From Gottschalkiaceae bacterium SANA (GTDB lineage: Bacteria; Bacillota; Clostridia; Tissierellales; GPF-1), in assembly GCA_036323355.1 (NCBI GenBank), contig AP028876.1, forward strand, positions 1,426,001 through 1,490,000: a stretch of 64,000 bases of DNA, read 5' to 3'. The first letter of the stretch is position 1; the number at the start of each line of letters is the position of its first letter. The notes under the pieces are model-generated. The model made no database searches, was not told where the DNA came from, and saw nothing but the letters and a program-made list of their open reading frames with translations. Of the stretch, positions 1 to 64,000 are shown piece after piece. The position numbers and the translations under genes are program-made.

Positions 1-30
1 AGATACCCAAGAACTAGAAGGGAGCACAAT

Positions 31-1287
31 ATGCAGAATAAAGAAAATGAAAACCAAGAGAACCATGTACCGGAACGAGTATTGATTGTCGCGGTGCAGA
101 AGAAAGGCGAACCAACCATTGAAGCAGAATTGCGAGAATTGGAGCGACTAGTCGAAGCGGCGGGTGGAGAAACGGTTGCCGTCGCCACCCAATCTCTGGA
201 AAAATTTCATCCTAGAACTTATGTGGGGAAAGGGAAACTTGAAGAGTTGGCAGCCCTTTGCCAGGCAGATGAAATTGATGCTGTGGTTTTTAATGATGAG
301 TTGAGTGGTTCACAATTAAAGAACCTAGAGGATCAGTTTCAAAGAAAGATTACCGATCGAACAGCTTTGATTTTAGAAATTTTCGCCAAGCGAGCAAGTT
401 CTTCTGAGGGTCGATTGCAGGTAGAGTTGGCACGGCTTCGATATCGATTGCCTCGACTGACCGGATTGCGATCAGATCTTTCGAGAGCTGGTGTTGGAAT
501 CAGTGGCAGAGGTCCTGGCGAGAAGCGATCGGAATTGGATAAGCGATATCTATTGAGGCGAATCGAAGAGATTGAGTCTAAGTTGAAGAAACTGGAGAAA
601 ACTCGTGAAGTGACTCGGAAACAGCGAGTGAAGTCAGAGATGCCGATCGTATTGATGGTGGGATACACCAATGCGGGAAAATCGACCTTGATGAATAATT
701 TGGTGGAGGATGAGGACAAGGCCGTGTTCACCAAGGATATGCTCTTTGCAACGCTAGATACCGCTCTGCGTCAATGCGCTCTACCTTCGGGCCGGAATTT
801 TTTGCTGGGTGATACTGTCGGATTTGTCAGCAAATTGCCTACAACCCTTATAGAGGCTTTTAAAGGCACCCTTGAGGAGGTTGTTGAGGCGGATTTGCTT
901 CTTCATGTCTTGGATGGGTCAAGTGATGACATCGAGATGCAATATAAGACGACCATGTCGGTATTGGAAACCCTTGAGGTTCGGGACAAGCCCATGATTG
1001 TGGTCTACAACAAGAAAGACTTAATCAAAGGGAGCAAGGTGGTCCATATGGGCGATACCGTTTCGATCTCTGCTAAATCGGGAGAGGGTGTCGATAAGCT
1101 TCTTGAAAAGTTGGAAGCTATGATCTATGAACCCCTGCAAGAAAAGGAATTGTTGCTTCCGATGAGTGCAGGTGCATTGATTAATCAATTGCATCAAGAA
1201 AAAAGAATTCTAGATACTCGCTATGAAGCAGAAGGAATTTATGTACGAGCCATGTGGAAAAAAGAAGAGCTAGAACGCTGGTCCTAG
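31..1287 (+). CDS. hflX: GTPase HflX
   Basis: A 418-residue HflX-family GTPase, known in other bacteria to bind ribosomes and split stalled or heat-damaged 70S particles. The N-terminal HflX domain covers about residues 15-200 and includes the glycine-rich linker GRGPGEK near residue 160, followed by a charged helical stretch. The G domain carries GYTNAGKST (about 211-219), DTVGF (about 261) and NKKD (about 327). An AAGGGAG ribosome binding site lies just ahead of the ATG. The length is normal for the family. Nothing upstream is visible because the window begins here. The next gene downstream has its own promoter, so hflX probably ends its transcript. The family call is secure; the ribosome-rescue role is from the family. 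Confidence 0.95.
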   Translation: MQNKENENQENHVPERVLIVAVQKKGEPTIEAELRELERLVEAAGGETVAVATQSLEKFHPRTYVGKGKLEELAALCQADEIDAVVFNDELSGSQLKNLEDQFQRKITDRTALILEIFAKRASSSEGRLQVELARLRYRLPRLTGLRSDLSRAGVGISGRGPGEKRSELDKRYLLRRIEEIESKLKKLEKTREVTRKQRVKSEMPIVLMVGYTNAGKSTLMNNLVEDEDKAVFTKDMLFATLDTALRQCALPSGRNFLLGDTVGFVSKLPTTLIEAFKGTLEEVVEADLLLHVLDGSSDDIEMQYKTTMSVLETLEVRDKPMIVVYNKKDLIKGSKVVHMGDTVSISAKSGEGVDKLLEKLEAMIYEPLQEKELLLPMSAGALINQLHQEKRILDTRYEAEGIYVRAMWKKEELERWS

Positions 1288-1326
1288 GCGGTTTACAGGG
1301 AATAAAAAAATGTTTCAAAATAATCC

Positions 1327-1355
1327 TTGACTAGTTATGCATATTTTTGTATAAT
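1327..1355 (+). promoter_or_regulatory. Vegetative promoter of T-box transporter operon
   Basis: TTGACT at 1327-1332 and TATAAT at 1350-1355 with a 17-base spacer. It is a near-consensus housekeeping promoter just upstream of the T-box leader, with expected initiation near 1362. Confidence 0.85.
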
Positions 1356-1361
1356 CATACC

Positions 1362-1610
1362 AAGACAAAGGCGAAGAACGAAAGAAAATTCTTGTGGGTA
1401 TCTGTAGCGAACCGGGATTGGTGAAAGCCGGTGATAGAAGCAGGATGACGAGCTTTCAGGAGCTGTCGATTCAACCCAGATGGGTCAAAATCGAACGACA
1501 CCGCACGTTAAGCGGCACGCAGTCAGCGTGATAAGTGAGCAGATTCTTTATGCTAATTAGGGTGGTACCGCGAAACCTTTCGTCCCTTTCAAGACGAGAG
1601 GTTTTTTTTG
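1362..1610 (+). promoter_or_regulatory. T-box leader (tRNA-sensing riboswitch), copy 1
   Basis: A T-box attenuator that reads the charging state of a tRNA. The Stem I apical region runs through GAACCGGG...GGTGAAAGCCGGT (about 1409-1432). A further hairpin pairs CGATT...AATCG around 1467-1493. Two short hairpins follow (CCGC/GCGG and CACGC/GCGTG). The invariant T-box AGGGTGGTACCGCG sits at 1559-1572. A perfect 11-bp terminator pairs 1574-1584 with 1593-1603 and ends in eight Ts. The specifier triplet should lie in the 3' side of Stem I near 1445-1452 (ATGACGAG). GAC (Asp), ACG (Thr) or CGA (Arg) are all possible by eye, so I do not assign an amino acid. The leader precedes a polar amino-acid ABC transporter. 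Confidence 0.93.
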
Positions 1611-1636
1611 TACCCAAAATTCGAGGAGGAAACAAA

Positions 1637-2419
1637 ATGAAAAAGGTAGCTTTATTTTTAGCAATTTTAATGGTGGCAATGGCATTCGCGGGATGTGGTG
1701 CAGAGGCAGAAACAAGCAAGGTGGCAGCAATTAAAGAAGCAGGCCAGTTGGTACTGGGAACTTCAGCAGATTACCCGCCATACGAATTCCACAAAATGGT
1801 TGAAGGCGAAGACAAAATCGTTGGATTTGATATCATGATCGCACAAAAAATCGCCGATGAAATGGGCGTTGAATTGGTAATCAAGGATATGGCATTTGAT
1901 GGATTGATCGCGGCGCTTCAAGGCGGTAAGGTTGATATGGTTATTGCTGGAATGTCCGCAAAACCAGAACGTGAAGAAGTGGTTGATTTCACCAATGAGT
2001 ATTATTTTGAAACGCAAACAATTTTAGTAAAAGCAGATAAGGTAGACACTTATAATTCTATTGAAGCCTTTGAAGGCGTTAAGATCGGTGCACAAACTGC
2101 AACTGTTCAAGAAGGTTTAGCACAAGATTTGTTGCCGAACAGTCCATTAACATCACTTCAAGATATCACAGCTTTGATCTTGGAATTGAAAACGGGGAAA
2201 ATCGAGGGATTGATCTTGGTTGCACCGGTTGCAAAAGCCTATATCACACAGAATCCTGAGCTTGCTATGAGTATCGATTTAGATCAAGCGAAAGGCGTTT
2301 CCATTGCAGTTGAAGAAGGCAGCGACTTAGTAGACCCAGTGAATGAAATTCTTGCGGATATTATGGGAGACGGAACCTTGGATCAATACGTTATGGATGC
2401 AACATTGATGGTTGACTAG
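1637..2419 (+). CDS. Amino-acid ABC transporter substrate-binding lipoprotein
   Basis: A 260-residue solute-binding protein of the SBP_bac_3 (polar amino acid) family, expected to be lipid-anchored outside the membrane. It starts with a lipoprotein signal ending FAGC (Cys20). The mature part opens with the family-typical LGTSADYPPYEF stretch and continues with GFDIMIAQKIA and DGLIAALQGGKVDMVIAGM. The ATG at 1637 has GAGGAGG at 1623-1629. Longer in-frame starts lie inside the T-box terminator and are rejected. It forms an operon with the permease (16-base gap) and ATPase. The substrate is not certain; arginine/lysine-, glutamine- or acidic-type are possible, and the T-box specifier would help decide. 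A close paralogue lies at 4214. Confidence 0.92.
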   Translation: MKKVALFLAILMVAMAFAGCGAEAETSKVAAIKEAGQLVLGTSADYPPYEFHKMVEGEDKIVGFDIMIAQKIADEMGVELVIKDMAFDGLIAALQGGKVDMVIAGMSAKPEREEVVDFTNEYYFETQTILVKADKVDTYNSIEAFEGVKIGAQTATVQEGLAQDLLPNSPLTSLQDITALILELKTGKIEGLILVAPVAKAYITQNPELAMSIDLDQAKGVSIAVEEGSDLVDPVNEILADIMGDGTLDQYVMDATLMVD

Positions 2420-2435
2420 GAAGGATTGAGATCGT

Positions 2436-3080
2436 ATGGTCTATTGGAAATTACTGACAGAATATCAGCATTATTATTTGCAAGGCATTGGATATACCCT
2501 ATTTCTATCGTTTTTTTCGGTAATTTTGGGTTTGACGCTTGGAGTGATTATGGCTCTGGGAAAGATGTCTAAAAGCAAAATCTTAAACACCTTGGCCAAA
2601 GGTTATATCGAAATTATTCGAGGAACACCGCTTTTGGTTCAAGTTTTTATCATCTATTACAATGGTGTCATAGAGATGGGTCCTATTGTTGCTGGAATTA
2701 TCGCCTTATCCCTCAATAGTTCTGCCTATACTGCAGAAATTGTTCGAGCGGGGATCCAGGCGGTCGACAAGGGCCAGATGGAGGCATCACGGTCTTTGGG
2801 CATGACATCCGGTATGGCAATGAAAGAAGTAATCTTGCCGCAGGCGATCAAGAATATCTTGCCAGCTTTGGGCAATGAGTTCATTGTTGTAATCAAGGAA
2901 TCTGCAGTTATTTCTATTATCGGTGTTGGTGAATTGATGCGACAAACCAATATTGTGCGGGGAATTACCTTCCGACAGATTGAACCATTGATCTTGGTTG
3001 CAGCAATCTATTTTGTTTTGACCTTTAGTCTTGCCAAGCTATTGGGGAGATTTGAAAGGAGGTTGAAGGAAAGTGATTAA
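2436..3080 (+). CDS. Amino-acid ABC transporter permease (HisM/GlnP family)
   Basis: A 214-residue integral membrane permease of the polar amino acid family. Hydrophobic helices are visible at about 15-40, 55-75, 78-95, 145-170 and 185-205. The EAA loop that docks on the ATPase reads [20 protein letters not shown] at about residues 112-131. It sits 16 bases after the binding-protein gene and overlaps the ATPase start by 8 bases, a typical translationally coupled operon. It probably serves both binding proteins in this locus, since the second one has no permease of its own. Confident on family; substrate unknown. Confidence 0.93.
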
Positions 3081-3795
3081 AACGGTGAATGTAACAAAAA
3101 ACTTTGGTGACTTGGAAGTGTTGAAAGGAATTACAGAAACGGTTTCTCTTAGTGAAGTTGTAGCAGTCATTGGACCATCGGGTTCCGGGAAGAGTACTTT
3201 TTTACGATGTTTAAATCAATTGGAAGAGCCGACATCTGGTCAAGTCTATCTTGAGGATGTGCAGCTGAATGATCCTACGACTGATATTAATTTTCAACGA
3301 ACGAAAATGGGCATGGTATTTCAGCATTTCAATTTATTTCCTCATAAGACGATTTTAGAGAATATTACGCTGTCGCCGATCAAGGTGAAGAAGGAAGATC
3401 CGAAGGTGGCGAATGCTCGTGCTTTAAAATTACTGGAACGCATTGGTCTTTCTGATAAAGCCAATGCATATCCCAAGCAATTGTCAGGCGGACAGAAGCA
3501 AAGGGTGGCCATTGTGCGTGCCTTGGCTATGCAACCGGAGGTTATGCTTTTTGATGAACCCACCTCTGCATTAGACCCGGAAATGGTTGGCGAGGTTTTG
3601 GATTTGATGAAGAGCCTGGCCAAAGAAGGTATGACCATGGTTGTTGTCACCCATGAGATGGGATTTGCTCGTGAAGTAGCAGACCGTGTTCTTTTCATGG
3701 ATGAAGGTCTTGTGGTGGAAGAAGGAGATCCGAATGCGATCTTCGATGCTCCACAAGAAAAAAGAACCCAAGAATTTTTGGCGAAAGTGCTATAA
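3073..3795 (+). CDS. Amino-acid ABC transporter ATPase (GlnQ family)
   Basis: A 240-residue ATP-binding subunit that powers the amino-acid importer. Walker A is GPSGSGKST (about 35-43), the Q-loop is [10 protein letters not shown], the signature is LSGGQKQR, Walker B is [14 protein letters not shown], and the switch histidine is in VVVTHEMGF. It starts with GTG at 3073, preceded by AAGGAGG and overlapping the permease stop. A rho-independent terminator follows directly, which closes the three-gene operon before the second T-box unit begins. Confidence 0.95.
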
Positions 3796-3798
3796 ATC

Positions 3799-3826
3799 GA
3801 GAGACGCGGAAGCGTCTCTTTTTTTT
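3799..3826 (+). terminator. Rho-independent terminator after ATPase gene
   Basis: GAGACGC (3801-3807) pairs with GCGTCTC (3812-3818) across a four-base loop, followed by a run of Ts to 3826. Confidence 0.9.
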
Positions 3827-3887
3827 ACGGGTGATGAGCCTAGTGTCAAGAAAAAGGGAAAGAAGCGAAATTAAATTTAAATAAACG

Positions 3888-3916
3888 TTGACTAAATATA
3901 CGAAACTATGTATAAT
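3888..3916 (+). promoter_or_regulatory. Promoter of second T-box unit
   Basis: TTGACT at 3888-3893, a 17-base spacer and TATAAT at 3911-3916. It matches the first T-box promoter in hexamers and spacing, so the duplicated unit carries its own promoter. Confidence 0.85.
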
Positions 3917-3922
3917 TATACT

Positions 3923-4187
3923 ATCATTAAAACCAAAAGCAAATTCAAAGGCAAAGATCGAAAGAAAATTCTTGTGGGTGTCCATAGCGAACCGGGTAGA
4001 GTGTAAGCCGGTGGCAGAAACAAGATGACGAGCTTTCGGGAGCTGTCGATTCAACCCAGCTGGGTCAAAATCGGACGAAACCGCACGTTAAGCGGCACGC
4101 AATCAGCGTGATGAGTGAGCAAATATTTATGCTAATTAGGGTGGTACCGCGAAATCTTTCGTCCCTTTCAGACGAGAGATTTTTTTG
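3923..4187 (+). promoter_or_regulatory. T-box leader, copy 2
   Basis: A second T-box leader, clearly homologous to the one at 1362-1610. The apical Stem I region (GAACCGGG...GTAAGCCGGT, about 3989-4012), the candidate specifier region (ATGACGAG at 4025-4032), the CGATT/AATCG hairpin and the T-box AGGGTGGTACCGCG (4138-4151) are all kept. The terminator pairs 4153-4163 with 4171-4181 and ends in a T run. Differences from copy 1 fall largely in loops or as paired changes; for example the terminator stem has AATC/GATT where copy 1 has AACC/GGTT. Both copies therefore look functional and appear to share a specifier. Confidence 0.93.
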
Positions 4188-4213
4188 TACCCAGAATTCG
4201 AGGAGGAAACAAA

Positions 4214-4999
4214 ATGAAAAAGGTAGCTGTATTTTTAGCAATTTTAATGGTGGCAATGGCATTCGCAGGATGTGGGGTAGAGGCAGAAACAAGCAAGGTG
4301 GATCAAATCAAGGAAGCAGGTCAATTGGTATTGGGTACATCGGCAGATTATCCACCCTATGAATTTCATAAGATGATTAATGGAGAAGATCAAATTGTGG
4401 GATTTGATATTATGATTGCACAAAAAATTGCTGAAGAATTGGGAGTTGAATTAGTTATTAAAGATATGGCCTTTGACGGACTGATTGCAGCCTTGCAGGG
4501 TGGCAAAGTGGATATTATTGTTGCAGGCATGTCCGATACACCGGAGCGTGCGGAAGTAGTAGATTTCAGTCAACAGTACTATTATGAGAAACAAACATTG
4601 CTGATTAAAAAAGAAATGATGGAAACCTACACCGATATTGCATCATTGGATGACGCCAAAATCGGTGTTCAAACCTCTTCGATTCAAGAAGGGCTAGCTC
4701 AAGAGACATTGACAAATAGTATGCTAACCTCATTGCCGGATATTGGGGCTTTGGTATTGGAGTTGAAGACTGGTAAGGTTGAGGGTGTGGTGTTGGTAAA
4801 ACCTGTCGCAAATGGTTATATTGCGCAGAATCCTGAATTATCGCTTTCCACAATCGATTTTGGTCAGAGTGATGGCGCATCGGCAGCTGTACAAAAAGGA
4901 AGCGATTTAGTTGTACCTGTGAATAAGGTATTGGGTGAAATTATTGAAAGTGGAGAATTAGAGCAATTTGTATTCGAAGCAACCATGATGCTTGAGTAA
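4214..4999 (+). CDS. Amino-acid ABC transporter substrate-binding lipoprotein, paralogue
   Basis: A 261-residue paralogue of the binding protein at 1637, with a nearly identical signal peptide and lipobox (FAGC) and the same LGTSADYPPYEFHK opening. Divergence is greater in the C-terminal lobe, for example ISQ/FSQQYYYEKQ against FTNEYYFETQ and a different tail. It starts at the ATG at 4214 after GAGGAGG. There is no permease or ATPase after it; a terminator follows. The likely reading is a recent tandem duplication giving a second receptor for the same importer, with own T-box control. Divergence of the ligand-binding lobes suggests altered specificity or affinity, which is inference. Confidence 0.92.
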   Translation: MKKVAVFLAILMVAMAFAGCGVEAETSKVDQIKEAGQLVLGTSADYPPYEFHKMINGEDQIVGFDIMIAQKIAEELGVELVIKDMAFDGLIAALQGGKVDIIVAGMSDTPERAEVVDFSQQYYYEKQTLLIKKEMMETYTDIASLDDAKIGVQTSSIQEGLAQETLTNSMLTSLPDIGALVLELKTGKVEGVVLVKPVANGYIAQNPELSLSTIDFGQSDGASAAVQKGSDLVVPVNKVLGEIIESGELEQFVFEATMMLE

Positions 5000-5032
5000 C
5001 GAGATCTGGGTGTAATAAATTTGTTTAACGAG

Positions 5033-5057
5033 GAGACGTGAAAGCGTCTCTTTTTTT
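5033..5057 (+). terminator. Rho-independent terminator after second binding protein
   Basis: GAGACG (5033-5038) pairs with CGTCTC (5045-5050), then seven Ts. The stem sequence is nearly the same as the terminator at 3799, so it may be part of the duplicated unit. Confidence 0.85.
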
Positions 5058-5103
5058 GTTAAAAGAACGGTTGGGGGGTATAGTTTTAAAAGGAGGAAAT
5101 GTG

Positions 5104-5661
5104 ATGAGAGAAACGAATCGTTCAATTATGCCAGAATTTTTAACGCGTTATTCCACCCGTGCTTTTACTAACCGTCAGCCGACAAGAGAAAGCGTGTTGG
5201 GAATATTAGAAGCTGCCCGTTTTGCTCCCTCAAGCGGAAATGAACAACCTTGGAGGTTTGTGATCGGTTGGAAGAAAACGGAGATACATCATCAAATTTT
5301 TTCAACACTAACAGAGAAGAACCAAACTTGGAACGAGGGAACCTCTACTTTTTTGGTGTTGATTGCCAAGCAGAGCTTTACTAGAATTGATAAAGAAAAT
5401 CATTGGGCTAACTTTGATCTGGGTTCAGCTTGGGGGTTTATGCAGATCCAAGCGGAACATGATGGAATCGCTACTCACGCGATGGCTGGTTTTGATGGAG
5501 AGGCCTTGTCGCGGATTCTTGGTCTATCGGATGAGTTTAAACCCGTTGTGGTTGTGGCCTTGGGATATTACGGTGATCCTGCCAACCTGTCGGAAAAGGA
5601 TCAGCTTCGTCATGGTCCAAGAGAACGTCGGTCTGTGGAAGCGTCTATTTTGGCAGAATAA
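5104..5661 (+). CDS. Nitroreductase family protein
   Basis: A 185-residue FMN-dependent nitroreductase-family oxidoreductase. It has the typical N-terminal FMN-phosphate patch YSTRAFTNRQP (about 13-23), then ILEAARFAPSSGNEQPWRFV (about 31-50), and the central DLGSAWGFMQIQAEHDGIATHAMAGFD region. The C-terminal half contains VVVVALGYYGD. An AAAGGAGG ribosome binding site at 5088-5096 fits the ATG at 5104 best; GTG at 5101 is too close. It stands alone between two terminator/promoter regions. The natural substrate cannot be told from sequence. Confidence 0.9.
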   Translation: MRETNRSIMPEFLTRYSTRAFTNRQPTRESVLGILEAARFAPSSGNEQPWRFVIGWKKTEIHHQIFSTLTEKNQTWNEGTSTFLVLIAKQSFTRIDKENHWANFDLGSAWGFMQIQAEHDGIATHAMAGFDGEALSRILGLSDEFKPVVVVALGYYGDPANLSEKDQLRHGPRERRSVEASILAE

Positions 5662-5722
5662 GACTGTACGAGAATGCTTCCCTCTGCTACAATAAGAGAG
5701 AAGATTTTTTAGGAGGATGAAT

Positions 5723-6241
5723 ATGAATACACCAGTTGTACAAATTAAAATGCAAAACGGCGGATTGATCGAAGTTGAACTGAGCCCTCGCGTTGCACCT
5801 AATACAGTGAATAACTTCCTGTCTCTTGTAAAAAAGGGATTCTATGATGGATTGATTTTTCATCGTGTAATTTCTGGATTTATGATTCAGGGTGGTTGCC
5901 CGGACGGAACAGGAATGGGTGGTCCTGGATATGGAATCAAAGGCGAGTTTTCGTCTAATGGTGTTACGAATCAAATGAAGCATGATCGTGGCGTACTTTC
6001 CATGGCACGCTCAATGCAACCTGATTCAGCTGGATCTCAGTTTTTTATTATGCATCAGAATTCTCCGCATCTGGATGGAAGCTATGCAGCCTTCGGTCGT
6101 GTGACCAAGGGAATTGAAGTCGTAGATGAAATTGCAGCTACAAAAAAAGGCATGCAAGATCGTCCGAAAACACCTCAAGTCATTGAATCTATGACGGTTG
6201 TAACTGATTTTGATGAGTATCAAGAACCGGAAACCCTATAA
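5723..6241 (+). CDS. ppiB: Peptidyl-prolyl cis-trans isomerase, cyclophilin type
   Basis: A 172-residue cytoplasmic cyclophilin that isomerises proline peptide bonds. Key cyclophilin stretches are visible: FHRVISGFMIQGGCPDG (about 48-64, with the catalytic Arg), GSQFFIMHQNSPHLDGSYAAFGRV (about 108-131) and the C-terminal DEI. No signal peptide is present. The ATG at 5723 is preferred because AGGAGG at 5711-5716 abuts the earlier in-frame ATG at 5717. A TACAAT -10-like box at 5688-5693 suggests its own promoter. Confidence 0.93.
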   Translation: MNTPVVQIKMQNGGLIEVELSPRVAPNTVNNFLSLVKKGFYDGLIFHRVISGFMIQGGCPDGTGMGGPGYGIKGEFSSNGVTNQMKHDRGVLSMARSMQPDSAGSQFFIMHQNSPHLDGSYAAFGRVTKGIEVVDEIAATKKGMQDRPKTPQVIESMTVVTDFDEYQEPETL

Positions 6242-6279
6242 ACCTAATGTTACAAAATCATGACAAATGAAAAAAAGTC

Positions 6280-6308
6280 TTGATAAAACCGAATTTGTCC
6301 TGTAGGAT
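6280..6308 (+). promoter_or_regulatory. Promoter of a small gene
   Basis: TTGATA at 6280-6285, a 17-base spacer and TAGGAT at 6303-6308. It lies about 60 bases ahead of a 40-codon reading frame that has a strong ribosome binding site. Confidence 0.6.
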
Positions 6309-6368
6309 GATGTCAGGTTACAGAAACGAAACAATTGATTAACAAATTTTCGAAAGGAGGACAAAGCT

Positions 6369-6491
6369 ATGATGACAACAACCAAGCAACATACAATTAG
6401 CAGTAACTTAAAAATGGATTGGAATGAACCACAGGATACCTGTGTTCAAAAGTCAAATAATAGGATTGTCCTTCAGGAGAGCGTACGATAA
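6369..6491 (+). CDS. Small protein of unknown function, 40 residues
   Basis: A 40-codon reading frame starting MMTTTKQHT and ending VLQESVR, with tryptophan and one cysteine in the middle (MDWNEPQDTC). I do not recognise it. It has a very strong GAAAGGAGG ribosome binding site (6352-6360), a plausible promoter at 6280-6308 and a terminator at 6511-6540, so it has the parts of a free-standing gene. No signal peptide or membrane helix is seen. It lies directly upstream of the heterodimeric ABC exporter, separated by two terminators. It could also be a leader peptide for the exporter. Confidence 0.55.
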   Translation: MMTTTKQHTISSNLKMDWNEPQDTCVQKSNNRIVLQESVR

Positions 6492-6510
6492 AATAGTTCG
6501 TAAGCTGAAA

Positions 6511-6540
6511 CCATAGGGCGATCTGCTCTATGGTTTTTTT
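6511..6540 (+). terminator. Terminator after small gene
   Basis: CCATAG (6511-6516) pairs with CTATGG (about 6528-6533) around a loop, followed by seven Ts. Confidence 0.85.
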
Positions 6541-6583
6541 GCGGCCTACGATTGGTAATTATTGGTAAATTTTACCGAAATGC

Positions 6584-6611
6584 CCCGCAGGGAAACCTGC
6601 GGGATTTTTTT
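6584..6611 (+). terminator. Second terminator ahead of ABC exporter
   Basis: CCCGCAGG (6584-6591) pairs with CCTGCGGG (6596-6603) with a GAAA loop, followed by seven Ts. It stands only 30 bases upstream of the exporter start and 44 bases after the preceding terminator. This makes it a candidate attenuator in the exporter leader rather than a plain end of transcript. Confidence 0.85.
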
Positions 6612-6633
6612 ATGCAAAAAAGGGGGGAACACC

Positions 6634-8433
6634 ATGGAATTTTATAAACAATTACGTCAACACATTCGCGGTTCGGAACGTACCTTCCTGATCGCTATTG
6701 GATCGGTTTTGATTGCCAGTTATCTTGCAACGTTGAGTCCATTAATTATTCAATTTGCCATTGATCAATTATTAACAGGAAAGCCTCTAGTACAAGATCA
6801 TTGGCTGAGTCAACTACTGATGCAAGGAATGGCGGGACGAACCGCAAACCAGGGACTGCTTTTGATGGGTCTTGCATTGACAATTGTGATGGCAGGTCGT
6901 GGAATCTTTGATTTCTTTAAGGGGCGCAACGTGGCTTTGGCATCTGAAACTACGGTGGAACGCATTCGCGACAAACTGTATACCCATCTTCAGCACTTGT
7001 TTTTTGAAGATTTGGGGGATGCAAAGAGTGGCGAATGGATTCAACGATGTTCGTCAGACGTGGAAACCGTTAGAAAATTTTTGGCTAACCAATTGACTGA
7101 AATCATTCGTGCAGTCGCTTTATTTGGATTTACCTTATGGATGATGCTGCAAATTGATTGGCGCATGACGATTTTATCTACCTTCTTGATTCCGCCAATA
7201 TTCGGATTTGCCTTTTTCTTTTTCAGGAAGGTTCAAAAGCTCTTTCTGGATATGGATGAGACGGAAGGCGAACTTTCGGCATTGCTTCAGGAAAATCTGA
7301 CGGGGGTTCGGGTGGTTCGTGCTTTTGGCAGAGAAGGAACAGAAGCAGCTAAGTTTGATAAGAAAAGTCAGGAGTATCGAGACAAGACCATGTCCTTGGT
7401 CAAGGCAATTGCGATCTATTGGGGCAGCTCGGATTTTTTGGCCATGATGCAGCGCACCTTGGTGATTTTAGTCGGTACAGTTTGGGCCGTGCAAGGTCGG
7501 GTGAGTTTGGGAACTGTAGTTGCTTTTTTCACCTATATCAATATGATTCTCTGGCCGATTCGTCAAATGGGTCGAATTTTGACAGACCTTAGCAAATGCA
7601 AGGTTTCTCTGGGTCGAATCGAAGAGCTGCTAGCGTTACCAACTGAAGACTTTGATGAAAGCAAGTCGATGGAAACCATCTCGGGTCGTGTAGAACTGAG
7701 AAATCTCACCTTTGCTTATCCAGGTGAAAAACCGATTTTGAAAGACTTGAACCTGATTATTGAGAAGGGCGAAACCATTGGAATTGTAGGTCCTACCGGG
7801 TCTGGTAAAAGTACCCTTGCACACTTGATTGCGGGTTTGATTCCAGTCAATAAGGATCAGATTTTGATCGATGACAAAGATATTGGCAGCTTTCCAGCCA
7901 AGGCCCTCAGAAGGCAAATTGGGATTGTAATGCAGGAACCATTTCTTTTCGCTAGAAATATTCGAAAAAATATTGCAATCAAGGATGAGACTGTTAGTGA
8001 TCATGATGTAATCGGAGCGACTGAGACAGCCTCCTTGCATCAGACGATTCTGGGCTTTGACGCAGGCTATGAGACAGAAATTGGAGAGCGCGGCGTGTCT
8101 TTATCAGGCGGACAGAAACAGAGGATGGCAATTGCCCGCACGATTATCGACGAGGTGCCCATTGTGGTCTTTGATGATTCATTAAGTGCTGTGGATGCAG
8201 GAACGGATATTGAAATTCGGAATCGATTGAAGGCGAGAAAGCATCAGGCGACTACCTTGATTATTGCCCATCGCTTGAACAGTGTTATGCACGCAGATCG
8301 CATCCTGGTCTTGCGGGATGGCAGAATCGAAGCCATTGGAAGCCATGAAGAACTGTTGAAAGACAAGGGATATTATCGACGTCTTTGGGAAATACAACGT
8401 GGAGATTGGAAGGAGGAGAATCGCTGTGGATAA
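6634..8433 (+). CDS. Heterodimeric ABC exporter, subunit with degenerate ATP site
   Basis: A 599-residue half-transporter with an N-terminal six-helix exporter domain (about 20-320) and a C-terminal ATPase domain. Walker A is GPTGSGKST (about 386-394), the signature is LSGGQKQR, and Walker B reads IVVFDDSLSAVD. The catalytic glutamate after Walker B is therefore aspartate, as in the degenerate half of heterodimeric exporters such as BmrCD and TM287/288. The ATG at 6634 follows AAGGGGGG. It overlaps the partner gene by 8 bases. The likely role is multidrug or lipid/peptide export; the substrate is unknown. Confidence 0.92.
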   Translation: MEFYKQLRQHIRGSERTFLIAIGSVLIASYLATLSPLIIQFAIDQLLTGKPLVQDHWLSQLLMQGMAGRTANQGLLLMGLALTIVMAGRGIFDFFKGRNVALASETTVERIRDKLYTHLQHLFFEDLGDAKSGEWIQRCSSDVETVRKFLANQLTEIIRAVALFGFTLWMMLQIDWRMTILSTFLIPPIFGFAFFFFRKVQKLFLDMDETEGELSALLQENLTGVRVVRAFGREGTEAAKFDKKSQEYRDKTMSLVKAIAIYWGSSDFLAMMQRTLVILVGTVWAVQGRVSLGTVVAFFTYINMILWPIRQMGRILTDLSKCKVSLGRIEELLALPTEDFDESKSMETISGRVELRNLTFAYPGEKPILKDLNLIIEKGETIGIVGPTGSGKSTLAHLIAGLIPVNKDQILIDDKDIGSFPAKALRRQIGIVMQEPFLFARNIRKNIAIKDETVSDHDVIGATETASLHQTILGFDAGYETEIGERGVSLSGGQKQRMAIARTIIDEVPIVVFDDSLSAVDAGTDIEIRNRLKARKHQATTLIIAHRLNSVMHADRILVLRDGRIEAIGSHEELLKDKGYYRRLWEIQRGDWKEENRCG

Positions 8434-10210
8434 AAAACAAAAAAGTCAATGGACTGTCATTAAAGAATTAGCACAATTTTTTAAACCCCATCGCAAGCAA
8501 GTGATTCAACTTACCTTGTTGATGATCTTTGTGGGTATGATGGATGCCATCTCGCCTTATTTTTCTAAATATGCGATTGACACCTATATTGAAACGGGTA
8601 GCCTGGATCACTATGGCATCTTTGCAGGTATCTATTTGGCTCAGGTTATCTTCTTGAGCATCAGTGTATATGGGTTGATTTATCTGGCCGATTCCATTGG
8701 AACCAAGGTTAGCTACGATGTGAGGAAACGGGGATTCGAAAATCTGCAGGAGTTGTCTTTCTCTTATTATGACAAGACCCCTGTGGGATGGATTATGGCA
8801 AGGATGACATCGGATATCGGAAAGATTACGGAAGGTATATCTTGGGCATTGGTTGATATGGTATGGGGAATCACCATGATCATTGGCATTCTTGGTATTA
8901 TGCTGGTGACCAATTGGCGGCTAACTATGATCATGATCGTATTAATGCCGATTCTGATGGTCGTGAGTTATTTTTTCCAAAATCGGATCCTCAAGCAACA
9001 GCGGAAAGTGCGAAAGATGAATTCTCGGATTACCGGTGCATTCAGCGAAGGAATCATGGGAGCAAGAACCACCAAAAGCTTGGTTCGAGAAGAGAAAAAT
9101 ATTGAAGAGTTTGAAGATCTTGCAGGCAATATGCGGGGTGCAGCAGTTCGTTCAGCCACCTTCTCTGCCGCCTATATTCCCATTGTATTTTTAATCAATG
9201 TAGTGGGGCAGGCTCTTATCCTCATCCGGGGAGGCACGGGGGTTCTTAACGGCAGCATTAGCTATGGCACCTTGGTTGCCTTTATCTCATACGCAGTCTT
9301 GATGTTCGAACCAGTACACCACTTTGCTGTGGTTATGGCCCAGTTTCAGGCCACTCGGGCTTCAGCGGAAAGAGTTATGTCTCTTTTGGAAGAAAAACCG
9401 GATGTACGAGATTTGGAAGCTGTGGTTGACGAATACGGTACAGCCTTAGCGCCAAAACGTGAGAACTGGCCGTCTTTGTCGGGTGCTATTTCCTTTGACG
9501 ATGTGTCTTTTGCCTATAATGCCAAAGAACCTGTATTGGATCATTTCACCTTGGATGTTAAGCAAGGTGAAACCATAGCACTGGTAGGCGAAACGGGATC
9601 TGGAAAAAGTACCATTGTGAATCTTGCCTGTCGTTTCTATGAACCGACTGAGGGCGAGATTCGGATTGACGGGGTCAACATTCAAGAGCGGTCGCAATTG
9701 TGGCTACATGATTCCCTCGGTTATGTCTTGCAGCAGCCCATGCTCTTTAGCGGGAGTATTCGGGAGAATATTCATTACGGCCGAGAAGATGCTACGGAAG
9801 AGGAAATTGTAGAGGCGGCAAAACAGGTACATGCCCATGACTTTATCCAACGCCTACCGGATGGTTACAACACCGAGGTTGGAGAAGGGGGCGCTAAGCT
9901 CTCTACGGGACAAAAGCAACTCATATCGTTTGCCCGTGCGATTCTGAAGAATCCAAAGATCTTTATACTGGATGAGGCAACCTCGTCAATCGACTTGGAA
10001 ACCGAGGTTCAGATCCAAAGAGCAACTCAAGCCATCTTGGCTGGAAGAACCAGTTTTATCATCGCCCATCGATTATCGACCATCGTTCACGCAGATAAAA
10101 TCTTGGTATTAAAGGATGGTCGCATTGCTGAAGCGGGTAATCACAATAGCCTGATGAAGGCAAAAGGAATTTATTATGGCTTGTATCGAAGTCAATTCGA
10201 CGCGGCATAG
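8426..10210 (+). CDS. Heterodimeric ABC exporter, partner subunit
   Basis: A 594-residue half-transporter with transmembrane helices over about residues 20-310 and an ATPase domain with Walker A GETGSGKST, Walker B IFILDEATSSID with the canonical glutamate, and signature LSTGQKQL instead of LSGGQ. An altered signature here pairs with the Asp-containing Walker B of the upstream subunit to make the one degenerate site. GTG at 8426 is preferred because AGGAGG at 8411-8416 serves it; an earlier in-frame GTG at 8399 has no such site. The gene is followed by the unusual hairpin and small-gene region. Confidence 0.92.
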   Translation: MDKKQKSQWTVIKELAQFFKPHRKQVIQLTLLMIFVGMMDAISPYFSKYAIDTYIETGSLDHYGIFAGIYLAQVIFLSISVYGLIYLADSIGTKVSYDVRKRGFENLQELSFSYYDKTPVGWIMARMTSDIGKITEGISWALVDMVWGITMIIGILGIMLVTNWRLTMIMIVLMPILMVVSYFFQNRILKQQRKVRKMNSRITGAFSEGIMGARTTKSLVREEKNIEEFEDLAGNMRGAAVRSATFSAAYIPIVFLINVVGQALILIRGGTGVLNGSISYGTLVAFISYAVLMFEPVHHFAVVMAQFQATRASAERVMSLLEEKPDVRDLEAVVDEYGTALAPKRENWPSLSGAISFDDVSFAYNAKEPVLDHFTLDVKQGETIALVGETGSGKSTIVNLACRFYEPTEGEIRIDGVNIQERSQLWLHDSLGYVLQQPMLFSGSIRENIHYGREDATEEEIVEAAKQVHAHDFIQRLPDGYNTEVGEGGAKLSTGQKQLISFARAILKNPKIFILDEATSSIDLETEVQIQRATQAILAGRTSFIIAHRLSTIVHADKILVLKDGRIAEAGNHNSLMKAKGIYYGLYRSQFDAA

Positions 10211-10212
10211 CC

Positions 10213-10320
10213 ATGATTGATGTTGGCGGCAGGAAATGCTTGCATATCCTGAGCCAAGCATCAATTAGGGCAAGGATCGAAAGATCCTTAAAGAAAACCC
10301 AAGGAGGAACCATTGCCTAA
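10213..10320 (+). CDS. Possible 35-residue reading frame, doubtful
   Basis: A reading frame from ATG 10213, two bases after the exporter stop, ending KKTQGGTIA at the first hairpin repeat. Its last residues resemble the QGG stretches of the two frames at 10394 and 10470, because all three run through the same DNA repeat. No good ribosome binding site precedes it. It may be a chance frame over a structured RNA. Confidence 0.2.
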   Translation: MIDVGGRKCLHILSQASIRARIERSLKKTQGGTIA

Positions 10321-10393
10321 AATGGTTCACGAAATCAAGAAGTAGGGAGTGTAACCATTCCCTGGAACAAGCGTCGGTGCTTGCGAGGATCAT

Positions 10394-10501
10394 ATGGTTT
10401 ATATGATCCTAAAGGAAAACCAAGGAGGGGCCATTGCTTTAGATGGTCCACGAGGAACCATTGGTTTAAATGGTTCACGAAACCCAAGGAGGGATCATTG
10501 A
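10394..10501 (+). CDS. Possible 35-residue reading frame through hairpin repeats, doubtful
   Basis: A reading frame from ATG 10394 that encodes ENQGGAIALDGPRGTIGLNG and ends RRDH. A weak GAGG lies at 10385-10388. The same QGG-x-I-x-LDGPRGTIGLNGSR segment recurs in the next overlapping frame, which follows from the DNA repeat. Paired changes in the stems argue that structure, not protein, is under selection. Confidence 0.25.
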   Translation: MVYMILKENQGGAIALDGPRGTIGLNGSRNPRRDH

Positions 10502-10607
10502 TTTAGATGGTCCACGAGGAACCATTGGTTTAAATGGTTCACGAACTTCAATGTGTATGTACATGTTTGCATCTTTTGCAAACAGCATAAATAAATGGTA
10601 AAACGGA
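10470..10607 (+). CDS. Possible 43-45-residue reading frame through hairpin repeats, doubtful
   Basis: A reading frame from ATG 10470 with ETQGGIIDLDGPRGTIGLNG, ending INKW near 10600. It overlaps the frame at 10394 in another phase. The ATG lies in the 3' arm of a hairpin and lacks a properly spaced ribosome binding site. I list it so that the repeated peptide segment is on record; the stop position is approximate. Confidence 0.2.
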
Positions 10608-10642
10608 TCAACTGATCCTAAAAATAGAAAAGGAGGAAGATG

Positions 10643-10732
10643 ATGATTATGATTATCAGCAAAACAAAAACCGAATTGAGAGTGAAGGACGACCACGAGT
10701 TACGAAAACGGAGACGAAAAAACAGGAGGTAG
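10643..10732 (+). CDS. Small basic protein A1, 29 residues, unknown function
   Basis: A 29-residue frame beginning MIMIISKTKTE and ending in the very basic tail ELRKRRRKNRR. AAAGGAGG at 10629-10636 fits the ATG at 10643 (ATG 10640 is an alternative). Its last codons AGGAGG form the ribosome binding site of the next gene, so the two are coupled. It resembles the small protein at 10867 in length, basic charge and position before a B-type gene. I do not recognise it. It could be a leader peptide, a nucleic-acid-binding peptide, or part of an exported or toxic peptide pair. Confidence 0.5.
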   Translation: MIMIISKTKTELRVKDDHELRKRRRKNRR

Positions 10733-10737
10733 TAGAC

Positions 10738-10842
10738 ATGAGACGTTTTAAATTTTTCCATTTCCCAGTTGAGCTGATGCATTTTAATTTTATGCGACGC
10801 GGTGACGGGATGGAGCTCTACAGAAGAATAGAGCGACTGTAA
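10738..10842 (+). CDS. Small protein B1 with DGMxLYRxIER motif, 34 residues
   Basis: A 34-residue frame starting MRRFKFFHFP and ending DGMELYRRIERL. AGGAGG at 10724-10729, eight bases ahead of the ATG, is contained in the end of the preceding small gene. The C-terminal half matches the small protein at 10946 (NF-x4/5-DGM-[ED]-LYR-x-IER), so the pair is a duplicated family and a real gene is likely. The N-terminus is aromatic and basic. No known family is recognised. Confidence 0.62.
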   Translation: MRRFKFFHFPVELMHFNFMRRGDGMELYRRIERL

Positions 10843-10866
10843 CCCAAATAATGAGGAGGAAAGCAA

Positions 10867-11001
10867 ATGATGACAGATCGGCATATAGACCGGCGAAAAG
10901 CTTGGAGAGAGGATCGATTTGTCCGGAAACGGAAAGGAGTAACAAATGAAACGACTATTTACATGGATTTATTCGAGCCAACTAGGCTTCTGGAATTTTG
11001 A
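10867..11001 (+). CDS. Small basic protein A2, 44 residues, unknown function
   Basis: A 44-residue frame beginning MMTDRHIDRRKAWRED with a basic middle (FVRKRKG). GAGGAGG at 10853-10859 precedes the ATG at 10867. Its 3' part overlaps the next small gene in another phase, and it contains that gene's AAGGAG ribosome binding site. It corresponds in position and charge to the A1 frame at 10643, giving the order A1-B1-A2-B2. Sequence likeness between A1 and A2 is limited to the basic charge pattern, so homology is unproven. Confidence 0.5.
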   Translation: MMTDRHIDRRKAWREDRFVRKRKGVTNETTIYMDLFEPTRLLEF

Positions 11002-11053
11002 GAAGAAGGTTGACGGAATGGATCTTTACCGTTCGATTGAACGGATTTCATAG
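10946..11053 (+). CDS. Small protein B2 with DGMxLYRxIER motif, 35 residues
   Basis: A 35-residue frame starting MKRLFTWIYSSQLGFWNF and ending DGMDLYRSIERIS, clearly related to B1 at 10738. AAGGAG at 10934-10939 is spaced six bases from the ATG. It overlaps A2 by 56 bases and is followed within a few bases by a strong terminator, which closes the small-gene cluster. The conserved DGM-LYR-IER part with a variable aromatic N-terminus is the best evidence that these frames are translated and selected. Confidence 0.62.
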   Translation: MKRLFTWIYSSQLGFWNFEKKVDGMDLYRSIERIS

Positions 11054-11055
11054 AC

Positions 11056-11090
11056 AAGAGGAGAAGGCTGAGGCCTTCTCCTCTTTCAAT
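11056..11090. terminator. Terminator of small-gene cluster (possibly bidirectional)
   Basis: A perfect 12-bp stem, AGAGGAGAAGGC (11057-11068) with GCCTTCTCCTCT (11073-11084), a four-base loop and a T-rich tail on the plus side. The convergent minus-strand gene ends at 11091, so it may serve both. Confidence 0.85.
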
Positions 11091-12716
11091 TTATTTGCCG
11101 AGTATTAGATTTAAATCCAAGAGTTGTTGCTGCAATTCTAGAAGACGGGAATGAATGGCTTCATAGTCTTTTTTTACAGTCTTGTCATCCAACATTTGAC
11201 GTGTTTTCTGGATGAGGGATTCGAATTGTGCGTGTACCTCGTATAATTCTTTTTCCAGGATCTCTCGTTTTCGAACGGGATCTAACCATCGTCCTTCTGT
11301 GGATTCTGCACCCTCGGCTAATGTTGTTTCATAACCTAGATCGGGAATGCAAACTTCCCATTTAAGATCTTTTTCGATGGCTTCTTTCAAGGCATTTGCT
11401 TGCATGGCTTCTCCATGAACAACAAATACACGCTGCGGTTTTTTTCTGAATCCACGCAACCAGTTTAATAGAGTGGGTTGATCTGCGTGACCCGAAAACC
11501 CGTCGATAGAATGGATCTGCGCTTGGACCTTGATGCTCTCTCCAAGGATGCTGACAACGGACTGTCCTTCTTTTAATTTCCGACCCAGGGTGCCTTCCGC
11601 TTGATAGCCGACAAAAATTACGCTGTTTTTTGCTTTCCAAAGAGTATGCTTTAAATGGTGACGTATGCGACCTGCGGAACACATACCAGAAGCTGAAATA
11701 ATCACCTTTGGAAATTCCTGGGTGTTCAGCCGCTGGGACTCTGCCTGATCTCTCACATAGAAGAGGTTTTCAAATTGGAATGGATCATCGCCGCTTAAAA
11801 TTAACTGACGGGTCTCTTCATTAAAACATGAGGCATTTTGCGCATAAATTTCCGTAGCCGATACCGCCATAGGGCTATCCACATAGATCGGGATTTTCAT
11901 AAAATTTTCCATATTCCCATTTTCATAGTATTGATTTAGGGTGTAGATTAGTTCTTGCGTCCTGCTAACCGCAAAGGACGGAATAACTACCGTGCCCCCC
12001 TTGCTGACGGTGTCATTGATTATTTGAATCAAGCGCTTTGAGGCGTCCTCGATAGGTGGGTGGGTGGTATGGCCGTAGGTGGATTCGACGATAATATAAT
12101 CGGCTTCCTCAATCTTGTCATAATGCCGCAAAAGCGGCCGGTTGGGCATACCTAAGTCTCCTGAAAAAGCTAACTTGGTGGTGTGTCCTTTTTCCGTTAC
12201 CCAAAGTTCTACAACAGAGGAACCCAGGATATGGCCTGCATCCATAAAGCGTAGGGAGACTTCGTCGTCAACTTCAATTTTTTGCTCGTAGAGAAAGCCT
12301 TCAAAATGGCGAAGACTCTGTTCTGCGTCAGTTGTGGTGTATAGAGGTTCTCGCTTCGGCTTTCCGGCTCTTGCGCGTTTTTGGTTTTCCCATTGAATGT
12401 CGGCTTCTTGTATATGTGCACTGTCTAAGAGCATAAGCTTGGATAAGTCGTAGGTTGCCTTGGTCGTTAGAATGCGACCAGCAAATCCGTCCTTGATTAG
12501 CTTTGGGATTCGTCCGCTGTGATCGATATGAGCATGTGTTAAAACGAGATAATCAATGGTAGACGGATCGAAGGAGAACGCTCTTTCATTTAAGCGTTCC
12601 AATTCAGGACTGCCTTGAAACATCCCACAGTCTATGAGTATCTTTTTTGTTTCTGTTGTCAATAGATACATGGATCCTGTTACGACTTGCGAAGCACCTA
12701 AAAATTGTAGTTTCAT
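11091..12716 (-). CDS. Metallo-beta-lactamase fold beta-CASP ribonuclease
   Basis: A 541-residue protein of the MBL-fold/beta-CASP/RMMBL class (YsaA/CPSF73-like), predicted zinc-dependent RNA exo- or endonuclease in the cytoplasm. The N-terminus reads MKLQFLGASQVVTGS; the zinc motif is HAHIDHSGRIP (about 57-67), followed by the beta-CASP insert and the C-terminal RMMBL region with FSGHADQ and VVHGE. The last 60 residues form a charged helical extension. The start codon complement lies at 12714-12716 with AAGGAGGTGG upstream on the minus strand. It is convergent with the small-gene cluster. Family assignment is strong; the RNA substrate is not known. Confidence 0.9.
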   Translation of the reverse strand: MKLQFLGASQVVTGSMYLLTTETKKILIDCGMFQGSPELERLNERAFSFDPSTIDYLVLTHAHIDHSGRIPKLIKDGFAGRILTTKATYDLSKLMLLDSAHIQEADIQWENQKRARAGKPKREPLYTTTDAEQSLRHFEGFLYEQKIEVDDEVSLRFMDAGHILGSSVVELWVTEKGHTTKLAFSGDLGMPNRPLLRHYDKIEEADYIIVESTYGHTTHPPIEDASKRLIQIINDTVSKGGTVVIPSFAVSRTQELIYTLNQYYENGNMENFMKIPIYVDSPMAVSATEIYAQNASCFNEETRQLILSGDDPFQFENLFYVRDQAESQRLNTQEFPKVIISASGMCSAGRIRHHLKHTLWKAKNSVIFVGYQAEGTLGRKLKEGQSVVSILGESIKVQAQIHSIDGFSGHADQPTLLNWLRGFRKKPQRVFVVHGEAMQANALKEAIEKDLKWEVCIPDLGYETTLAEGAESTEGRWLDPVRKREILEKELYEVHAQFESLIQKTRQMLDDKTVKKDYEAIHSRLLELQQQLLDLNLILGK

Positions 12717-12765
12717 AGGTCCACCTCCTTTGTACTTATATGATATCCAAATCTTGCTATTTATA

Positions 12766-12823
12766 AACGAAAGACTCAGCCAGGTCCGACTCCTTGGAGT
12801 CAGACTCAACTGAGTCTTTCGTT
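12766..12823. terminator. Long two-level hairpin between minus-strand genes
   Basis: A 14-bp outer stem, AACGAAAGACTCAG (12766-12779) with CTGAGTCTTTCGTT (12810-12823), encloses a second perfect hairpin GACTCC/GGAGTC (12788-12801). It lies between the 3' end of the rsmF-like gene and the start of the nuclease gene. It probably ends the upstream transcript, though the T run on the minus side is short. The rest of 12824-12931 shows nothing I recognise. Confidence 0.6.
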
Positions 12824-12931
12824 TTATTGAAATAATCTTTAGATTCATGTATAGCTATGGAATTAACGCTAGCTGAAACAAATGAATTACACATAAATCG
12901 ATTTATTAAAGCATATTCGTTTCAGTGGATT

Positions 12932-14296
12932 TTAGTCGTATTTCCAACCAGCCGGGATCTGATTTTTCAGATGGTCGCCGGTTTGTTTGGCCCAGCCTAC
13001 AGGGTGGTCATCTATGGTGATGAGGGTCCATCCCTTGTTGGGCGATCCTTGCATGATGGTATCTCCTCGAAGATATTTGAGGGACTCCGGCTTTGTGACT
13101 TCAAAGTCAACGGTTCGTTTTACCTGACTCTTGGAAAGACTCATAGCCAGGGCTTGACTGGGTTGGAATCGATTCTTTTTCATTTCGCCCAGGTAAAGAC
13201 CGGGAGATGGGGAGCGAAGACCCGTTTTCGCCGCAAAAGGCAATTCTTTCGGGCAGAGATAGAGCTTGTCCTTTTTTTGATGAAAAATCCCGGTTAGGTG
13301 GGTCTGCAAGTTTTCTTCCTGCCAGATTTGAAATAATTCAGGCGGTGCAATTTCCCCTTGGAGTTGTCGAGGCTGTTTTTGTACGGGCCTTTGATCCTTT
13401 AATCTTGCAATAAAGTGACCGTAGCCCTTGATGCGATGAGGCCAAGCACGTCTCGCGCCGGATAGGCTTTTATCTCCCTGAATCCAGGTGGGATCGCTGG
13501 GGGAAAGTTCGGGGAATTCAATCAGTGGATCCACGACCATGTAGGGATAGTGATCTAAAATCCATTGGATGGTGCCTTCGTTTTCTTCTGGTGAAAAGGT
13601 GCAAGTTGAATAAACGAGAATGCCACCAGGTGCCAGCATCTTGATTGCATCGACAAGAATTTCCCGCTGCAGCCTTGCACATTCGTTCACATAATCCGGT
13701 GACCATTGCTGGATGGATCGAGGATTTCTTGAGAACATGCCTTCACCGGAGCAGGGGGCATCCACCAGAACACGATCGAATTGACCAGTAAATACAGTGG
13801 CCAATCGTTCTGGTGCTTCGTGGGTTACAAAGGTATTGGTGATCCCGAAGGCTTGTACCTTTTGAATCAAGGGAGCCAGACGTTTGGGGCTGACATCGTT
13901 GGCAATCAACAAGCCGCTGTTTGCCAATTTTCCTGCAATCTGGGTAGTCTTTCCGCCCGGTGCCGCACAGAGGTCCAGCACCCATTGGCCGGGTTCGACT
14001 TGAAGTGCTTCGGCTGGAATCATTGCAGAGGGCTCTTGCACGTAGCAAAGTCCCGCATGATAGTAGGGATGTTTGGTAACCCTTGATTTCTCCTCGTGCA
14101 AAAAAAATCCATCGCGGCACCAGGGGATTGAGCTTTCTTTGGCAGCAACGACAGCGAGAAAGTCGTGACGATTAATTTTGATCGGATTGGTACGAATCCC
14201 GATGGGGGATTCATCTTGAAGATGGGAAAAGAAGCGATCTGATTCTTCTCCAAGTATGTTTTGTATCTTATTTGTAAATTCGATTGGCAAATTCAT
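12932..14296 (-). CDS. rsmF: 16S rRNA m5C methyltransferase, RsmF/RsmB family
   Basis: A 454-residue NOL1/NOP2/Sun-family RNA cytosine-C5 methyltransferase. The SAM site reads LDLCAAPGGKTTQIA (about 106-120), then NDVSPKR. The two reactive cysteines are in VDAPCSGEGMF and YSTCTFSPEEN. The C-terminal part (about 290-454) matches the RsmF/YebU layout with a PUA-like end. The start (complement of 14294-14296) has AGGAGGC upstream on the minus strand. It is divergent from acpS. Whether the target is C1407 or another position cannot be read here. Confidence 0.9.
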   Translation of the reverse strand: MNLPIEFTNKIQNILGEESDRFFSHLQDESPIGIRTNPIKINRHDFLAVVAAKESSIPWCRDGFFLHEEKSRVTKHPYYHAGLCYVQEPSAMIPAEALQVEPGQWVLDLCAAPGGKTTQIAGKLANSGLLIANDVSPKRLAPLIQKVQAFGITNTFVTHEAPERLATVFTGQFDRVLVDAPCSGEGMFSRNPRSIQQWSPDYVNECARLQREILVDAIKMLAPGGILVYSTCTFSPEENEGTIQWILDHYPYMVVDPLIEFPELSPSDPTWIQGDKSLSGARRAWPHRIKGYGHFIARLKDQRPVQKQPRQLQGEIAPPELFQIWQEENLQTHLTGIFHQKKDKLYLCPKELPFAAKTGLRSPSPGLYLGEMKKNRFQPSQALAMSLSKSQVKRTVDFEVTKPESLKYLRGDTIMQGSPNKGWTLITIDDHPVGWAKQTGDHLKNQIPAGWKYD

Positions 14297-14368
14297 AAGA
14301 GCCTCCTAATGAAAACATCCCTCAAATATTATATAATGTAAGGGAATTCGTCAAGGGGATGGAAAAAA

Positions 14369-14794
14369 ATGATTGGAACCGGTGTAGATATCATAGAATT
14401 GAAACGGATTAAGCGAATGGTAGACCGTCATAAGAATCTCGACAGAATCTATACAAACCTGGAGCTGACGTATATAATGGGAAAGGGAAACCGTATTGAA
14501 ACCTATGCGGGAATTTTTGCCGCTAAAGAAGCGGTGGTAAAAGCTTTGGGTACCGGTTTTCGGGGAATTGAGTGGACCGAAATTGAGATTGATCACGACG
14601 AGGCAGGAAAACCTATTGCTTTGACTCATGGAAAGGCAGCGAAACATGTCGCCGAAGAGGGAATACGCGGAATATCGATTTCAATCAGCCATGACCGCAT
14701 TCAGGCCATTGCCTTTGCAGTGGTATGGACGGAAGAGGACAACGAGGGAGAGCTGAAAGATGGAAAATATATGGAGAACTTGGGCAGAAATTGA
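14369..14794 (+). CDS. acpS: Holo-[acyl-carrier-protein] synthase
   Basis: A 141-residue AcpS that transfers phosphopantetheine from CoA to acyl carrier protein. The magnesium-binding aspartate is in GTGVDIIELKRI (about 3-14) and the glutamate in FAAKEAVVKALGTGF (about 50-64); ISISISHD near 100 is typical. The tail is about 15-20 residues longer than usual and overlaps alr by 35 bases, so it is translationally coupled. A TATAAT at 14332-14337 suggests the operon promoter. The acpS-alr-mazE-mazF order matches Bacillus. Confidence 0.95.
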   Translation: MIGTGVDIIELKRIKRMVDRHKNLDRIYTNLELTYIMGKGNRIETYAGIFAAKEAVVKALGTGFRGIEWTEIEIDHDEAGKPIALTHGKAAKHVAEEGIRGISISISHDRIQAIAFAVVWTEEDNEGELKDGKYMENLGRN

Positions 14795-15920
14795 TTTGGA
14801 TGCCCTTCAACATAACGTGAAAGAAATTCGAAAACAGATAGGAAAATCGACACGGCTGCTTGCCGTGATTAAGGCGGATGCTTACGGCCATGGTGCCGTT
14901 GGAATTGTGCAAGAATTGCTCAATTGCGGTGTTACAGATTTCGCTGTCGCCAGTGTAAATGAAGCGGTTCAGTTGCGTCAGGCAGGCATTCAAGGAAATC
15001 TTTTGATCCTTGGCTATACCCCAGATGAAAACTTGTTTCAGGTTGTGATGGCTGGGGTGCAGCAAACGGTATATTCTCTCAGTCAGGCAAAACGATTGCA
15101 AGAGATTGCTGTGGCAAAGGGACGGACCATCGGTATTCATCTGAAGGTGGATACAGGCATGCATCGTTTGGGATTCGCGGACAACGAGGAATCAGCTGAT
15201 GCAATCGATATCATCTCGCAGATGTCGAACCTCTCAATTGAAGGGATCTTCAGTCATTTTGCAGGTGCGGATCAAGAAGATTTAAGAGGAGCAAAAAAAC
15301 AATTAAATCGATTCCAGCAGTTTTTAAAGCGATTGGATGAAAAAGAAATAGCTATTCCTTTGCGTCATATGGCCAATAGCGGCGCCATTGTTACCATGAA
15401 GGAAGCGGAGTACGATATGGTACGGCCAGGGCTCTTGCTCTTTGGACATTTTCCTTCTGAAGTCTGCCGCTTGCCGGGCTTGAATTTGAGACCCGTTATG
15501 ACGGTAAAGTCTCGGATTGCACATCTACAAATTGTAGAAACAGGGGAAGGTGTGAGTTACGGTCCTTCCTATCGAGCAGAATCGCCGGTTCGCATTGCAA
15601 CAGTTCCCATTGGTTATGCGGATGGTTTTTCAAGGATTTTAAGCAACAAGCCCTTGGGGCTCATGATCCACGGTGAGATTGCACCCCTGGTAGGGAATAT
15701 CTGCATGGACTATTGTATGGTTGACGTTAGCCAGATTGCTGAGGCAGCTGTTGGCGACGAGGTGATTATCTATGGAAAAGAGCACCCCGTAGAGCAATTT
15801 GCGGAGGCCATGGGTACGATTAATTATGAAGTATTGTGCCTTTTGCACAAGCGAATCCCCCGGGTTTATATCAAATCGGGAGAGACAATAGAAATCCAGG
15901 ATTCATTATTGGGTGAATAG
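14760..15920 (+). CDS. alr: Alanine racemase
   Basis: A 386-residue PLP enzyme that makes D-alanine for peptidoglycan. The PLP lysine is Lys38 in AVIKADAYGHG, and the catalytic tyrosine lies in GEGVSYGPSY; PIGYADGFSR and GNICMDYCMVDVS are family hallmarks. Length is normal. It overlaps the acpS end by 35 bases and is followed after 10 bases by the antitoxin gene. Minor oddity: the usual MD-Q-MVDV segment reads MDYCMVDV. Confidence 0.96.
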   Translation: MENIWRTWAEIDLDALQHNVKEIRKQIGKSTRLLAVIKADAYGHGAVGIVQELLNCGVTDFAVASVNEAVQLRQAGIQGNLLILGYTPDENLFQVVMAGVQQTVYSLSQAKRLQEIAVAKGRTIGIHLKVDTGMHRLGFADNEESADAIDIISQMSNLSIEGIFSHFAGADQEDLRGAKKQLNRFQQFLKRLDEKEIAIPLRHMANSGAIVTMKEAEYDMVRPGLLLFGHFPSEVCRLPGLNLRPVMTVKSRIAHLQIVETGEGVSYGPSYRAESPVRIATVPIGYADGFSRILSNKPLGLMIHGEIAPLVGNICMDYCMVDVSQIAEAAVGDEVIIYGKEHPVEQFAEAMGTINYEVLCLLHKRIPRVYIKSGETIEIQDSLLGE

Positions 15921-15930
15921 GAGGACATGG

Positions 15931-16224
15931 ATGTCGGAAGAAAGAAGAGAATTGGCAATCCGAATCGCGGAACATCTAGCAGAACAATTGCAGGAAGTTT
16001 GCGATTGTGACGCGTGCTCCGTATCTAATTTGATCGAGGATGCGATCTGTTTGTATTTGAAGGATCGAAGGCGAAGACAAATCAGTCAGTCCCTAATGGT
16101 GGGATATCAATCCATGAATGAAGTTAATATGGAATTAGCAGAAGAAGGGGTCAACTCCGATCAAGAAATGTTTGACCTTTATGAGACACAATTGGAGTGT
16201 GATGATGAAGACACAGATTCTTAG
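15931..16224 (+). CDS. mazE: MazE/EndoAI-type antitoxin (ribbon-helix-helix)
   Basis: A 97-residue antitoxin whose N-terminal half resembles a ribbon-helix-helix domain, followed by a long helix with [21 protein letters not shown] and an acidic tail that would wrap the toxin. The ATG at 15931 is served by AGGAGGAC at 15919-15926. It overlaps the toxin by 20 bases. The central CDCDACS cysteine cluster is unusual for the family and might bind metal or be incidental. The call rests mainly on position before mazF and on general layout. Confidence 0.8.
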
Positions 16225-16555
16225 AGGTGACATTTATTTCGCAGACCTTAGCCCCGTTGTTGGATCGGAACAAGGAGGCTCACGACCTGTCTTGATATTG
16301 CAAAATGATGTCGGGAATAAATTTTCCACCACAACCATAGTCGCGGCGATTACGTCGCGAATCGAAAAAGCCAAACTGCCGACACATATTGCAATACCAG
16401 GCAAGCCATTTGGCTTACATAAGGATTCGGTTATTTTATTGGAACAAATCCGCACCATCGATAAGCGCCGATTGATACGAAAAATTGGGGTTTTAGGCTC
16501 GCCAGAAATGGCACGGGTGGATGAAGCAGTGAAAATTAGTTTGGATTTAGTCTAG
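16205..16555 (+). CDS. mazF: MazF/EndoA-type mRNA interferase toxin
   Basis: A 116-residue PemK/MazF toxin that cuts single-stranded mRNA at short motifs. Family signatures are [29 protein letters not shown] (the early part, about 7-35), [13 protein letters not shown] and [13 protein letters not shown] (about 79-91). The ATG at 16205 has GGAG seven bases upstream. The context acpS-alr-antitoxin-toxin is as in Bacillus, where it is a chromosomal stress module. A terminator follows directly. Confidence 0.94.
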
Positions 16556-16556
16556 C

Positions 16557-16579
16557 GGGCTGCGATGCAGCCCTTTTTT
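16557..16579 (+). terminator. Terminator after mazF
   Basis: GGGCTGC (16557-16563) pairs with GCAGCCC (16567-16573) over a GAT loop, followed by six Ts. It lies two bases after the mazF stop and 18 bases before the next start. Confidence 0.9.
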
Positions 16580-16597
16580 ACGGAGAAGGAGAATACC

Positions 16598-18739
16598 ATG
16601 GACATTAAGAAGAATCGAGGCATAGCACTGCTTCTCATAGGATTGATGATTAGCGCCGTTGCCTTGGCCGTGGCGGGTATGGGACGCATAAAGTTGGAAG
16701 CAGAACATAAAACCATCAGCTTGGCTTTGGATTATGAAGAAATGGAGAAGATGGCCGATCAATCTGAGGATGATTTGATCACGATTCTGACTGCATTTCG
16801 AGAGATGGATGCGAGTTACGTCGGAATCGAAGAAGAAAGCTTGCGAGACTATTTAGGCGCCAACCCTGCCTTGCAGGGCCAGATTGCCCAAGGCTTTTTT
16901 GGAAACGATGGACCAGTCGGTGAGATACCGATAGAATTAATTCTTGCCTATGAAGCAGGTCAGGTTCATCCTTATGATTATGTGATAACCATTACGGATC
17001 CAATGTTTGCGGGTGATTTTTCTGAACGTGTTTTGGCACGGTTTCACGAATCTGACCTGCAGTCTTTTTGGTCGGATCAAACTGAGTATTTAGTCATTTC
17101 TGGATCCCGAGAACTGGGAATTTTTGAACAGAGTGACTTGCTGATTGATGGCCAAGGGCGTAAATACTTTGGACAAACACCGATTATTGGATCACGAATC
17201 GAAGATATTGGATTTGGTTTTGATCCCAAGGCGATGGAGAAGATTGAGCTGGCTGGCTTGCAGGCCATGCCTAAAGTACGTAACAATCCCTTGAACCCAG
17301 AGATGGCTGTTGCGGCTTTGCAAAGTGAGTTTGACCGATATGGACTTGGAAATTCACCCCTGCTCTTGACCCAGGAAACGCCGGGTTATCCCACAGATGT
17401 GGTTGGATTTTCCAACGTGATGGAGGAGAGGAATTTTACCCTCGCCTTAATTGAATCTGGAACGCAACGGGAGCATATTGTTCAAAAGGGGATGTTTACA
17501 CTTTTGGATGAAGCCGAAAACAAAGCGGTTCGCCTTTTCTCCGTTTGGCCATATATTCAAGAGCGCTATCAGTATTACAATTACCAAGGCGGCCAGGAAA
17601 TCGGCAATGCTCTTTACCGCGCGGCAACCGAACGAAATATTCGAATCCTCTACTTTAAACCATTCAAGTGGGCAAAGGAAAATTATGTAACAGATTTAGA
17701 GGAGTATCGCCCCATATTTGCGGATTTAACAAATCGATTGGGATGGCATAATCTGGCATGGGGTAATGAACCTAGCACCTTCCCAAATCGTCAATTATCC
17801 ATGGGCATCCTGTTTCTTTTGGGGATGGGTCCAGTCTTAGTGGCCATCTTGATTTTACGCAAGCTTTTTTACTTATCTGAAAAGAAACTGATGCTGCTTG
17901 CTTTGGGACTTCTGATGATTATGGCGGCTGGCTTGGCGGTTAAAAGGGATTTAATGCAAAGTTTGCTAGCCTTTGGTGCCTCCTTTACCTATTCAAGCTT
18001 GGCGGGGATCTGGATGATGGATCGCTTAGAACGAGCTGGGAACAGCTTGGATTCGAGGATAAGCCTTTGTTTGTGGGAAGGTGCTAAGGCCTTGATTCAA
18101 TCCGTGGCCATAGCCATGATGGGCGGTCTCTATGTGGGAACTATTTTAAGCGATACGACCTATTTCTTGGAATTGTCAATCTTCCGTGGGGTAAAGGCAA
18201 GCTTAGTCTTGCCACTCTTTGTAGTGGCTCTCTATGGCCTTAGGGTATGGGGATATCGACGGGAAACGAAAGAGCGAGGTTTGATTTCGGATCTGGAACG
18301 ATTGAGCAAAGAACCACTTCGCATTGGTCACTTGCTTGTTGCTGGTGCTTTTCTTGCCATGGCTTACGTGTATTTGGCACGATCGGGTCACGAGACCAGT
18401 TTGCAGCCTTTGAATATTGAGATGCTCATGCGCAATGGCTTGGAGAACTTGATTCCAGCTCGACCCAGAACAAAAGAAATATTGATGGCTTTTCCAGCTG
18501 TGATCCTTTCTTTTTCCTTGGTTAAAAACGGGCTAAAATGGCTGGGAATTTCTTTAGGTATGCTTGCGACCATCGGATTGATATCTGTCACAAATACCTT
18601 TAGCCATTTGCGAACACCCATGATTTTATCCATAGAAAGAACGGGGTATTCCTTGAGTTTTGGTCTTGTGATTGGTTGCATTGGCACCTGGATTATACTG
18701 ACTGCTATCCAAATGATTCGACATAGGAGACGCGCATGA
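16598..18739 (+). CDS. Large membrane protein, DUF5693-like, upstream of csaB
   Basis: A 713-residue protein with an N-terminal membrane anchor (about 8-28), a large extracellular region (about 30-400) and roughly eight or more hydrophobic helices from about 405 to the end. It resembles the DUF5693 proteins found next to csaB in Clostridia. The extracellular region has no motif I can assign. The ATG at 16598 follows GGAGAAGGAG. It overlaps csaB by four bases (ATGA), so it likely works in the same secondary-cell-wall-polymer pathway, perhaps as a transport or assembly factor. That role is inference from context. Confidence 0.75.
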   Translation: MDIKKNRGIALLLIGLMISAVALAVAGMGRIKLEAEHKTISLALDYEEMEKMADQSEDDLITILTAFREMDASYVGIEEESLRDYLGANPALQGQIAQGFFGNDGPVGEIPIELILAYEAGQVHPYDYVITITDPMFAGDFSERVLARFHESDLQSFWSDQTEYLVISGSRELGIFEQSDLLIDGQGRKYFGQTPIIGSRIEDIGFGFDPKAMEKIELAGLQAMPKVRNNPLNPEMAVAALQSEFDRYGLGNSPLLLTQETPGYPTDVVGFSNVMEERNFTLALIESGTQREHIVQKGMFTLLDEAENKAVRLFSVWPYIQERYQYYNYQGGQEIGNALYRAATERNIRILYFKPFKWAKENYVTDLEEYRPIFADLTNRLGWHNLAWGNEPSTFPNRQLSMGILFLLGMGPVLVAILILRKLFYLSEKKLMLLALGLLMIMAAGLAVKRDLMQSLLAFGASFTYSSLAGIWMMDRLERAGNSLDSRISLCLWEGAKALIQSVAIAMMGGLYVGTILSDTTYFLELSIFRGVKASLVLPLFVVALYGLRVWGYRRETKERGLISDLERLSKEPLRIGHLLVAGAFLAMAYVYLARSGHETSLQPLNIEMLMRNGLENLIPARPRTKEILMAFPAVILSFSLVKNGLKWLGISLGMLATIGLISVTNTFSHLRTPMILSIERTGYSLSFGLVIGCIGTWIILTAIQMIRHRRRA

Positions 18740-19833
18740 AGAAGATATTCATCTGTGGATATTATGGATTTGATAATCTAGGAGATGAGGCGATTCTACG
18801 GTCTTTGATCGAAGGAATTCGCCGGCAGGCACCGGAGGCAGAACTGACGGTTTTGTCCGCAACACGCCATCAAACAGAAGAGGAATATGGGGTGAAAGCA
18901 ATTAGTCGGAATGATTATCGCGCTTTGGTTCACGCCATGAAAACCCAAGATGTGATTGTTTTTGGAGGTGGTAGTCTTCTGCAGGATGTTACCAGCAGCC
19001 GATCTATTCTTTACTATTTAGGATTGATGTTTTTGGCGAAAATGCATGGTAAGCCATTGATGATGGTTGCCCAAGGCATCGGACCGATCCGAAAGTCCGT
19101 CTTTCGTAAAATGACGCATTGGATCTTTCGAACGGCGAAACATATTAGTGTGCGGGACCATATCTCTTTGGAGGAGCTAGCAAAGATGGGTATTGATCGC
19201 AATCGGATTGTTTTAACTACGGATCCAGTGTGGGGATTTGATGCCATTCCAGTGATTAAAAACTTAGGGAACAATCATGTAAGAATAGAGCAACCATTGA
19301 CCAAGGGGGGAGAGAGGAGTATTGTACTTTCTTTGCGGCCTTGGGGGAATTCTGAGGAGATGGAAAAGAAATGGATCGAGCTTGTGAATCGCTTGCAAGG
19401 CGACCTACAAGTTCGTGTTGAACTATTGTCCTTTCATCAAGCGCAAGACGCTCCACTGGCTAAAAAGATCGCAGGACAGACTGGATGTGAATGGATGGCA
19501 CATACCCCTAGCGTGGAGACTGTTTTAGAGCGGATTGGGGCAGCGGATTTATTGATTGGTGTTCGACTGCATTCCCTGATCTTTTCAGCAATTATGGCAA
19601 CGCCTATGATTGGATTGTCTTATGATCCCAAGGTAGATGCTTTTATGGAATCTATGAAGGGTGGACCGGTCTATGCCGTGGAAAGTTTTTCGGTAGACGA
19701 GGTGGTTGAATTGGCTCGTCAGCGGATGGACGATCAAGCTTTTCATCTGAAGCTTAAAAAACAAAGTGAAAAACTATGTGCCCAGGCAAAAGCCGATCAA
19801 AAAATGATTATACAGGAGTTATTGCATGAATAA
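18736..19833 (+). CDS. csaB: Polysaccharide pyruvyl transferase CsaB
   Basis: A 365-residue CsaB-type pyruvyl transferase that adds ketal pyruvate to the secondary cell wall polymer, making the site where SLH domains of S-layer proteins attach. The N-terminus KIFICGYYGFDNLGDEAIL and the middle FGGGSLLQDVTS and VAQGIGPI are typical, as is IGVRLHSLIFSAIM in the C-terminal half. It overlaps the upstream membrane-protein gene by four bases and tagA by eight, so the three form one operon. The presence of csaB predicts SLH-domain surface proteins in this organism. Confidence 0.93.
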   Translation: MKKIFICGYYGFDNLGDEAILRSLIEGIRRQAPEAELTVLSATRHQTEEEYGVKAISRNDYRALVHAMKTQDVIVFGGGSLLQDVTSSRSILYYLGLMFLAKMHGKPLMMVAQGIGPIRKSVFRKMTHWIFRTAKHISVRDHISLEELAKMGIDRNRIVLTTDPVWGFDAIPVIKNLGNNHVRIEQPLTKGGERSIVLSLRPWGNSEEMEKKWIELVNRLQGDLQVRVELLSFHQAQDAPLAKKIAGQTGCEWMAHTPSVETVLERIGAADLLIGVRLHSLIFSAIMATPMIGLSYDPKVDAFMESMKGGPVYAVESFSVDEVVELARQRMDDQAFHLKLKKQSEKLCAQAKADQKMIIQELLHE

Positions 19834-20605
19834 ATCGTATCAAGCCGTTCGTATTTTAGGAACGCGCGTGCAGAATACAAGTGAAAAAGAAACGCTGGAT
19901 GTATTGGAGTCGGCTTTAGTTGAAAAACGACAAATGGCGATCTTTACACCCAATACCGAGATGATTATGGCAGCTTGGAAGGATCAAGCATTTCGCGACA
20001 TCTTGAACCGAGCAGAGTGGGTAATTCCAGATGGAATTGGTTTGATCCATGCTGCGCGCATTCAGAAAAAACCCATTGAAAATCGAGTAACAGGATTTGA
20101 TACTTCTGTTTCTTTATTGGAGATGGCAGCTCGCCTAGACAAGAGTGTTTTCTTCTTGGGTGGTGCTGTTGGCGTTGCGGAACAAGCTGCGGAAGAGATG
20201 CAAAAAAGCTTGCCAACTTTGAGAATCGCGGGTACCCACCATGGCTATTTCCCCGGTCTTCATATTGGAAAGGGTGGTAGTCCAGAAGAAAATCAGGTAA
20301 TTGAGATGATTAATGCTTCCGGTGCAGAAATTCTCTTTGTGGGATTTGGCATGAAGAAGCAGGAACGATGGATTGACACCTACCGAAATCGTTTAAATCC
20401 AACGATTTTGATTGGAAATGGAGGAACCCTAGATGGATTGGCCGGGCTGGTTCAGCGGGCGCCAGAGATTTATCAACGTCTGGGTTTGGAATGGTTGTAT
20501 CGTCTTGCCAAACAGCCGAGCCGCATTGGCCGGCAATTGGTTTTGCCTCATTTCCTTTGGTTGGCACTAGTTAAGCCAGGCATGGTAGAAATCGAAAAAA
20601 GCTAA
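19826..20605 (+). CDS. tagA: WecG/TagA/CpsF family glycosyltransferase
   Basis: A 259-residue transferase that in the family adds N-acetylmannosamine to undecaprenyl-linked GlcNAc. Conserved parts are TPNTEMIMAAWKD (about 38-50), AEWVIPDGIGLIHAARI (about 63-79), FFLGGAVGVAEQAAEEM and VGFGMKKQERWI near 172-183. The C-terminus RRLGLEWLYRL-type stretch is present as QRLGLEWLYRLAKQP. It overlaps csaB by eight bases. Together with csaB it points to synthesis of a pyruvylated secondary wall polymer. Confidence 0.92.
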   Translation: MNKSYQAVRILGTRVQNTSEKETLDVLESALVEKRQMAIFTPNTEMIMAAWKDQAFRDILNRAEWVIPDGIGLIHAARIQKKPIENRVTGFDTSVSLLEMAARLDKSVFFLGGAVGVAEQAAEEMQKSLPTLRIAGTHHGYFPGLHIGKGGSPEENQVIEMINASGAEILFVGFGMKKQERWIDTYRNRLNPTILIGNGGTLDGLAGLVQRAPEIYQRLGLEWLYRLAKQPSRIGRQLVLPHFLWLALVKPGMVEIEKS

Positions 20606-20621
20606 AATATGGAAAAAATGG

Positions 20622-20660
20622 ATGTCTCACCCGAAGATTATGGGTAGAGACATTTTTTTT
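20622..20660 (+). terminator. Terminator after tagA
   Basis: ATGTCTC (20622-20628) and CCC pair with GGG and GAGACAT (20647-20653), followed by eight Ts. Confidence 0.88.
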
Positions 20661-20713
20661 GCGTATAATTGTAATAGGAGTTGTGGTATGAAAATTTATT
20701 GGGAGGTGAATTA

Positions 20714-23074
20714 ATGATTCAAGTGAGTAGCAAGGAATTGAAAAGACGATGTAATCCGGATCTTTTTCAAGATGTGGAAAATTGCGGTGAACTTTGTAAA
20801 GAGATTTTGGGACAGTCTCGTGCTATAAAAGCGATTAAGACCGGGCTTTCTATCGACCGAAAGGGATACAATATTTTTGTATCGGGGGCATTGGGAACGG
20901 GACGAAATTCCAACACCTATGCGTTGACTTCGGAAGTTGCCATAAACCGCACCATTGAATCGGATTGGTGTTATGGGTACAACTTCTTACAACCGGATCA
21001 TCCTCGGGCGATTGAATTGCCATTGGGCCAATCTATGGTGCTGAAGAGCAATATGGAATGGTTGATTCAGCGGTTGATTGCGGAGTTTCCCAAGCATTTT
21101 ACTTCGAAAATCTATGATGACCGTCGAAAGAGTATTATTAAAATTTATGCGCGAATGCGAAAGGAAGGCTTGGACATCCTAAATCGGATTGCTCATGAGT
21201 ATCAATTCGAGTATCAGATTTCAGAAAAAGGTTTGTTGTATTATCCCGTGATAGATGGTCATATTATGACCAATGAAGAAGCGGAAGTATTGTCTCCAGA
21301 ACAGATGGAGACTCTGCAAGATCAATATCTAGAGATGAACAATCATACCATCGAAGAGATTCAAAAGCTGAGAAAGATTGATGAGGATCAGATGGAAAAG
21401 CTCTTGGAACTTCGAGAGAAGGAAGCCAAGAAGGTGATTGATTTGTATCTTGATAAGATTCGAAATCGTTTCTCGGATAATAAGAAATTGATGACGTATT
21501 TTGCCGAGATGACCGAAGATATGGTTAAGAATCTGGAAGAATTCGTCAAAGCTTCTCAGCAGGGAAAGGAACTAAATATCAGCGAGTCATTCTTCCTGCG
21601 TTATCTGGTCAATCCATTGATTTATCATGAACCGAACGATCACGCTGCGCCATTGATCCAGGAGTCGAATCCAACTTATGAAAATCTTTTTGGCACCATC
21701 ACCTACCGATTGCAAAATAATTTAATCTATACGGACCATATGCAGATTCGCAAGGGATCCATTCATGAGGCCAATGGTGGATATTTGATTATTCAAGCCT
21801 ATGATCTGTTGAAGAATCCCCATTCTTGGGAGGGATTGAAGCGGGTATTGAAAAACGAAATGATCTCCATTGAACCCATCAATCTCAATACCATGGTGAC
21901 GCGGGTGTTGAAACCTCAACCGATTCCTTTACAAGTAAAGATCATCTTGATCGGTGACCCAAGGTTGTATTATCTACTATTGGAAAACGATCCGGATTTT
22001 GCAAAGCTCTTTAAGATTCGAGCAGACTTTGAAGGGGATATGATGCGGACTGATGAGAATATGGTGAAGATGGGCAAGTTTGTTCGCTTCCAATATGAAG
22101 AAAATAGTCTTTTGCCATTCGATCACACTGCCATGGCAGAGATTGTCGAGTTCAGCTCTCGCTCTGTTGAGAACCAGGATCGTCTGTCGACGGAATTCAA
22201 TTTGATGACCGACCTGATGATTCAAGCCGAAGCCTTAGCGGTTCAGGAATCGAAGACAGAGGTGACAGCAAAAGAAATTAAGTCTGCCATTACCCAGCGA
22301 AATCAGAGAAATAACAAGTACGAGGAGCGATTGCTCAAGGCTTTTGAGACCGGAGATTTAATTTTGGATACCCATGGGGAAGTCGTGGGACAGATTAACG
22401 GCTTGACAGTGATGGACTCAGGGGAGTATCGCTTTGGCATGCCGTCTCGTATCACGGTTTCCACCTATGCGGGAGAAGAGGGTGTTGTTAACATCGAGCG
22501 GGAGATTGAACGCTCTGGCGCGATTCACGATAAGGGTGTTTTGATTATTGCAGGATTTTTAGGTTCAAAATTTGCCAACCACAATCCGTTGACTTTGTCC
22601 TCCAGCATAACCTTTGAACAGAGTTATTCCTATATTGATGGGGACAGTGCGTCGAGCACTGAGCTTTATGGATTGATTTCCAGTCTATCGGATATGCCTG
22701 TCAAACAGAGCATTGCCGTAACGGGTTCTGTCAATCAAAAGGGAGAAATTCAACCCATAGGCGGCGTCAATGAAAAAATTGAAGGCTTCTTTAAGGTCTG
22801 TAAAATCAAGGGGTTCAAGGGTGGCGAAGGAGTGATGATTCCGATTCAAAATGTTAAAAATCTGATGCTTTCTGATGAGATCATCGAGGCTGTGGAGGCG
22901 GGAATTTTTTCTGTATATGCCGTCCGAACGATCGAAGAAGGGATTTCTATTATGATGGATGGCCAAGCTGGAGTTGCCGATGAGAATGGCGAATATCCAA
23001 AGGAAAGTATTTTTGGCAAGGTTCAGGACCGTATTGACTATTTCGCTCAACTGATGAAAAATCAGGATGACTAG
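20714..23074 (+). CDS. Lon-family ATP-dependent protease (LonB/LonC-like)
   Basis: A 786-residue protein with a C-terminal Lon proteolytic domain and an AAA-like N-terminal part. The protease serine is in DGDSASST (about residue 650) and the lysine in GGVNEKIEGFF (about 694). The nucleotide site reads GALGTGRNS near residue 58, with arginine in place of the Walker A lysine and a long helical insert (about 100-290). It is typical of a Clostridia clade of Lon-related proteases annotated as AAA family. The ATG at 20714 has GGGAGGTG upstream. ATP hydrolysis may be weak or absent; this is inference from the altered motif. Confidence 0.85.
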   Translation: MIQVSSKELKRRCNPDLFQDVENCGELCKEILGQSRAIKAIKTGLSIDRKGYNIFVSGALGTGRNSNTYALTSEVAINRTIESDWCYGYNFLQPDHPRAIELPLGQSMVLKSNMEWLIQRLIAEFPKHFTSKIYDDRRKSIIKIYARMRKEGLDILNRIAHEYQFEYQISEKGLLYYPVIDGHIMTNEEAEVLSPEQMETLQDQYLEMNNHTIEEIQKLRKIDEDQMEKLLELREKEAKKVIDLYLDKIRNRFSDNKKLMTYFAEMTEDMVKNLEEFVKASQQGKELNISESFFLRYLVNPLIYHEPNDHAAPLIQESNPTYENLFGTITYRLQNNLIYTDHMQIRKGSIHEANGGYLIIQAYDLLKNPHSWEGLKRVLKNEMISIEPINLNTMVTRVLKPQPIPLQVKIILIGDPRLYYLLLENDPDFAKLFKIRADFEGDMMRTDENMVKMGKFVRFQYEENSLLPFDHTAMAEIVEFSSRSVENQDRLSTEFNLMTDLMIQAEALAVQESKTEVTAKEIKSAITQRNQRNNKYEERLLKAFETGDLILDTHGEVVGQINGLTVMDSGEYRFGMPSRITVSTYAGEEGVVNIEREIERSGAIHDKGVLIIAGFLGSKFANHNPLTLSSSITFEQSYSYIDGDSASSTELYGLISSLSDMPVKQSIAVTGSVNQKGEIQPIGGVNEKIEGFFKVCKIKGFKGGEGVMIPIQNVKNLMLSDEIIEAVEAGIFSVYAVRTIEEGISIMMDGQAGVADENGEYPKESIFGKVQDRIDYFAQLMKNQDD

Positions 23075-23180
23075 CAGGATGCACAAGACTCGATCGAATT
23101 TTTGGTCACATGGTCAATAGATAATATCCTCTTGTTTCGCTACACTAAGAGTAGCTAAAAAACAGGAGGGTATTATTTTT

Positions 23181-24293
23181 ATGGCGAATTTATCATTGAA
23201 ACATATTCAAAAGGTGTATCCAGGTGGCGTTCATGCTGTAAAAGACTTTAACTTAGAGATTAAGGACAAGGAATTTATTGTTTTTGTAGGCCCGTCAGGT
23301 TGTGGAAAGACAACGACTTTGCGAATGATTGCTGGCTTGGAAGAAATTTCAGGTGGAGAAATGTATATTGGTGATAAATTTGTAAATGATGTGGCTCCTA
23401 AAGACCGCGATATTGCCATGGTATTTCAAAACTATGCTTTGTATCCACATATGACAGTATATGAAAATATGGCTTTTGGCTTGAAATTGAGAAAATTGCC
23501 CAAGTCGGAAATTGACGATAAAGTAAGACAAGCGGGAGCGATCCTTGGTTTAGAGGATCTTTTGGATCGTAAACCGAAAGCCCTTTCTGGAGGCCAGAGA
23601 CAGCGTGTTGCCTTGGGTCGTGCGATTGTAAGGAATCCGAAGGTGTTTTTGATGGATGAGCCCCTTTCCAATCTGGATGCAAAATTGCGTGTGCAAACTC
23701 GTACCGAGATTTCGAAATTGCATCAGAGATTACAAACTACTTTTGTCTATGTTACCCATGACCAGACGGAAGCAATGACCATGGGCGATCGTATCGTTAT
23801 TATGAAAGACGGTATTGTTCAGCAAGTGGGTACGCCTCACGATGTATTCCATGAACCAGACAATATGTTTGTGGCCGGATTTATTGGTAGTCCGCAGATG
23901 AATCTTTTTGATGTAACGGTAAGCGGTGATGTGGAAGATTGTCAATTGATCTTTGCAGATGGAACGGCCATTGCCTATCCAAAAGGAAAAGCATTGCTCT
24001 TGAAAGAACGAGGATACTTTGGCAAGACCTTGCAAATGGGGATTCGTCCAGATGATCTATACAATGAGCGCGTCTTTATGGAAAGCTCACCGGAAACTGC
24101 TTTTGAAGCAGAGGTTGAGGTTACAGAGATGATGGGTAATGAAACGCATCTTTATCTAACATTCAACAATACGCGATGTATCGCAACCATTGATTCTCGC
24201 AACCAAGTCAAGGTTGGCGATAAGATAAAATTAGCCATGGACCGCAATCGAATTCACCTATTTGATAGTGAAACGGAAGAAACAATCCGTTAA
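23181..24293 (+). CDS. Sugar ABC transporter ATPase (MsmK/UgpC type)
   Basis: A 370-residue ATP-binding subunit of the carbohydrate importer class, with Walker A GPSGCGKTT (about 38-46), signature ALSGGQRQRVALGRA, Walker B VFLMDEPLSNLDA and switch YVTHDQTEAM, then a C-terminal OB/TOBE regulatory domain (about 235-370). AACAGGAGGG precedes the ATG. No permease or binding protein is nearby, and a terminator follows, so it is probably a shared ATPase serving several sugar importers, as MsmX does in Bacillus. That sharing is inference. Confidence 0.93.
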   Translation: MANLSLKHIQKVYPGGVHAVKDFNLEIKDKEFIVFVGPSGCGKTTTLRMIAGLEEISGGEMYIGDKFVNDVAPKDRDIAMVFQNYALYPHMTVYENMAFGLKLRKLPKSEIDDKVRQAGAILGLEDLLDRKPKALSGGQRQRVALGRAIVRNPKVFLMDEPLSNLDAKLRVQTRTEISKLHQRLQTTFVYVTHDQTEAMTMGDRIVIMKDGIVQQVGTPHDVFHEPDNMFVAGFIGSPQMNLFDVTVSGDVEDCQLIFADGTAIAYPKGKALLLKERGYFGKTLQMGIRPDDLYNERVFMESSPETAFEAEVEVTEMMGNETHLYLTFNNTRCIATIDSRNQVKVGDKIKLAMDRNRIHLFDSETEETIR

Positions 24294-24311
24294 ACTTCCC
24301 CTTTTATTCTG

Positions 24312-24345
24312 AAAAAGCAGCGAGGATGAATCCTCGCTGCTTTTT
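24312..24345 (+). terminator. Terminator after sugar ATPase gene
   Basis: A long perfect stem, AAAGCAGCGAGGAT with ATCCTCGCTGCTTT, a two-base centre and a T run. Confidence 0.9.
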
Positions 24346-24395
24346 CATATGTCTGTAATAGAAAAGGAGGAGTCTTTCTGTTAAAATAAGAGGGA

Positions 24396-25379
24396 GTGCA
24401 AGGAAAGGCGGGGGCGGGCTTGTCTAGAATAAAAGAAAAAATTAAAGCTTGGGAAGAAGAGAGTGGAATTCCCCTCCGATTGGGAGCGGATGTAGAAGGA
24501 ATCTGGATTGATTCTTTTTATGAAAGTGGTAGAGAGATTGTTGTTAAGGCTGTAACTGATTTGACGGCACGCGAAATTCGATTGGTGCGTTGGGGTTTGG
24601 AATCCGCATTGAAGAATGAAGGAACAGGCACACATCATCCCCTGTGGTCGATTCTACGTGGAGAAGCCGGTTCTTCAAAACAGCAGCAATGGCTGGAGGA
24701 ATGGGGAATTGCGGGTGAGGCTGAGTATCGGGTTGCCTGTTTTCACTTTCAATCCAGCTTGGATCAATGGCACCGAGACGCCTTGAACGACCTGCTGGAA
24801 GATGAAGGCGTTGTTTCTGTTGGAAGAGGACAGGAATTTATTGTTTTGTTGAATCGAGAAGACTGGGCACAATGGATTCGTGACCGTCAGGGAACAGCAG
24901 AAGCAGAGTGGATGATGCGCGTAATTGTGACCATTGGTTTGCCTGTTGAGGCAGATCGGATTTTGGTCTCTTATCGGGACGCGATAGACTTGATGCAACT
25001 CTTGAAAAATGATCCAAGAGAACGTCGTTGGATGACTGATGAAACCGCGGAACTTTCCGTGCTGATTCATCGTCTAACTCCGGAGGCGAGGGAGATTCTT
25101 CGCATCCGTTCCGCAGCTTTTCATCTGGAAAAGCTGGACGAAGAGGAATGGCATACAGCTGCTTCTTTTTGGGCCCATGATCTGCATGGCAGTCAAACGG
25201 CGAAAGCCTTGTTTATTCATCGAAATACCTTGCAGTATCGATTGGAACGCATACGAAAAAAAACCGGGCTGGATCTGCGTGTCTATGAAGAGGCACTGCG
25301 ATTCCAAATCGCCCGCGAAACCTGGGAACTGGAGCAGCAGAGACAGAGGGGGAAGAGTGACAGAGATGATACGATTTGA
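24396..25379 (+). CDS. PucR/CdaR-like transcriptional regulator
   Basis: A protein of up to 327 residues with a C-terminal PucR-type helix-turn-helix, visible as FWAHDLHGSQTAKALFIHRN and TLQYRLERIRKKTGLDLR (about 265-303). The N-terminal part shows no sensor domain I can name. The start is uncertain: GTG at 24396 has only a weak AGAGGG upstream, and TTG at 24420 is an alternative. Its 3' end overlaps ftsE by 14 bases, so it is co-transcribed with the division genes. An effect on ftsEX is possible but unproven. Confidence 0.8.
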   Translation: MQGKAGAGLSRIKEKIKAWEEESGIPLRLGADVEGIWIDSFYESGREIVVKAVTDLTAREIRLVRWGLESALKNEGTGTHHPLWSILRGEAGSSKQQQWLEEWGIAGEAEYRVACFHFQSSLDQWHRDALNDLLEDEGVVSVGRGQEFIVLLNREDWAQWIRDRQGTAEAEWMMRVIVTIGLPVEADRILVSYRDAIDLMQLLKNDPRERRWMTDETAELSVLIHRLTPEAREILRIRSAAFHLEKLDEEEWHTAASFWAHDLHGSQTAKALFIHRNTLQYRLERIRKKTGLDLRVYEEALRFQIARETWELEQQRQRGKSDRDDTI

Positions 25380-26055
25380 TAATGTGTCAAAGATCTATAA
25401 AAATGAAGTGGGCGCATTGAAAAACTTGAGTTTAGAAGTGGGTCGCGGCGAATTCGTCTTTTTGGTAGGAGAGAGTGGTGCTGGAAAATCGACGATGATT
25501 AATCTTTTATTGAAAGAGTCGAATCCAACTAGTGGACGCATCTACTTTGACGGGTGCGAAATCACGCAGTTGAGCAATCGAAGAACCCCCTATCACAAAC
25601 GTCATATTGGCATTGTCTACCAAGATTTCAAGTTGTTGAACCACAAGACTGTCTATGAAAATGTGGCCTTTGGCATGGAGGTTGTGGGAGCCAGTCGCAA
25701 GGAAATTCAACGGCAGGTGCCGGCGATTCTATCCTTGGTGAACCTGAGTCGAAAGTCTACCCGCTATCCCCATGAATTATCCGGGGGTGAACAGCAACGC
25801 GTTTCCATCGCTCGCGCCTTGGTCAATAATCCAAAATTGTTGATTGCCGATGAGCCAACGGGAAACCTTGATCCAACAACGTCCATTGAATTGATGGAGT
25901 ACTTTATTCATATCTGCAACAAGGGAACGACCATTATTATGTCAACCCATGACCATACCATCGTGGATCGTTATCGATTCCGTGTGGTTAGGTTGTCCGA
26001 AGGCGAATTGGTAAGCGATATTCGCAGAAGGGGGGAAGGCCATGAGGCGATCTAG
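25366..26055 (+). CDS. ftsE: Cell division ATP-binding protein FtsE
   Basis: A 229-residue ABC-type ATPase that partners FtsX to switch on peptidoglycan hydrolases. Walker A is GESGAGKST (about 36-44), the Q-loop VYQDFKLL, signature [15 protein letters not shown], Walker [22 protein letters not shown] upstream serves the ATG at 25366. A longer in-frame extension runs through the preceding gene and is rejected. It overlaps the regulator by 14 bases and ftsX by 14. Confidence 0.95.
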
Positions 26056-26950
26056 TGGTTTTCGTCAAATTAAGGAAGGTTTTGTCAGTGCTTGGCGCCA
26101 TAAAGCCATGAGTGTTGCGTCGGTTGGTTCGGTTTCTGTTGCTTTATTGATTTTGGGTGTCGCCCTGTTAATTGTGTTGAATGTCAATGCAGTGGTAGAA
26201 AAAACGCGGGAAAATTTTGATCAAATTCAAATTTATTTAAGCGATGATTTGGGATATACGGATGTGGTCGCCATGGGAGAAACCATTGAGGCGTATCCAG
26301 AAGTGTTGTCCTTGCAGTTTATCAGTAAGGATGATGCTTTGGCAGAGATGAAAGCCAATTGGGGGGACCAGGCAGAGCTCTTGGAAAACCTGGATACCAA
26401 TCCCTTGCCCAATTCCTATATAATTCAATTGAACAGTATTTATTATGCCAAGAGCGCCTTGGTGCGTCTGTCCGGTTTGGGTGGAATCGAAAAAATTCGA
26501 AACTACAATCAGGACATGATCAATCGATTGATTGAAATGACAGATGGACTGCGCACCTTTAGTGTAGGGCTGATTTTGGCTCTGATTTTAGTTTCTGTCT
26601 TTATTATTTCCAACACCATTAAATTGGCTGTTGAAGGACGGAAGGATGAGATCTTTATTATGAAATCGGTTGGGGCAACCAATGGTTTTATCCGGGGTCC
26701 CTTCGTTGTGGAAGGAATCATCCTGGGTATTGTGGGTGCGGGAATTGCCTTTGGCGTTTTGCTTCTGGGATATATGAATATAGCAGAACTAATGGAACAA
26801 GCAGGAATTTCTTTTATCGTGTCCTATTTGATTCCTTTGGAAGGAATCTTACAGGATATCATTGTTTTATTTGGTACCTTGGGCATTGGAATTGGTGCCT
26901 TAGGAAGCTTGTCTGCTGTGAAAAAACAACTGGGTCGCAAGAAAGCGTAG
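26042..26950 (+). CDS. ftsX: Cell division protein FtsX
   Basis: A 302-residue membrane protein with four transmembrane helices: about 23-48, 175-197, 222-248 and 270-292. An extracellular domain (about 49-170) lies between the first two and would contact the hydrolase. Its MacB/FtsX-like permease part has the DEIFIMKSVGATNGFIRGPF stretch typical of FtsX. It overlaps ftsE by 14 bases and is followed after 7 bases by the M23 hydrolase. Confidence 0.95.
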   Translation: MRRSSGFRQIKEGFVSAWRHKAMSVASVGSVSVALLILGVALLIVLNVNAVVEKTRENFDQIQIYLSDDLGYTDVVAMGETIEAYPEVLSLQFISKDDALAEMKANWGDQAELLENLDTNPLPNSYIIQLNSIYYAKSALVRLSGLGGIEKIRNYNQDMINRLIEMTDGLRTFSVGLILALILVSVFIISNTIKLAVEGRKDEIFIMKSVGATNGFIRGPFVVEGIILGIVGAGIAFGVLLLGYMNIAELMEQAGISFIVSYLIPLEGILQDIIVLFGTLGIGIGALGSLSAVKKQLGRKKA

Positions 26951-26957
26951 GTGTGCC

Positions 26958-28088
26958 ATGAAAAAATGGATAGCTTTTCTCTTGATTCTAACTTGTGTGT
27001 CCTCATTAGCATTTGCGAGCAATAATTATGATGATCAAATCAATGATTTGGAAGGCAAGAAAGATGACTTACATGATGAGTTAAACGATATTCGTGATCA
27101 GCAACAGGGTGTGAAGGAGGATATTTCTCAAAACTTGAATGAAATTCGTAGCTTGGATAGAAAGATTCAAGCGCGTCAAGGAGAAATAGATGAATTGGAA
27201 ACACGTATTCGCGGACTGATGACGCAGATCGAGTATAAAAAGACTGATTTATCTGAATCAGAATATGAATACGCCAGATATATGGAACTTTTTAACAAGC
27301 GTCTTCGCGCCATGTATATGAACAGCGATATGGATTATATGGAATTGATGCTAACAGCACAAAGCATCAGTGAATTGGCTGTGCGTTTGGACATGGTGTC
27401 CTATATTGCAGAAAATGATCAAAGACTTTTAGAGGATTTAAATAATACGAAAATCTTGATCCGTCATCAAAAGTACGAATTGGAATTGTCGGAACAGGAA
27501 ATGCGCACCAAGATGCAAACCGTGGTAGATGCAAAAAGTGAATTGCTTGTTGCTTCGACTGAAAAGAAGAGTATTTATGATACGCTTCAGGACCAATATG
27601 CAGAATTGAAAAAAGCGGTAGCTGAGATGGAAGCTCAAGAAAAAGCGGTTGGCGACGAGATCAAACGTCTGCAAATGGAGAGAGACTATGTTGGTGGCGA
27701 GTTGGCATGGCCATCACCAGGATACTACTATGTCACTTCTAAATTCGGGCAAAGATTCCATCCAGTTTTAAAGCGTTGGAAACTGCATACTGGAATTGAT
27801 TTGCGTGTGCCTTCCGGTAGCAAAATTGTTGCTGCCAATGCGGGTGTTGTATTAATCGCAAAGTATAATGTAGCCTACGGCAATTATGTGGTGATTGATC
27901 ATGGGGGCGGAATTTCTACGCTCTATGCACATAATAAAAAATTATTGGTTTCAGCGGGGCAAACTGTAAAGCGGGGTCAGGTAATTTCTTATTCTGGCAG
28001 TACGGGATACTCAACGGGACCACATTTGCATTTTGAATATCGGATTAATGGCGAATACCAGAACCCATTGGATTATCTGAAAAAATAA
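26958..28088 (+). CDS. Coiled-coil M23 peptidase (EnvC/CwlO-like partner of FtsEX)
   Basis: A 376-residue exported protein with a signal peptide (about 1-21), two long coiled-coil segments (about 25-110 and 165-240) and a C-terminal LytM/M23 domain (about 260-376). The zinc ligands look intact: HTGIDLRVPSG and GPHLHFEYR. The coiled coil resembles EnvC, which FtsEX activates, but the M23 site here seems catalytically complete, so it may cut peptidoglycan itself. Position straight after ftsX supports this. Confidence 0.92.
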   Translation: MKKWIAFLLILTCVSSLAFASNNYDDQINDLEGKKDDLHDELNDIRDQQQGVKEDISQNLNEIRSLDRKIQARQGEIDELETRIRGLMTQIEYKKTDLSESEYEYARYMELFNKRLRAMYMNSDMDYMELMLTAQSISELAVRLDMVSYIAENDQRLLEDLNNTKILIRHQKYELELSEQEMRTKMQTVVDAKSELLVASTEKKSIYDTLQDQYAELKKAVAEMEAQEKAVGDEIKRLQMERDYVGGELAWPSPGYYYVTSKFGQRFHPVLKRWKLHTGIDLRVPSGSKIVAANAGVVLIAKYNVAYGNYVVIDHGGGISTLYAHNKKLLVSAGQTVKRGQVISYSGSTGYSTGPHLHFEYRINGEYQNPLDYLKK

Positions 28089-28103
28089 CGGCAGGGGGAT
28101 GAC

Positions 28104-29318
28104 ATGAGACGAATTGGAAAAATTGTAGGGGTTCTGTTCCTGATGGCGATCAGTGGATTGGCTTCCATTGGCTTTGTGTATCAGCAAGGTTTAGCAGTAG
28201 ATGGAAAGAAACTTGTGGATGAGACTGAATGGAATCTGGTTCAGGAAGAATTAGCGGCATTCTCCAAGCTGAAGTATATGGAGAATTTTGTTCATGAAGA
28301 ATTTTTATATGAAACGGATAACGAACGTCTGAAAGAATATGAGATCAAGGGTATGGTTGCAGGACTGGACGATCCTTATTCTCATTACTATACGCCGGAA
28401 GAGTTCCAGCAGTATGTTGAGGATCAAATTGGCAGTTTTTATGGGATTGGTGTCTATGTAGTGCCTGCTGACGACAACTTGATTACGGTAGTTTCACCCA
28501 TTGAAGGCACGCCTGGATACGAAGCGGGCATTCAACCCGGTGACAAAATCATTCGTGTTAATGGAACGGATTTTACCGGGGAAACCTTAAATGACGCGGT
28601 TAAAGAAATGCGTGGTGATCTAGGAACTGAAGTGACCATTACGATTCTTCGTATGGCAGAGGATGGTGGACGTGAGATCTTTGACTTAACCTTGGTTCGG
28701 GCGGAGATTAATGAGCAGACCGTTTCTTCCGAACTATTAGAAGAGGGAGTCGGGTATATTCGAATTTTTCAATTTATGGATCAAACTGCCTCTGATTTCA
28801 AGGACGCATATGCGGAGTTGAAGGTGGCGGGTGCCACATCAATTCTGATTGACCTTCGCTACAATCCAGGTGGATTGTTGGATTCGGCCGTTGAGATTGC
28901 GGACTTCCTTTTGGGTGAGCAGATGATCACCTATACCAAGACTAAAGCAGGTGAAGTTGAGGAATTCTACTCAGATATCCGTAAAGTTGATTTGCCTTTT
29001 GCTTTTCTTTCCAATGGCGGAAGCGCCAGCGCATCCGAGGTGCTGATGGGCGCTTGCCAGGATACGGGCAAGGCACTGGTAATTGGTGAGCAGAGTTTTG
29101 GCAAGGGGATTGTGCAAGAGATTGTTCCATTGAATGATGGATCTGGCATCACTTTAACCATAGCGGAATATTTCACACCAAATAATCGAAATATTCATGG
29201 TATCGGCATTGCACCAGATGTTGAAGTTGAGACGCCGGAAGACTTTGGACGCATTGATCCCAAGGAACGGGAAGGCGATCCACAGTTGACTGAAGCGATA
29301 CGTCAATTAAGTAAATAA
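28104..29318 (+). CDS. ctpA: Carboxy-terminal processing protease (S41)
   Basis: A 404-residue S41 protease with one N-terminal membrane anchor (about 7-27), a PDZ domain (about 100-185) and the tail-specific protease core. The catalytic serine is in GGSASASE (about 305-312) and the lysine in SFGKGIVQ (about 331-338). A CAGGGGG site precedes the ATG. The ftsE-ftsX-M23-ctp order is common in Clostridia; the protease may process the secreted hydrolase, which is inference. A terminator follows. Confidence 0.94.
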   Translation: MRRIGKIVGVLFLMAISGLASIGFVYQQGLAVDGKKLVDETEWNLVQEELAAFSKLKYMENFVHEEFLYETDNERLKEYEIKGMVAGLDDPYSHYYTPEEFQQYVEDQIGSFYGIGVYVVPADDNLITVVSPIEGTPGYEAGIQPGDKIIRVNGTDFTGETLNDAVKEMRGDLGTEVTITILRMAEDGGREIFDLTLVRAEINEQTVSSELLEEGVGYIRIFQFMDQTASDFKDAYAELKVAGATSILIDLRYNPGGLLDSAVEIADFLLGEQMITYTKTKAGEVEEFYSDIRKVDLPFAFLSNGGSASASEVLMGACQDTGKALVIGEQSFGKGIVQEIVPLNDGSGITLTIAEYFTPNNRNIHGIGIAPDVEVETPEDFGRIDPKEREGDPQLTEAIRQLSK

Positions 29319-29352
29319 AAAAACTGGATTGCCTTTGGCAATCCAGTTTTTT
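29316..29352. terminator. Bidirectional terminator between ctpA and symporter gene
   Basis: AAAAAACTGGATTGCC pairs with GGCAATCCAGTTTTTT over a three-base loop, giving T runs on both strands between convergent genes. Confidence 0.93.
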
Positions 29353-29356
29353 AGGT

Positions 29357-30613
29357 TTAAACGGTTTGTTTCATATCCGGTTTTGTGTCGCTATTGGGAT
29401 CGTCAACAGTCACTAATTGATCGACAATTAGGGCGCAAGTCGCGTCGCCTGTGACGTTGACTGCGGTTCGCATCATATCGAAGAGGCGGTCAACACCAAA
29501 TAGAATCGGCAAACCGACAACTGGAATATTGGCGGCCAATAAGACGGCAACAACCAATAAGGATGGTCCGGGGACACCGGCTTGTCCGATGGAACCAATG
29601 GTCGCGGTCAATATAATTGCAATAAACTCAGGGATTCCCAATTCGATACCGAACCATTGGGCAAAGAATGTGGCTGCCAAAGCATAGTAGATGGCATTTC
29701 CATCCATGTTGATGGTTGCGCCCAAAGGAATGACGAAAGAACTTGTTGTTTTTGATACCCCAAGATCTTTCTGGCAAGTTTCTTCATTCAGGGGAACCGT
29801 TGCCATGGATGATGCAGTGGAAAGCGCAAAAGCCTGCACCTTGCCGAATTTACCAAAGAATTCTCGTACTGGCGTCTTTGTAAATAGTTTAATCAACAGA
29901 CCATAGAAGCCAAAGGTGTGAATCAATAATGCGACCGTGTAAAGGATTAATAATTTGCTGACACTGAGCAATACACCCCATCCAAAGGTGCCGACTGCAT
30001 CTGCCATCAAAGCGAATACACCAATCGGTGCAATAATCATGACCTTAAGAATCACGTAGACAAGGGCATCTGTAATGCCGCCGATTATGTTTAGCAAAGG
30101 TTCTTTTTGCGAGTCCTTTAGCGAGTTGATGCCAAAGCCAAAGAATAGACTAAAGAATAGAATTTGTAAAATGTTTCCCTGCACCAGTGAATCGAAAGGA
30201 TTCGTTGGTACAATACCGATCAAGGTGTCCCAAAATCCGGGGACGGAACCGCGAGTCGCGTATTCATCGGAGAACATGGTTTGAAAACTATCCAATCCTT
30301 CTGCAACACCTGGTTCGAAAATTTGACCCAGGATTAAAGCGAAAATGACTGCGAAGGCCGTTGTTCCTAAGTAAAAGGCGAAGGTGGTCGCTCCTACTTT
30401 TCCAGCGGAACTTGAGTTTCCAATTGCTGCGGCGCCATTAATAATTGAGAAAAATACCAGAGGGATGACAACCATTTTGATGAGGCTGACAAATAGTACG
30501 CCGATTGGAGCGAGCATGCTTGCATCGTCTTGCATGACACCTCCAGCAATGATACCTGCAATCATGGCTAGAATGATCCAGGTGCCAAGACTGCCGAAAA
30601 AACTTTTCTTCAT
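29357..30613 (-). CDS. Dicarboxylate/amino acid:cation symporter (GltP/DctA family)
   Basis: A 418-residue membrane transporter of the DAACS family, expected to import glutamate, aspartate or C4-dicarboxylates with Na+ or H+. Eight helices plus re-entrant loops are expected; family marks are the serine-rich ALSTASSMATVPLNEE and NMDGNAIYYALAATFFAQ. The motif usually reads NMDGT; here threonine is asparagine. The start at 30613 (complement) has GGAAAGGAAC upstream; a longer N-terminal extension is rejected. The 30614-30816 stretch holds its AT-rich upstream region. Confidence 0.92.
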   Translation of the reverse strand: MKKSFFGSLGTWIILAMIAGIIAGGVMQDDASMLAPIGVLFVSLIKMVVIPLVFFSIINGAAAIGNSSSAGKVGATTFAFYLGTTAFAVIFALILGQIFEPGVAEGLDSFQTMFSDEYATRGSVPGFWDTLIGIVPTNPFDSLVQGNILQILFFSLFFGFGINSLKDSQKEPLLNIIGGITDALVYVILKVMIIAPIGVFALMADAVGTFGWGVLLSVSKLLILYTVALLIHTFGFYGLLIKLFTKTPVREFFGKFGKVQAFALSTASSMATVPLNEETCQKDLGVSKTTSSFVIPLGATINMDGNAIYYALAATFFAQWFGIELGIPEFIAIILTATIGSIGQAGVPGPSLLVVAVLLAANIPVVGLPILFGVDRLFDMMRTAVNVTGDATCALIVDQLVTVDDPNSDTKPDMKQTV

Positions 30614-30816
30614 CGAATATGTTCCTTTCCTAATATATTTATGTCTTTGAATAGAAGACACTATGCTAGTATATCAAAATACAAAAAGATGTAAAGAAAA
30701 TTTCACAAACATATGACAATATATAATAAGTTTGTGACAAAGATGAAACGAAAGGAGATTTTCTTGCAAGAAATTTCACGAATAAGGAAAAACTTTATTA
30801 TTGTTTGTATTGAAAA

Positions 30817-30857
30817 AAGAACCTTAAATCCCATTATTTGGGGATTCGAGGTTCTCT
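30817..30857 (-). terminator. Terminator for the minus-strand CPBP gene
   Basis: AGAACCT/AGGTTCT and ATCCC/GGGAT stack into one hairpin (30819-30855). On the minus strand it is followed by a T run. Confidence 0.85.
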
Positions 30858-30915
30858 TTTCACTTTCTGAATATTGATTACATTTGAAGTTTGATGGTGT
30901 TGGGCAGATCTGTTT

Positions 30916-31038
30916 CTAGTAGTCGATGCCCATAGAAATTTGTCCAAATAAGGCTGGTGGTTCCATTGAATTGTGGATATGCCTGCTGGTGTCTTCATCC
31001 CAAACGAATCCGATGTATGCCACATGCGGACAAAATTG
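30916..31038 (-). pseudogene. Possible gene remnant downstream of CPBP gene
   Basis: Between the CPBP stop and the terminator, one minus-strand frame without a start reads CPHVAYIGFVWDEDTSRHIH, then an SMEPPALFGQISMG stretch, before a stop. The composition looks protein-like and faintly recalls the C-terminal part of a cysteine peptidase-like domain. No complete gene is present. It could be decay of a second gene or a chance frame. Confidence 0.3.
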
Positions 31039-31057
31039 TTATACGTAGATTGTAACA

Positions 31058-31945
31058 CTAAATCGTATCGATGAGAGCGTGCAAGATAATACAGGGAGTA
31101 AGCGATTTCGTTGACAGATAGACCTTGCCGATCAAGTAGCCCAAGTATATTTGCATGCTTGTGGAACAAACCATGATTATGGTGATAGGAACCGGTCTTA
31201 AGATATGAACAAGCCCAAACACAATTGATTGCATGATGTTTGCCTTGTCTTGTCGTATACCAATTGAAAGTAAGCCACCCAATAAGAATCCTCGAAAAAT
31301 GACTTCTTCCACAAAACTTGGATAGTAAATTTGTTGAAGAAAGTTACGTGAAAAATAACTGACGGATAGTCCTTGCAAGGTATCGAAATCAAAAACTACA
31401 ACGTAGGATAGTTTTACAAGAACAAAAATGATGAAAACGGCAAGTAGATTTTTATAGGATAAGGACCAATTGAAATCTCTGAACCGAATTTTGAACAAAT
31501 ACCCGAATGAAACGGTCAGAATAATTGGGAATTGGAGCAATCGATATTCGTTAATTACATTTGCAGTTTCCCAAACACCAAAGGATAAATAGCTAATATG
31601 AATGCCAATGTAAGCAAGAAAAATAACAATGAACGCGGGTAGAAAGTCTGTTTTATGTTTAATCACGGTAGGCTTATTTATCCATAGATGTCTGGATGTA
31701 TGGATGGTGTAAAATGTAATAATTAATGGAATGATCATGTGAATTGCATTAAAGCACATGATGGTAAGCAAGCAGACAATTGAAAAAATGCCTTCGATCG
31801 GCGAAATTTGATTTCGTTTCAGCCATTGTAAAAATGAAATTTTTCCTTTTGTTGTGCCTATATAAATCACCCAAGGCAATAATGAAAAGGAAAAAAGAAT
31901 GATCGAAGAATAGGTAATTAGATGAATGATGACTTCATTGTACAT
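31058..31945 (-). CDS. CPBP family intramembrane metalloprotease
   Basis: A 295-residue multi-pass membrane protein with the three CPBP (Abi/Rce1) motifs near the C-terminus: EEVIFRGF (about 212-219), FGLVH (about 240-244) and HALID (about 289-293). In Firmicutes such proteins act in bacteriocin self-immunity or processing of prenylated or leader peptides. The gene is AT-richer than its neighbours and stands alone between terminators, suggesting acquisition. The protein ends two residues after motif 3, shorter than usual, and protein-like sequence follows in another frame, so the tail may be truncated. Confidence 0.85.
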   Translation of the reverse strand: MYNEVIIHLITYSSIILFSFSLLPWVIYIGTTKGKISFLQWLKRNQISPIEGIFSIVCLLTIMCFNAIHMIIPLIITFYTIHTSRHLWINKPTVIKHKTDFLPAFIVIFLAYIGIHISYLSFGVWETANVINEYRLLQFPIILTVSFGYLFKIRFRDFNWSLSYKNLLAVFIIFVLVKLSYVVVFDFDTLQGLSVSYFSRNFLQQIYYPSFVEEVIFRGFLLGGLLSIGIRQDKANIMQSIVFGLVHILRPVPITIIMVCSTSMQIYLGYLIGKVYLSTKSLTPCIILHALIDTI

Positions 31946-32037
31946 ATGTATAACTCCTTATCTATCAAGAGGTCATTAATATTGCAATTGTTTGTTTACT
32001 GTAGTTCACGCTTGGTGTTGAAAGTTTGTTTGTGCAT

Positions 32038-32074
32038 CAAAAAAAGCCATAGCCAAAAATAGTGGGAATGGCTC
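32038..32074 (-). terminator. Terminator after birA
   Basis: AGCCAT and ATGGCT (32045-32050 and 32068-32073) form the stem; on the minus strand it is followed by seven Ts. Confidence 0.75.
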
Positions 32075-32092
32075 CATGAAATTTATCTAGAT

Positions 32093-33061
32093 TTACACTT
32101 TTCGAATGCTGACTTCGCCGGAAGATAGGACTTGCATGCCAGAACTTGTTTCAACGACCAAACGGCCATCGGAATCAATTTGAATGGCGCGTGCAGGTTC
32201 TACAGAATCTCGGTTATGAATGTTGATTCTTTCCCCCAAAAGACTGGAGTGATCGCGACAGATATCCAAAACTGTTTCGAAGGAACCAGTCTTGATGACA
32301 TGCTTGTAGTAATGTGTGAGACGTTCAATCACATGAGCGGCCAGTTGTTGACGAGATAACTTTGCACCTGTTTCAATGCGTAGAGAACTTGCGATGGATT
32401 GCAATTCATCGGGGAAATTTTCTTGGGTGGTATTGACGTTGATTCCGATGCCGATTACCAGATAGTGGAGGGCGTGCATTTCACCGCTCATCTCCGTTAA
32501 TATTCCGCAAATCTTTCGGCCTTCATAGAGCAGGTCGTTGGGCCATTTGATGGAGAGTCCCGGCAATTCAGGTGAAAGCGCCTCCCAGACAGCCGCCGCA
32601 GCCAATTGCGTAAACATGGGAACCCGGTGGATGGGAAGATCAGGCTTGAGAATCATGCTAAGATAAATATTTTGATTGGCAGGAGAATGCCAGTTTCGGC
32701 CTCTACGCCCCCGTCCTTTGGTTTGCTCGTCTGCGATGACAATGGTTCCCTCTTCTGACTCTAGGGCAATGGACTTTGCGTAGTCATTGGTGGATGATAT
32801 ACTGTCAAAGTGAATCAAGGGTTGAATGGAATTCTCTGGCAGTAGATAAGGTGCCAAACAATCAGGTGAAAGACGGTCCGGCTGATGAATCAGGCGGTAT
32901 CCCTTCCTGGGGACTGCTTCAATTTCATATCCTTCTTCCCGCAATTGGTGAATCACTTTCCATATGGCAGCTCGACTAACGCCAAGCGTTTCGCTCATGG
33001 CTTGACCGGAGAGATAATCGGATTCAGTATCTTGCAAGTATTCGAGTATTTTTGATTTCAT
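32093..33061 (-). CDS. birA: Bifunctional biotin ligase/repressor BirA
   Basis: A 322-residue protein that joins biotin to carboxylase domains and, through an N-terminal winged helix (about 1-65), represses biotin genes. The helix-turn-helix is visible as MSETLGVSRAAIWKVIHQLREEG. The biotinyl-AMP loop reads GRGRRGRNW (about 116-124), followed by KWPNDLLYEGRKICGIL (about 171-187). The C-terminal SH3-like domain ends in SSGEVSIR. It is divergent from uvrB. No biotin gene is in the window. Confidence 0.95.
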   Translation of the reverse strand: MKSKILEYLQDTESDYLSGQAMSETLGVSRAAIWKVIHQLREEGYEIEAVPRKGYRLIHQPDRLSPDCLAPYLLPENSIQPLIHFDSISSTNDYAKSIALESEEGTIVIADEQTKGRGRRGRNWHSPANQNIYLSMILKPDLPIHRVPMFTQLAAAAVWEALSPELPGLSIKWPNDLLYEGRKICGILTEMSGEMHALHYLVIGIGINVNTTQENFPDELQSIASSLRIETGAKLSRQQLAAHVIERLTHYYKHVIKTGSFETVLDICRDHSSLLGERINIHNRDSVEPARAIQIDSDGRLVVETSSGMQVLSSGEVSIRKV

Positions 33062-33126
33062 CTCTTCGCCTCCTTGCGTTTATTATACCAGATCTCTGGG
33101 TATGAGGGTAAGCGTCAAAGCAAGTC

Positions 33127-33154
33127 TTGCATAGGGTAGGTTTTATGATATAAT
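33127..33154 (+). promoter_or_regulatory. uvrBA promoter
   Basis: TTGCAT at 33127-33132, a 16-base spacer and TATAAT at 33149-33154. Confidence 0.8.
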
Positions 33155-33156
33155 CA

Positions 33157-33168
33157 GAACAGACGTTC
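33157..33168 (+). promoter_or_regulatory. LexA (DinR) SOS box over the uvrBA start site
   Basis: GAACAGACGTTC fits the Gram-positive SOS box GAAC-N4-GTTC exactly. It lies two bases after the -10 box, where a bound repressor would block initiation. The gene behind it, uvrB, is a classical SOS target. Confidence 0.88.
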
Positions 33169-33190
33169 TTAAAAACAAGGAGGCGATCCC

Positions 33191-35170
33191 ATGTTTAAAT
33201 TACAATCGAATTATGTTCCAAGGGGAGATCAGCCAGCAGCGATCGAACGACTTACGGACGGGCTCTTAGAGGGAAAGAAGCATCAGACCCTTTTGGGCGT
33301 AACAGGGTCCGGCAAGACTTTTACCATGGCGAATATCATTCAAAATGTGCAACGGCCAACCCTGGTTATTGCACACAATAAAACCCTGGCAGCACAATTG
33401 ACGGCGGAGTTTAAGGAATTTTTTCCTGACAATGCAGTCGAATACTTCGTTAGCTACTACGATTATTATCAACCGGAGGCTTATGTTGTATCTTCGGATA
33501 CCTTTATAGAAAAAGACGCATCGATTAATGAAGAGATCGATAAATTGCGTCATTCGGCGACAGCTGCCCTCTTTGAGCGGCGTGATGTGATTATTGTCGC
33601 TTCGGTTTCCTGTATCTATGGATTGGGCAGTCCCATCGATTATGAAAATCTGGTGGTTTCTCTGCGTCCAGGCATGGTTCGTGACCGAGATGAAGTAATT
33701 AGAAAGTTAATTGATATTCAATTTGCTCGTAACGACATCAATTTTGTGCGTGGCACCTTCCGGGTGCGTGGCGATTCATTGGAAGTCTTTCCGGCAGATA
33801 GTTCGGAGAGGGCCATTCGCGTGGAATTTTTCGGGGATGAGATCGAACGGATTGTGGAAGTAGATGTATTAACGGGGGAGCTTTTGGGCGTGAGAAATCA
33901 TATTTCGATTTTCCCGGCTTCCCATTACGCCACCACACCCGAGAAGATTGAGAAGGCGATCGTCAACATTCAAGCAGAGTTGGAAGCGCGACTGGAAGTA
34001 TTGACTCGTGAGACAAAACTAGTGGAGGCGCAGCGATTGGAGCAGCGTACCCGCTATGATATTGAAATGATGAGGGAGATGGGCTATTGCAACGGGATCG
34101 AGAACTACTCCCGCCATATTAATGGCCTGGAGCCGGGGATGCGCCCCTACACCCTGATTGATTATTTTCCAGATGATTTTTTATTGATGATCGATGAGTC
34201 CCATGTGACCGTGTCGCAGGTGCGGGGGATGTATGCGGGAGACCGTTCCAGAAAAGAGAATCTGGTCAATTACGGATTTCGTCTGCCTTCCGCTTTGGAC
34301 AATCGCCCCTTGCAGTTCACGGAATTTGAGGGCATGATCAATCAAGTGGTCTATATGAGTGCAACACCGGGTCCCTATGAATTGAGTCATTCAGAACGAA
34401 TCGTTGAACAAGTGATTCGTCCAACCGGTCTTTTGGATCCGATTATTGAGGTTCGACCGACGGAAGGGCAGATCGACAATCTTCTGTCAGAGATTAAGAA
34501 GCGAGTTAAATTGAAGGAGCGCGTATTGATTACGACCCTTACAAAACGGATGTCAGAAGACCTGACGGATTACCTGAAGCAAATGGATATCAAGGTCAAC
34601 TACCTGCATTCCGATGTAAAGACCATCGATAGAATGAAGATTATTCGCGATTTGCGGATCGGTGTTCACGATGTTTTGGTGGGTATCAATCTTTTGAGGG
34701 AGGGCTTGGATCTTCCTGAGGTATCTTTGGTGGTAATATTGGATGCTGACAAGGAAGGTTTTCTGCGGTCGGAAACATCCATGGTGCAGACCATTGGCCG
34801 TGCCGCCCGCCATTTGAATGGCCGTGTCATTATGTATGCGGATCGCATAACGAATTCCATGCAGCGTGCTATTGATGAGACGGAGCGTCGCCGGGTTATT
34901 CAGGAATCTCATAACAAGGCCAATGGGATCAGTCCACAAACGATTCAAAAATCTGTTCGTGCCATTATTGAAGCAACCAAGGTAGCGGAAGATGGCGGTG
35001 CGTATAATTCCAGTGGCAACAGCTTCAGCGACAAGCGAATATTGGGTGAAATTGAAGCCTTGCGTCAAGCCATGTTGTCTGCCGCTGAGCGATTGGAATT
35101 TGAAGTTGCTGCGGAGATTCGCGATGAACTGAAAATTTTGGAAAAAGAATTGCAATCAAGGAGTAAGTGA
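33191..35170 (+). CDS. uvrB: Excinuclease ABC subunit B
   Basis: A 659-residue DNA damage-verifying helicase-like subunit. Walker A is GVTGSGKT (about 36-43), the beta-hairpin region carries [11 protein letters not shown] (about 92-102), helicase motifs DESH and [17 protein letters not shown] are present, and the C-terminal UVR domain that binds UvrC is at about 620-655. AAGGAGG precedes the ATG. It overlaps uvrA by one base (TGATG). Confidence 0.97.
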
Positions 35171-37995
35171 TGAAGGACAGAATACGCATCAAAGGCGCCA
35201 AAGAAAATAATTTAAAGAATATTGATTTGGAGATTCCAAGAAATCAGATGGTCGTGATGACGGGTTTGTCGGGTTCAGGCAAGTCATCTCTCGCCTTCGA
35301 TACAATCTATGCTGAAGGACAGCGTCGTTATGTGGAAAGCCTGTCTTCCTACGCTCGGCAGTTTTTGGGCCAGATGGAAAAGCCAGATGTGGAGTTGATC
35401 GAAGGCTTGTCTCCAGCAATCTCTATTGATCAGAAGACAACCAATCGAAACCCTCGCTCCACGGTGGGAACTGTGACGGAGATCTATGATTATTTGCGGC
35501 TTTTGTTCGCACGAATCGGAAAGCCTCATTGTCCGATTTGCGGTAAACCCATCGAATCTCAAAATATCGATCAAATGGTGGATGCCGTGATGTCCCAGCC
35601 GATGGACAGTAAGGCGAGAATTCTTGCCCCCATCGTCCGTGGTGAAAAAGGTACCCATCAAAAGACTCTCGAAACCCTGAAAAAAGAAGGCTTTATACGA
35701 ATTATGGTCAACGGGGAAGAACTGCAGTTGGAGGAAGACATTATCCTCAACAAGAATAAGAAACACAATTTGGAAGTGGTAGTGGACCGTCTGGTCATTC
35801 GCAAAGGAATCCGCAAGCGATTGACTGATTCGCTGGAAACGGCTTTGCATCTGGCGGATGGCATGGCGATCTGTGAGGTTGTCAATGGAGAGAGGCTGAC
35901 TTTTAGCGAGAAGTACGCCTGCGATAGTTGTGGGATCGCTATGGATGAATTGGCGCCGCGGATGTTTTCCTTTAATAGTCCCTTTGGCATGTGTCCAACC
36001 TGTAACGGTCTGGGCAACCATCGAAAAATTGATCCGGAACTTTTAATTCCAGACGAAAACAAGAGCCTTGCCGAGGGCGCAGTCGAAATGTTCAATGGTG
36101 CGGAAGAGAATACCTATTATTATGAAATCTTTAGAGCCTTGACCAAGGCCTATGACTTCGATATGAATCGCCCTCTTAAGGATGCGCCCAAGGCCTTCCG
36201 AAAAGCCCTACTTTACGGCACGGGGAAAAAGGCGATCACGATTACCTTCCATAGTCATTTTGGCGGTGATCGAGAACGAACGGCCCCCTTCGAAGGGGTG
36301 ATAAGCAATCTCGAACGAAGGTACAAGGAAACCCATTCCGAGTATATGAGAACTCGAATTGATCAATATATGGCGGAGATCCCCTGTGAAACATGTGGAG
36401 GACGCCGTTTGAATCCCACTAGTTTGGCGGTGACCGTTCATGGCATGAATATCATTGAGACCACAGAACTCCCCATTGGAGAGTCAAGAGCTTTTTTTGA
36501 TGGCCTGCCTCTAAGTGAAAGAGAGCAGATAATTTCGCGTCAGATCTTTAAAGAGATCAAGTCGAGGTTACAATTTCTGGAGGATGTGGGGCTGGGGTAT
36601 TTGACCTTGTCACGGAGTGCATCTACTCTTTCTGGGGGTGAATCTCAGCGGATTCGGCTGGCGACCCAGATTGGCTCGCAATTAGTTGGGGTTCTCTACG
36701 TGCTGGATGAGCCAAGTATCGGTCTCCATCAGCGTGATAACGCCAGACTTCTGCGTGCTCTTCGAGGCTTGACAAACCTGGGAAATACCCTAATTATTGT
36801 TGAACATGATGAAGAAACCATGCGGGAGGCTGATCATATTGTCGATATCGGTCCCGGTGCTGGAATTCATGGTGGCGAGGTGATCTGTCAAGGAACGATG
36901 GAAGATATCATGGCCTGCGATGAGTCCATTACAGGCCAGTATTTGTTGGGTAGCAAGTCGATCCCCATTCCCCAAGTAAGACGGAAAGGAAATGGTCAAG
37001 TTATTCGTATCGAAGGCGCTCAAGAAAACAACCTTAGAAACATCAACGTTGAATTTCCCTTAGGTACTTTCACTTGTGTGACGGGGGTTTCTGGTTCTGG
37101 TAAGAGCAGTCTGGTCAATGAGATTCTCTACAAAGGTGCAGCTCGTCATTTCTATCGCACCGTTGCTCATCCGGGCAAGCACAAAAAGATTGAGGGCTTG
37201 GATTTTATCGACAAAGTCATCGATATCGATCAGAGTCCCATCGGGAGAACGCCTCGCTCGAATCCAGCAACCTATACAGGCGTCTTTAATTCCATTCGTG
37301 ACCTTTTTGCCATGACCCCGGATGCTCGGGAGCGCGGCTACAAGAAGGGGCGCTTTAGTTTTAATGTAAAGGGTGGACGTTGCGAGGCCTGCAAGGGTGA
37401 TGGTGTGATCAAGATTGAAATGCACTTTTTGCCAGATGTCTATGTGCCCTGCGAAACCTGCAAGGGCAAGCGCTATAACCGCGAGACCTTGGAGGTCTTG
37501 TATAAGGGAAAAACCATTGCAGATGTATTGGCCATGAGTGTTGAGGAAGCCTTGGAATTTTTCTACGCGATTCCGACGATTCGCAGGAAGCTACAGACTC
37601 TTTACGATGTGGGTCTTGGCTATATTCGTCTGGGTCAGCCTTCCACACAGTTGTCTGGCGGGGAAGCACAACGGATTAAATTGGCTTCGGAACTCAGCAA
37701 AAAGAGTACCGGAAAGACCTTGTATATCCTCGACGAGCCAACAACGGGTCTGCATATTGCCGATGTCGACAAATTGATTCATGTCCTCGATCGATTGGCA
37801 GATGCAGGGAATACCGTGGTCGTTATTGAACATAACTTGGATGTGATTAAGGTGGCAGACCATATTATTGATCTAGGTCCTGAAGGTGGCGCAGGCGGTG
37901 GCAAGATTCTTACCTCAGGTACCCCAGAAAAAGTTGCCCGATCTAAAAAGTCTCATACGGGACAATATTTGAAACCGGTTTTGGAGAAAAAATAG
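35170..37995 (+). CDS. uvrA: Excinuclease ABC subunit A
   Basis: A 941-residue damage sensor with two ABC ATPase halves. The first has [14 protein letters not shown] (about 31-44) and [12 protein letters not shown]; the second has [14 protein letters not shown] (about 638-651) and [12 protein letters not shown]. Zinc-binding cysteines are visible in [19 protein letters not shown] and [16 protein letters not shown]. Its ATG overlaps the uvrB stop, so uvrBA is one SOS-controlled operon. A long hairpin follows. Confidence 0.97.
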
Positions 37996-38035
37996 ATTGC
38001 AAAAAGTGGAATAGAGGAAGTCGTTGGAAACTTGT

Positions 38036-38078
38036 AACCCCCGTCCTTCTCTGTTAGAGTGGAGGAAAGGGGGTTTTT
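38036..38078 (+). terminator. Terminator overlapping the next gene's ribosome binding region
   Basis: AACCCCC (38036-38042) pairs with GGGGGTT (38069-38075), with an inner stem CTCT/AGAG, and is followed by five Ts. It ends only four bases before the ATG at 38082. The GGAGG that could serve that gene is inside the 3' arm. Confidence 0.75.
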
Positions 38079-38081
38079 CCC

Positions 38082-38507
38082 ATGCGATTCAAAACAATGA
38101 TGATTCTTATTCTTGTTGTGGCAGCAGGCTATTTCGGCATGCATTATTTGATTGGCAACGAGGGTGGAGAGTATACCGTTGTGGGTTCGATCAGCAGCAA
38201 TATGGGAAGCCAGATGAAACAGTCTTATGATAGCTTTGAAGGGACTAAATATCGCACCATTGCGATTGTAAAAGGCACAGAATTCCATTTGAAAGCCTTA
38301 ATCAAGACGGAGTCTGGAAGTTTGACTCTAAGTTTTATTGATCCCAATGGTGAGGTGCTCTATTCTGAAAGTAATCCAGAGGGATTCGTGGAGGTCAATA
38401 TTCCCATTGTCACCAGCGGTGAGTACCGTTTGCAGGTGGAAGGGGAGCATCAGGGAAGCTACTCCTTGGATTGGGCTGTTCGAATTTTAGAGAAAGTAGA
38501 AGAATAA
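38082..38507 (+). CDS. Small exported or membrane-anchored protein of unknown function
   Basis: A 141-residue protein with an N-terminal hydrophobic anchor (about 6-24) and a beta-rich remainder (TLSFIDPNGEVLYSES, TSGEYRLQVEGEHQGSYSLD) that recalls a PPC-like or beta-sandwich fold. There is no lipobox. I do not recognise a family. Its start lies straight after a terminator-like hairpin, which may control it. A bidirectional terminator lies past the stop. An internal ATG at 38097 is another possible start. Confidence 0.7.
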   Translation: MRFKTMMILILVVAAGYFGMHYLIGNEGGEYTVVGSISSNMGSQMKQSYDSFEGTKYRTIAIVKGTEFHLKALIKTESGSLTLSFIDPNGEVLYSESNPEGFVEVNIPIVTSGEYRLQVEGEHQGSYSLDWAVRILEKVEE

Positions 38508-38566
38508 TTCGAATCGGTTTTTTTTGAAGAAACAATTCGGGGTAGATAGAGAAAATTATACAGATA

Positions 38567-38606
38567 AAAAGATAAAGGGGTGCCAATAAGCATCCCTTTA
38601 TCTTTT
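38567..38606. terminator. Bidirectional terminator
   Basis: AAAAGATAAAGGGGTGC and GCATCCCTTTATCTTTT form a near-perfect stem between convergent genes, with T runs on both strands. Confidence 0.88.
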
Positions 38607-39320
38607 CATATTCAATTGTTTTTTTAGCATGGCCGGGGTGTTGGTAATGATACCGTCTACACCTAATTTCATCATATGCTTGGCAGATAGTTTGGAATTG
38701 ACTGTATAGGTATAGATGGGGATATTTCGCGTTTTAAGTTCCTTTACGGTTTCTTTGTTTAAGGTGAGGTAATTTGGGTGATAGGTTTGAAAATCATGAG
38801 TTTCAATATAGACCCAAGGCGCGATCCAACGGGCTTCTGTTAGAACACCCAGGGGATAGGGCGAGCCCAAAGCACGTAGAGTCACCAAAGCTGGATGGTC
38901 AAAGGAAGAAAGTACAAAGCGAGCTGGATTTGCCTCTAGTTTTAAGACCTGGAGCAATTCGGCTTCAATACCTGGATACATGCAGCTGCCGGCCTTCAGC
39001 TCAATATTTATCATCAGATCGGTGTCTCGAAAGACGGCAAGGACTTCTTCCAAGCTTGGCAGGACTTGCTTGGGGAAGGTGCCCTTCCAGGCGCCTAGAT
39101 CATGGGTACGCAGTTCGGCATAGTTGGTATCCTTAATAACAAGGGGGGTGCCTGCTGTGCGTTTAAGATCGAAATCGTGATGAACAACAAGAACACCGTC
39201 TTTTGTGCGATGGAGGTCGAATTCGACCCCGTCTGCGCCTTCTTCAATTGCTTTTTCAAAGGCGAGCAGGGTGTTTTCTGGATAGGCGCCCGATGCGCCG
39301 CGATGAGCTAATACTTTCAT
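38598..39320 (-). CDS. ugpQ: Glycerophosphodiester phosphodiesterase
   Basis: A 240-residue cytoplasmic GDPD that releases glycerol-3-phosphate from phospholipid head-group diesters. The catalytic histidine and ligands are in AHRGASGAYPENTLLAFEKA (about 4-23), GVEFDLHRTKDGVLVVHHD (about 32-50) and NIELKAG (about 112). No signal peptide. AGGAGGA lies upstream of the start on the minus strand. It is convergent with the small exported protein and divergent from the ThrE pair. Confidence 0.94.
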   Translation of the reverse strand: MKVLAHRGASGAYPENTLLAFEKAIEEGADGVEFDLHRTKDGVLVVHHDFDLKRTAGTPLVIKDTNYAELRTHDLGAWKGTFPKQVLPSLEEVLAVFRDTDLMINIELKAGSCMYPGIEAELLQVLKLEANPARFVLSSFDHPALVTLRALGSPYPLGVLTEARWIAPWVYIETHDFQTYHPNYLTLNKETVKELKTRNIPIYTYTVNSKLSAKHMMKLGVDGIITNTPAMLKKQLNMKR

Positions 39321-39388
39321 TTTTTCCTCCTAGGAATTATTTCATAATTTTATTATAAACCTAGCGTTTTTTTTTGTATAATAAATTT

Positions 39389-40168
39389 ATGACAACAATT
39401 ATAAAAACAGAACAAGAAAAAAAGAAAATTATGCGAGTCGCTCTTTTTGCGGGTGAACTGACTCTACGTTATGGCGGGGAAACCTATCGTGTAGAAGAGA
39501 CGATTGAACGGATGTGCCGAGCGCGTGGATTGATGCATGTCAGTCCTTTTGCTGTGCCCACCGGAATCTTTTTGTCTGATGATCGTCTGGAAGGATTTAG
39601 CTTTATAAAGCGAATCAAATCCAGGAGCATCGACTTAAAGCGGATTACGGAATTAAATGATTTAGTTAGAAAATATTGTGGAGGAAATTATACGGAAGAC
39701 GAAATGTTGGTTAACTTGAAAGAAATTGCCAAGGAGTCCAGTTATCAAAAATGGCATGTTGTTGCGGCAGCGGGTGTCAGCGCCGCTTTTTTCGCCCTTT
39801 TGGCTGGTGGAAATGAGCGTAGTTTTGTTGTGTCACTTGCAATGGGCATGCTGATTGCATTTAATCGTCAAATGATGATACGAAAAACATTGACGACCTT
39901 GATGGCCGATGGAATTTCGGGATTTTTGGTGGCTATTCTGGCGGTGTTCGCGCAAAGACTGGGTCTGATGAGTGATTTGGGACCAGTTATTATCGGAAAT
40001 ATGATGCCATTGGTACCTGGTGTTGCATTTACCAATGGTCTCCGGGATTTGATCAATGGGGATTTAGTTTCAGGGATTACTCGGGTGGTAGAAGCTATAT
40101 TGATTGCCTTTGCCATTGCTTTGGGAGTTGGGATTGCACTACAGCTTTTGGTAGGAGGAGGGCTTTAG
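39389..40168 (+). CDS. Threonine/serine exporter, N-terminal half (ThrE/DUF1212)
   Basis: A 259-residue protein matching the large half of the split ThrE exporter: a soluble N-terminal domain with GGETYRVEETIERM (about 32-45) and five C-terminal helices (about 130-259). The start is not clear. ATG 39389 sits only about seven bases after a TATAAT at 39377-39382, with no ribosome binding site, so the mRNA might be leaderless; ATG 39431 is the alternative and would remove 14 residues. It is followed after one base by the other half. Confidence 0.85.
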   Translation: MTTIIKTEQEKKKIMRVALFAGELTLRYGGETYRVEETIERMCRARGLMHVSPFAVPTGIFLSDDRLEGFSFIKRIKSRSIDLKRITELNDLVRKYCGGNYTEDEMLVNLKEIAKESSYQKWHVVAAAGVSAAFFALLAGGNERSFVVSLAMGMLIAFNRQMMIRKTLTTLMADGISGFLVAILAVFAQRLGLMSDLGPVIIGNMMPLVPGVAFTNGLRDLINGDLVSGITRVVEAILIAFAIALGVGIALQLLVGGGL

Positions 40169-40169
40169 A

Positions 40170-40616
40170 ATGTTGGCATTTATTTATGCATTTTTTGCGA
40201 CTGTCGGGTTTGCAATTATATTTCGAGCGCCATTTCGAGCCATTGTTCCTGCCGGTTTGATTGGTGGTGTGGGATGGATTATCTATGTGCAGTTTGAGCA
40301 GAGTGGCATGGAGTTGGCGGTTGCTGCTTTTTTTTCCGCACTGGTCATCGGGGTCTTAGGAGAAATCTTTGCTAAACAATTTAAAATGCCGGCAACGACA
40401 TTTGTCGTCCCCGGCATCGTAACCATTGTTCCAGGTTATCCAATTTACCAATCGGTACTCTATTTAATTCAAAGGGAAACAGCTGCCGCTTCAGCAGAGG
40501 CAGCTAATGTCGCTATGATTGGAGTCGGTATCGCAGTAGGGATTTTGATGGCTTCATCTTTCAGTCGCGTGATCCTTAGACGGTTTCGGGATACCAACGG
40601 GGGATATGGTGCATAA
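40170..40616 (+). CDS. Threonine/serine exporter, C-terminal half (ThrE_2/DUF3815)
   Basis: A 148-residue membrane protein with four to five helices that corresponds to the small half of ThrE. FKMPATTFVVPGIVTIVPGYPIY (in the middle, about 73-95) is the conserved segment. GTAGGAGGAGG lies ahead of the ATG. The 3' end overlaps the convergent membrane-protein gene by 41 bases. The two halves probably form one exporter of threonine, serine or a related small molecule. Confidence 0.88.
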   Translation: MLAFIYAFFATVGFAIIFRAPFRAIVPAGLIGGVGWIIYVQFEQSGMELAVAAFFSALVIGVLGEIFAKQFKMPATTFVVPGIVTIVPGYPIYQSVLYLIQRETAAASAEAANVAMIGVGIAVGILMASSFSRVILRRFRDTNGGYGA

Positions 40617-41262
40617 CCAAGATTCCCTCTAATTGCTTGGCGGTTTCACCGGCCACTGGAATTAAAATTGGTGGATCAGATTCATTTCGTAGGTAGAGGG
40701 TTGCTTGGGTGTCGGAGAAGCGATAGCCTTGGATGCGATCATAGGGTAAAATCCCTGTGGGATTCGCATAAGCCAGGTGTCCATTCGGATCTGGAATCAT
40801 AATCCGTGCATCAAATCCAAAAATTAGGATGTGATGTCGGGTGCAAGAAATGATGAGATTCTTCCTGCTGATTCGCAATAAGACTAAATATGCTGCGATG
40901 CAAATCGTAGAGACAGAAATGCGGGCCAGATGGAGGCTCCCTAAGCGAAAGGCTGGTAGAAGCAGAAGCAAAAGAATTAGGCCTAGTCCACCGAGGCTGT
41001 CGAGTAATCGAAAGCGCAGTGTTGAAAATTGAAGTAAGCTCGTTTCCTTCTGCAATTGTTTTTTGGCTTGGCGGCTTTGGAGAGCCCCGTAAACGGTAAA
41101 AAAAACAAGAAGTACGGTCGCATAAGTAGCCGTAGAAATCCATTCCGCCAAATTTGGTTGCGATTGGATCCATTCATTGATGGGATTTGAAATAGCAACA
41201 ATGGCTCCAAAACTTGCGAGAATTGCAATGAGCAGCGCGAATGCGCTTTGTGTTCGTTTCAT
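40576..41262 (-). CDS. Membrane protein of unknown function
   Basis: A 228-residue protein with four likely helices (about 8-30, 42-62, 90-112 and 115-135) and a C-terminal soluble part with a PH-like pattern (ILIFGFDARIMIPDPNG, LPYDRIQGYRFSD). Such bacterial PH-like membrane proteins are common in Firmicutes, but I cannot name this one. GAGGTG is eight bases before the ATG at 41262 (complement). The 3' end overlaps the thrE second-half gene by 41 bases on the opposite strand, so transcripts would be antisense to each other there. Confidence 0.75.
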   Translation of the reverse strand: MKRTQSAFALLIAILASFGAIVAISNPINEWIQSQPNLAEWISTATYATVLLVFFTVYGALQSRQAKKQLQKETSLLQFSTLRFRLLDSLGGLGLILLLLLLPAFRLGSLHLARISVSTICIAAYLVLLRISRKNLIISCTRHHILIFGFDARIMIPDPNGHLAYANPTGILPYDRIQGYRFSDTQATLYLRNESDPPILIPVAGETAKQLEGILVMHHIPRWYPETV

Positions 41263-41324
41263 TTTGTTCACCTCTCAATAGGATGATTATATCAAGGAAA
41301 ATCCAAGAAAAAAAGAGGCAGATG

Positions 41325-43211
41325 ATGAATAAAGAAGTACAAGAAGTATTGGACAGGCTACCGGCTAGCCCTGGCGTTTATATTATGCGAAATAAATCTG
41401 GCACAGTGATCTATGTCGGCAAGGCGATTTCCTTAAAAAATCGAGTAAGACAATACTTTCAACCTTCTAATTGGAAGATTCCTAAGGTTGCGTCTTTGAC
41501 TGAGCAGATTGCCAATTTAGACTATGTACTAACGGATTCAGAGATTGAAGCCCTGGTACTTGAAGCCAACTTAATTAAGAAGTATCAACCCAAGTTTAAT
41601 GTATTATTGCGGGATGACAAGCAGTATCCCTATATTCAGGTGACAACCCATGAAATGTATCCGCGGGTTGTTAAGGTTCGGGATCGGGAAAAGATGAAAG
41701 GAAAGGTCTTTGGCCCCTTTGTTAGCGGTCACGCTGTCAATTTGGTGATGGCACATCTTAGAAGACAGGTGCCTCTTCGTACCTGTTCTCTTGCCTTGGA
41801 CGGAACAAGAAAATTGAAGAGACCATGTTTGAACTATGATTTGGGTCGCTGTCTAGGTCCTTGCCAAGGTGGTATTTCAACAGAAATTTATGATGAGCAT
41901 GTACAGCGAACGATCAAGGTACTTAGTGGTAAGGATAAAGATTTACAAATAAATCTGAAGGGAAAAATGGTGACCGAGGCTTCGCAGATGAATTATGAAG
42001 CGGCTGCAGAGATACGGGATCTATTAGAAGCCTTTAAGCAGATTACCGAGAAACAAAAAATGGTGGAAATGAATCGAGAGGATCGAGATGTAGTGGGGAT
42101 TGCTCAAAATCAGACCCACACTGTTGCTTATGTCTTCTTTTTACGAAACGGGAAAATCCAAGGACACGACCATTTCCTTTTGGACGGGGGTCAAGGTCAG
42201 CCCGTTGGGGAGATTCTTTCTGCTTTTATCCGACAGTTTTATTCGGGTACAGCTTATATCCCGAGGGAGATTCATATGGAATTGCCTGCTGCTGACTTTG
42301 AGCAGATTGAGACCTGGCTTTCTCAAGTACGCCAGGGGCCTGTGCATCTGATGGTACCGCAACGGGGAGAAAAACGAAAAATGGTTCGACTGGCAAAGAA
42401 AAATGCCGAGAATTTGGTGAATCGTCGAGCAAAAGAAGTTCTTCATCGCCGCGACCATGGAAAAGCCCTAATGGCGAATCTTCAGGAAGTATTGCGCATG
42501 GATATCCAGCCCAAGCGATTGGAGGCATATGATATTTCTAATCTTCAGCATGCAGAGATTGTTGGGGCTATGGTGGTCTTTGAAGATGGGGTCAAAAAGA
42601 ATCAGGATTATCGCAGATTTAAGATACGAAGTATTCAGGGACCTGATGACTATGAAAGTTTTCGAGAGATGATGCGCCGTAGGATCCTGCGGGGTTTGAA
42701 GGAACAGAATGAAAATGGCAACAGCCGAAAGGGATTTGCACGATTCCCGGATCTAATATTGGTAGATGGGGGTAAGGGGCAGATTTCTGCCGTCCAAACC
42801 GTCTTGGATGAATGTGGGCTTGAACTTCCTATTTGCGGGATGGTCAAGGATGACCATCATCGAACCCGTGCTTTGATTTTTGAGGGAAGAGAAATCGATT
42901 TGAAAGCCCATCGGCACCTCTTTCAATTGATTACGCAGATTCAGGATGAGGTACATCGTTTTGCCATCACCTATCATAGGAAGTTAAGGCAAAATACCAT
43001 GGTGCGATCTGAATTGGATCAAATCAACGGAATTGGGGAGAAACGCAGAAATGCCTTATATCGGGTGTTTGGGTCGATTGATGCTATGGCAGAAGCTGAT
43101 GTTGAAGCCTTGGCAGAGGTGCCAGAAATGAATAGGCGGAGCGCTGAAGCGGTAGCTGCTTATTTTAAGCAGAAAAGCTCTTCCAAAGAAGCGAAAAATC
43201 CCATACAATAG
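41325..43211 (+). CDS. uvrC: Excinuclease ABC subunit C
   Basis: A 628-residue dual-incision nuclease. The N-terminal GIY-YIG domain reads PASPGVYIMRN and VIYVGKAISLKNRVRQYF (about 13-45), a UVR motif is at about 205-240, and the RNase H-like domain has YDISN and DGGKGQ. The C-terminal tandem HhH is INGIGEKRRNALYRVFGS. ATG 41325 is chosen by AGAGG spacing; 41322 is also possible. No SOS box is seen upstream. hprK follows after 24 bases. Confidence 0.96.
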   Translation: MNKEVQEVLDRLPASPGVYIMRNKSGTVIYVGKAISLKNRVRQYFQPSNWKIPKVASLTEQIANLDYVLTDSEIEALVLEANLIKKYQPKFNVLLRDDKQYPYIQVTTHEMYPRVVKVRDREKMKGKVFGPFVSGHAVNLVMAHLRRQVPLRTCSLALDGTRKLKRPCLNYDLGRCLGPCQGGISTEIYDEHVQRTIKVLSGKDKDLQINLKGKMVTEASQMNYEAAAEIRDLLEAFKQITEKQKMVEMNREDRDVVGIAQNQTHTVAYVFFLRNGKIQGHDHFLLDGGQGQPVGEILSAFIRQFYSGTAYIPREIHMELPAADFEQIETWLSQVRQGPVHLMVPQRGEKRKMVRLAKKNAENLVNRRAKEVLHRRDHGKALMANLQEVLRMDIQPKRLEAYDISNLQHAEIVGAMVVFEDGVKKNQDYRRFKIRSIQGPDDYESFREMMRRRILRGLKEQNENGNSRKGFARFPDLILVDGGKGQISAVQTVLDECGLELPICGMVKDDHHRTRALIFEGREIDLKAHRHLFQLITQIQDEVHRFAITYHRKLRQNTMVRSELDQINGIGEKRRNALYRVFGSIDAMAEADVEALAEVPEMNRRSAEAVAAYFKQKSSSKEAKNPIQ

Positions 43212-43235
43212 GAGTGAACACATGGAGGTGAAGAC

Positions 43236-44156
43236 ATGGCAGAAATTAAGATAGAAGAATTAATCGAGGAACTGGGCTTGGAAGTGATTCATAAAGCGGC
43301 GGACCCTACGATTTTTTTAATGGAAGCGGACATAAACCGTCCAGGACTTCAATTGGCAGGGTACTTTGATTTTTATTCCTCTCATCGTCTACAGGTCATT
43401 GGATTTGTAGAGTGGTCTTATTTGGAAGAGTTACCAGATGATTTGCGTGAGGAACGTTTACATCGTATGTTAAAGGAAGATATCCCTGCATTGATTATTT
43501 GTCGGGATCAGGAGATTAATCCATATATTTTGAAATACGCCAAGCAGTATGATCGCAATGTATTTCGAAGTCGACTAGCAACCTCACGATTTATCACGAA
43601 AACCGTTAATTATTTAGATCGTCTTTTAGCCCCACAATTAACACTTCACGGTGTTTTGGTGGATGTTGACGGTGTGGGAATTTTGATTCAAGGAGAAAGT
43701 GGTGTCGGAAAGAGTGAGACTGCCTTGGAATTGATCAAGAGAGGGCATCGTCTTGTTGCTGATGATGCGGTAAAAATTAAGTTAATTGATGGAAATCTTT
43801 TGGGAAACGCACCAGAATTGATCCGATACTTTTTGGAAGTTCGGGGAATTGGCATTATCAATGTAAAGGAACTCTATGGGGTTGGGGCAATTCGAAATTC
43901 CAAGACGATTGAGCTTGTTATGAAATTAGAACTTTGGGATGATAACAAAGCTTATGATCGCATTGGCATGGACGATCACTTTACTTCGATATTGGGCAAA
44001 GAGGTACCGGAATTAACATTGCCGGTTCGTCCGGGTCGAAACTTGGCGATGATTATTGAGACTGCAGCTAAAAATCAGCGGCAGAAATCCATGGGATATA
44101 ATGCAGCGCAGGAATTAAACAATCGAATTTTGAAGCAAACGACAGGAGGAAAATAA
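43236..44156 (+). CDS. hprK: HPr kinase/phosphorylase
   Basis: A 306-residue enzyme that phosphorylates HPr on Ser46 in response to glycolytic state and so drives catabolite repression. The Walker A is GESGVGKSE (about 152-160), the family signature is EVRGIGIINVKELYG (about 202-216), and DDHFTSILG follows. AGGAGGTG-like sequence precedes the ATG. It is placed between uvrC and an ROK kinase. Its target HPr is encoded at 53187 in the same window. Confidence 0.97.
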   Translation: MAEIKIEELIEELGLEVIHKAADPTIFLMEADINRPGLQLAGYFDFYSSHRLQVIGFVEWSYLEELPDDLREERLHRMLKEDIPALIICRDQEINPYILKYAKQYDRNVFRSRLATSRFITKTVNYLDRLLAPQLTLHGVLVDVDGVGILIQGESGVGKSETALELIKRGHRLVADDAVKIKLIDGNLLGNAPELIRYFLEVRGIGIINVKELYGVGAIRNSKTIELVMKLELWDDNKAYDRIGMDDHFTSILGKEVPELTLPVRPGRNLAMIIETAAKNQRQKSMGYNAAQELNNRILKQTTGGK

Positions 44157-44158
44157 TT

Positions 44159-45103
44159 GTGAGGATTGGCATAGACGTAGGTGGAATGAGTTTTAAAGGA
44201 GGAATTGTTAACCCAGAGGGGGAAATTCTTTATACCCATGTGGAATCCACGGCAGATCTGAAGGGATATGCAGCTATGGAAGAAAAACTTTTTATTCTGA
44301 TCGATGCGCTATTGGCTGAAGCAAAGGCGAAAAACTGGTTGGTCGAGTCTATTGGTGTTGGTGTGCCAGGTCTTGCGGATGTGGAATCCAATCAGGTTGT
44401 CTATTGTACAAATCTCGGTTGGAACAATGTTCCATTAGGTAGTCACGTGAAAGTACGCTACGGATTGCCAACCTTTATGGATAACGATGCCACCGTGGCA
44501 GGGATTGCGGAAAGCGCCAAGGGTTGTACAAGGGGTGCGGAAAATTCAGTCTTTTTAACCCTGGGAACCGGGGTTGGTGGTGGAATTATAATTAACGGCA
44601 AGGTGACAAGTGGAACCCATAATAAGGGTTCTGAGATTGGACATATGATTGTCGGAGAAAACTTCTATGATTGCAATTGCGGTAACAACGGCTGCCTTGA
44701 GACCTTTGCATCTGCAACAGCTTTAATGAAGGATTTTCAACGTCGAATCCAAGCTGGAGAAGCAACTGCACTTTGCACAGATTCAGATGGTGCCAAGTCG
44801 GTTACGGCGAAGGAAATTTTTGACGGGGCCAAGGTAGGAGATCCGGCAGCGGATGCTGCGGTTAAACGCCTCGCTAAATATTTAGGGATAGGTCTTGCTA
44901 ATGTGGTCAATATGTTGGACCCCGAGGTGATTGCCTTGGGTGGCGGTGTGTCGAAAGCCGGAGATTTTCTTTTGAAGCTAGTGGAGCCGGAGATGCGGAA
45001 ACGCTTAGTGTTTAAAGAAGGAAAGCAAACGAAACTGGAAATTGCCCAACTCTCAAATGATGCCGGAATTATTGGAGCAGCTATGTTGGCAAATTACAAA
45101 TAG
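44159..45103 (+). CDS. ROK-family glucokinase
   Basis: A 314-residue sugar kinase, probably glucokinase. The ATP-binding N-terminus is RIGIDVGGMSFKGGIV, the glycine-rich LGTGVGGGIII is near 138-148, and the ROK zinc motif CNCGNNGCLE is at about 172-181. It starts with GTG at 44159 after AGGAGG, two bases past hprK. With pfkA, pyk and nifJ in the window it supports sugar fermentation. Exact hexose preference cannot be read. Confidence 0.9.
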   Translation: MRIGIDVGGMSFKGGIVNPEGEILYTHVESTADLKGYAAMEEKLFILIDALLAEAKAKNWLVESIGVGVPGLADVESNQVVYCTNLGWNNVPLGSHVKVRYGLPTFMDNDATVAGIAESAKGCTRGAENSVFLTLGTGVGGGIIINGKVTSGTHNKGSEIGHMIVGENFYDCNCGNNGCLETFASATALMKDFQRRIQAGEATALCTDSDGAKSVTAKEIFDGAKVGDPAADAAVKRLAKYLGIGLANVVNMLDPEVIALGGGVSKAGDFLLKLVEPEMRKRLVFKEGKQTKLEIAQLSNDAGIIGAAMLANYK

Positions 45104-45130
45104 TTTCAAAATGTGAAAAAATTGTCAATT

Positions 45131-45147
45131 GTGAAAATCGTTATCAC
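45131..45147. promoter_or_regulatory. Candidate operator upstream of nifJ
   Basis: GTGAAAATCGTTATCAC is an imperfect palindrome with GTGA/TCAC ends, about 40 bases ahead of the -35 box. It recalls redox or catabolite regulator sites but fits neither the Rex nor the cre consensus fully. Confidence 0.35.
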
Positions 45148-45188
45148 TCTGCAAATAAAATGGAACGAAAACAATATTTTGTAATTAT

Positions 45189-45217
45189 TTGACGGGATCA
45201 AATCCAGAAACTATAAT
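45189..45217 (+). promoter_or_regulatory. nifJ promoter
   Basis: TTGACG at 45189-45194, a 17-base spacer, and TATAAT at 45212-45217. The mRNA leader then holds a 7-bp hairpin, GTATCCT/AGGATAC (45236-45252), just ahead of the ribosome binding site GAGGGGG, which may stabilise the message. Confidence 0.85.
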
Positions 45218-45278
45218 GGTACTGTGTTAATATATGTATCCTAAAAGGATACCGATTTTATGAGGGGGTCTTTTGTTT

Positions 45279-48200
45279 ATGGCTAAGGTTTTTAAAACGA
45301 TGGACGGAAATACCGCAGCAGCTCACGTAGCGTACGCGTTTACTGATGTAGCGGCAATTTTTCCGATCACTCCATCATCTCCAATGGCAGAATATGTTGA
45401 TCTATGGGCTGCAAACGGTCTAAAAAACATTTTCGGTCAAACAGTAAAAGTTGCAGAATTGCAATCTGAGGGTGGTGCTTCAGGTGCGGTTCACGGTTCT
45501 TTGGCAGCAGGTGCCTTGACGACTACATTTACAGCGTCTCAAGGTTTGTTGTTGATGATTCCAAACATGTACAAAATTTCTGGCGAATTGTTGCCAGGCG
45601 TATTCCACGTATCAGCTCGTGCGGTTGCAGGACATGCATTGTCAATCTTTGGCGATCATTCAGATGTAATGGCAGCGCGCCAAACTGGTTTCGCGATGCT
45701 TGCATCAGGTTCTGTACAAGAGGTTATGGATATGGGTGGTATCGCTCACTTAGCGGCCATTGAAACTCGTATTCCATTTGTTCATTTCTTCGACGGATTT
45801 AGAACCTCTCATGAGATTTCTAAAATCGAAGTGATGGATTACAAAGAATTTGTACGTTTGACTGATTTTGAAGCGGTTAACACGTTCCGTAACAACGCAT
45901 TGAATCCGGAGCATCCGGTAACACGTGGTACGGCGCAAAACCCTGACATCTTCTTCCAAGCAAAAGAATCTGCAAACAAGTTTTATGATGTGGTTCCTGC
46001 TGCTGTTCAGAAATACATGGACGAGATCTCAAAAGTTACTGGCCGTTCTTACAGCCTGTTTAACTACTACGGAGCGGAAGACGCTGAGCGCGTAATCGTT
46101 GCGATGGGTTCTGTAACAGAAACTGCAGAAGAAACAGTAGATTACTTAATGGCTAAAGGTGAAAAAGTTGGTTTGTTGAAAGTACGTTTGTACCGACCAT
46201 TCGCGGCAGAAGCATTCTTGGCTGCAATGCCTAAGACTGCTACGAAAATCGCGGTATTGGATCGAACCAAAGAACCAGGTTCATTGGGTGAACCACTTTA
46301 CTTGGATATTCAATCTGTATACTACGCGCAAGAAACACGACCAGTGATTGTTGGCGGACGTTATGGCTTGGGTTCTAAGGATACAACACCTTCACAAGTG
46401 AAGGCTGTATTCGACAACTTGAAATTGGACGCGCCGAAGAACCAATTTACATTGGGTATCAACGACGACGTAACTCATACTTCATTGGAAGTTGGCGAAA
46501 CAATCGTAACAGAACCAGAAGGAACAATTCGTTGTAAGTTCTGGGGCTTGGGATCTGACGGTACAGTTGGAGCGAACAAAAACTCCATCAAAATCATCGG
46601 TGACCACACTGATATGTACGCGCAAGGTTACTTCTCTTATGATTCTAAGAAGTCCGGCGGCGTAACCGTATCACACCTTCGTTTCGGTAACAGCCCAATC
46701 CGTTCAACTTACTTGATCAGCGAAGCTGACTTTGTTTCTTGCTCAAAAGAAGCATATGTTAACCAATATGATCTACTTGACGGTTTGAAAAAAGGTGGAA
46801 AATTCCTATTGAACACAGTTTGGACTGTGAAAGATTTGGAAACTAAACTACCTGCATCAATGAAGCGATATATTGCCAATAACGAAATCAAGTTCTACAC
46901 ATTGAATGCGACTGACAAAGCGCAAGAAATGGGACTTGGAAATCGTACAAACACCATTCTTCAATCAGCATTCTTCAACCTTGCTAATGTAATTCCATTC
47001 GAGGAAGCCAAGCAATACATGAAAGATGCAGTTGTGAAGTCTTATGGTAAAAAAGGTCATAAGATCGTTGAAATGAACCATAATGCGATTGACGCCGGTG
47101 CAGATGCAGTGGTAGAAATTGCGGTTCCTGAAGCGTGGAAGACAGCAACAGATGAGCAAACAACTTTGGAAAACATTGCAGCACCTGCATTTATCGAAAA
47201 CATTTTACGTCCAATCAACGCACAAAAAGGTGATAGCCTGCCAGTTAGCGCGTTCGAAGGTCGTGAAGATGGTACTTTCGACAACGGTTCAGCAGCGTAC
47301 GAAAAACGTGGTATCGCGGTAAACGTACCTGAATGGATTGCAGACAAATGTATCCAATGTAATCAATGTTCTTTCGTTTGTCCACATGCAGTAATTCGTC
47401 CGTTCCTATTGAACGAAGAAGAGCTTGCAAATGCACCTGAAGCTGCTAAAGCAGTTGTAAAAGATGCAAAAGGCAAAGGATTGGAAGGTCTTTCATACAA
47501 GATTCAAGTTTCCACTTTGGATTGTACAGGTTGCGGAAACTGTGCGGATATCTGTCCAGTACAAGCACTTGAAATGAAAGCTCTTGCTACACAAGTTGAC
47601 ACAGAAGTTCCTAACTGGGATTATATGATTGGTCAAGTAGAAGACAAAAAAGTTATGACTCCAAACACTGTTAAAGGATCTCAATTCGTGAAACCATTGT
47701 TCGAATTCTCCGGTGCATGTGCGGGTTGTGGCGAAACACCTTATATGAAGGCTGTTACACAGTTGTTTGGTGATCGTATGATGATTGCGAATGCAACTGG
47801 TTGTTCTTCAATCTGGGGTGGTTCTGCTCCTACTACACCATATACAACTAATGCACAAGGTCAAGGTCCTGCATGGGCGAACTCCTTATTCGAGGACAAT
47901 GCTGAGTATGGATACGGAATGGCTTTAGCGACTGAGAAGATCCGTGAAGCAGTTGCCATCCAAATGGATGCATTGACGAACATGGAAATTCCTGCAGACG
48001 TGAAAGCGGTTTGCGAAGAATGGTTGGAAAATGCTCAAGATGGACAAGCGTCCAAAATTGCAGCAGCGAAAGTCAAAGATCTTCTTGGCAAAGACCTAGG
48101 TAGCGAAGAAGCCAATGCAGCGTGGGCAAAAGTAGCAGAGAAGAAAGATTTCTTGGTGAAACGTTCACAATGGATTGTTGGTGGAGACGGTTGGTCTTAC

Positions 48201-48815
48201 GATATTGGATACGGTGGATTGGATCACGTTCTTGCTTCTGGCGATGATGTGAATGTAATCGTATTTGATACGGAAGTATATTCAAACACAGGTGGCCAAG
48301 CTTCTAAAGCCACTCCAACTGCAGCTGTAGCGAAATTTGCAGCAGCAGGTATGAGAGTGAAAAAGAAAGATTTGGGCATGATGGCTGCAACTTACGGTTA
48401 CGTTTATGTAGCACAAACTTCAATGGGCTCTAATAAGAACCAATTTATGAAAGCCTTGCTTGAAGCGGAAGCTTATAAAGGACCTTCATTGATCATCTGT
48501 TATGCACCTTGTATCAACCACGGTATTAAAGTGGGCATGGGCAAAACACAAGATCGCATGAAGTTGGCTGTAGATTCAGGATACTGGCATCTATACCGCT
48601 TCAACCCTGAGTTGAAGAAACAAGGCAAAAATCCTTTCACTTTGGATTCTAAGCAGCCAACAGCAAGCTTCCAAGAGTTCCTTCAAGGAGAAGTTCGTTA
48701 TTCATCATTGATGAAGACCTTCCCAGAAGTTGCGGAAGAATTGTACGCACAAGCTGAAGTAGATATGAACGAACGCTACGAAGGCTACAAGCGAATGGCA
48801 GAAATGGAGTACTAG
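45279..48815 (+). CDS. nifJ: Pyruvate:ferredoxin (flavodoxin) oxidoreductase
   Basis: A 1178-residue single-chain PFOR that splits pyruvate to acetyl-CoA, CO2 and reduced ferredoxin. The N-terminal domain has AYAFTDVAAIFPITPSSPMAE. Two [4Fe-4S] clusters are bound by CIQCNQCSFVCP (about 690) and CTGCGNCADICP (about 750); the third by CAGCGE (about 815), NATGCSS and the late CYAPC. The TPP part has GGDGWSYDIGYGGLDH and DTEVYSNTGGQ. It has its own strong promoter and terminator, and a cleaner codon usage than neighbours (many CGT, GAA, AAC/TTC), as expected for a highly expressed enzyme. It marks an anaerobe. Confidence 0.97.
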   Translation: MAKVFKTMDGNTAAAHVAYAFTDVAAIFPITPSSPMAEYVDLWAANGLKNIFGQTVKVAELQSEGGASGAVHGSLAAGALTTTFTASQGLLLMIPNMYKISGELLPGVFHVSARAVAGHALSIFGDHSDVMAARQTGFAMLASGSVQEVMDMGGIAHLAAIETRIPFVHFFDGFRTSHEISKIEVMDYKEFVRLTDFEAVNTFRNNALNPEHPVTRGTAQNPDIFFQAKESANKFYDVVPAAVQKYMDEISKVTGRSYSLFNYYGAEDAERVIVAMGSVTETAEETVDYLMAKGEKVGLLKVRLYRPFAAEAFLAAMPKTATKIAVLDRTKEPGSLGEPLYLDIQSVYYAQETRPVIVGGRYGLGSKDTTPSQVKAVFDNLKLDAPKNQFTLGINDDVTHTSLEVGETIVTEPEGTIRCKFWGLGSDGTVGANKNSIKIIGDHTDMYAQGYFSYDSKKSGGVTVSHLRFGNSPIRSTYLISEADFVSCSKEAYVNQYDLLDGLKKGGKFLLNTVWTVKDLETKLPASMKRYIANNEIKFYTLNATDKAQEMGLGNRTNTILQSAFFNLANVIPFEEAKQYMKDAVVKSYGKKGHKIVEMNHNAIDAGADAVVEIAVPEAWKTATDEQTTLENIAAPAFIENILRPINAQKGDSLPVSAFEGREDGTFDNGSAAYEKRGIAVNVPEWIADKCIQCNQCSFVCPHAVIRPFLLNEEELANAPEAAKAVVKDAKGKGLEGLSYKIQVSTLDCTGCGNCADICPVQALEMKALATQVDTEVPNWDYMIGQVEDKKVMTPNTVKGSQFVKPLFEFSGACAGCGETPYMKAVTQLFGDRMMIANATGCSSIWGGSAPTTPYTTNAQGQGPAWANSLFEDNAEYGYGMALATEKIREAVAIQMDALTNMEIPADVKAVCEEWLENAQDGQASKIAAAKVKDLLGKDLGSEEANAAWAKVAEKKDFLVKRSQWIVGGDGWSYDIGYGGLDHVLASGDDVNVIVFDTEVYSNTGGQASKATPTAAVAKFAAAGMRVKKKDLGMMAATYGYVYVAQTSMGSNKNQFMKALLEAEAYKGPSLIICYAPCINHGIKVGMGKTQDRMKLAVDSGYWHLYRFNPELKKQGKNPFTLDSKQPTASFQEFLQGEVRYSSLMKTFPEVAEELYAQAEVDMNERYEGYKRMAEMEY

Positions 48816-48825
48816 AAAATAGCTA

Positions 48826-48855
48826 AGGGGGAGACGTTCGCGTCTCCCCTTTTTT
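48826..48855 (+). terminator. Terminator after nifJ
   Basis: GGGGAGACG (about 48828-48836) pairs with CGTCTCCCC (48841-48849) over a TTCG loop, followed by six Ts. Confidence 0.93.
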
Positions 48856-48908
48856 CTTGTGATTGCGCAGAAGGTCTGACAAGCAAAGCATGAAAGAATT
48901 TATTGAAT

Positions 48909-48947
48909 GAAGATGGTCAGCCTTGAGTAATGTTCAAGGCTGAATTT
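48909..48947 (+). repeat. GAAGATGGTCAG hairpin element, solitary copy
   Basis: GAAGATGGTCAG followed by a hairpin (CAGCCTTGA / TTCAAGGCTG) and CTGAATT. The same arrangement with a different hairpin loop sequence occurs twice in the 111-bp repeats at 61808-62035. It lies in the murB leader, about 65 bases before the start. Confidence 0.6.
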
Positions 48948-49010
48948 GTTTTTCAAAGCCCGAAAAATAGAGTATACTTAAAGGGATTAAAAATAAAGGA
49001 TGAGCAGAAA

Positions 49011-49946
49011 ATGAATTGGAATCAGCTATTTGAAAAACTAATAGAAATTAATACAAAAGATCGGGTGTATAGAAATGAGCCCATGAAAAAACATACGAAT
49101 TTTCGGCTGGGGGGCCCAGCGGCTCTTTTGGTGATTCCCGAGACGGAATCAGCCTTGATTGCCACTGTGAAAACCTTGCGGAGATCGCAAGTGCCGATGC
49201 TTTTAATCGGCAATGGAACCAATCTTTTGATTCGCGATGGGGGATTTCCCGGTGTCATTGTAAAGATTAATCACCAGGGAATGAAGATGGTTACCTTGGA
49301 TGGAACAAAAATTACTGCGGAAGCAGGGGCTCTTTTGAGTACGGTTTCCAAGCGTGCGCAACAGGCGGGTCTATCTGGCTTGGAATTTGCGGGCGGAATT
49401 CCCGGCAGTTTGGGCGGGGCGGTTTATATGAATGCTGGCGCCTATGGCGGTGAGATGAAAGATGTTGTCAGCTCGGTTCGGATTTTGAATCAAGAAGGCG
49501 AGATCATGACCTTTACACGAGAGGAACTGGCTTTTGGTTATCGAACCAGTCGTTTTCATCAAGCGGGTGATATTGTGTTGTCCATTTCCATGGAGTTGGT
49601 GGAGAAAGATCCCAGTGAGATTTTGATGACCATGAAGGCGTTGGACTTTAAACGAACATCCAAACAGCCATTAGACAAACCTAGCGCGGGAAGCACATTT
49701 AAGCGGCCAGAGGGCGATTACGCCGGTCGTTTGATCGATGCGGCGGGTCTTCGTGGCCTTCGATATCGAGGGGCACGGGTCTCACCTAAACATTGCGGTT
49801 TTGTGATCTTGGATGGCGAAGGCTGTGCCAAGGATGTGGAAACTTTGATCGGCATGATTCAAAAGACGGTCTTTGATCAGTTTGGTGTGCATTTGGAGAG
49901 AGAAGTCATAATTCTTGGAGACGAGAAGGGAGAGGTCGATGCATAG
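49011..49946 (+). CDS. murB: UDP-N-acetylenolpyruvoylglucosamine reductase
   Basis: A 311-residue FAD enzyme that makes UDP-MurNAc for peptidoglycan. FAD-binding stretches are NTNLLIRDGG-like (GNGTNLLIRDGGFPG, about 64-78) and GIPGSLGGAVYMNAGAYGGEM (about 124-144). The catalytic serine is in AGSTFKRP (about 224-231). It is a type II (Gram-positive length) MurB. ATG 49011 has AAAGGATG upstream; a TATACT at 48973-48978 is a likely -10 box. It heads the rapZ-yvcK cluster and overlaps rapZ by 8 bases. Confidence 0.96.
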   Translation: MNWNQLFEKLIEINTKDRVYRNEPMKKHTNFRLGGPAALLVIPETESALIATVKTLRRSQVPMLLIGNGTNLLIRDGGFPGVIVKINHQGMKMVTLDGTKITAEAGALLSTVSKRAQQAGLSGLEFAGGIPGSLGGAVYMNAGAYGGEMKDVVSSVRILNQEGEIMTFTREELAFGYRTSRFHQAGDIVLSISMELVEKDPSEILMTMKALDFKRTSKQPLDKPSAGSTFKRPEGDYAGRLIDAAGLRGLRYRGARVSPKHCGFVILDGEGCAKDVETLIGMIQKTVFDQFGVHLEREVIILGDEKGEVDA

Positions 49947-50829
49947 ACCAACGCGTGAATCCATGGAATTTGTCATTGTAACCGGTTTGTCCGGTGCGGG
50001 ACGCTCCCAAGCTGCCAATGTATTGGAAGATCTGGGTTATTTTTGCATGGACAATGTACCACCGCAATTGCTGCCGCAATTTGCGATTTTGCATCAGAGT
50101 TCTGAATTTCGTATGAAAAAGGTTGCTGCCGTGGTGGATATCCGAGGCGGTCAGTATTTTCAAGACTTATTTGATGTTTTGAAGCAATTTGAAGAAGAGG
50201 GACATAGCTATCGTATTCTCTACTTGGATTGTCAGGACGATGTACTGGTGAAGCGATACAAGGAACATCGTCGACCTCATCCTATGAATCCGGATGGGAG
50301 CATTTTGGAAGGTATTCAAAAGGAACGGCAGACCCTCAGCCAGATTTTCGAATTGGCGCAAACCGTTATTGACACCTCCAGTTTGACATTAGGAAAGCTT
50401 CGAGAACGGATTATCGAGGAACTCAGTGGTGTAAATGCCAGTGACTTGTTTAAGTTGAATGTAATTTCCTTTGGATTCAAGCATGGTATTCCACTGGAAG
50501 CTGATCTGGTATTTGATGTTCGATTCTTGCCGAATCCATTTTATATTCCAGAGCTGCGCACCCAAACGGGGAATGATCAAGCCGTGCAGGATTATGTGAT
50601 GAATTTTGAAGATGCGCAGATCTTTTTGAAGGAAATCGTGCTCATGCTGGAATTTTTGATTCCTCGTTATCAAAAGCAGGGCAAACAGCGCTTGGTTCTC
50701 GCTATTGGTTGTACTGGCGGAAAGCATCGCTCAGTGACCCTTGCCAACCGGATTTATGAATCGATGGAGGCAAACACGGAGTATGCGATAAATCTGATTC
50801 ATCGAGATGAAACAAAGGCGGGAAAATAG
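49939..50829 (+). CDS. rapZ: RNase adapter/nucleotide-binding protein RapZ (YvcJ)
   Basis: A 296-residue P-loop protein of the RapZ/YvcJ family, which in other bacteria links amino-sugar sensing to envelope synthesis or competence. The P-loop reads GLSGAGRS (about 16-23), with arginine where the family has lysine. The rest is typical: YFCMDNVPPQLLPQ, VDIRGG, and the C-terminal GCTGGKHRSVTLA. ATG 49939 follows GGGAGAGG and overlaps murB. The Lys-to-Arg change may weaken nucleotide hydrolysis. Confidence 0.94.
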   Translation: MHRPTRESMEFVIVTGLSGAGRSQAANVLEDLGYFCMDNVPPQLLPQFAILHQSSEFRMKKVAAVVDIRGGQYFQDLFDVLKQFEEEGHSYRILYLDCQDDVLVKRYKEHRRPHPMNPDGSILEGIQKERQTLSQIFELAQTVIDTSSLTLGKLRERIIEELSGVNASDLFKLNVISFGFKHGIPLEADLVFDVRFLPNPFYIPELRTQTGNDQAVQDYVMNFEDAQIFLKEIVLMLEFLIPRYQKQGKQRLVLAIGCTGGKHRSVTLANRIYESMEANTEYAINLIHRDETKAGK

Positions 50830-50830
50830 C

Positions 50831-51811
50831 ATGGAAAAAATGAATCGAAAAATTGTTGTGATTGGCGGAGGGACGGGGACCTCCGTTCTTTTGTCAGGAT
50901 TGAAGCATTATTTTAATGATGTGGCGGCCATTGTAACCGTTGCAGATAATGGTGGCGGATCCGGCGTTTTGCGAGAAGATTTGGGGATGCTGCCTCCGGG
51001 AGATGTTCGGGCCTGTCTTTTGGCTCTGGCGGAACTGGAACCTGCTATGGAAAAAATGTTGAATCACCGATTCACCCAAGGGCGATTGAAGGGGCAGAAT
51101 TGCGGAAATCTTTTGATTGCTGCCATGACGGAAATCTACGGGGACTTTGGCCTTGCCATTGAAAAGTTGTCTTCCGTATTGAGGGTGAGTGGTCGGGTCT
51201 ATCCCATGACCTTGAAAGATGTGAACTTGGCAGCTTGTCTTTCTTCGGGCGTGAAGGTCTACGGCGAGTCTCAGATTCCCTTGGAAGCCATGAAACGTGG
51301 GGAGAGAATTCAGCGGCTCTGGTTGGAGCCTGAAGAAGTGGATGCACCGGTAGAATCGGTGGAAGCAATTGCTTCGGCTGATTGCATTATCCTGGGGCCG
51401 GGTAGCTTGTATACCAGTATCTTGCCCAATCTTTTGGTACCGGGATTACGGGAAGCTATTGCCAATGCAAAAGCGCCAAGAATTTATGTGTCCAATATTA
51501 TGTCACAGCCTGGTGAAACAGATGGCTTTGCAGTTCAGGATCATGTACAGGTGATTCGGGATCATGGGGGCATTGGATTGATAGACTATGCATTGATTCA
51601 TACCGGAGAAGTACCTGAAAATGATTTGGCTCGCTATGAAGAAGATGGGGCGCATTTGATCACCTATGGAAAAGGAGAGAAAGAACAATTGGAGAAATGG
51701 GGTATTCAACCGATTGCTGCTTCTTTTGTAGAGGTGTCCAAGGGCTATATTCGTCATGATTCTCATGCCATATCACAAAAAATTCAAGAGCTGCTTATCC
51801 ACAAGCAGTAG
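50831..51811 (+). CDS. yvcK: YvcK/CofD-like gluconeogenesis factor
   Basis: A 326-residue UDP-sugar-binding protein needed for growth and shape on gluconeogenic carbon sources in Bacillus. The family hallmark is IGGGTGTSVLLSGLKHY near the N-terminus, followed by VTVADNGGGSGVLREDLGMLPPGDVRACL. It starts one base after rapZ. The ribosome binding site is weak, so coupling to rapZ is likely. Confidence 0.95.
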   Translation: MEKMNRKIVVIGGGTGTSVLLSGLKHYFNDVAAIVTVADNGGGSGVLREDLGMLPPGDVRACLLALAELEPAMEKMLNHRFTQGRLKGQNCGNLLIAAMTEIYGDFGLAIEKLSSVLRVSGRVYPMTLKDVNLAACLSSGVKVYGESQIPLEAMKRGERIQRLWLEPEEVDAPVESVEAIASADCIILGPGSLYTSILPNLLVPGLREAIANAKAPRIYVSNIMSQPGETDGFAVQDHVQVIRDHGGIGLIDYALIHTGEVPENDLARYEEDGAHLITYGKGEKEQLEKWGIQPIAASFVEVSKGYIRHDSHAISQKIQELLIHKQ

Positions 51812-51879
51812 GGAATTTTATACAGACTTTCTACAAATTATGGTATAATAGTCCTATAATGAAGGATGGGAGAGCCCCA

Positions 51880-52296
51880 ATGAGACGAGAGCAGAGTGCA
51901 GGAGGAGTAGTCGTATTTCATAATTCCATATTGTTGTTGAAAAAATTCAATGGCGACTGGGTTTTGCCAAAAGGGCGAATTGAACCTGGGGAATCCATGG
52001 AGGAGGCTGCCTTGCGTGAAGTTTTTGAAGAGGGTGGCGCCCGAGGAACTATCATTAAGTATTTGAGATCCATCGAATACAGTTTTAATTCTACGCGGTT
52101 TAACCGCAAGCAAAAGGTCGTTAAAAAAGTGCATTGGTTTTTGATGGATGTAACAAACATGCGGTCAAAACCGCAAAAGGAAGAAGGCTTTGTCGAGGCG
52201 AAGTATATATCCATGGCGCGGGCAGTCGAAATTGCCAAGCATGACGACGAGCGCGATGTCATTCGAATGGCCATCGAAGAGATGAGGGTTGTGTAA
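51880..52296 (+). CDS. NUDIX hydrolase
   Basis: A 138-residue NUDIX protein, the counterpart of YvcI in the Bacillus yvcIJKL cluster. The Nudix box is complete: GRIEPGESMEEAALREVFEEGGA (about 30-52; the key residues are G, E, REV-EE and G). ATG 51880 is chosen because GGATGGGAGAG lies just upstream. An extended -10 box TGGTATAAT at 51841-51849 suggests an extra promoter here. The substrate is unknown; nucleoside diphosphate derivatives are the usual ones. Confidence 0.92.
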   Translation: MRREQSAGGVVVFHNSILLLKKFNGDWVLPKGRIEPGESMEEAALREVFEEGGARGTIIKYLRSIEYSFNSTRFNRKQKVVKKVHWFLMDVTNMRSKPQKEEGFVEAKYISMARAVEIAKHDDERDVIRMAIEEMRVV

Positions 52297-52299
52297 AGA

Positions 52300-53184
52300 A
52301 TGTCATTTTCAGTAAAAGTTAAAAACGAGATATGCCGATTGGCAGTGCCGCATCATTCTCATGCGCGCACGGAGCTTTATGGGTTTGCCCAGACTCTAGA
52401 TCTGGCATGGAAAGAAGGCCACTTTGCCTTTGTTACCGAGAATGCAGCTACAGCTAGACGATTTTATTCTTTATTGAAGATGGTGGAACCAGAGGGTTTG
52501 GATCTAGAGGTGGAGCGTCAGGTTTATAAAAAGCGACACAGTATTTATCAATTTGATTTTCATTCTGATAACCTTCGGGATCAATTGGTTCATCCTCCCG
52601 CATATGAACGCAGTGGGGAATATCGAGACTTTTTGCGTGGTGCTTTTTTGGGAGCTGGATCCATCAGCGATCCGGAGAAAACCTATCACTTGGAGATTGT
52701 TACTTTATGTCCGGCGCAAGGGAAACGATTAGAAATCGCTATGGGACATTTTGGATTGAAACCTAAAGAAATCACTCGAAAAGAGCATACTGTGGTGTAT
52801 TTGAAAGAAGGCGAACAAATTTCAGATTTTCTAACCATTGTGGGGGCAACAGTCGCCATGATGGCTTTTGAAAATATACGTGTGGTCAAAGAGATGCGCA
52901 ACAATGTCAATCGATTGGTCAATTGTGAAACAGCAAATCTTTCGAAGACGATTAATGCATCTGTAGATCAACAAAGGGCCATCGAAAGCATCGAACGCTA
53001 TCGCGCTTGGGATGATCTGCCGGATCACCTGAAAGAATTGGCAGAGCTCCGAATGTCTTATCCGGAATCAAGTTTGCGCGAATTGGGAGAAATGCTTCAG
53101 CCACCGATTGGAAAGTCCGGTGTTAATCACCGTTTAAAGAAGTTAATGCAGATAGCGAAGGAACTACAAGAGAAGGAGGACTAA
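52300..53184 (+). CDS. whiA: DNA-binding protein WhiA
   Basis: A 294-residue WhiA, with an N-terminal LAGLIDADG-type fold that lost nuclease function and a C-terminal helix-turn-helix (SLRELGEMLQPPIGKSGVNH, about 260-279). In other Gram-positives it affects division or sporulation. FLRGAFLGAGSISDPEK is the conserved middle segment. It lies three bases after the NUDIX gene and two before the HPr gene. Confidence 0.95.
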   Translation: MSFSVKVKNEICRLAVPHHSHARTELYGFAQTLDLAWKEGHFAFVTENAATARRFYSLLKMVEPEGLDLEVERQVYKKRHSIYQFDFHSDNLRDQLVHPPAYERSGEYRDFLRGAFLGAGSISDPEKTYHLEIVTLCPAQGKRLEIAMGHFGLKPKEITRKEHTVVYLKEGEQISDFLTIVGATVAMMAFENIRVVKEMRNNVNRLVNCETANLSKTINASVDQQRAIESIERYRAWDDLPDHLKELAELRMSYPESSLRELGEMLQPPIGKSGVNHRLKKLMQIAKELQEKED

Positions 53185-53186
53185 AA

Positions 53187-53444
53187 ATGTTGAAAGAAAG
53201 AGTTGTTGTACAATTAAAAACCGGATTACATGCGCGTCCAGCGGCTAGATTTGTTCAGACTGCGAGTGATTTCCGTTGCAAGATTACGATTGAAAAGGGA
53301 AATAATATTGTAAATGCTAAGAGCATTATGGGTATTATGGCTTTGGGTGTTGATCAAGGTGAGGAAATCGTTATCCGCACAGATGGGGAAGATGAAAAGC
53401 TTGCATTGGAGACTTTATTGGTAATCTTAGCGAGTATCGAATAA
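53187..53444 (+). CDS. ptsH: HPr family phosphocarrier protein
   Basis: An 85-residue HPr. The PTS histidine is present in TGLHARPAARF (His15 region), and the regulatory serine in NAKSIMGIMALG (Ser46 region). It thus keeps both phosphorylation sites, unlike Bacillus Crh, which holds this position in the yvc cluster but lacks the histidine. It could be the cell's main HPr or a Crh equivalent with PTS activity. AGGAGG precedes the ATG. HprK, its kinase, is at 43236. No enzyme I gene is in the window. Confidence 0.94.
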   Translation: MLKERVVVQLKTGLHARPAARFVQTASDFRCKITIEKGNNIVNAKSIMGIMALGVDQGEEIVIRTDGEDEKLALETLLVILASIE

Positions 53445-53483
53445 ACATTCTTACGATTTCTTACGGAATGTTAAAAAAGTCCT

Positions 53484-53508
53484 GTTCACCTTTATAATGG
53501 AAGTGAAC
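53484..53508. promoter_or_regulatory. Inverted repeat around a -10 box (candidate operator)
   Basis: GTTCAC (53484-53489) and GTGAAC (53503-53508) flank TATAAT (53493-53498). A repressor bound here would cover the -10 region of the following two-gene operon. Confidence 0.5.
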
Positions 53509-53521
53509 GGAGGATGCGATT

Positions 53522-54571
53522 ATGTATAATAAGATATTGGGTGTATTATTGGGTGCGGCCGTTGGTGACGCAATGGGTGCAGCGACTGAGTTGCGTACAC
53601 CTGATGAGATAATTCAAACCTTTGGTCACTGGGTGACAGAGTTTGAAACTCCGCCGGCGGATGTTTTTGCAGGAGGACGAAAAGCGGGACAGATCACTGA
53701 TGATTTTAGTTCTGCGTATTTTATAATTCAAGCCATTTTGTCAGCCAGTGGAAAAATTACCCCGCATGTTGCACGAGCGGGGATTTTGGCTTGGGCGAAA
53801 AGTGAGTATTTTGAAACCTTTGCGGGTCCGACAACGAGAGCGGCGATTCATGAGTTGATTGAAGAAGGCCAATTAAAAGAAAACTCCCTTTTGGGTAGAT
53901 GTGGAAAAGCGACCAATGGGGCTGCCATGAAGGCCTTTGCTGGTGGTGTTTTTTTACCGGGAAACTGGAATTCTGCTGTTGACGCAGCAATTTCCATTGC
54001 GGAAGTAACTCATCCCTACCATCTTTGTTTATCGGGTGCAGCGGCAATCGCAGCAGCGGTCAGTGAGGCGATTTCGGAAAAGGCAACCGTGGGTTCAATT
54101 TTTGATGCGGGGATTTACGGTGCAAAACGCGGTGCTCAGATTGGCATCGAACGAGGTATGCAGATTGCTGGTCCATCAGTTTGGAAACGAATGGAATTGG
54201 CACGGGAGATTGTGGTCCGTGAAAGTGATCCTACAGCAGGCTTGTTTGCAATCAGTGAACTGATCGGCACTGGAATTCATGTATCGGAATCAGTTCCTGC
54301 AGTCTTTGGAATTTTATGCCTATCTAAGGGGGATGTTGAAACGGGTATTCAGTATGCCGTTAACATTGGTGATGACACCGATACGATTGCGACCATGGTG
54401 GGTGCGATTTTAGGTGGATTCAATGGCGCCTCAGGGTGGGGCGACAAATACATTGCACAGATTGAAGAAAACAATCAAATTGATTTGCAGGGGATGACAA
54501 GAGAGATCCTCGGTTTCCAATCAGAAGGAGCAGGGTATGTACACGGTATTTATCGGGAGCAACGCGATTGA
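53522..54571 (+). CDS. ADP-ribosylglycohydrolase family protein
   Basis: A 349-residue protein of the ARH/DraG fold, expected to cleave ADP-ribose N- or O-glycosidic bonds. The start GVLLGAAVGDAMGAATE is typical. Di-magnesium ligands are visible as ITDDFSSAYF (about 60-69; usually TDDT) and NIGDDTDTIATMVGAILGG near 282-300. GGAGG precedes the ATG. The 3' end overlaps a PfkB-type kinase gene by 35 bases, suggesting joint work on an ADP-ribosyl or ribose-type compound. The TDDF variant changes one usual ligand-adjacent residue. Confidence 0.9.
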   Translation: MYNKILGVLLGAAVGDAMGAATELRTPDEIIQTFGHWVTEFETPPADVFAGGRKAGQITDDFSSAYFIIQAILSASGKITPHVARAGILAWAKSEYFETFAGPTTRAAIHELIEEGQLKENSLLGRCGKATNGAAMKAFAGGVFLPGNWNSAVDAAISIAEVTHPYHLCLSGAAAIAAAVSEAISEKATVGSIFDAGIYGAKRGAQIGIERGMQIAGPSVWKRMELAREIVVRESDPTAGLFAISELIGTGIHVSESVPAVFGILCLSKGDVETGIQYAVNIGDDTDTIATMVGAILGGFNGASGWGDKYIAQIEENNQIDLQGMTREILGFQSEGAGYVHGIYREQRD

Positions 54572-55427
54572 CGAATATTACGACTGTAGCAACTATCCTC
54601 GCGAAGGTGATAAGGCGATGGTGAACTATCAGGGATCCTACGCAGGGGGTATGGTAGCCAACTCAGCTTGCATTTTTGCCGCAACAGGAGAAGTCGCTCT
54701 TATGATTGACCAGATTGGAATGACGACTTCCGATGAATTAATCTTAAGGGATCTGGAATTCCACGGGGTTGATACGGCAGCCATTACCCGATCACCTACG
54801 ACTCAAGGGTATCGTTGCCATATTTATCGAACAAAAAAAGAGAGTACGATTTTTGTTGTTGAAGGCCAGAAGGAAAGATATCGATTAAATGAGCAGCAAT
54901 TAAACTACATCGAAAACGCCAATGCCATATATTCAACGGTACATGAACTTAGAAATTTAATTAATTTGCCAGAATTGATGTCATTGATTCGCGTGAAGAA
55001 AAATATCTTAATGCTAGACGTAGAAGACAATGCGTATGACACGTTTGAAAATGACCAGGTTATTTTTGATCAGGCGACACTCCTTTCCTTTAGTGAGTCT
55101 GGCTTCAATAAGATGAAAGCTGAACTCGGCGATCGGACCATTCAACGTCTCTTAAACAATAAGACGAAAAAAGTCCTGATTACTCGGGGTGGTAAAGGTG
55201 CGGAATTGCACACTCTTGCTGGCACAATTATGCAGGATGCAAGGCCGGCGGACGTTGCAGATACAACGGGTGCAGGTGATACGTTTAATGCGATCTTTCT
55301 TTATGGTAAAATAAAGGGAATGGACGATCGCCAAGCGTTGGAAAACGCGATTCAATTTAGTTCTAAGGCTACGGAGTGTATTGGGCCTAGGGGATGTATT
55401 GAAGAGATAAAGAAGGCATTTCGATAG
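54537..55427 (+). CDS. PfkB-family carbohydrate/nucleoside kinase
   Basis: A 296-residue ribokinase-like kinase. The catalytic aspartate lies in DTTGAGDTFNAIF (about 241-253), the anion-hole signature of the family; the N-terminal NYQGSYAGGMVANSA is the substrate-side glycine motif. It overlaps the ADP-ribosylglycohydrolase gene by 35 bases, so the two are translationally coupled. The substrate is unknown; a ribose or nucleoside released by its partner would fit. AAGGAG about 10 bases upstream serves the ATG at 54537. Confidence 0.9.
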   Translation: MYTVFIGSNAIDEYYDCSNYPREGDKAMVNYQGSYAGGMVANSACIFAATGEVALMIDQIGMTTSDELILRDLEFHGVDTAAITRSPTTQGYRCHIYRTKKESTIFVVEGQKERYRLNEQQLNYIENANAIYSTVHELRNLINLPELMSLIRVKKNILMLDVEDNAYDTFENDQVIFDQATLLSFSESGFNKMKAELGDRTIQRLLNNKTKKVLITRGGKGAELHTLAGTIMQDARPADVADTTGAGDTFNAIFLYGKIKGMDDRQALENAIQFSSKATECIGPRGCIEEIKKAFR

Positions 55428-55447
55428 AGTCCATTGGGCTCTATTTT
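55424..55447 (+). terminator. Short terminator after PfkB gene
   Basis: ATAGAG and CTCTAT pair around an eight- or nine-base loop, followed by TTTTT. Confidence 0.65.
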
Positions 55448-55507
55448 TATATAAGGTGGTCTGTCTTGTAGAGGTTCAAGTCAGAACTCATGGATGGGGA
55501 GGAAAAA

Positions 55508-58500
55508 ATGGGATTTACACATTTGCATGTGCATACGGAATATAGCCTTTTAGATGGCGCCTCCCGTATAGAGAAACTCCTGGATCGGTGTCAGGAATTG
55601 GGAATGAACCGCATTGCCATTACGGATCACGGTGTGATGTATGGCGTGGTTCAGTTTTATAAGGCGGCAAAAAAGAGAGGAATGGAACCCATTCTCGGTT
55701 GCGAGGTTTATGTGACCCGGGGAGACGACCGGGCAAAGAAATCGGGACGTGAGCGTGACTATGCTCACTTGGTGCTTTTGGCTGAGAATGAAAGAGGATA
55801 CAAGAATCTAATGAAGCTGGTCACAGAGGGCTTCGTTCATGGCTTTTACTATAAACCGCGGGTGAGCATTGCTTTTTTAAGAAAGCATGCCGAGGGTCTG
55901 ATTGCTACTAGTGCTTGTTTAGCAGGCGAGGTTCAGCAGGCTCTTTTAAGAAATCAATACGATCAGGCCAAAGATTTGGCCTTGGAATATGCCGATATTT
56001 TTGGCGAGGGTAATTTTTATTTGGAGTTGCAGGATCATGGAATGGACGAGCAGCGAATGGTAAATCAGTATCTGCGTCAACTGGCCATGGAAACAAACCT
56101 GCCCTTGGTGGCAACCAACGATGTTCACTATGTCAATCGAGAGGATGCTGCGGTGCAGGATGTTCTTCTTTGTATCCAAACGGCGAAGACGGTGGATGAA
56201 GAGGATCGCATGCGCTTTCCTTCAGATGAGTTCTACTTGAAGTCAGAGGATGAAATGGCTGAATTATTTCCAAGGGAAGCCTTGGATAATACGGAGAAGA
56301 TTGCCGACCGTTGCCATGTGGAACTAGAATTTGGTAACCTTCATTTGCCGCAATTTACGGCGCCGGAAGGACTGACAAACCATGCTTATTTGCGGCAACT
56401 TTGCGTGGCTGGACTCAAAGAGCGCTACGAAACCATTACCCCTGAAATTCAAGAACGGCTAGAGTATGAGCTAGACGTAATTGAGGGAATGGGTTACGAA
56501 GATTACTTCCTCATCGTTTGGGATTTCATCCGCTATGCCCGAGAAAATAGCATTATGGTGGGTCCGGGTCGAGGTTCGGCAGCAGGTAGCATTGTTTCCT
56601 ACAGCCTCGAGATTATTGACATTGATCCCCTTAAATACGATCTACTCTTTGAACGGTTCTTAAATCCAGAGCGGGTTTCCATGCCCGATATCGATATTGA
56701 TTTCTGCTATGAAAGACGGGGCGAAGTCATTGATTATGTGATTCGGAAATACGGAGCAGACCATGTTTCTCAGATCGTCACCTTTGGAACCATGGCGGCG
56801 CGTGCTGCCATCCGTGATGTGGGCCGTGCCTTGAACATTCCCTATGGAGAGGTAGACCGGGTTGCCAAGATGATCCCCATGGAGCTCCAGATCACCATCG
56901 ACAAGGCCTTGAAGGACAGGGAGGACCTACGAGTCCTTTATAGAGAAGACGCCACTGTGAAGCGCTTGATTGACGTTTCACGTGCATTGGAGGGGACGCC
57001 GCGCCATACTTCAACCCATGCAGCAGGTGTGGTGATAGCAAAAAACCCTGTGGACGACTATGTGCCCCTTTGCAGGAATGGAGATATCATTGCTACCCAG
57101 TATACGATGACGGAACTTGAAGAACTGGGACTTTTGAAGATGGACTTTTTGGGGTTGAGAAATCTGACCATCATTCAGAAGGCTGTAGCCATGATTAAGA
57201 AAAATACGGGTAGGGTAATTGACCTCAATCAGGTACCCTATGACGACGAGAAGGTCTATCGAATTTTTCAGGATGCAGAAACCCTGGGTGTCTTCCAATT
57301 TGAATCATCGGGGATGCGTAATTTCCTTAGGGAATTGAAGCCGACGCGGTTTGAAAACCTGATTGCCGCCAACGCCCTTTTTCGACCGGGTCCTATGCAG
57401 CAAATCCCCAGGTATATTGCTAATAAGAACAGTAGTGCACCGATTCGATATACCCATCCGAGTCTTGCTCCGATCCTAGAGGAGACCTATGGATGCATGG
57501 TATATCAGGAACAGGTTATGCGAATTGTACGAGATCTGGGCGGATATAGCTTTGGGCGATCAGATCTAGTGCGCCGTGCTATGGCCAAGAAAAAAATGAA
57601 GGTCATGGAAGAGGAACGTAAGAATTTTGTTTCTGGTGCCCTTGAACGGGATGTCGATGAAAAGTCGGCGAATAAAATCTATGACGAAATGATCGACTTT
57701 GCCAAGTACGCCTTCAATAAATCCCATTCGGCAGCCTATTCCTATTTGGCGTATCAAACCGCGTGGCTGAAGGTCTACTATCCCGTTGAGTTTATGACGG
57801 CTCTTTTGACCTCTGTCATGGGCTCGTCCGATAATATTTATCAGTATATCCGCGAGGCCAAGCGTCTAGGGATTTCGGTGTTGCCGCCGGATATCAACGA
57901 GAGTGGTTCAAGATTCAACACGGAAAACGGAAAGATTCGCTTTGGCATGGCGGCCATTAAAAACGTTGGCAGTGGTGCCATCGAAGGGATCGCTACAGAA
58001 CGAGCCAAAAATGGAAGATTTACGAATCTTTATGATTTTCTTAATCGAGCAGATTTGGGTGCCGTGAACAAGCGTACCGTGGAGAGTTTGATTAAGGCGG
58101 GTGCTTTGGATGGACTTCATATGCGGCGATCTCAGATGCTTGCTATATTTGAAGTGATGGTTGATGAGATTAATAATCAGCGCAGACGCACCCTAAGTGG
58201 ACAATTTTCGCTCTTTGGAGAGGAATCCCCGGTTGAAATGGCGATTCCAATTCCGGATTTACCAGAATTCACGGAACAGGAAAAATTTGAAATGGAAAAG
58301 GAAATGACGGGTATTTATTTATCAGGACATCCTTTAGATAGCGTCGCTAAGGCGATGGAACAAAACACCAGCCATTCTTCTCAGGCATTTAGAGAGCAGG
58401 ATGAGGAATATCAAGTAGGCATGCCAAGAAAACTACGGGATGGGCAAAGAGTGAAGATAGGCGGCATGGTTGCGGGTATGAAAGCATTAACGACGAAAAA

Positions 58501-58915
58501 TGGCAAGCGCATGGCCTTTATGCAGCTAGAGGACTTGGAGGGCTTGGTGGAAGTCATTGTTTTTCCGGAAGCATACGAGAAGTATCACCAGTTGTTAAAT
58601 CCGGAGGAGATGGTTTATGTGACAGGAAGGGTGAATCTCAGCGATGAGGAAGCTGCAAAGGTTATTGCCCAGGAGATTCGAGAGTTGAAGCCGATCCGAA
58701 CCCTGTATTTGCGTTTACCCATTAGAAATCAGGATCTAGAAAGTAAAGTAAAAAAGCTCTTTACAGAGTACCCGGGAGAGTCGGCTGTAGTTTGGCATTT
58801 TGTGAAAGACAGAAAGAGTTTTAAGACCCCTCAGGGCAAAGGGGTGAAAATAACAGGTCGGCTAGAGGAACGCTTGTGGGACCTCTTGGGAAAAGACAAC
58901 GTAGTCATCCGTTAA
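55508..58915 (+). CDS. dnaE: DNA polymerase III alpha subunit (DnaE)
   Basis: A 1135-residue DnaE-type replicative polymerase. The PHP domain begins HLHVHTEYSLLDG (about 5-17) with ITDHGVMYG. Two catalytic aspartates are in PDIDIDF (about 392-398). KKKMKVMEEER, YAFNKSHSAAYSYLAYQTAWLK follow, then helix-hairpin-helix and OB-fold (MVAGMKALTTKNGKRMAFMQ, about 990-1010). GGGGAGG precedes the ATG at 55508. In Clostridia it usually sits ahead of pfkA and pyk, as here. Confidence 0.96.
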   Translation: MGFTHLHVHTEYSLLDGASRIEKLLDRCQELGMNRIAITDHGVMYGVVQFYKAAKKRGMEPILGCEVYVTRGDDRAKKSGRERDYAHLVLLAENERGYKNLMKLVTEGFVHGFYYKPRVSIAFLRKHAEGLIATSACLAGEVQQALLRNQYDQAKDLALEYADIFGEGNFYLELQDHGMDEQRMVNQYLRQLAMETNLPLVATNDVHYVNREDAAVQDVLLCIQTAKTVDEEDRMRFPSDEFYLKSEDEMAELFPREALDNTEKIADRCHVELEFGNLHLPQFTAPEGLTNHAYLRQLCVAGLKERYETITPEIQERLEYELDVIEGMGYEDYFLIVWDFIRYARENSIMVGPGRGSAAGSIVSYSLEIIDIDPLKYDLLFERFLNPERVSMPDIDIDFCYERRGEVIDYVIRKYGADHVSQIVTFGTMAARAAIRDVGRALNIPYGEVDRVAKMIPMELQITIDKALKDREDLRVLYREDATVKRLIDVSRALEGTPRHTSTHAAGVVIAKNPVDDYVPLCRNGDIIATQYTMTELEELGLLKMDFLGLRNLTIIQKAVAMIKKNTGRVIDLNQVPYDDEKVYRIFQDAETLGVFQFESSGMRNFLRELKPTRFENLIAANALFRPGPMQQIPRYIANKNSSAPIRYTHPSLAPILEETYGCMVYQEQVMRIVRDLGGYSFGRSDLVRRAMAKKKMKVMEEERKNFVSGALERDVDEKSANKIYDEMIDFAKYAFNKSHSAAYSYLAYQTAWLKVYYPVEFMTALLTSVMGSSDNIYQYIREAKRLGISVLPPDINESGSRFNTENGKIRFGMAAIKNVGSGAIEGIATERAKNGRFTNLYDFLNRADLGAVNKRTVESLIKAGALDGLHMRRSQMLAIFEVMVDEINNQRRRTLSGQFSLFGEESPVEMAIPIPDLPEFTEQEKFEMEKEMTGIYLSGHPLDSVAKAMEQNTSHSSQAFREQDEEYQVGMPRKLRDGQRVKIGGMVAGMKALTTKNGKRMAFMQLEDLEGLVEVIVFPEAYEKYHQLLNPEEMVYVTGRVNLSDEEAAKVIAQEIRELKPIRTLYLRLPIRNQDLESKVKKLFTEYPGESAVVWHFVKDRKSFKTPQGKGVKITGRLEERLWDLLGKDNVVIR

Positions 58916-58970
58916 TTGAGTGAAAACTCTTCCTTTTTTACAGGTTTTGTTATAAGATATTGAGTGATTT

Positions 58971-59000
58971 TTGTTTTATGCATGCAAAAATTTGTATTAA
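58971..59000 (+). promoter_or_regulatory. Likely pfkA-pyk promoter
   Basis: TTGTTT at 58971-58976 and TATTAA at 58995-59000 with an 18-base spacer, about 30 bases before the pfkA start. It is AT-rich and moderate in match. Confidence 0.5.
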
Positions 59001-59028
59001 GGGTGTATGAATTTTTGGAGGGGTGTTT

Positions 59029-59988
59029 ATGAGAGCAATTGCAGTATTAACAAGCGGGGGAGATGCTCCGGGGATGAACGCAGCAGTACGCGCCATCGTC
59101 CGTAAAGCAATCTACCACGGAATGAAGATTTACGGTATTGAAGATGGTTATCAGGGCCTAATTGAAGACCATATCAAAGAGATGGACCTTGCATCAGTTG
59201 GGGACATTATTCACCGCGGAGGAACGGTTTTGCGTTCAGCGCGTTGTCTGGAGTTTAAAACGGTTGAAGGTCGAGAAAAAGGAATCAAGAATCTGGAGAA
59301 GTACGGCATCGAAGGAGTTATTGTGATTGGTGGAGACGGTTCTTTTGCCGGTGCGCAAAAGTTGGCTGAGATGGGCATTAATGCCATCGGAATTCCGGGA
59401 ACCATTGACAACGATTTGGGATATACCAAATATACCATCGGTTTTGATACAGCTTTGAATACGGTTTTGGATGCGGTTTCTCGCGTGCGAGACACATCAT
59501 CTTCTCATAATCGAGTTAACGTGATCGAAGTAATGGGCCGCAATTGCGGAGATATTGCTCTGTTTACAGGAATTGCCGGCGGTGCGGAAAGTATCGTGAT
59601 CCCGGAAATCAACTTTGATATTGACGGAATCTGTGAACGACTTTTACATGGTGTAGAGCGTGGCAAAAGACATAGCATTATTATGCTGGCAGAAGGCATA
59701 ATGGAAGCACAAAAATTTGGCGAAAGCCTCGAGGCACGAACGGGTCTAGAGACCCGTGTGACGATTCTTGGACATACCCAACGGGGTGGAAGTCCAACTG
59801 CATTTGATCGTGTTATGGCGACCCGGATGGGTGCGGCGGCCGTTGATCTGCTTATGGCGGACCAAAGCAACCGAGTTATTGGATATGATGGTGCTGAAAT
59901 TTATGATATGGATATCCATGAGGCATTGGCAATTGAACATCAGACGCACGAAGACTTATATGAACTTGCTAAGATCCTGGCGATTTAG
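59029..59988 (+). CDS. pfkA: ATP-dependent 6-phosphofructokinase
   Basis: A 319-residue PfkA. The ATP site starts [16 protein letters not shown] (about 7-22). GGDGS (about 102-106) and PGTIDND (about 122-128) have the glycines that mark ATP, not pyrophosphate, as phosphoryl donor. MGRNCGDIA and the effector-site [10 protein letters not shown] are normal. ATG 59029 follows GGAGGGG. pyk follows after eight bases. Confidence 0.96.
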
Positions 59989-59996
59989 GAGGAAAT

Positions 59997-61745
59997 ATGA
60001 AAAAGACGAAGATTGTGTGTACCTTGGGTCCTGCTGCGGACTCGGATGATATTGTACGGTCGATGATGGAATCGGGTATGAATGTTGCCCGACAAAACTT
60101 CTCTCATGGAAATTTTGAAGAGCATAAGGAACGAATGGACCGTGTAAAGCGCATTAGTGCGGAAATGGGAAAACCCATTGCCATCATGCTGGATACAAAG
60201 GGTCCTGAAATCAGAACCAAAACATTCAAGGACGGTTTGGTGAACGTAACAACAGGGCAAGATTTTTTCTTGTCTACAGACCAGGATTTTATTGGTGACG
60301 AAAGTGGTGTGGCTGTTACCTACGACAAACTGACAGAGGATCTGGAAGTTGGAAATATTGTACTCATTGATGATGGTTTGATCGGCATGGAAGTGTTGTC
60401 TATTGAAGGTGACAAGATTCATTGTCGTGTCAATAATGCTGGAGTCATTAAAAACCGCAAGGGTGTGAATCTGCCTGGCGTTAGAATTAGTTTACCGGCA
60501 ATCACAGAAAAAGATAGAGCAGATATTGAATTCGGCATCGAACAAGAAGTGGATTACATTGCCGCTTCTTTTATCAGAAAAACCGAAGATGTTATTGAAA
60601 TTAGAAAAATTTTAGAAGAGCATGGCGCCGGCGAGATTCAAATCATTTCAAAGATTGAGAATCAAGAAGGTGTTGAAAACATAAATTCAATTATCAAGGT
60701 GTCTGACGGCATCATGGTTGCTCGGGGTGACCTTGGGGTAGAGATTCCAGCCCAGGACGTGCCATTGATTCAAAAACAAATCATCAGAAAATGCAACGAG
60801 TCTGGCAAGCCAGTGATTACAGCAACACAAATGCTGGATTCTATGCAGGCGCATCCGCGCCCAACTCGAGCTGAGGTTGGTGATGTTGCCAATGCGATCC
60901 TCGACGGCACTGACGCAGTTATGCTTTCAGGCGAAACGGCTGCTGGAAAATATCCGGTAGAATCAGTTCAGATGATGGCACAAATCGCGGTTAAGACAGA
61001 AAACTCACAAGCTTTTGATGAGGCGATGAAACGTAGAAACCTGTCAACGGCCTTATCTGTAACCAATGCGATTTCTCATTCCACGGTGAATGTGGCAGAT
61101 GAATTGGGAGCGAAAGCGATTATTACTTCGACTTCATCGGGTCATACTGCACGGGAAGTATCCAAGCATCGACCGGCATGTACGATTATTGCAGTGACAC
61201 CATTTGATCGAATTATGAGACGGGTATCTTTGGTATGGGGCGTTAAGCCTTTTAAAGTAGCCAAAGCGAAAGATACGGATACACTCATTGAAAACGCAGT
61301 GAACCGGGCCATGGAAACAGACCTAATTCAACCGGGCGATCTGGTTGTAATCTCTGCCGGTATTCCAATTGGCATTCGCGGCGCGACTAACATGATTAAG
61401 GTGCATACGGCAGGAGAGATTCTTCTTAAAGGCATGGGCATTGGCAGCCAGTCTGCAACAGGACGGGTATGTATTGCCACCACTGCAGAAGAAGCAGAAG
61501 CGAAGTTCCAAACCGGTGATATTCTGGTTACGACTTGCACAGCGAAGGACATGGTAAAATACATGGAACGCGCGGCAGGGATTGTAACAGAAGCCGGCGG
61601 ACTGACTAGCCATGCGGCTGTTGTTGGGTTGACATTAGGCAAGGTAACCATCGTTGGGGTGGATCATGCGACAGACCAGTTGAAAGACGGATATATCGTT
61701 ACCATCGACGCCCAAGGCGGATTGATTTATAAGGCACAAAAATAA
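59997..61745 (+). CDS. pyk: Pyruvate kinase with C-terminal PEP-utiliser-like domain
   Basis: A 582-residue pyruvate kinase, longer than the 470-residue core because it carries the extra C-terminal phosphohistidine-like domain seen in Bacillus (about 480-582, with EAGGLTSHAAVVG). The core has KIVCTLGPA, MLDTKGPEIRT, VARGDLGVEI and ATQMLDSM. The usual RLNFSHG stretch reads RQNFSHG, an unusual change near the substrate site. It is coupled to pfkA (AGGAGG just ahead). A strong terminator follows. Confidence 0.96.
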   Translation: MKKTKIVCTLGPAADSDDIVRSMMESGMNVARQNFSHGNFEEHKERMDRVKRISAEMGKPIAIMLDTKGPEIRTKTFKDGLVNVTTGQDFFLSTDQDFIGDESGVAVTYDKLTEDLEVGNIVLIDDGLIGMEVLSIEGDKIHCRVNNAGVIKNRKGVNLPGVRISLPAITEKDRADIEFGIEQEVDYIAASFIRKTEDVIEIRKILEEHGAGEIQIISKIENQEGVENINSIIKVSDGIMVARGDLGVEIPAQDVPLIQKQIIRKCNESGKPVITATQMLDSMQAHPRPTRAEVGDVANAILDGTDAVMLSGETAAGKYPVESVQMMAQIAVKTENSQAFDEAMKRRNLSTALSVTNAISHSTVNVADELGAKAIITSTSSGHTAREVSKHRPACTIIAVTPFDRIMRRVSLVWGVKPFKVAKAKDTDTLIENAVNRAMETDLIQPGDLVVISAGIPIGIRGATNMIKVHTAGEILLKGMGIGSQSATGRVCIATTAEEAEAKFQTGDILVTTCTAKDMVKYMERAAGIVTEAGGLTSHAAVVGLTLGKVTIVGVDHATDQLKDGYIVTIDAQGGLIYKAQK

Positions 61746-61776
61746 TGAGACGGGCTTTGCCCGTTTCTTTTTTTCT
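61745..61776 (+). terminator. Terminator after pyk
   Basis: GAGACGGGC and GCCCGTTTC pair over a TTT loop, followed by seven Ts. Confidence 0.92.
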
Positions 61777-61807
61777 GGATGAATTCTGTTACGAACAAGA
61801 TCAAGCA

Positions 61808-62035
61808 GAATTCGTTATATTAGATGAATAGATCTTCGTTGAACATTTAGCGGAGAGAACCAATCCACTAATATGTGATTAAGACGAAGATGGTCAGGTT
61901 CAAACAAGGTTTGAGACTGAATTCATCATATTAGATGAATAGATCTTCGTTGAACATTTAGCGGAGAGAACCAATCCACTAATATGTGATTAAGACGAAG
62001 ATGGTCAGGTTCAAACAAGGTTTGAGACTGAATTC
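61808..62035 (+). repeat. 111-bp structured tandem duplication with partial third end
   Basis: Two near-identical 111-bp units (61808-61918 and 61919-62029) each start with GAATTC, and a third GAATTC begins at 62030. Each unit can form a long stem (ATCTTCGT with ACGAAGAT) with an inner stem (ACATTTAG with CTAATATGT), followed by a hairpin GTTCAAAC/GTTTGAG preceded by GAAGATGGTCAG. The earlier 61783-61813 stretch is itself an inverted repeat with GAATTCTG/CAGAATTC. The second unit ends right before the rlmD ribosome binding site, so it lies in that gene's leader. Confidence 0.85.
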
Positions 62036-62052
62036 ATCGTAAGGAGGGCAAT

Positions 62053-63417
62053 ATGAAAGTAGGCGACAAGCTACAGTTAACAATAGAAGATTTTAATACA
62101 AAGGGACAGGGTTTTGCACGCCATGAAGGCATGGCAATTTTTATTGCTGGTGGTTTGATTGGTGAGGAGTGTCAGGTGGAGATTACCACCATGAAGAAGC
62201 AGTATGCCATCGCAAAAATCACAGAAACCATTCATCCTTCACCCAATGAAGTGACCCCTGTTTGCCCCTTGGCAGGTACTTGCGGAGGATGTCAGATTCA
62301 GAGTTTGGACTACAAGGCGCAACTTGCCTATAAGGAACAACGAGTGAAGTCGGAATTCAAGCGAGTTGGCATTGAGATTGAGCCCCTTCCCATTATGGGC
62401 ATGGAAGATCCCTACCATTTCAGAAATAAGGCGCAGTTGCCAGTGTCGGGAAAAAAGGGAAACTTGAAGCTGGGATTTTATAAGCAGGGCACCCATAACG
62501 TGGTGGATACACAAACCTGTTATATTCAACATGACTTGCACAATAAGGTGATGAAAGAACTCAGAACTCTGTTGAACAATGAATTGGTTGTTCCTTTTAA
62601 TGAGCGAAACCGAAAGGGCTGGTTGAAGCATGTCATCGTTCGGGTTTCTTTCGACCAGAAGAAGGTTATGGTCATGTTGGTTACCACAGGCAGAGGAGAT
62701 ATGGACATGTACCGCTTCGTCAGCAAGCTGACAAAGGCTGTGCCGGAAGTGACATCTATTTTCCAAAATATTAATGGAATGAGTGGCAATCGAATTTTAG
62801 GCAAGCGATTCATTCATTTATTTGGGCAAAAGGAATTGGTGGATACCATTGGTGATTTACATTTTAAAATCTCGCCGGCATCCTTCTTCCAGATTAACCC
62901 GACCCAGACCGAAAAACTTTACAATGCAGCATTGAATATGGCAGAACTTACGGGCAAGGAAAGAGTCTACGACCTCTACTGTGGTAGTGGAACTATCTCG
63001 CTTTTCCTAGCAAAGCAAGCCAAGGAAGTGATCGGCATTGAGATTGTGGAAGCCGCTGTAAAAGATGCGCAGGTGAACGCCATAGACAACAACATAAATA
63101 ATGCGAGTTTCTATGCTGGCAAAGCGGAAGAAGTATTCCCAGAGCTTTACAAGGAGGGAAGAAAAGCAGAAGTGGTGATTGTGGATCCCCCAAGAAAGGG
63201 ATTGGATCCGCAGGTTATTGACACAATCGCAGATATGAAACCGCAGAAAATTGTCTATGTTTCTTGCAACCCAAACACTTTAGCGAGAGATGTTAAGGCA
63301 TTAACGGAATGTGGATACACCTTGAATCATGTGCAGCCTGTAGATATGTTCCCGCATAGTATGCACGTCGAAACAGTTGCGCAACTATCTAGGAATTGCA
63401 ACGATTGTAGCGAATAA
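62053..63417 (+). CDS. rlmD: 23S rRNA (uracil-5-)-methyltransferase RlmD/RlmCD type
   Basis: A 454-residue TrmA/RumA-family methyltransferase. An N-terminal TRAM domain (about 1-60) is followed by iron-sulfur cysteines CPLAGTCGGC (about 71-81) and a fourth in TCYIQ (about 156). The SAM site is YDLYCGSGTIS (about 305-315). DPPRKGLD (about 379) and the catalytic cysteine in VSCNPNTLARD (about 405) are intact. AAGGAGGG at 62041-62047 serves the ATG. Gram-positive members often methylate two 23S positions. Confidence 0.95.
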   Translation: MKVGDKLQLTIEDFNTKGQGFARHEGMAIFIAGGLIGEECQVEITTMKKQYAIAKITETIHPSPNEVTPVCPLAGTCGGCQIQSLDYKAQLAYKEQRVKSEFKRVGIEIEPLPIMGMEDPYHFRNKAQLPVSGKKGNLKLGFYKQGTHNVVDTQTCYIQHDLHNKVMKELRTLLNNELVVPFNERNRKGWLKHVIVRVSFDQKKVMVMLVTTGRGDMDMYRFVSKLTKAVPEVTSIFQNINGMSGNRILGKRFIHLFGQKELVDTIGDLHFKISPASFFQINPTQTEKLYNAALNMAELTGKERVYDLYCGSGTISLFLAKQAKEVIGIEIVEAAVKDAQVNAIDNNINNASFYAGKAEEVFPELYKEGRKAEVVIVDPPRKGLDPQVIDTIADMKPQKIVYVSCNPNTLARDVKALTECGYTLNHVQPVDMFPHSMHVETVAQLSRNCNDCSE

Positions 63418-63436
63418 TACGAGGCAAAAAACAGGC

Positions 63437-63501
63437 CCGAGACAAAATTAGGACAAAACTGTACTTAAAATCATTTATGAGATCTCACAATTTTGTCCCG
63501 G
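63437..63501. repeat. Inverted repeat downstream of rlmD
   Basis: CCGAGACAAAATT (63437-63449) and AATTTTGTCCCGG (63489-63501) are complementary with one mismatch, around a 39-base loop. It could be an mRNA 3' structure or a remnant of a small mobile element. Confidence 0.55.
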
Positions 63502-63529
63502 TGATATTCAAAGTAGTGTATAAACATGA

Positions 63530-63560
63530 ACAGAAGGCCTTAAAAGCCTTCTGTTTTTTA
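63530..63560 (+). terminator. Terminator
   Basis: CAGAAGGC (63531-63538) pairs with GCCTTCTG over a short loop, followed by six Ts. Confidence 0.9.
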
Positions 63561-63734
63561 ATTCTTGTATTCACATATTCAAGAACCTGTTTAAAGATGC
63601 GTTTATGTTCAATGTCGAGTTTGAGAAAATTTTTTTATAGGAGAATTTGTAAGATATGCTAGATCATAGAAATTATAATTTTTCATAGTACTCAATTATT
63701 TGGAATAATTCCCCAAAAATCTTTCGATACTATA

Positions 63735-63763
63735 TTGACAAAAATATCACGATTATATATGGT
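63735..63763 (+). promoter_or_regulatory. Promoter of lipoprotein gene
   Basis: TTGACA at 63735-63740 and TATGGT at 63758-63763 with a 17-base spacer in a strongly AT-rich stretch (63561-63796), which holds no gene. Confidence 0.6.
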
Positions 63764-63796
63764 TAAATATGGAAATATAGATTTTCGGAGGGAAAA

Positions 63797-64000
63797 ATGA
63801 AAAGACTATTCATTATTGTTATGGTTTTGTTATTAATTTTGACAGGTTGCAGTTCGTCTGAAGGGAAAACAGAAGAGGAACTAAGGGCTGAAATACGTGA
63901 AGAGCTTGAGAAGGAAATGAAAGAAGAAGCTGAACAAAAAGAAGCCAAGCAAGAGGAAGAAAAAGTTGAGCAAGCTACAACAGATGTAGATCAGGATTCG
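63797..64000 (+). CDS. Lipoprotein of unknown function (cut by window end)
   Basis: The first 68 codons of a gene running off the window. It starts with a lipoprotein signal ending ILTGC (cysteine about 17). After it comes SSSEGKTEEELRAEIREELE and further Glu/Lys-rich sequence that should form a charged helix or coiled coil. CGGAGGG precedes the ATG. The functional domain must lie beyond the window, so no function is proposed. Confidence 0.8.
   Translation, partial: MKRLFIIVMVLLLILTGCSSSEGKTEEELRAEIREELEKEMKEEAEQKEAKQEEEKVEQATTDVDQDS

Follow-up and report, generated by a model that had tools for sequence, protein, structure and literature searches.

Downstream of the two genes encoding a heterodimeric ABC exporter in Gottschalkiaceae bacterium SANA, four very small open reading frames, A1, B1, A2 and B2, lie in a row and end at an intrinsic terminator. 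This arrangement raises the question of whether such short frames encode proteins and, if they do, whether their products serve the adjoining exporter or have a role of their own. An earlier note on this DNA recognized a motif common to B1 and B2 and suggested that the small genes, the exporter and a neighboring hairpin array form one functional unit. Here, we describe a computational analysis of the locus in the window, the whole 64,000-nucleotide stretch of contig AP028876.1 that was analyzed, and in two sister genomes (G001 and G002) that represent two other species of the same genus as the window genome (G000). What is new is that B1 and B2 belong to a larger, apparently undescribed family, of which the earlier note saw two members.

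Results

Architecture of the four-gene row

The four small ORFs, their good ribosome sites and the terminator are all present where the earlier note had placed them, and its size range of 29-44 codons is correct (Table 1). The coupled overlaps that it described apply to A2 and B2, which overlap by 56 bases, and do not apply to A1 and B1, where only the SD sequence of B1 overlaps the end of A1. The second ATG of A1, at 10643, is better spaced from its AAGGAGG than the ATG at 10640. The exporter adjoins the B1-B2 locus in all three species, and downstream of B2 the terminator is followed by a convergent gene encoding a beta-CASP metallo-hydrolase.

Table 1. Positions of the features discussed; plain numbers refer to the window
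Feature	Position	Strand	Remarks
Exporter leader ORF, 40 aa	6369..6491	+	two terminator-like hairpins follow; not B family
ABC exporter half-transporter 1, 599 aa	6634..8433	+	Pfam ABC_membrane and ABC_tran; no peptidase domain
ABC exporter half-transporter 2	8426..10210	+	GTG start by eye
Structured hairpin array upstream of A1	10211..10639	+	composite units 10229-10293 and 10342-10414, and further AAGGAGG/hairpin repeats
A1, basic ORF of 29-30 aa	10643..10732 (ATG 10640 or 10643)	+	core RVKDDHELRKRR
B1, 34 aa, GMDLYR microprotein family	10738..10842	+	0 or 1 amino-acid change between species
A2, basic ORF	10867..11001	+	conserved in first 24-26 codons only
B2, 35 aa, same family as B1	10946..11053	+	
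Intrinsic terminator, 13-bp stem	11056..11085	+	stem also in G001 and G002
C-locus upstream dyads and element	L011 900-1100; G000:C1 about 3229830-3230110		
ECF sigma factor gene, then 392-aa protein gene	L048 2228-3867		directly before D1
D2 upstream element	L054 1343-1377; L048 4014-4048; G001:C44:177742-177776		inverted repeat, then TGGGTATATAAA

A family of microproteins with a common C-terminus

B1 and B2 are identical at 14 of 34 positions across their whole length (BLASTP, E=1e-9 for that single comparison). Searching with the motif as a DNA pattern revealed a third site in the window genome, 1.8 Mb away, that carries three more tandem B-like ORFs, and a profile of five G000 members gave 20 matches in the three genomes, the five queries included, with E values from 8.7e-4 to 1.9e-20. 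One further member in G000 was found with a profile of 20 members. The B family comprises 21 intact members of 33-35 residues, arranged in units of one to five genes; they are spread over three types of locus, and the three species that carry them belong to one genus. G000 has six (B1 and B2; C1-C3; D2), G001 also has six (two, three and one at the respective loci) and G002 has nine (two, five and two); the C-locus units of G002 repeat every 133-134 bases. In G001 the start region of D1 has been lost, as judged by eye, so at least that copy is dispensable. The motif recognized earlier in two genes marks a real conserved family, as its profile matches three genomes of the genus. The earlier note had also made short-ORF homologues in related genomes and frames free of frameshifts the test of its reading; homologues exist in both sister genomes, so the reading withstood its own test, and the frames of B1 and B2 are unbroken in both other species.

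The part common to the members is the C-terminus, GMDLYRxIExL followed by the stop codon, and the N-terminal halves vary among paralogues. Most conserved columns fall within the final twelve residues, which follow G/A-M/L-D/E/N-L/I-Y/L-R-x-I-E-x-L/I apart from some exceptions, and the I and E of the tail are invariant in all 21 members. Since several members also have [IL][FY]P-x-[ED]-[LI] in common in the first half, where C2 and C3 have drifted by eye, the family looks homologous over its full length.

Coding evidence for the small genes

Every one of the 21 B genes has an SD match that is 5 nt or longer, with a spacing of 6-9; for comparison, such a match at a spacing of 3-13 precedes 157 of the 2473 ATGs of the window. 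Silent and replacement changes were counted with our own script in the Nei-Gojobori style, rounded, and compared by a Fisher test for B1, B2, C1, C3, D2, A1 and A2 (C2 and D1 were left out). Between G000 and G002, the pooled B1, B2, C1, C3 and D2 genes differ at 34 of 97 silent sites versus 31 of 413 replacement sites (p=5e-11). For the same pair B1 has 5 silent changes versus 1 replacement change (p=0.001), and the single-gene values are p=0.03 for B2, 0.0005 for C1 and 6e-7 for C3; D2 orthologues change fast (p=0.32). On the strength of the SD matches and the mostly silent change, which bear out the earlier judgment that translation is likely, we consider it beyond reasonable doubt that the B genes are protein coding, and probable that A1 is. 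An antisense protein across B1 was considered and rejected: its frame is open in three species, but it changes 4, 5 and 3 residues over comparisons in which B1 changes 1, 1 and 0 (5 versus 1 between G000 and G002), and an antisense frame that changes more residues than B1 is not kept as a protein.

A1 differs between G000 and G001 at 5 of 16.2 silent sites and 4 of 73.8 replacement sites (p=0.008), and its length differs between species; it is probably a conserved, protein-coding basic peptide of this locus only. The corresponding comparison for A2 gives p=0.24, and the part of A2 that runs over B2 stops at positions that vary among the three species; A2 is a candidate protein only. A1 and A2 do not align in BLASTP, and a six-row alignment read by eye leaves as their only common core [KR][DE]D-x-x-[LV]-RKR[RK]. 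A profile of the A ORFs, run on the three genomes, recovers all six of them at this locus, and its next match has 0.23.

Distribution and database matches

The B family was sought in samples of the order, the class and the phylum, which overlap, the latter two being draws from larger groups. At a cutoff of E 1e-3, the five-member profile matched 3 of 249 order genomes, each belonging to the window genus; the next match had 0.0021. With the 20-member profile, 1 of 391 genomes of the class matched at 0.003, the window genome itself, and 3 of 398 genomes of the phylum matched, namely the window genome and two with partial matches. One of these (2.2e-4) lies within an 883-aa frame and covers profile positions 23-34 only, and the other (0.0017) lies in a 99-aa frame and covers positions 8-27 only; both were taken as chance. 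A search of genome contigs with the motif as a DNA pattern yielded a single contig, DAOUQF010000002.1, equal in length to one of the G001 contigs, and among viral contigs none of 51 pattern matches was confirmed and a second pattern gave 0. Phage and plasmid records gave no match to C1 alone. In the samples searched, the family was thus not found with confidence outside the window genus. Families confined to one genus are common.

Database comparisons likewise gave no convincing relative. Three of 20 members matched Pfam, at a best E of 0.18; 0 of 20 matched NCBIfam and 0 of 21 matched PADLOC. In PHROGs, one family matched 1 of 20 members (E 0.0016, residues 1-25 only) and a second matched 2 of 20 (best 0.07), none of them convincing. 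In the PDB, the sole profile match had an E of 0.39 and was attributed to chance; C1 alone matched nothing. The stretch DGMELxRRI bears what we take to be a resemblance to receiver-domain helices; no receiver family is among the Pfam matches of B members. Fusions of the motif into large proteins were looked for in the window genome, where all six profile matches lie in open frames of 36-83 aa. A literature search of titles and the starts of abstracts, which cannot prove absence, returned no paper on the B family. We conclude that the B family is a real microprotein family that is apparently undescribed and apparently restricted to this genus.

The C and D loci

The C locus lies between a gene for an MscS-type channel and a convergent gene for an M42 peptidase, and TTGACA-17-TATACT precedes C1 in all three genomes (by reading). 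Upstream of this promoter, AT-rich dyads and a ACAAGATATTGGGG...CAATATATC element can be read in the three species.

At the D locus of G001 and G002, D1 or its remnant follows genes for an ECF sigma factor and a 392-aa protein that has no match in Pfam. D2 follows D1 and has its own terminator. The next gene in G002 is biotin-synthase-like (Radical SAM and BATS domains); G001 has in its place no more than an ORF of 92 aa whose beginning resembles that gene. The D2 of G000 is a solitary copy in a different neighborhood, with its upstream element retained. This element is kept in all three genomes and occurs once in each, at D2; in G000 its inverted repeat is perfect over 15 bp, and TGGGTATATAAA comes next. 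An element common to D2 and the ECF sigma factor gene was sought, and this one occurs at D2 only.

No exporter gene lies beside the C and D loci in the ORF stretches listed. B2 and C3 each precede a convergent gene, and D2 has its terminator and kept element, an organization that suggests that B units act alone.

The exporter leader, the hairpin array and silent divergence

A short ORF with an SD sequence lies directly upstream of the exporter and is followed by two terminator-like hairpins, the first at about 6511-6541 (by eye) and the second at 6584-6603 (by scan). The ORF and both hairpins, contained here in the region 6280-6633, also occur in G002. A leader peptide arrangement has been described for the heterodimeric multidrug exporter of bmrBCD (PMC4191407). 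As with BmrB-BmrCD of Bacillus subtilis, a heterodimeric exporter is preceded by a short ORF and terminator-like hairpins (6369-6620), and the ORF at 6369-6491 with its hairpins is a probable BmrB-like ribosome-mediated attenuator. BmrB is comparable to this upstream leader and not to the A and B genes, which come after the exporter and are closed by a terminator.

The hairpin array between the exporter and A1 is 430 bases long in G000 and about 300 in the sister genomes, with two composite units per genome in three species by our own reading. Its fold relative to shuffled sequences gives z values of -7.8 (G000), -7.6 (G001) and -8.3 (G002). A covariance model was built from six units with a two-hairpin structure supplied and was used to score 150 of the roughly 900 initial candidates in each genome. 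The model refinds the six building units at E 1e-14 or better; behind these come the complementary strand of the same stretch in G000 and G002 (0.004 and 0.02) and then another site in G002 (0.03). By this search, the array appears at locus 1 and, with confidence, nowhere else among the three genomes. Covariation within its units is modest (2 of 17 pairs), and the array matches no Rfam family at the gathering score. At that score Rfam recognizes only T-boxes: two T-box leaders (1365-1590 and 3945-4169) each precede a similar SBP_bac_3 solute-binding protein gene, with ORFs that run to 2419 and 4214-4999, so that this T-box and importer set is duplicated.

The four small genes taken together changed few silent codons: 13 of 100 (G000-G001), 14 of 91 (G000-G002) and 12 of 91 (G001-G002), versus 250 of 534, 248 of 536 and 180 of 537 in the second exporter gene for the same pairs. 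The gene downstream changed 121 of 283 in the part compared with G001 and 206 of 471 with G002, both relative to G000. C1 is also slow (5 of 27, 6 of 29 and 3 of 28), C3 is not (7 of 24, 10 of 22 and 9 of 23), and D2 is mixed. Between G000 and G001, rpsL changed 13 of 132, rpsG 21 of 143 and part of rpoC 103 of 298. The low silent divergence at locus 1 could reflect RNA constraint; since rpsL and rpsG show equally slow silent change, we prefer high expression as its cause. On small counts, the codons of B1 and B2 show no obvious ribosomal preference. The B1-B2 mRNA folds with z values of -2.4, -3.3 and -4.2, and the C-locus mRNA with +2.4, +0.5 and +1.5. Among 17 control windows, two fall below -2, one at -6.7 that overlaps the array and one at -4.9 in the downstream gene, and 1 of 94 predicted pairs covaries in the alignment of the locus.

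Discussion

A tail that may dock a common partner

The explanation that we favor, with a probability of roughly 45%, is that the B proteins are well-expressed intracellular microproteins that act in trans by docking a common partner through a C-terminal helix. The conserved C-terminal stretch would fold into a short amphipathic helix, by which every member would bind one common partner; the N-terminal half, specific to each paralogue, would set the action of each copy there, for example by determining which competing ligand or regulator is displaced. Because the upstream regions differ between loci, which members occupy the partner would depend on the conditions of the cell. At locus 1, the exporter operon, the structured RNA leader and the two A peptides would be local additions, probably for the control of expression. 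Small adaptors or regulators that act in trans and compete for one partner would be expected to have such features: a conserved tail joined to variable heads, units that stand on their own under different upstream regions, and strong ribosome sites.

The predicted properties of the proteins accord with an intracellular location. No membrane segment was found in the 21 members, in which the highest 19-residue mean Eisenberg hydrophobicity is 0.38, and no signal-peptide pattern is visible by eye in the alignment; the earlier suggestion of a small membrane peptide fails for want of a hydrophobic stretch. Shuffling the last 13 residues produced an equal or higher helical moment in at most 5% of cases for 12 of the 21 members; the other nine, namely the three B2, two of the three B1 and the four D members, did not pass this threshold. 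AlphaFold, given the 21 sequences, placed a C-terminal helix in both of its models with low confidence (mean pLDDT 64.6 and 65.5; pTM 0.26 and 0.25). The helical moment and the models would fit a peptide that folds on its partner.

Alternative explanations

The main rival, which we regard as unlikely, is that the B proteins are exported leaderless peptides (signals, or bacteriocin-like or modulin-like products) secreted by the adjacent ABC exporter. The exporter adjoins B1-B2 in all three species, and tandem short genes are a known layout for such peptides. Because, in the ORF stretches listed, the exporter neighbors only locus 1, and the C and D loci have other neighbors, neither an exporter-peptide unit for the family nor the earlier proposal of one functional unit with the exporter is supported. 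Both exporter halves lack a C39 peptidase domain by Pfam, and the peptides have neither the double-glycine leader that would accompany peptidase-type bacteriocin export nor a hydrophobic signal stretch; their conserved part is C-terminal and polar, and a net charge of -4 to +4 across members makes a common antimicrobial role less likely. Small toxins or toxin-antitoxin pairs of A with B, to which small size, tandem copies and the alternation of basic A with B at locus 1 might point, are improbable: B occurs without A at the C and D loci, a hydrophobic membrane segment of the kind found in type I toxins is absent, and PADLOC recognized no member. We give very little credence to a role in cis, in which ribosomes would stall at the conserved tail of a leader or arrest peptide and so control the gene that follows. 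Arrest peptides typically do have conserved residues at their C-terminal end, immediately ahead of the stop codon, and a separate leader ORF of that sort does lie upstream of the exporter. Beyond B2 and C3, however, come a terminator and a convergent gene, so that neither can be the leader of a following gene, and the gene after D2 differs between G000 and G002.

Locus 1 might instead be chiefly an RNA device in which the array and the folded B1-A2-B2 mRNA are functional and the peptides secondary here. The array z near -8 in three species, the slow silent sites of the small ORFs and the B1-B2 mRNA z of -2.4 to -4.2 all lean this way. We nevertheless find it a rather doubtful account, given the excess of silent over replacement changes in B1, the occurrence of the family at loci that have no array and an unstructured mRNA, the equally slow silent sites of ribosomal protein genes, the single covarying pair, and the two control windows that also fold strongly. 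An RNA-binding role is conceivable for A1 and A2 only, as predicted from composition and neighborhood. Peptides of the lambda N type are arginine-rich and bind RNA, lambda N itself binding boxB; A1 and A2 resemble them in being short, rich in Arg and Lys and placed beside an RNA hairpin array, a likeness of composition and neighborhood. A complete circuit at locus 1 can be drawn on this model, in which the A peptides would bind the repeated leader hairpins, as lambda N does boxB, and set the amount of exporter-A-B transcript, and the B proteins would form a modular set that docks one partner through the same C-terminal helix, with variable N-terminal 'instructions'; we consider it highly improbable.

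Comparison with known peptide systems

The B proteins can be set beside several known systems. Phenol-soluble modulins are short leaderless tandem peptides with an ABC exporter, and the B proteins resemble them in being short, leaderless and tandem, with one locus adjoining an ABC exporter; unlike modulins, they are polar, conserved at the C-terminus and mostly encoded away from an exporter. AgrD precursors are short with a charged C-terminal tail, as are the B proteins, but B genes do not lie beside agrB. An AgrD identity was rejected, as agrB lies elsewhere in all three genomes; in G000 it has beside it an AgrD-like ORF of 49 aa that lacks the B motif (by eye; no Pfam match). Type VII secretion, suggested by YxxxE in the tail, was also set aside, the WXG100 family PF06013 being found in 0 of 3 genomes.

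Implications

Gene finders often overlook proteins this small, and the family gains further interest from its copy number, its tandem arrangement and the unusual leader RNA. The structured leader RNA of locus 1 is a further element worth study. A common tail makes it easier to fish for the partner on which the B proteins would act. With six to nine copies per genome in one genus, a common tail and variable heads, the family offers a clean case for following how small proteins originate, multiply and are put to use.
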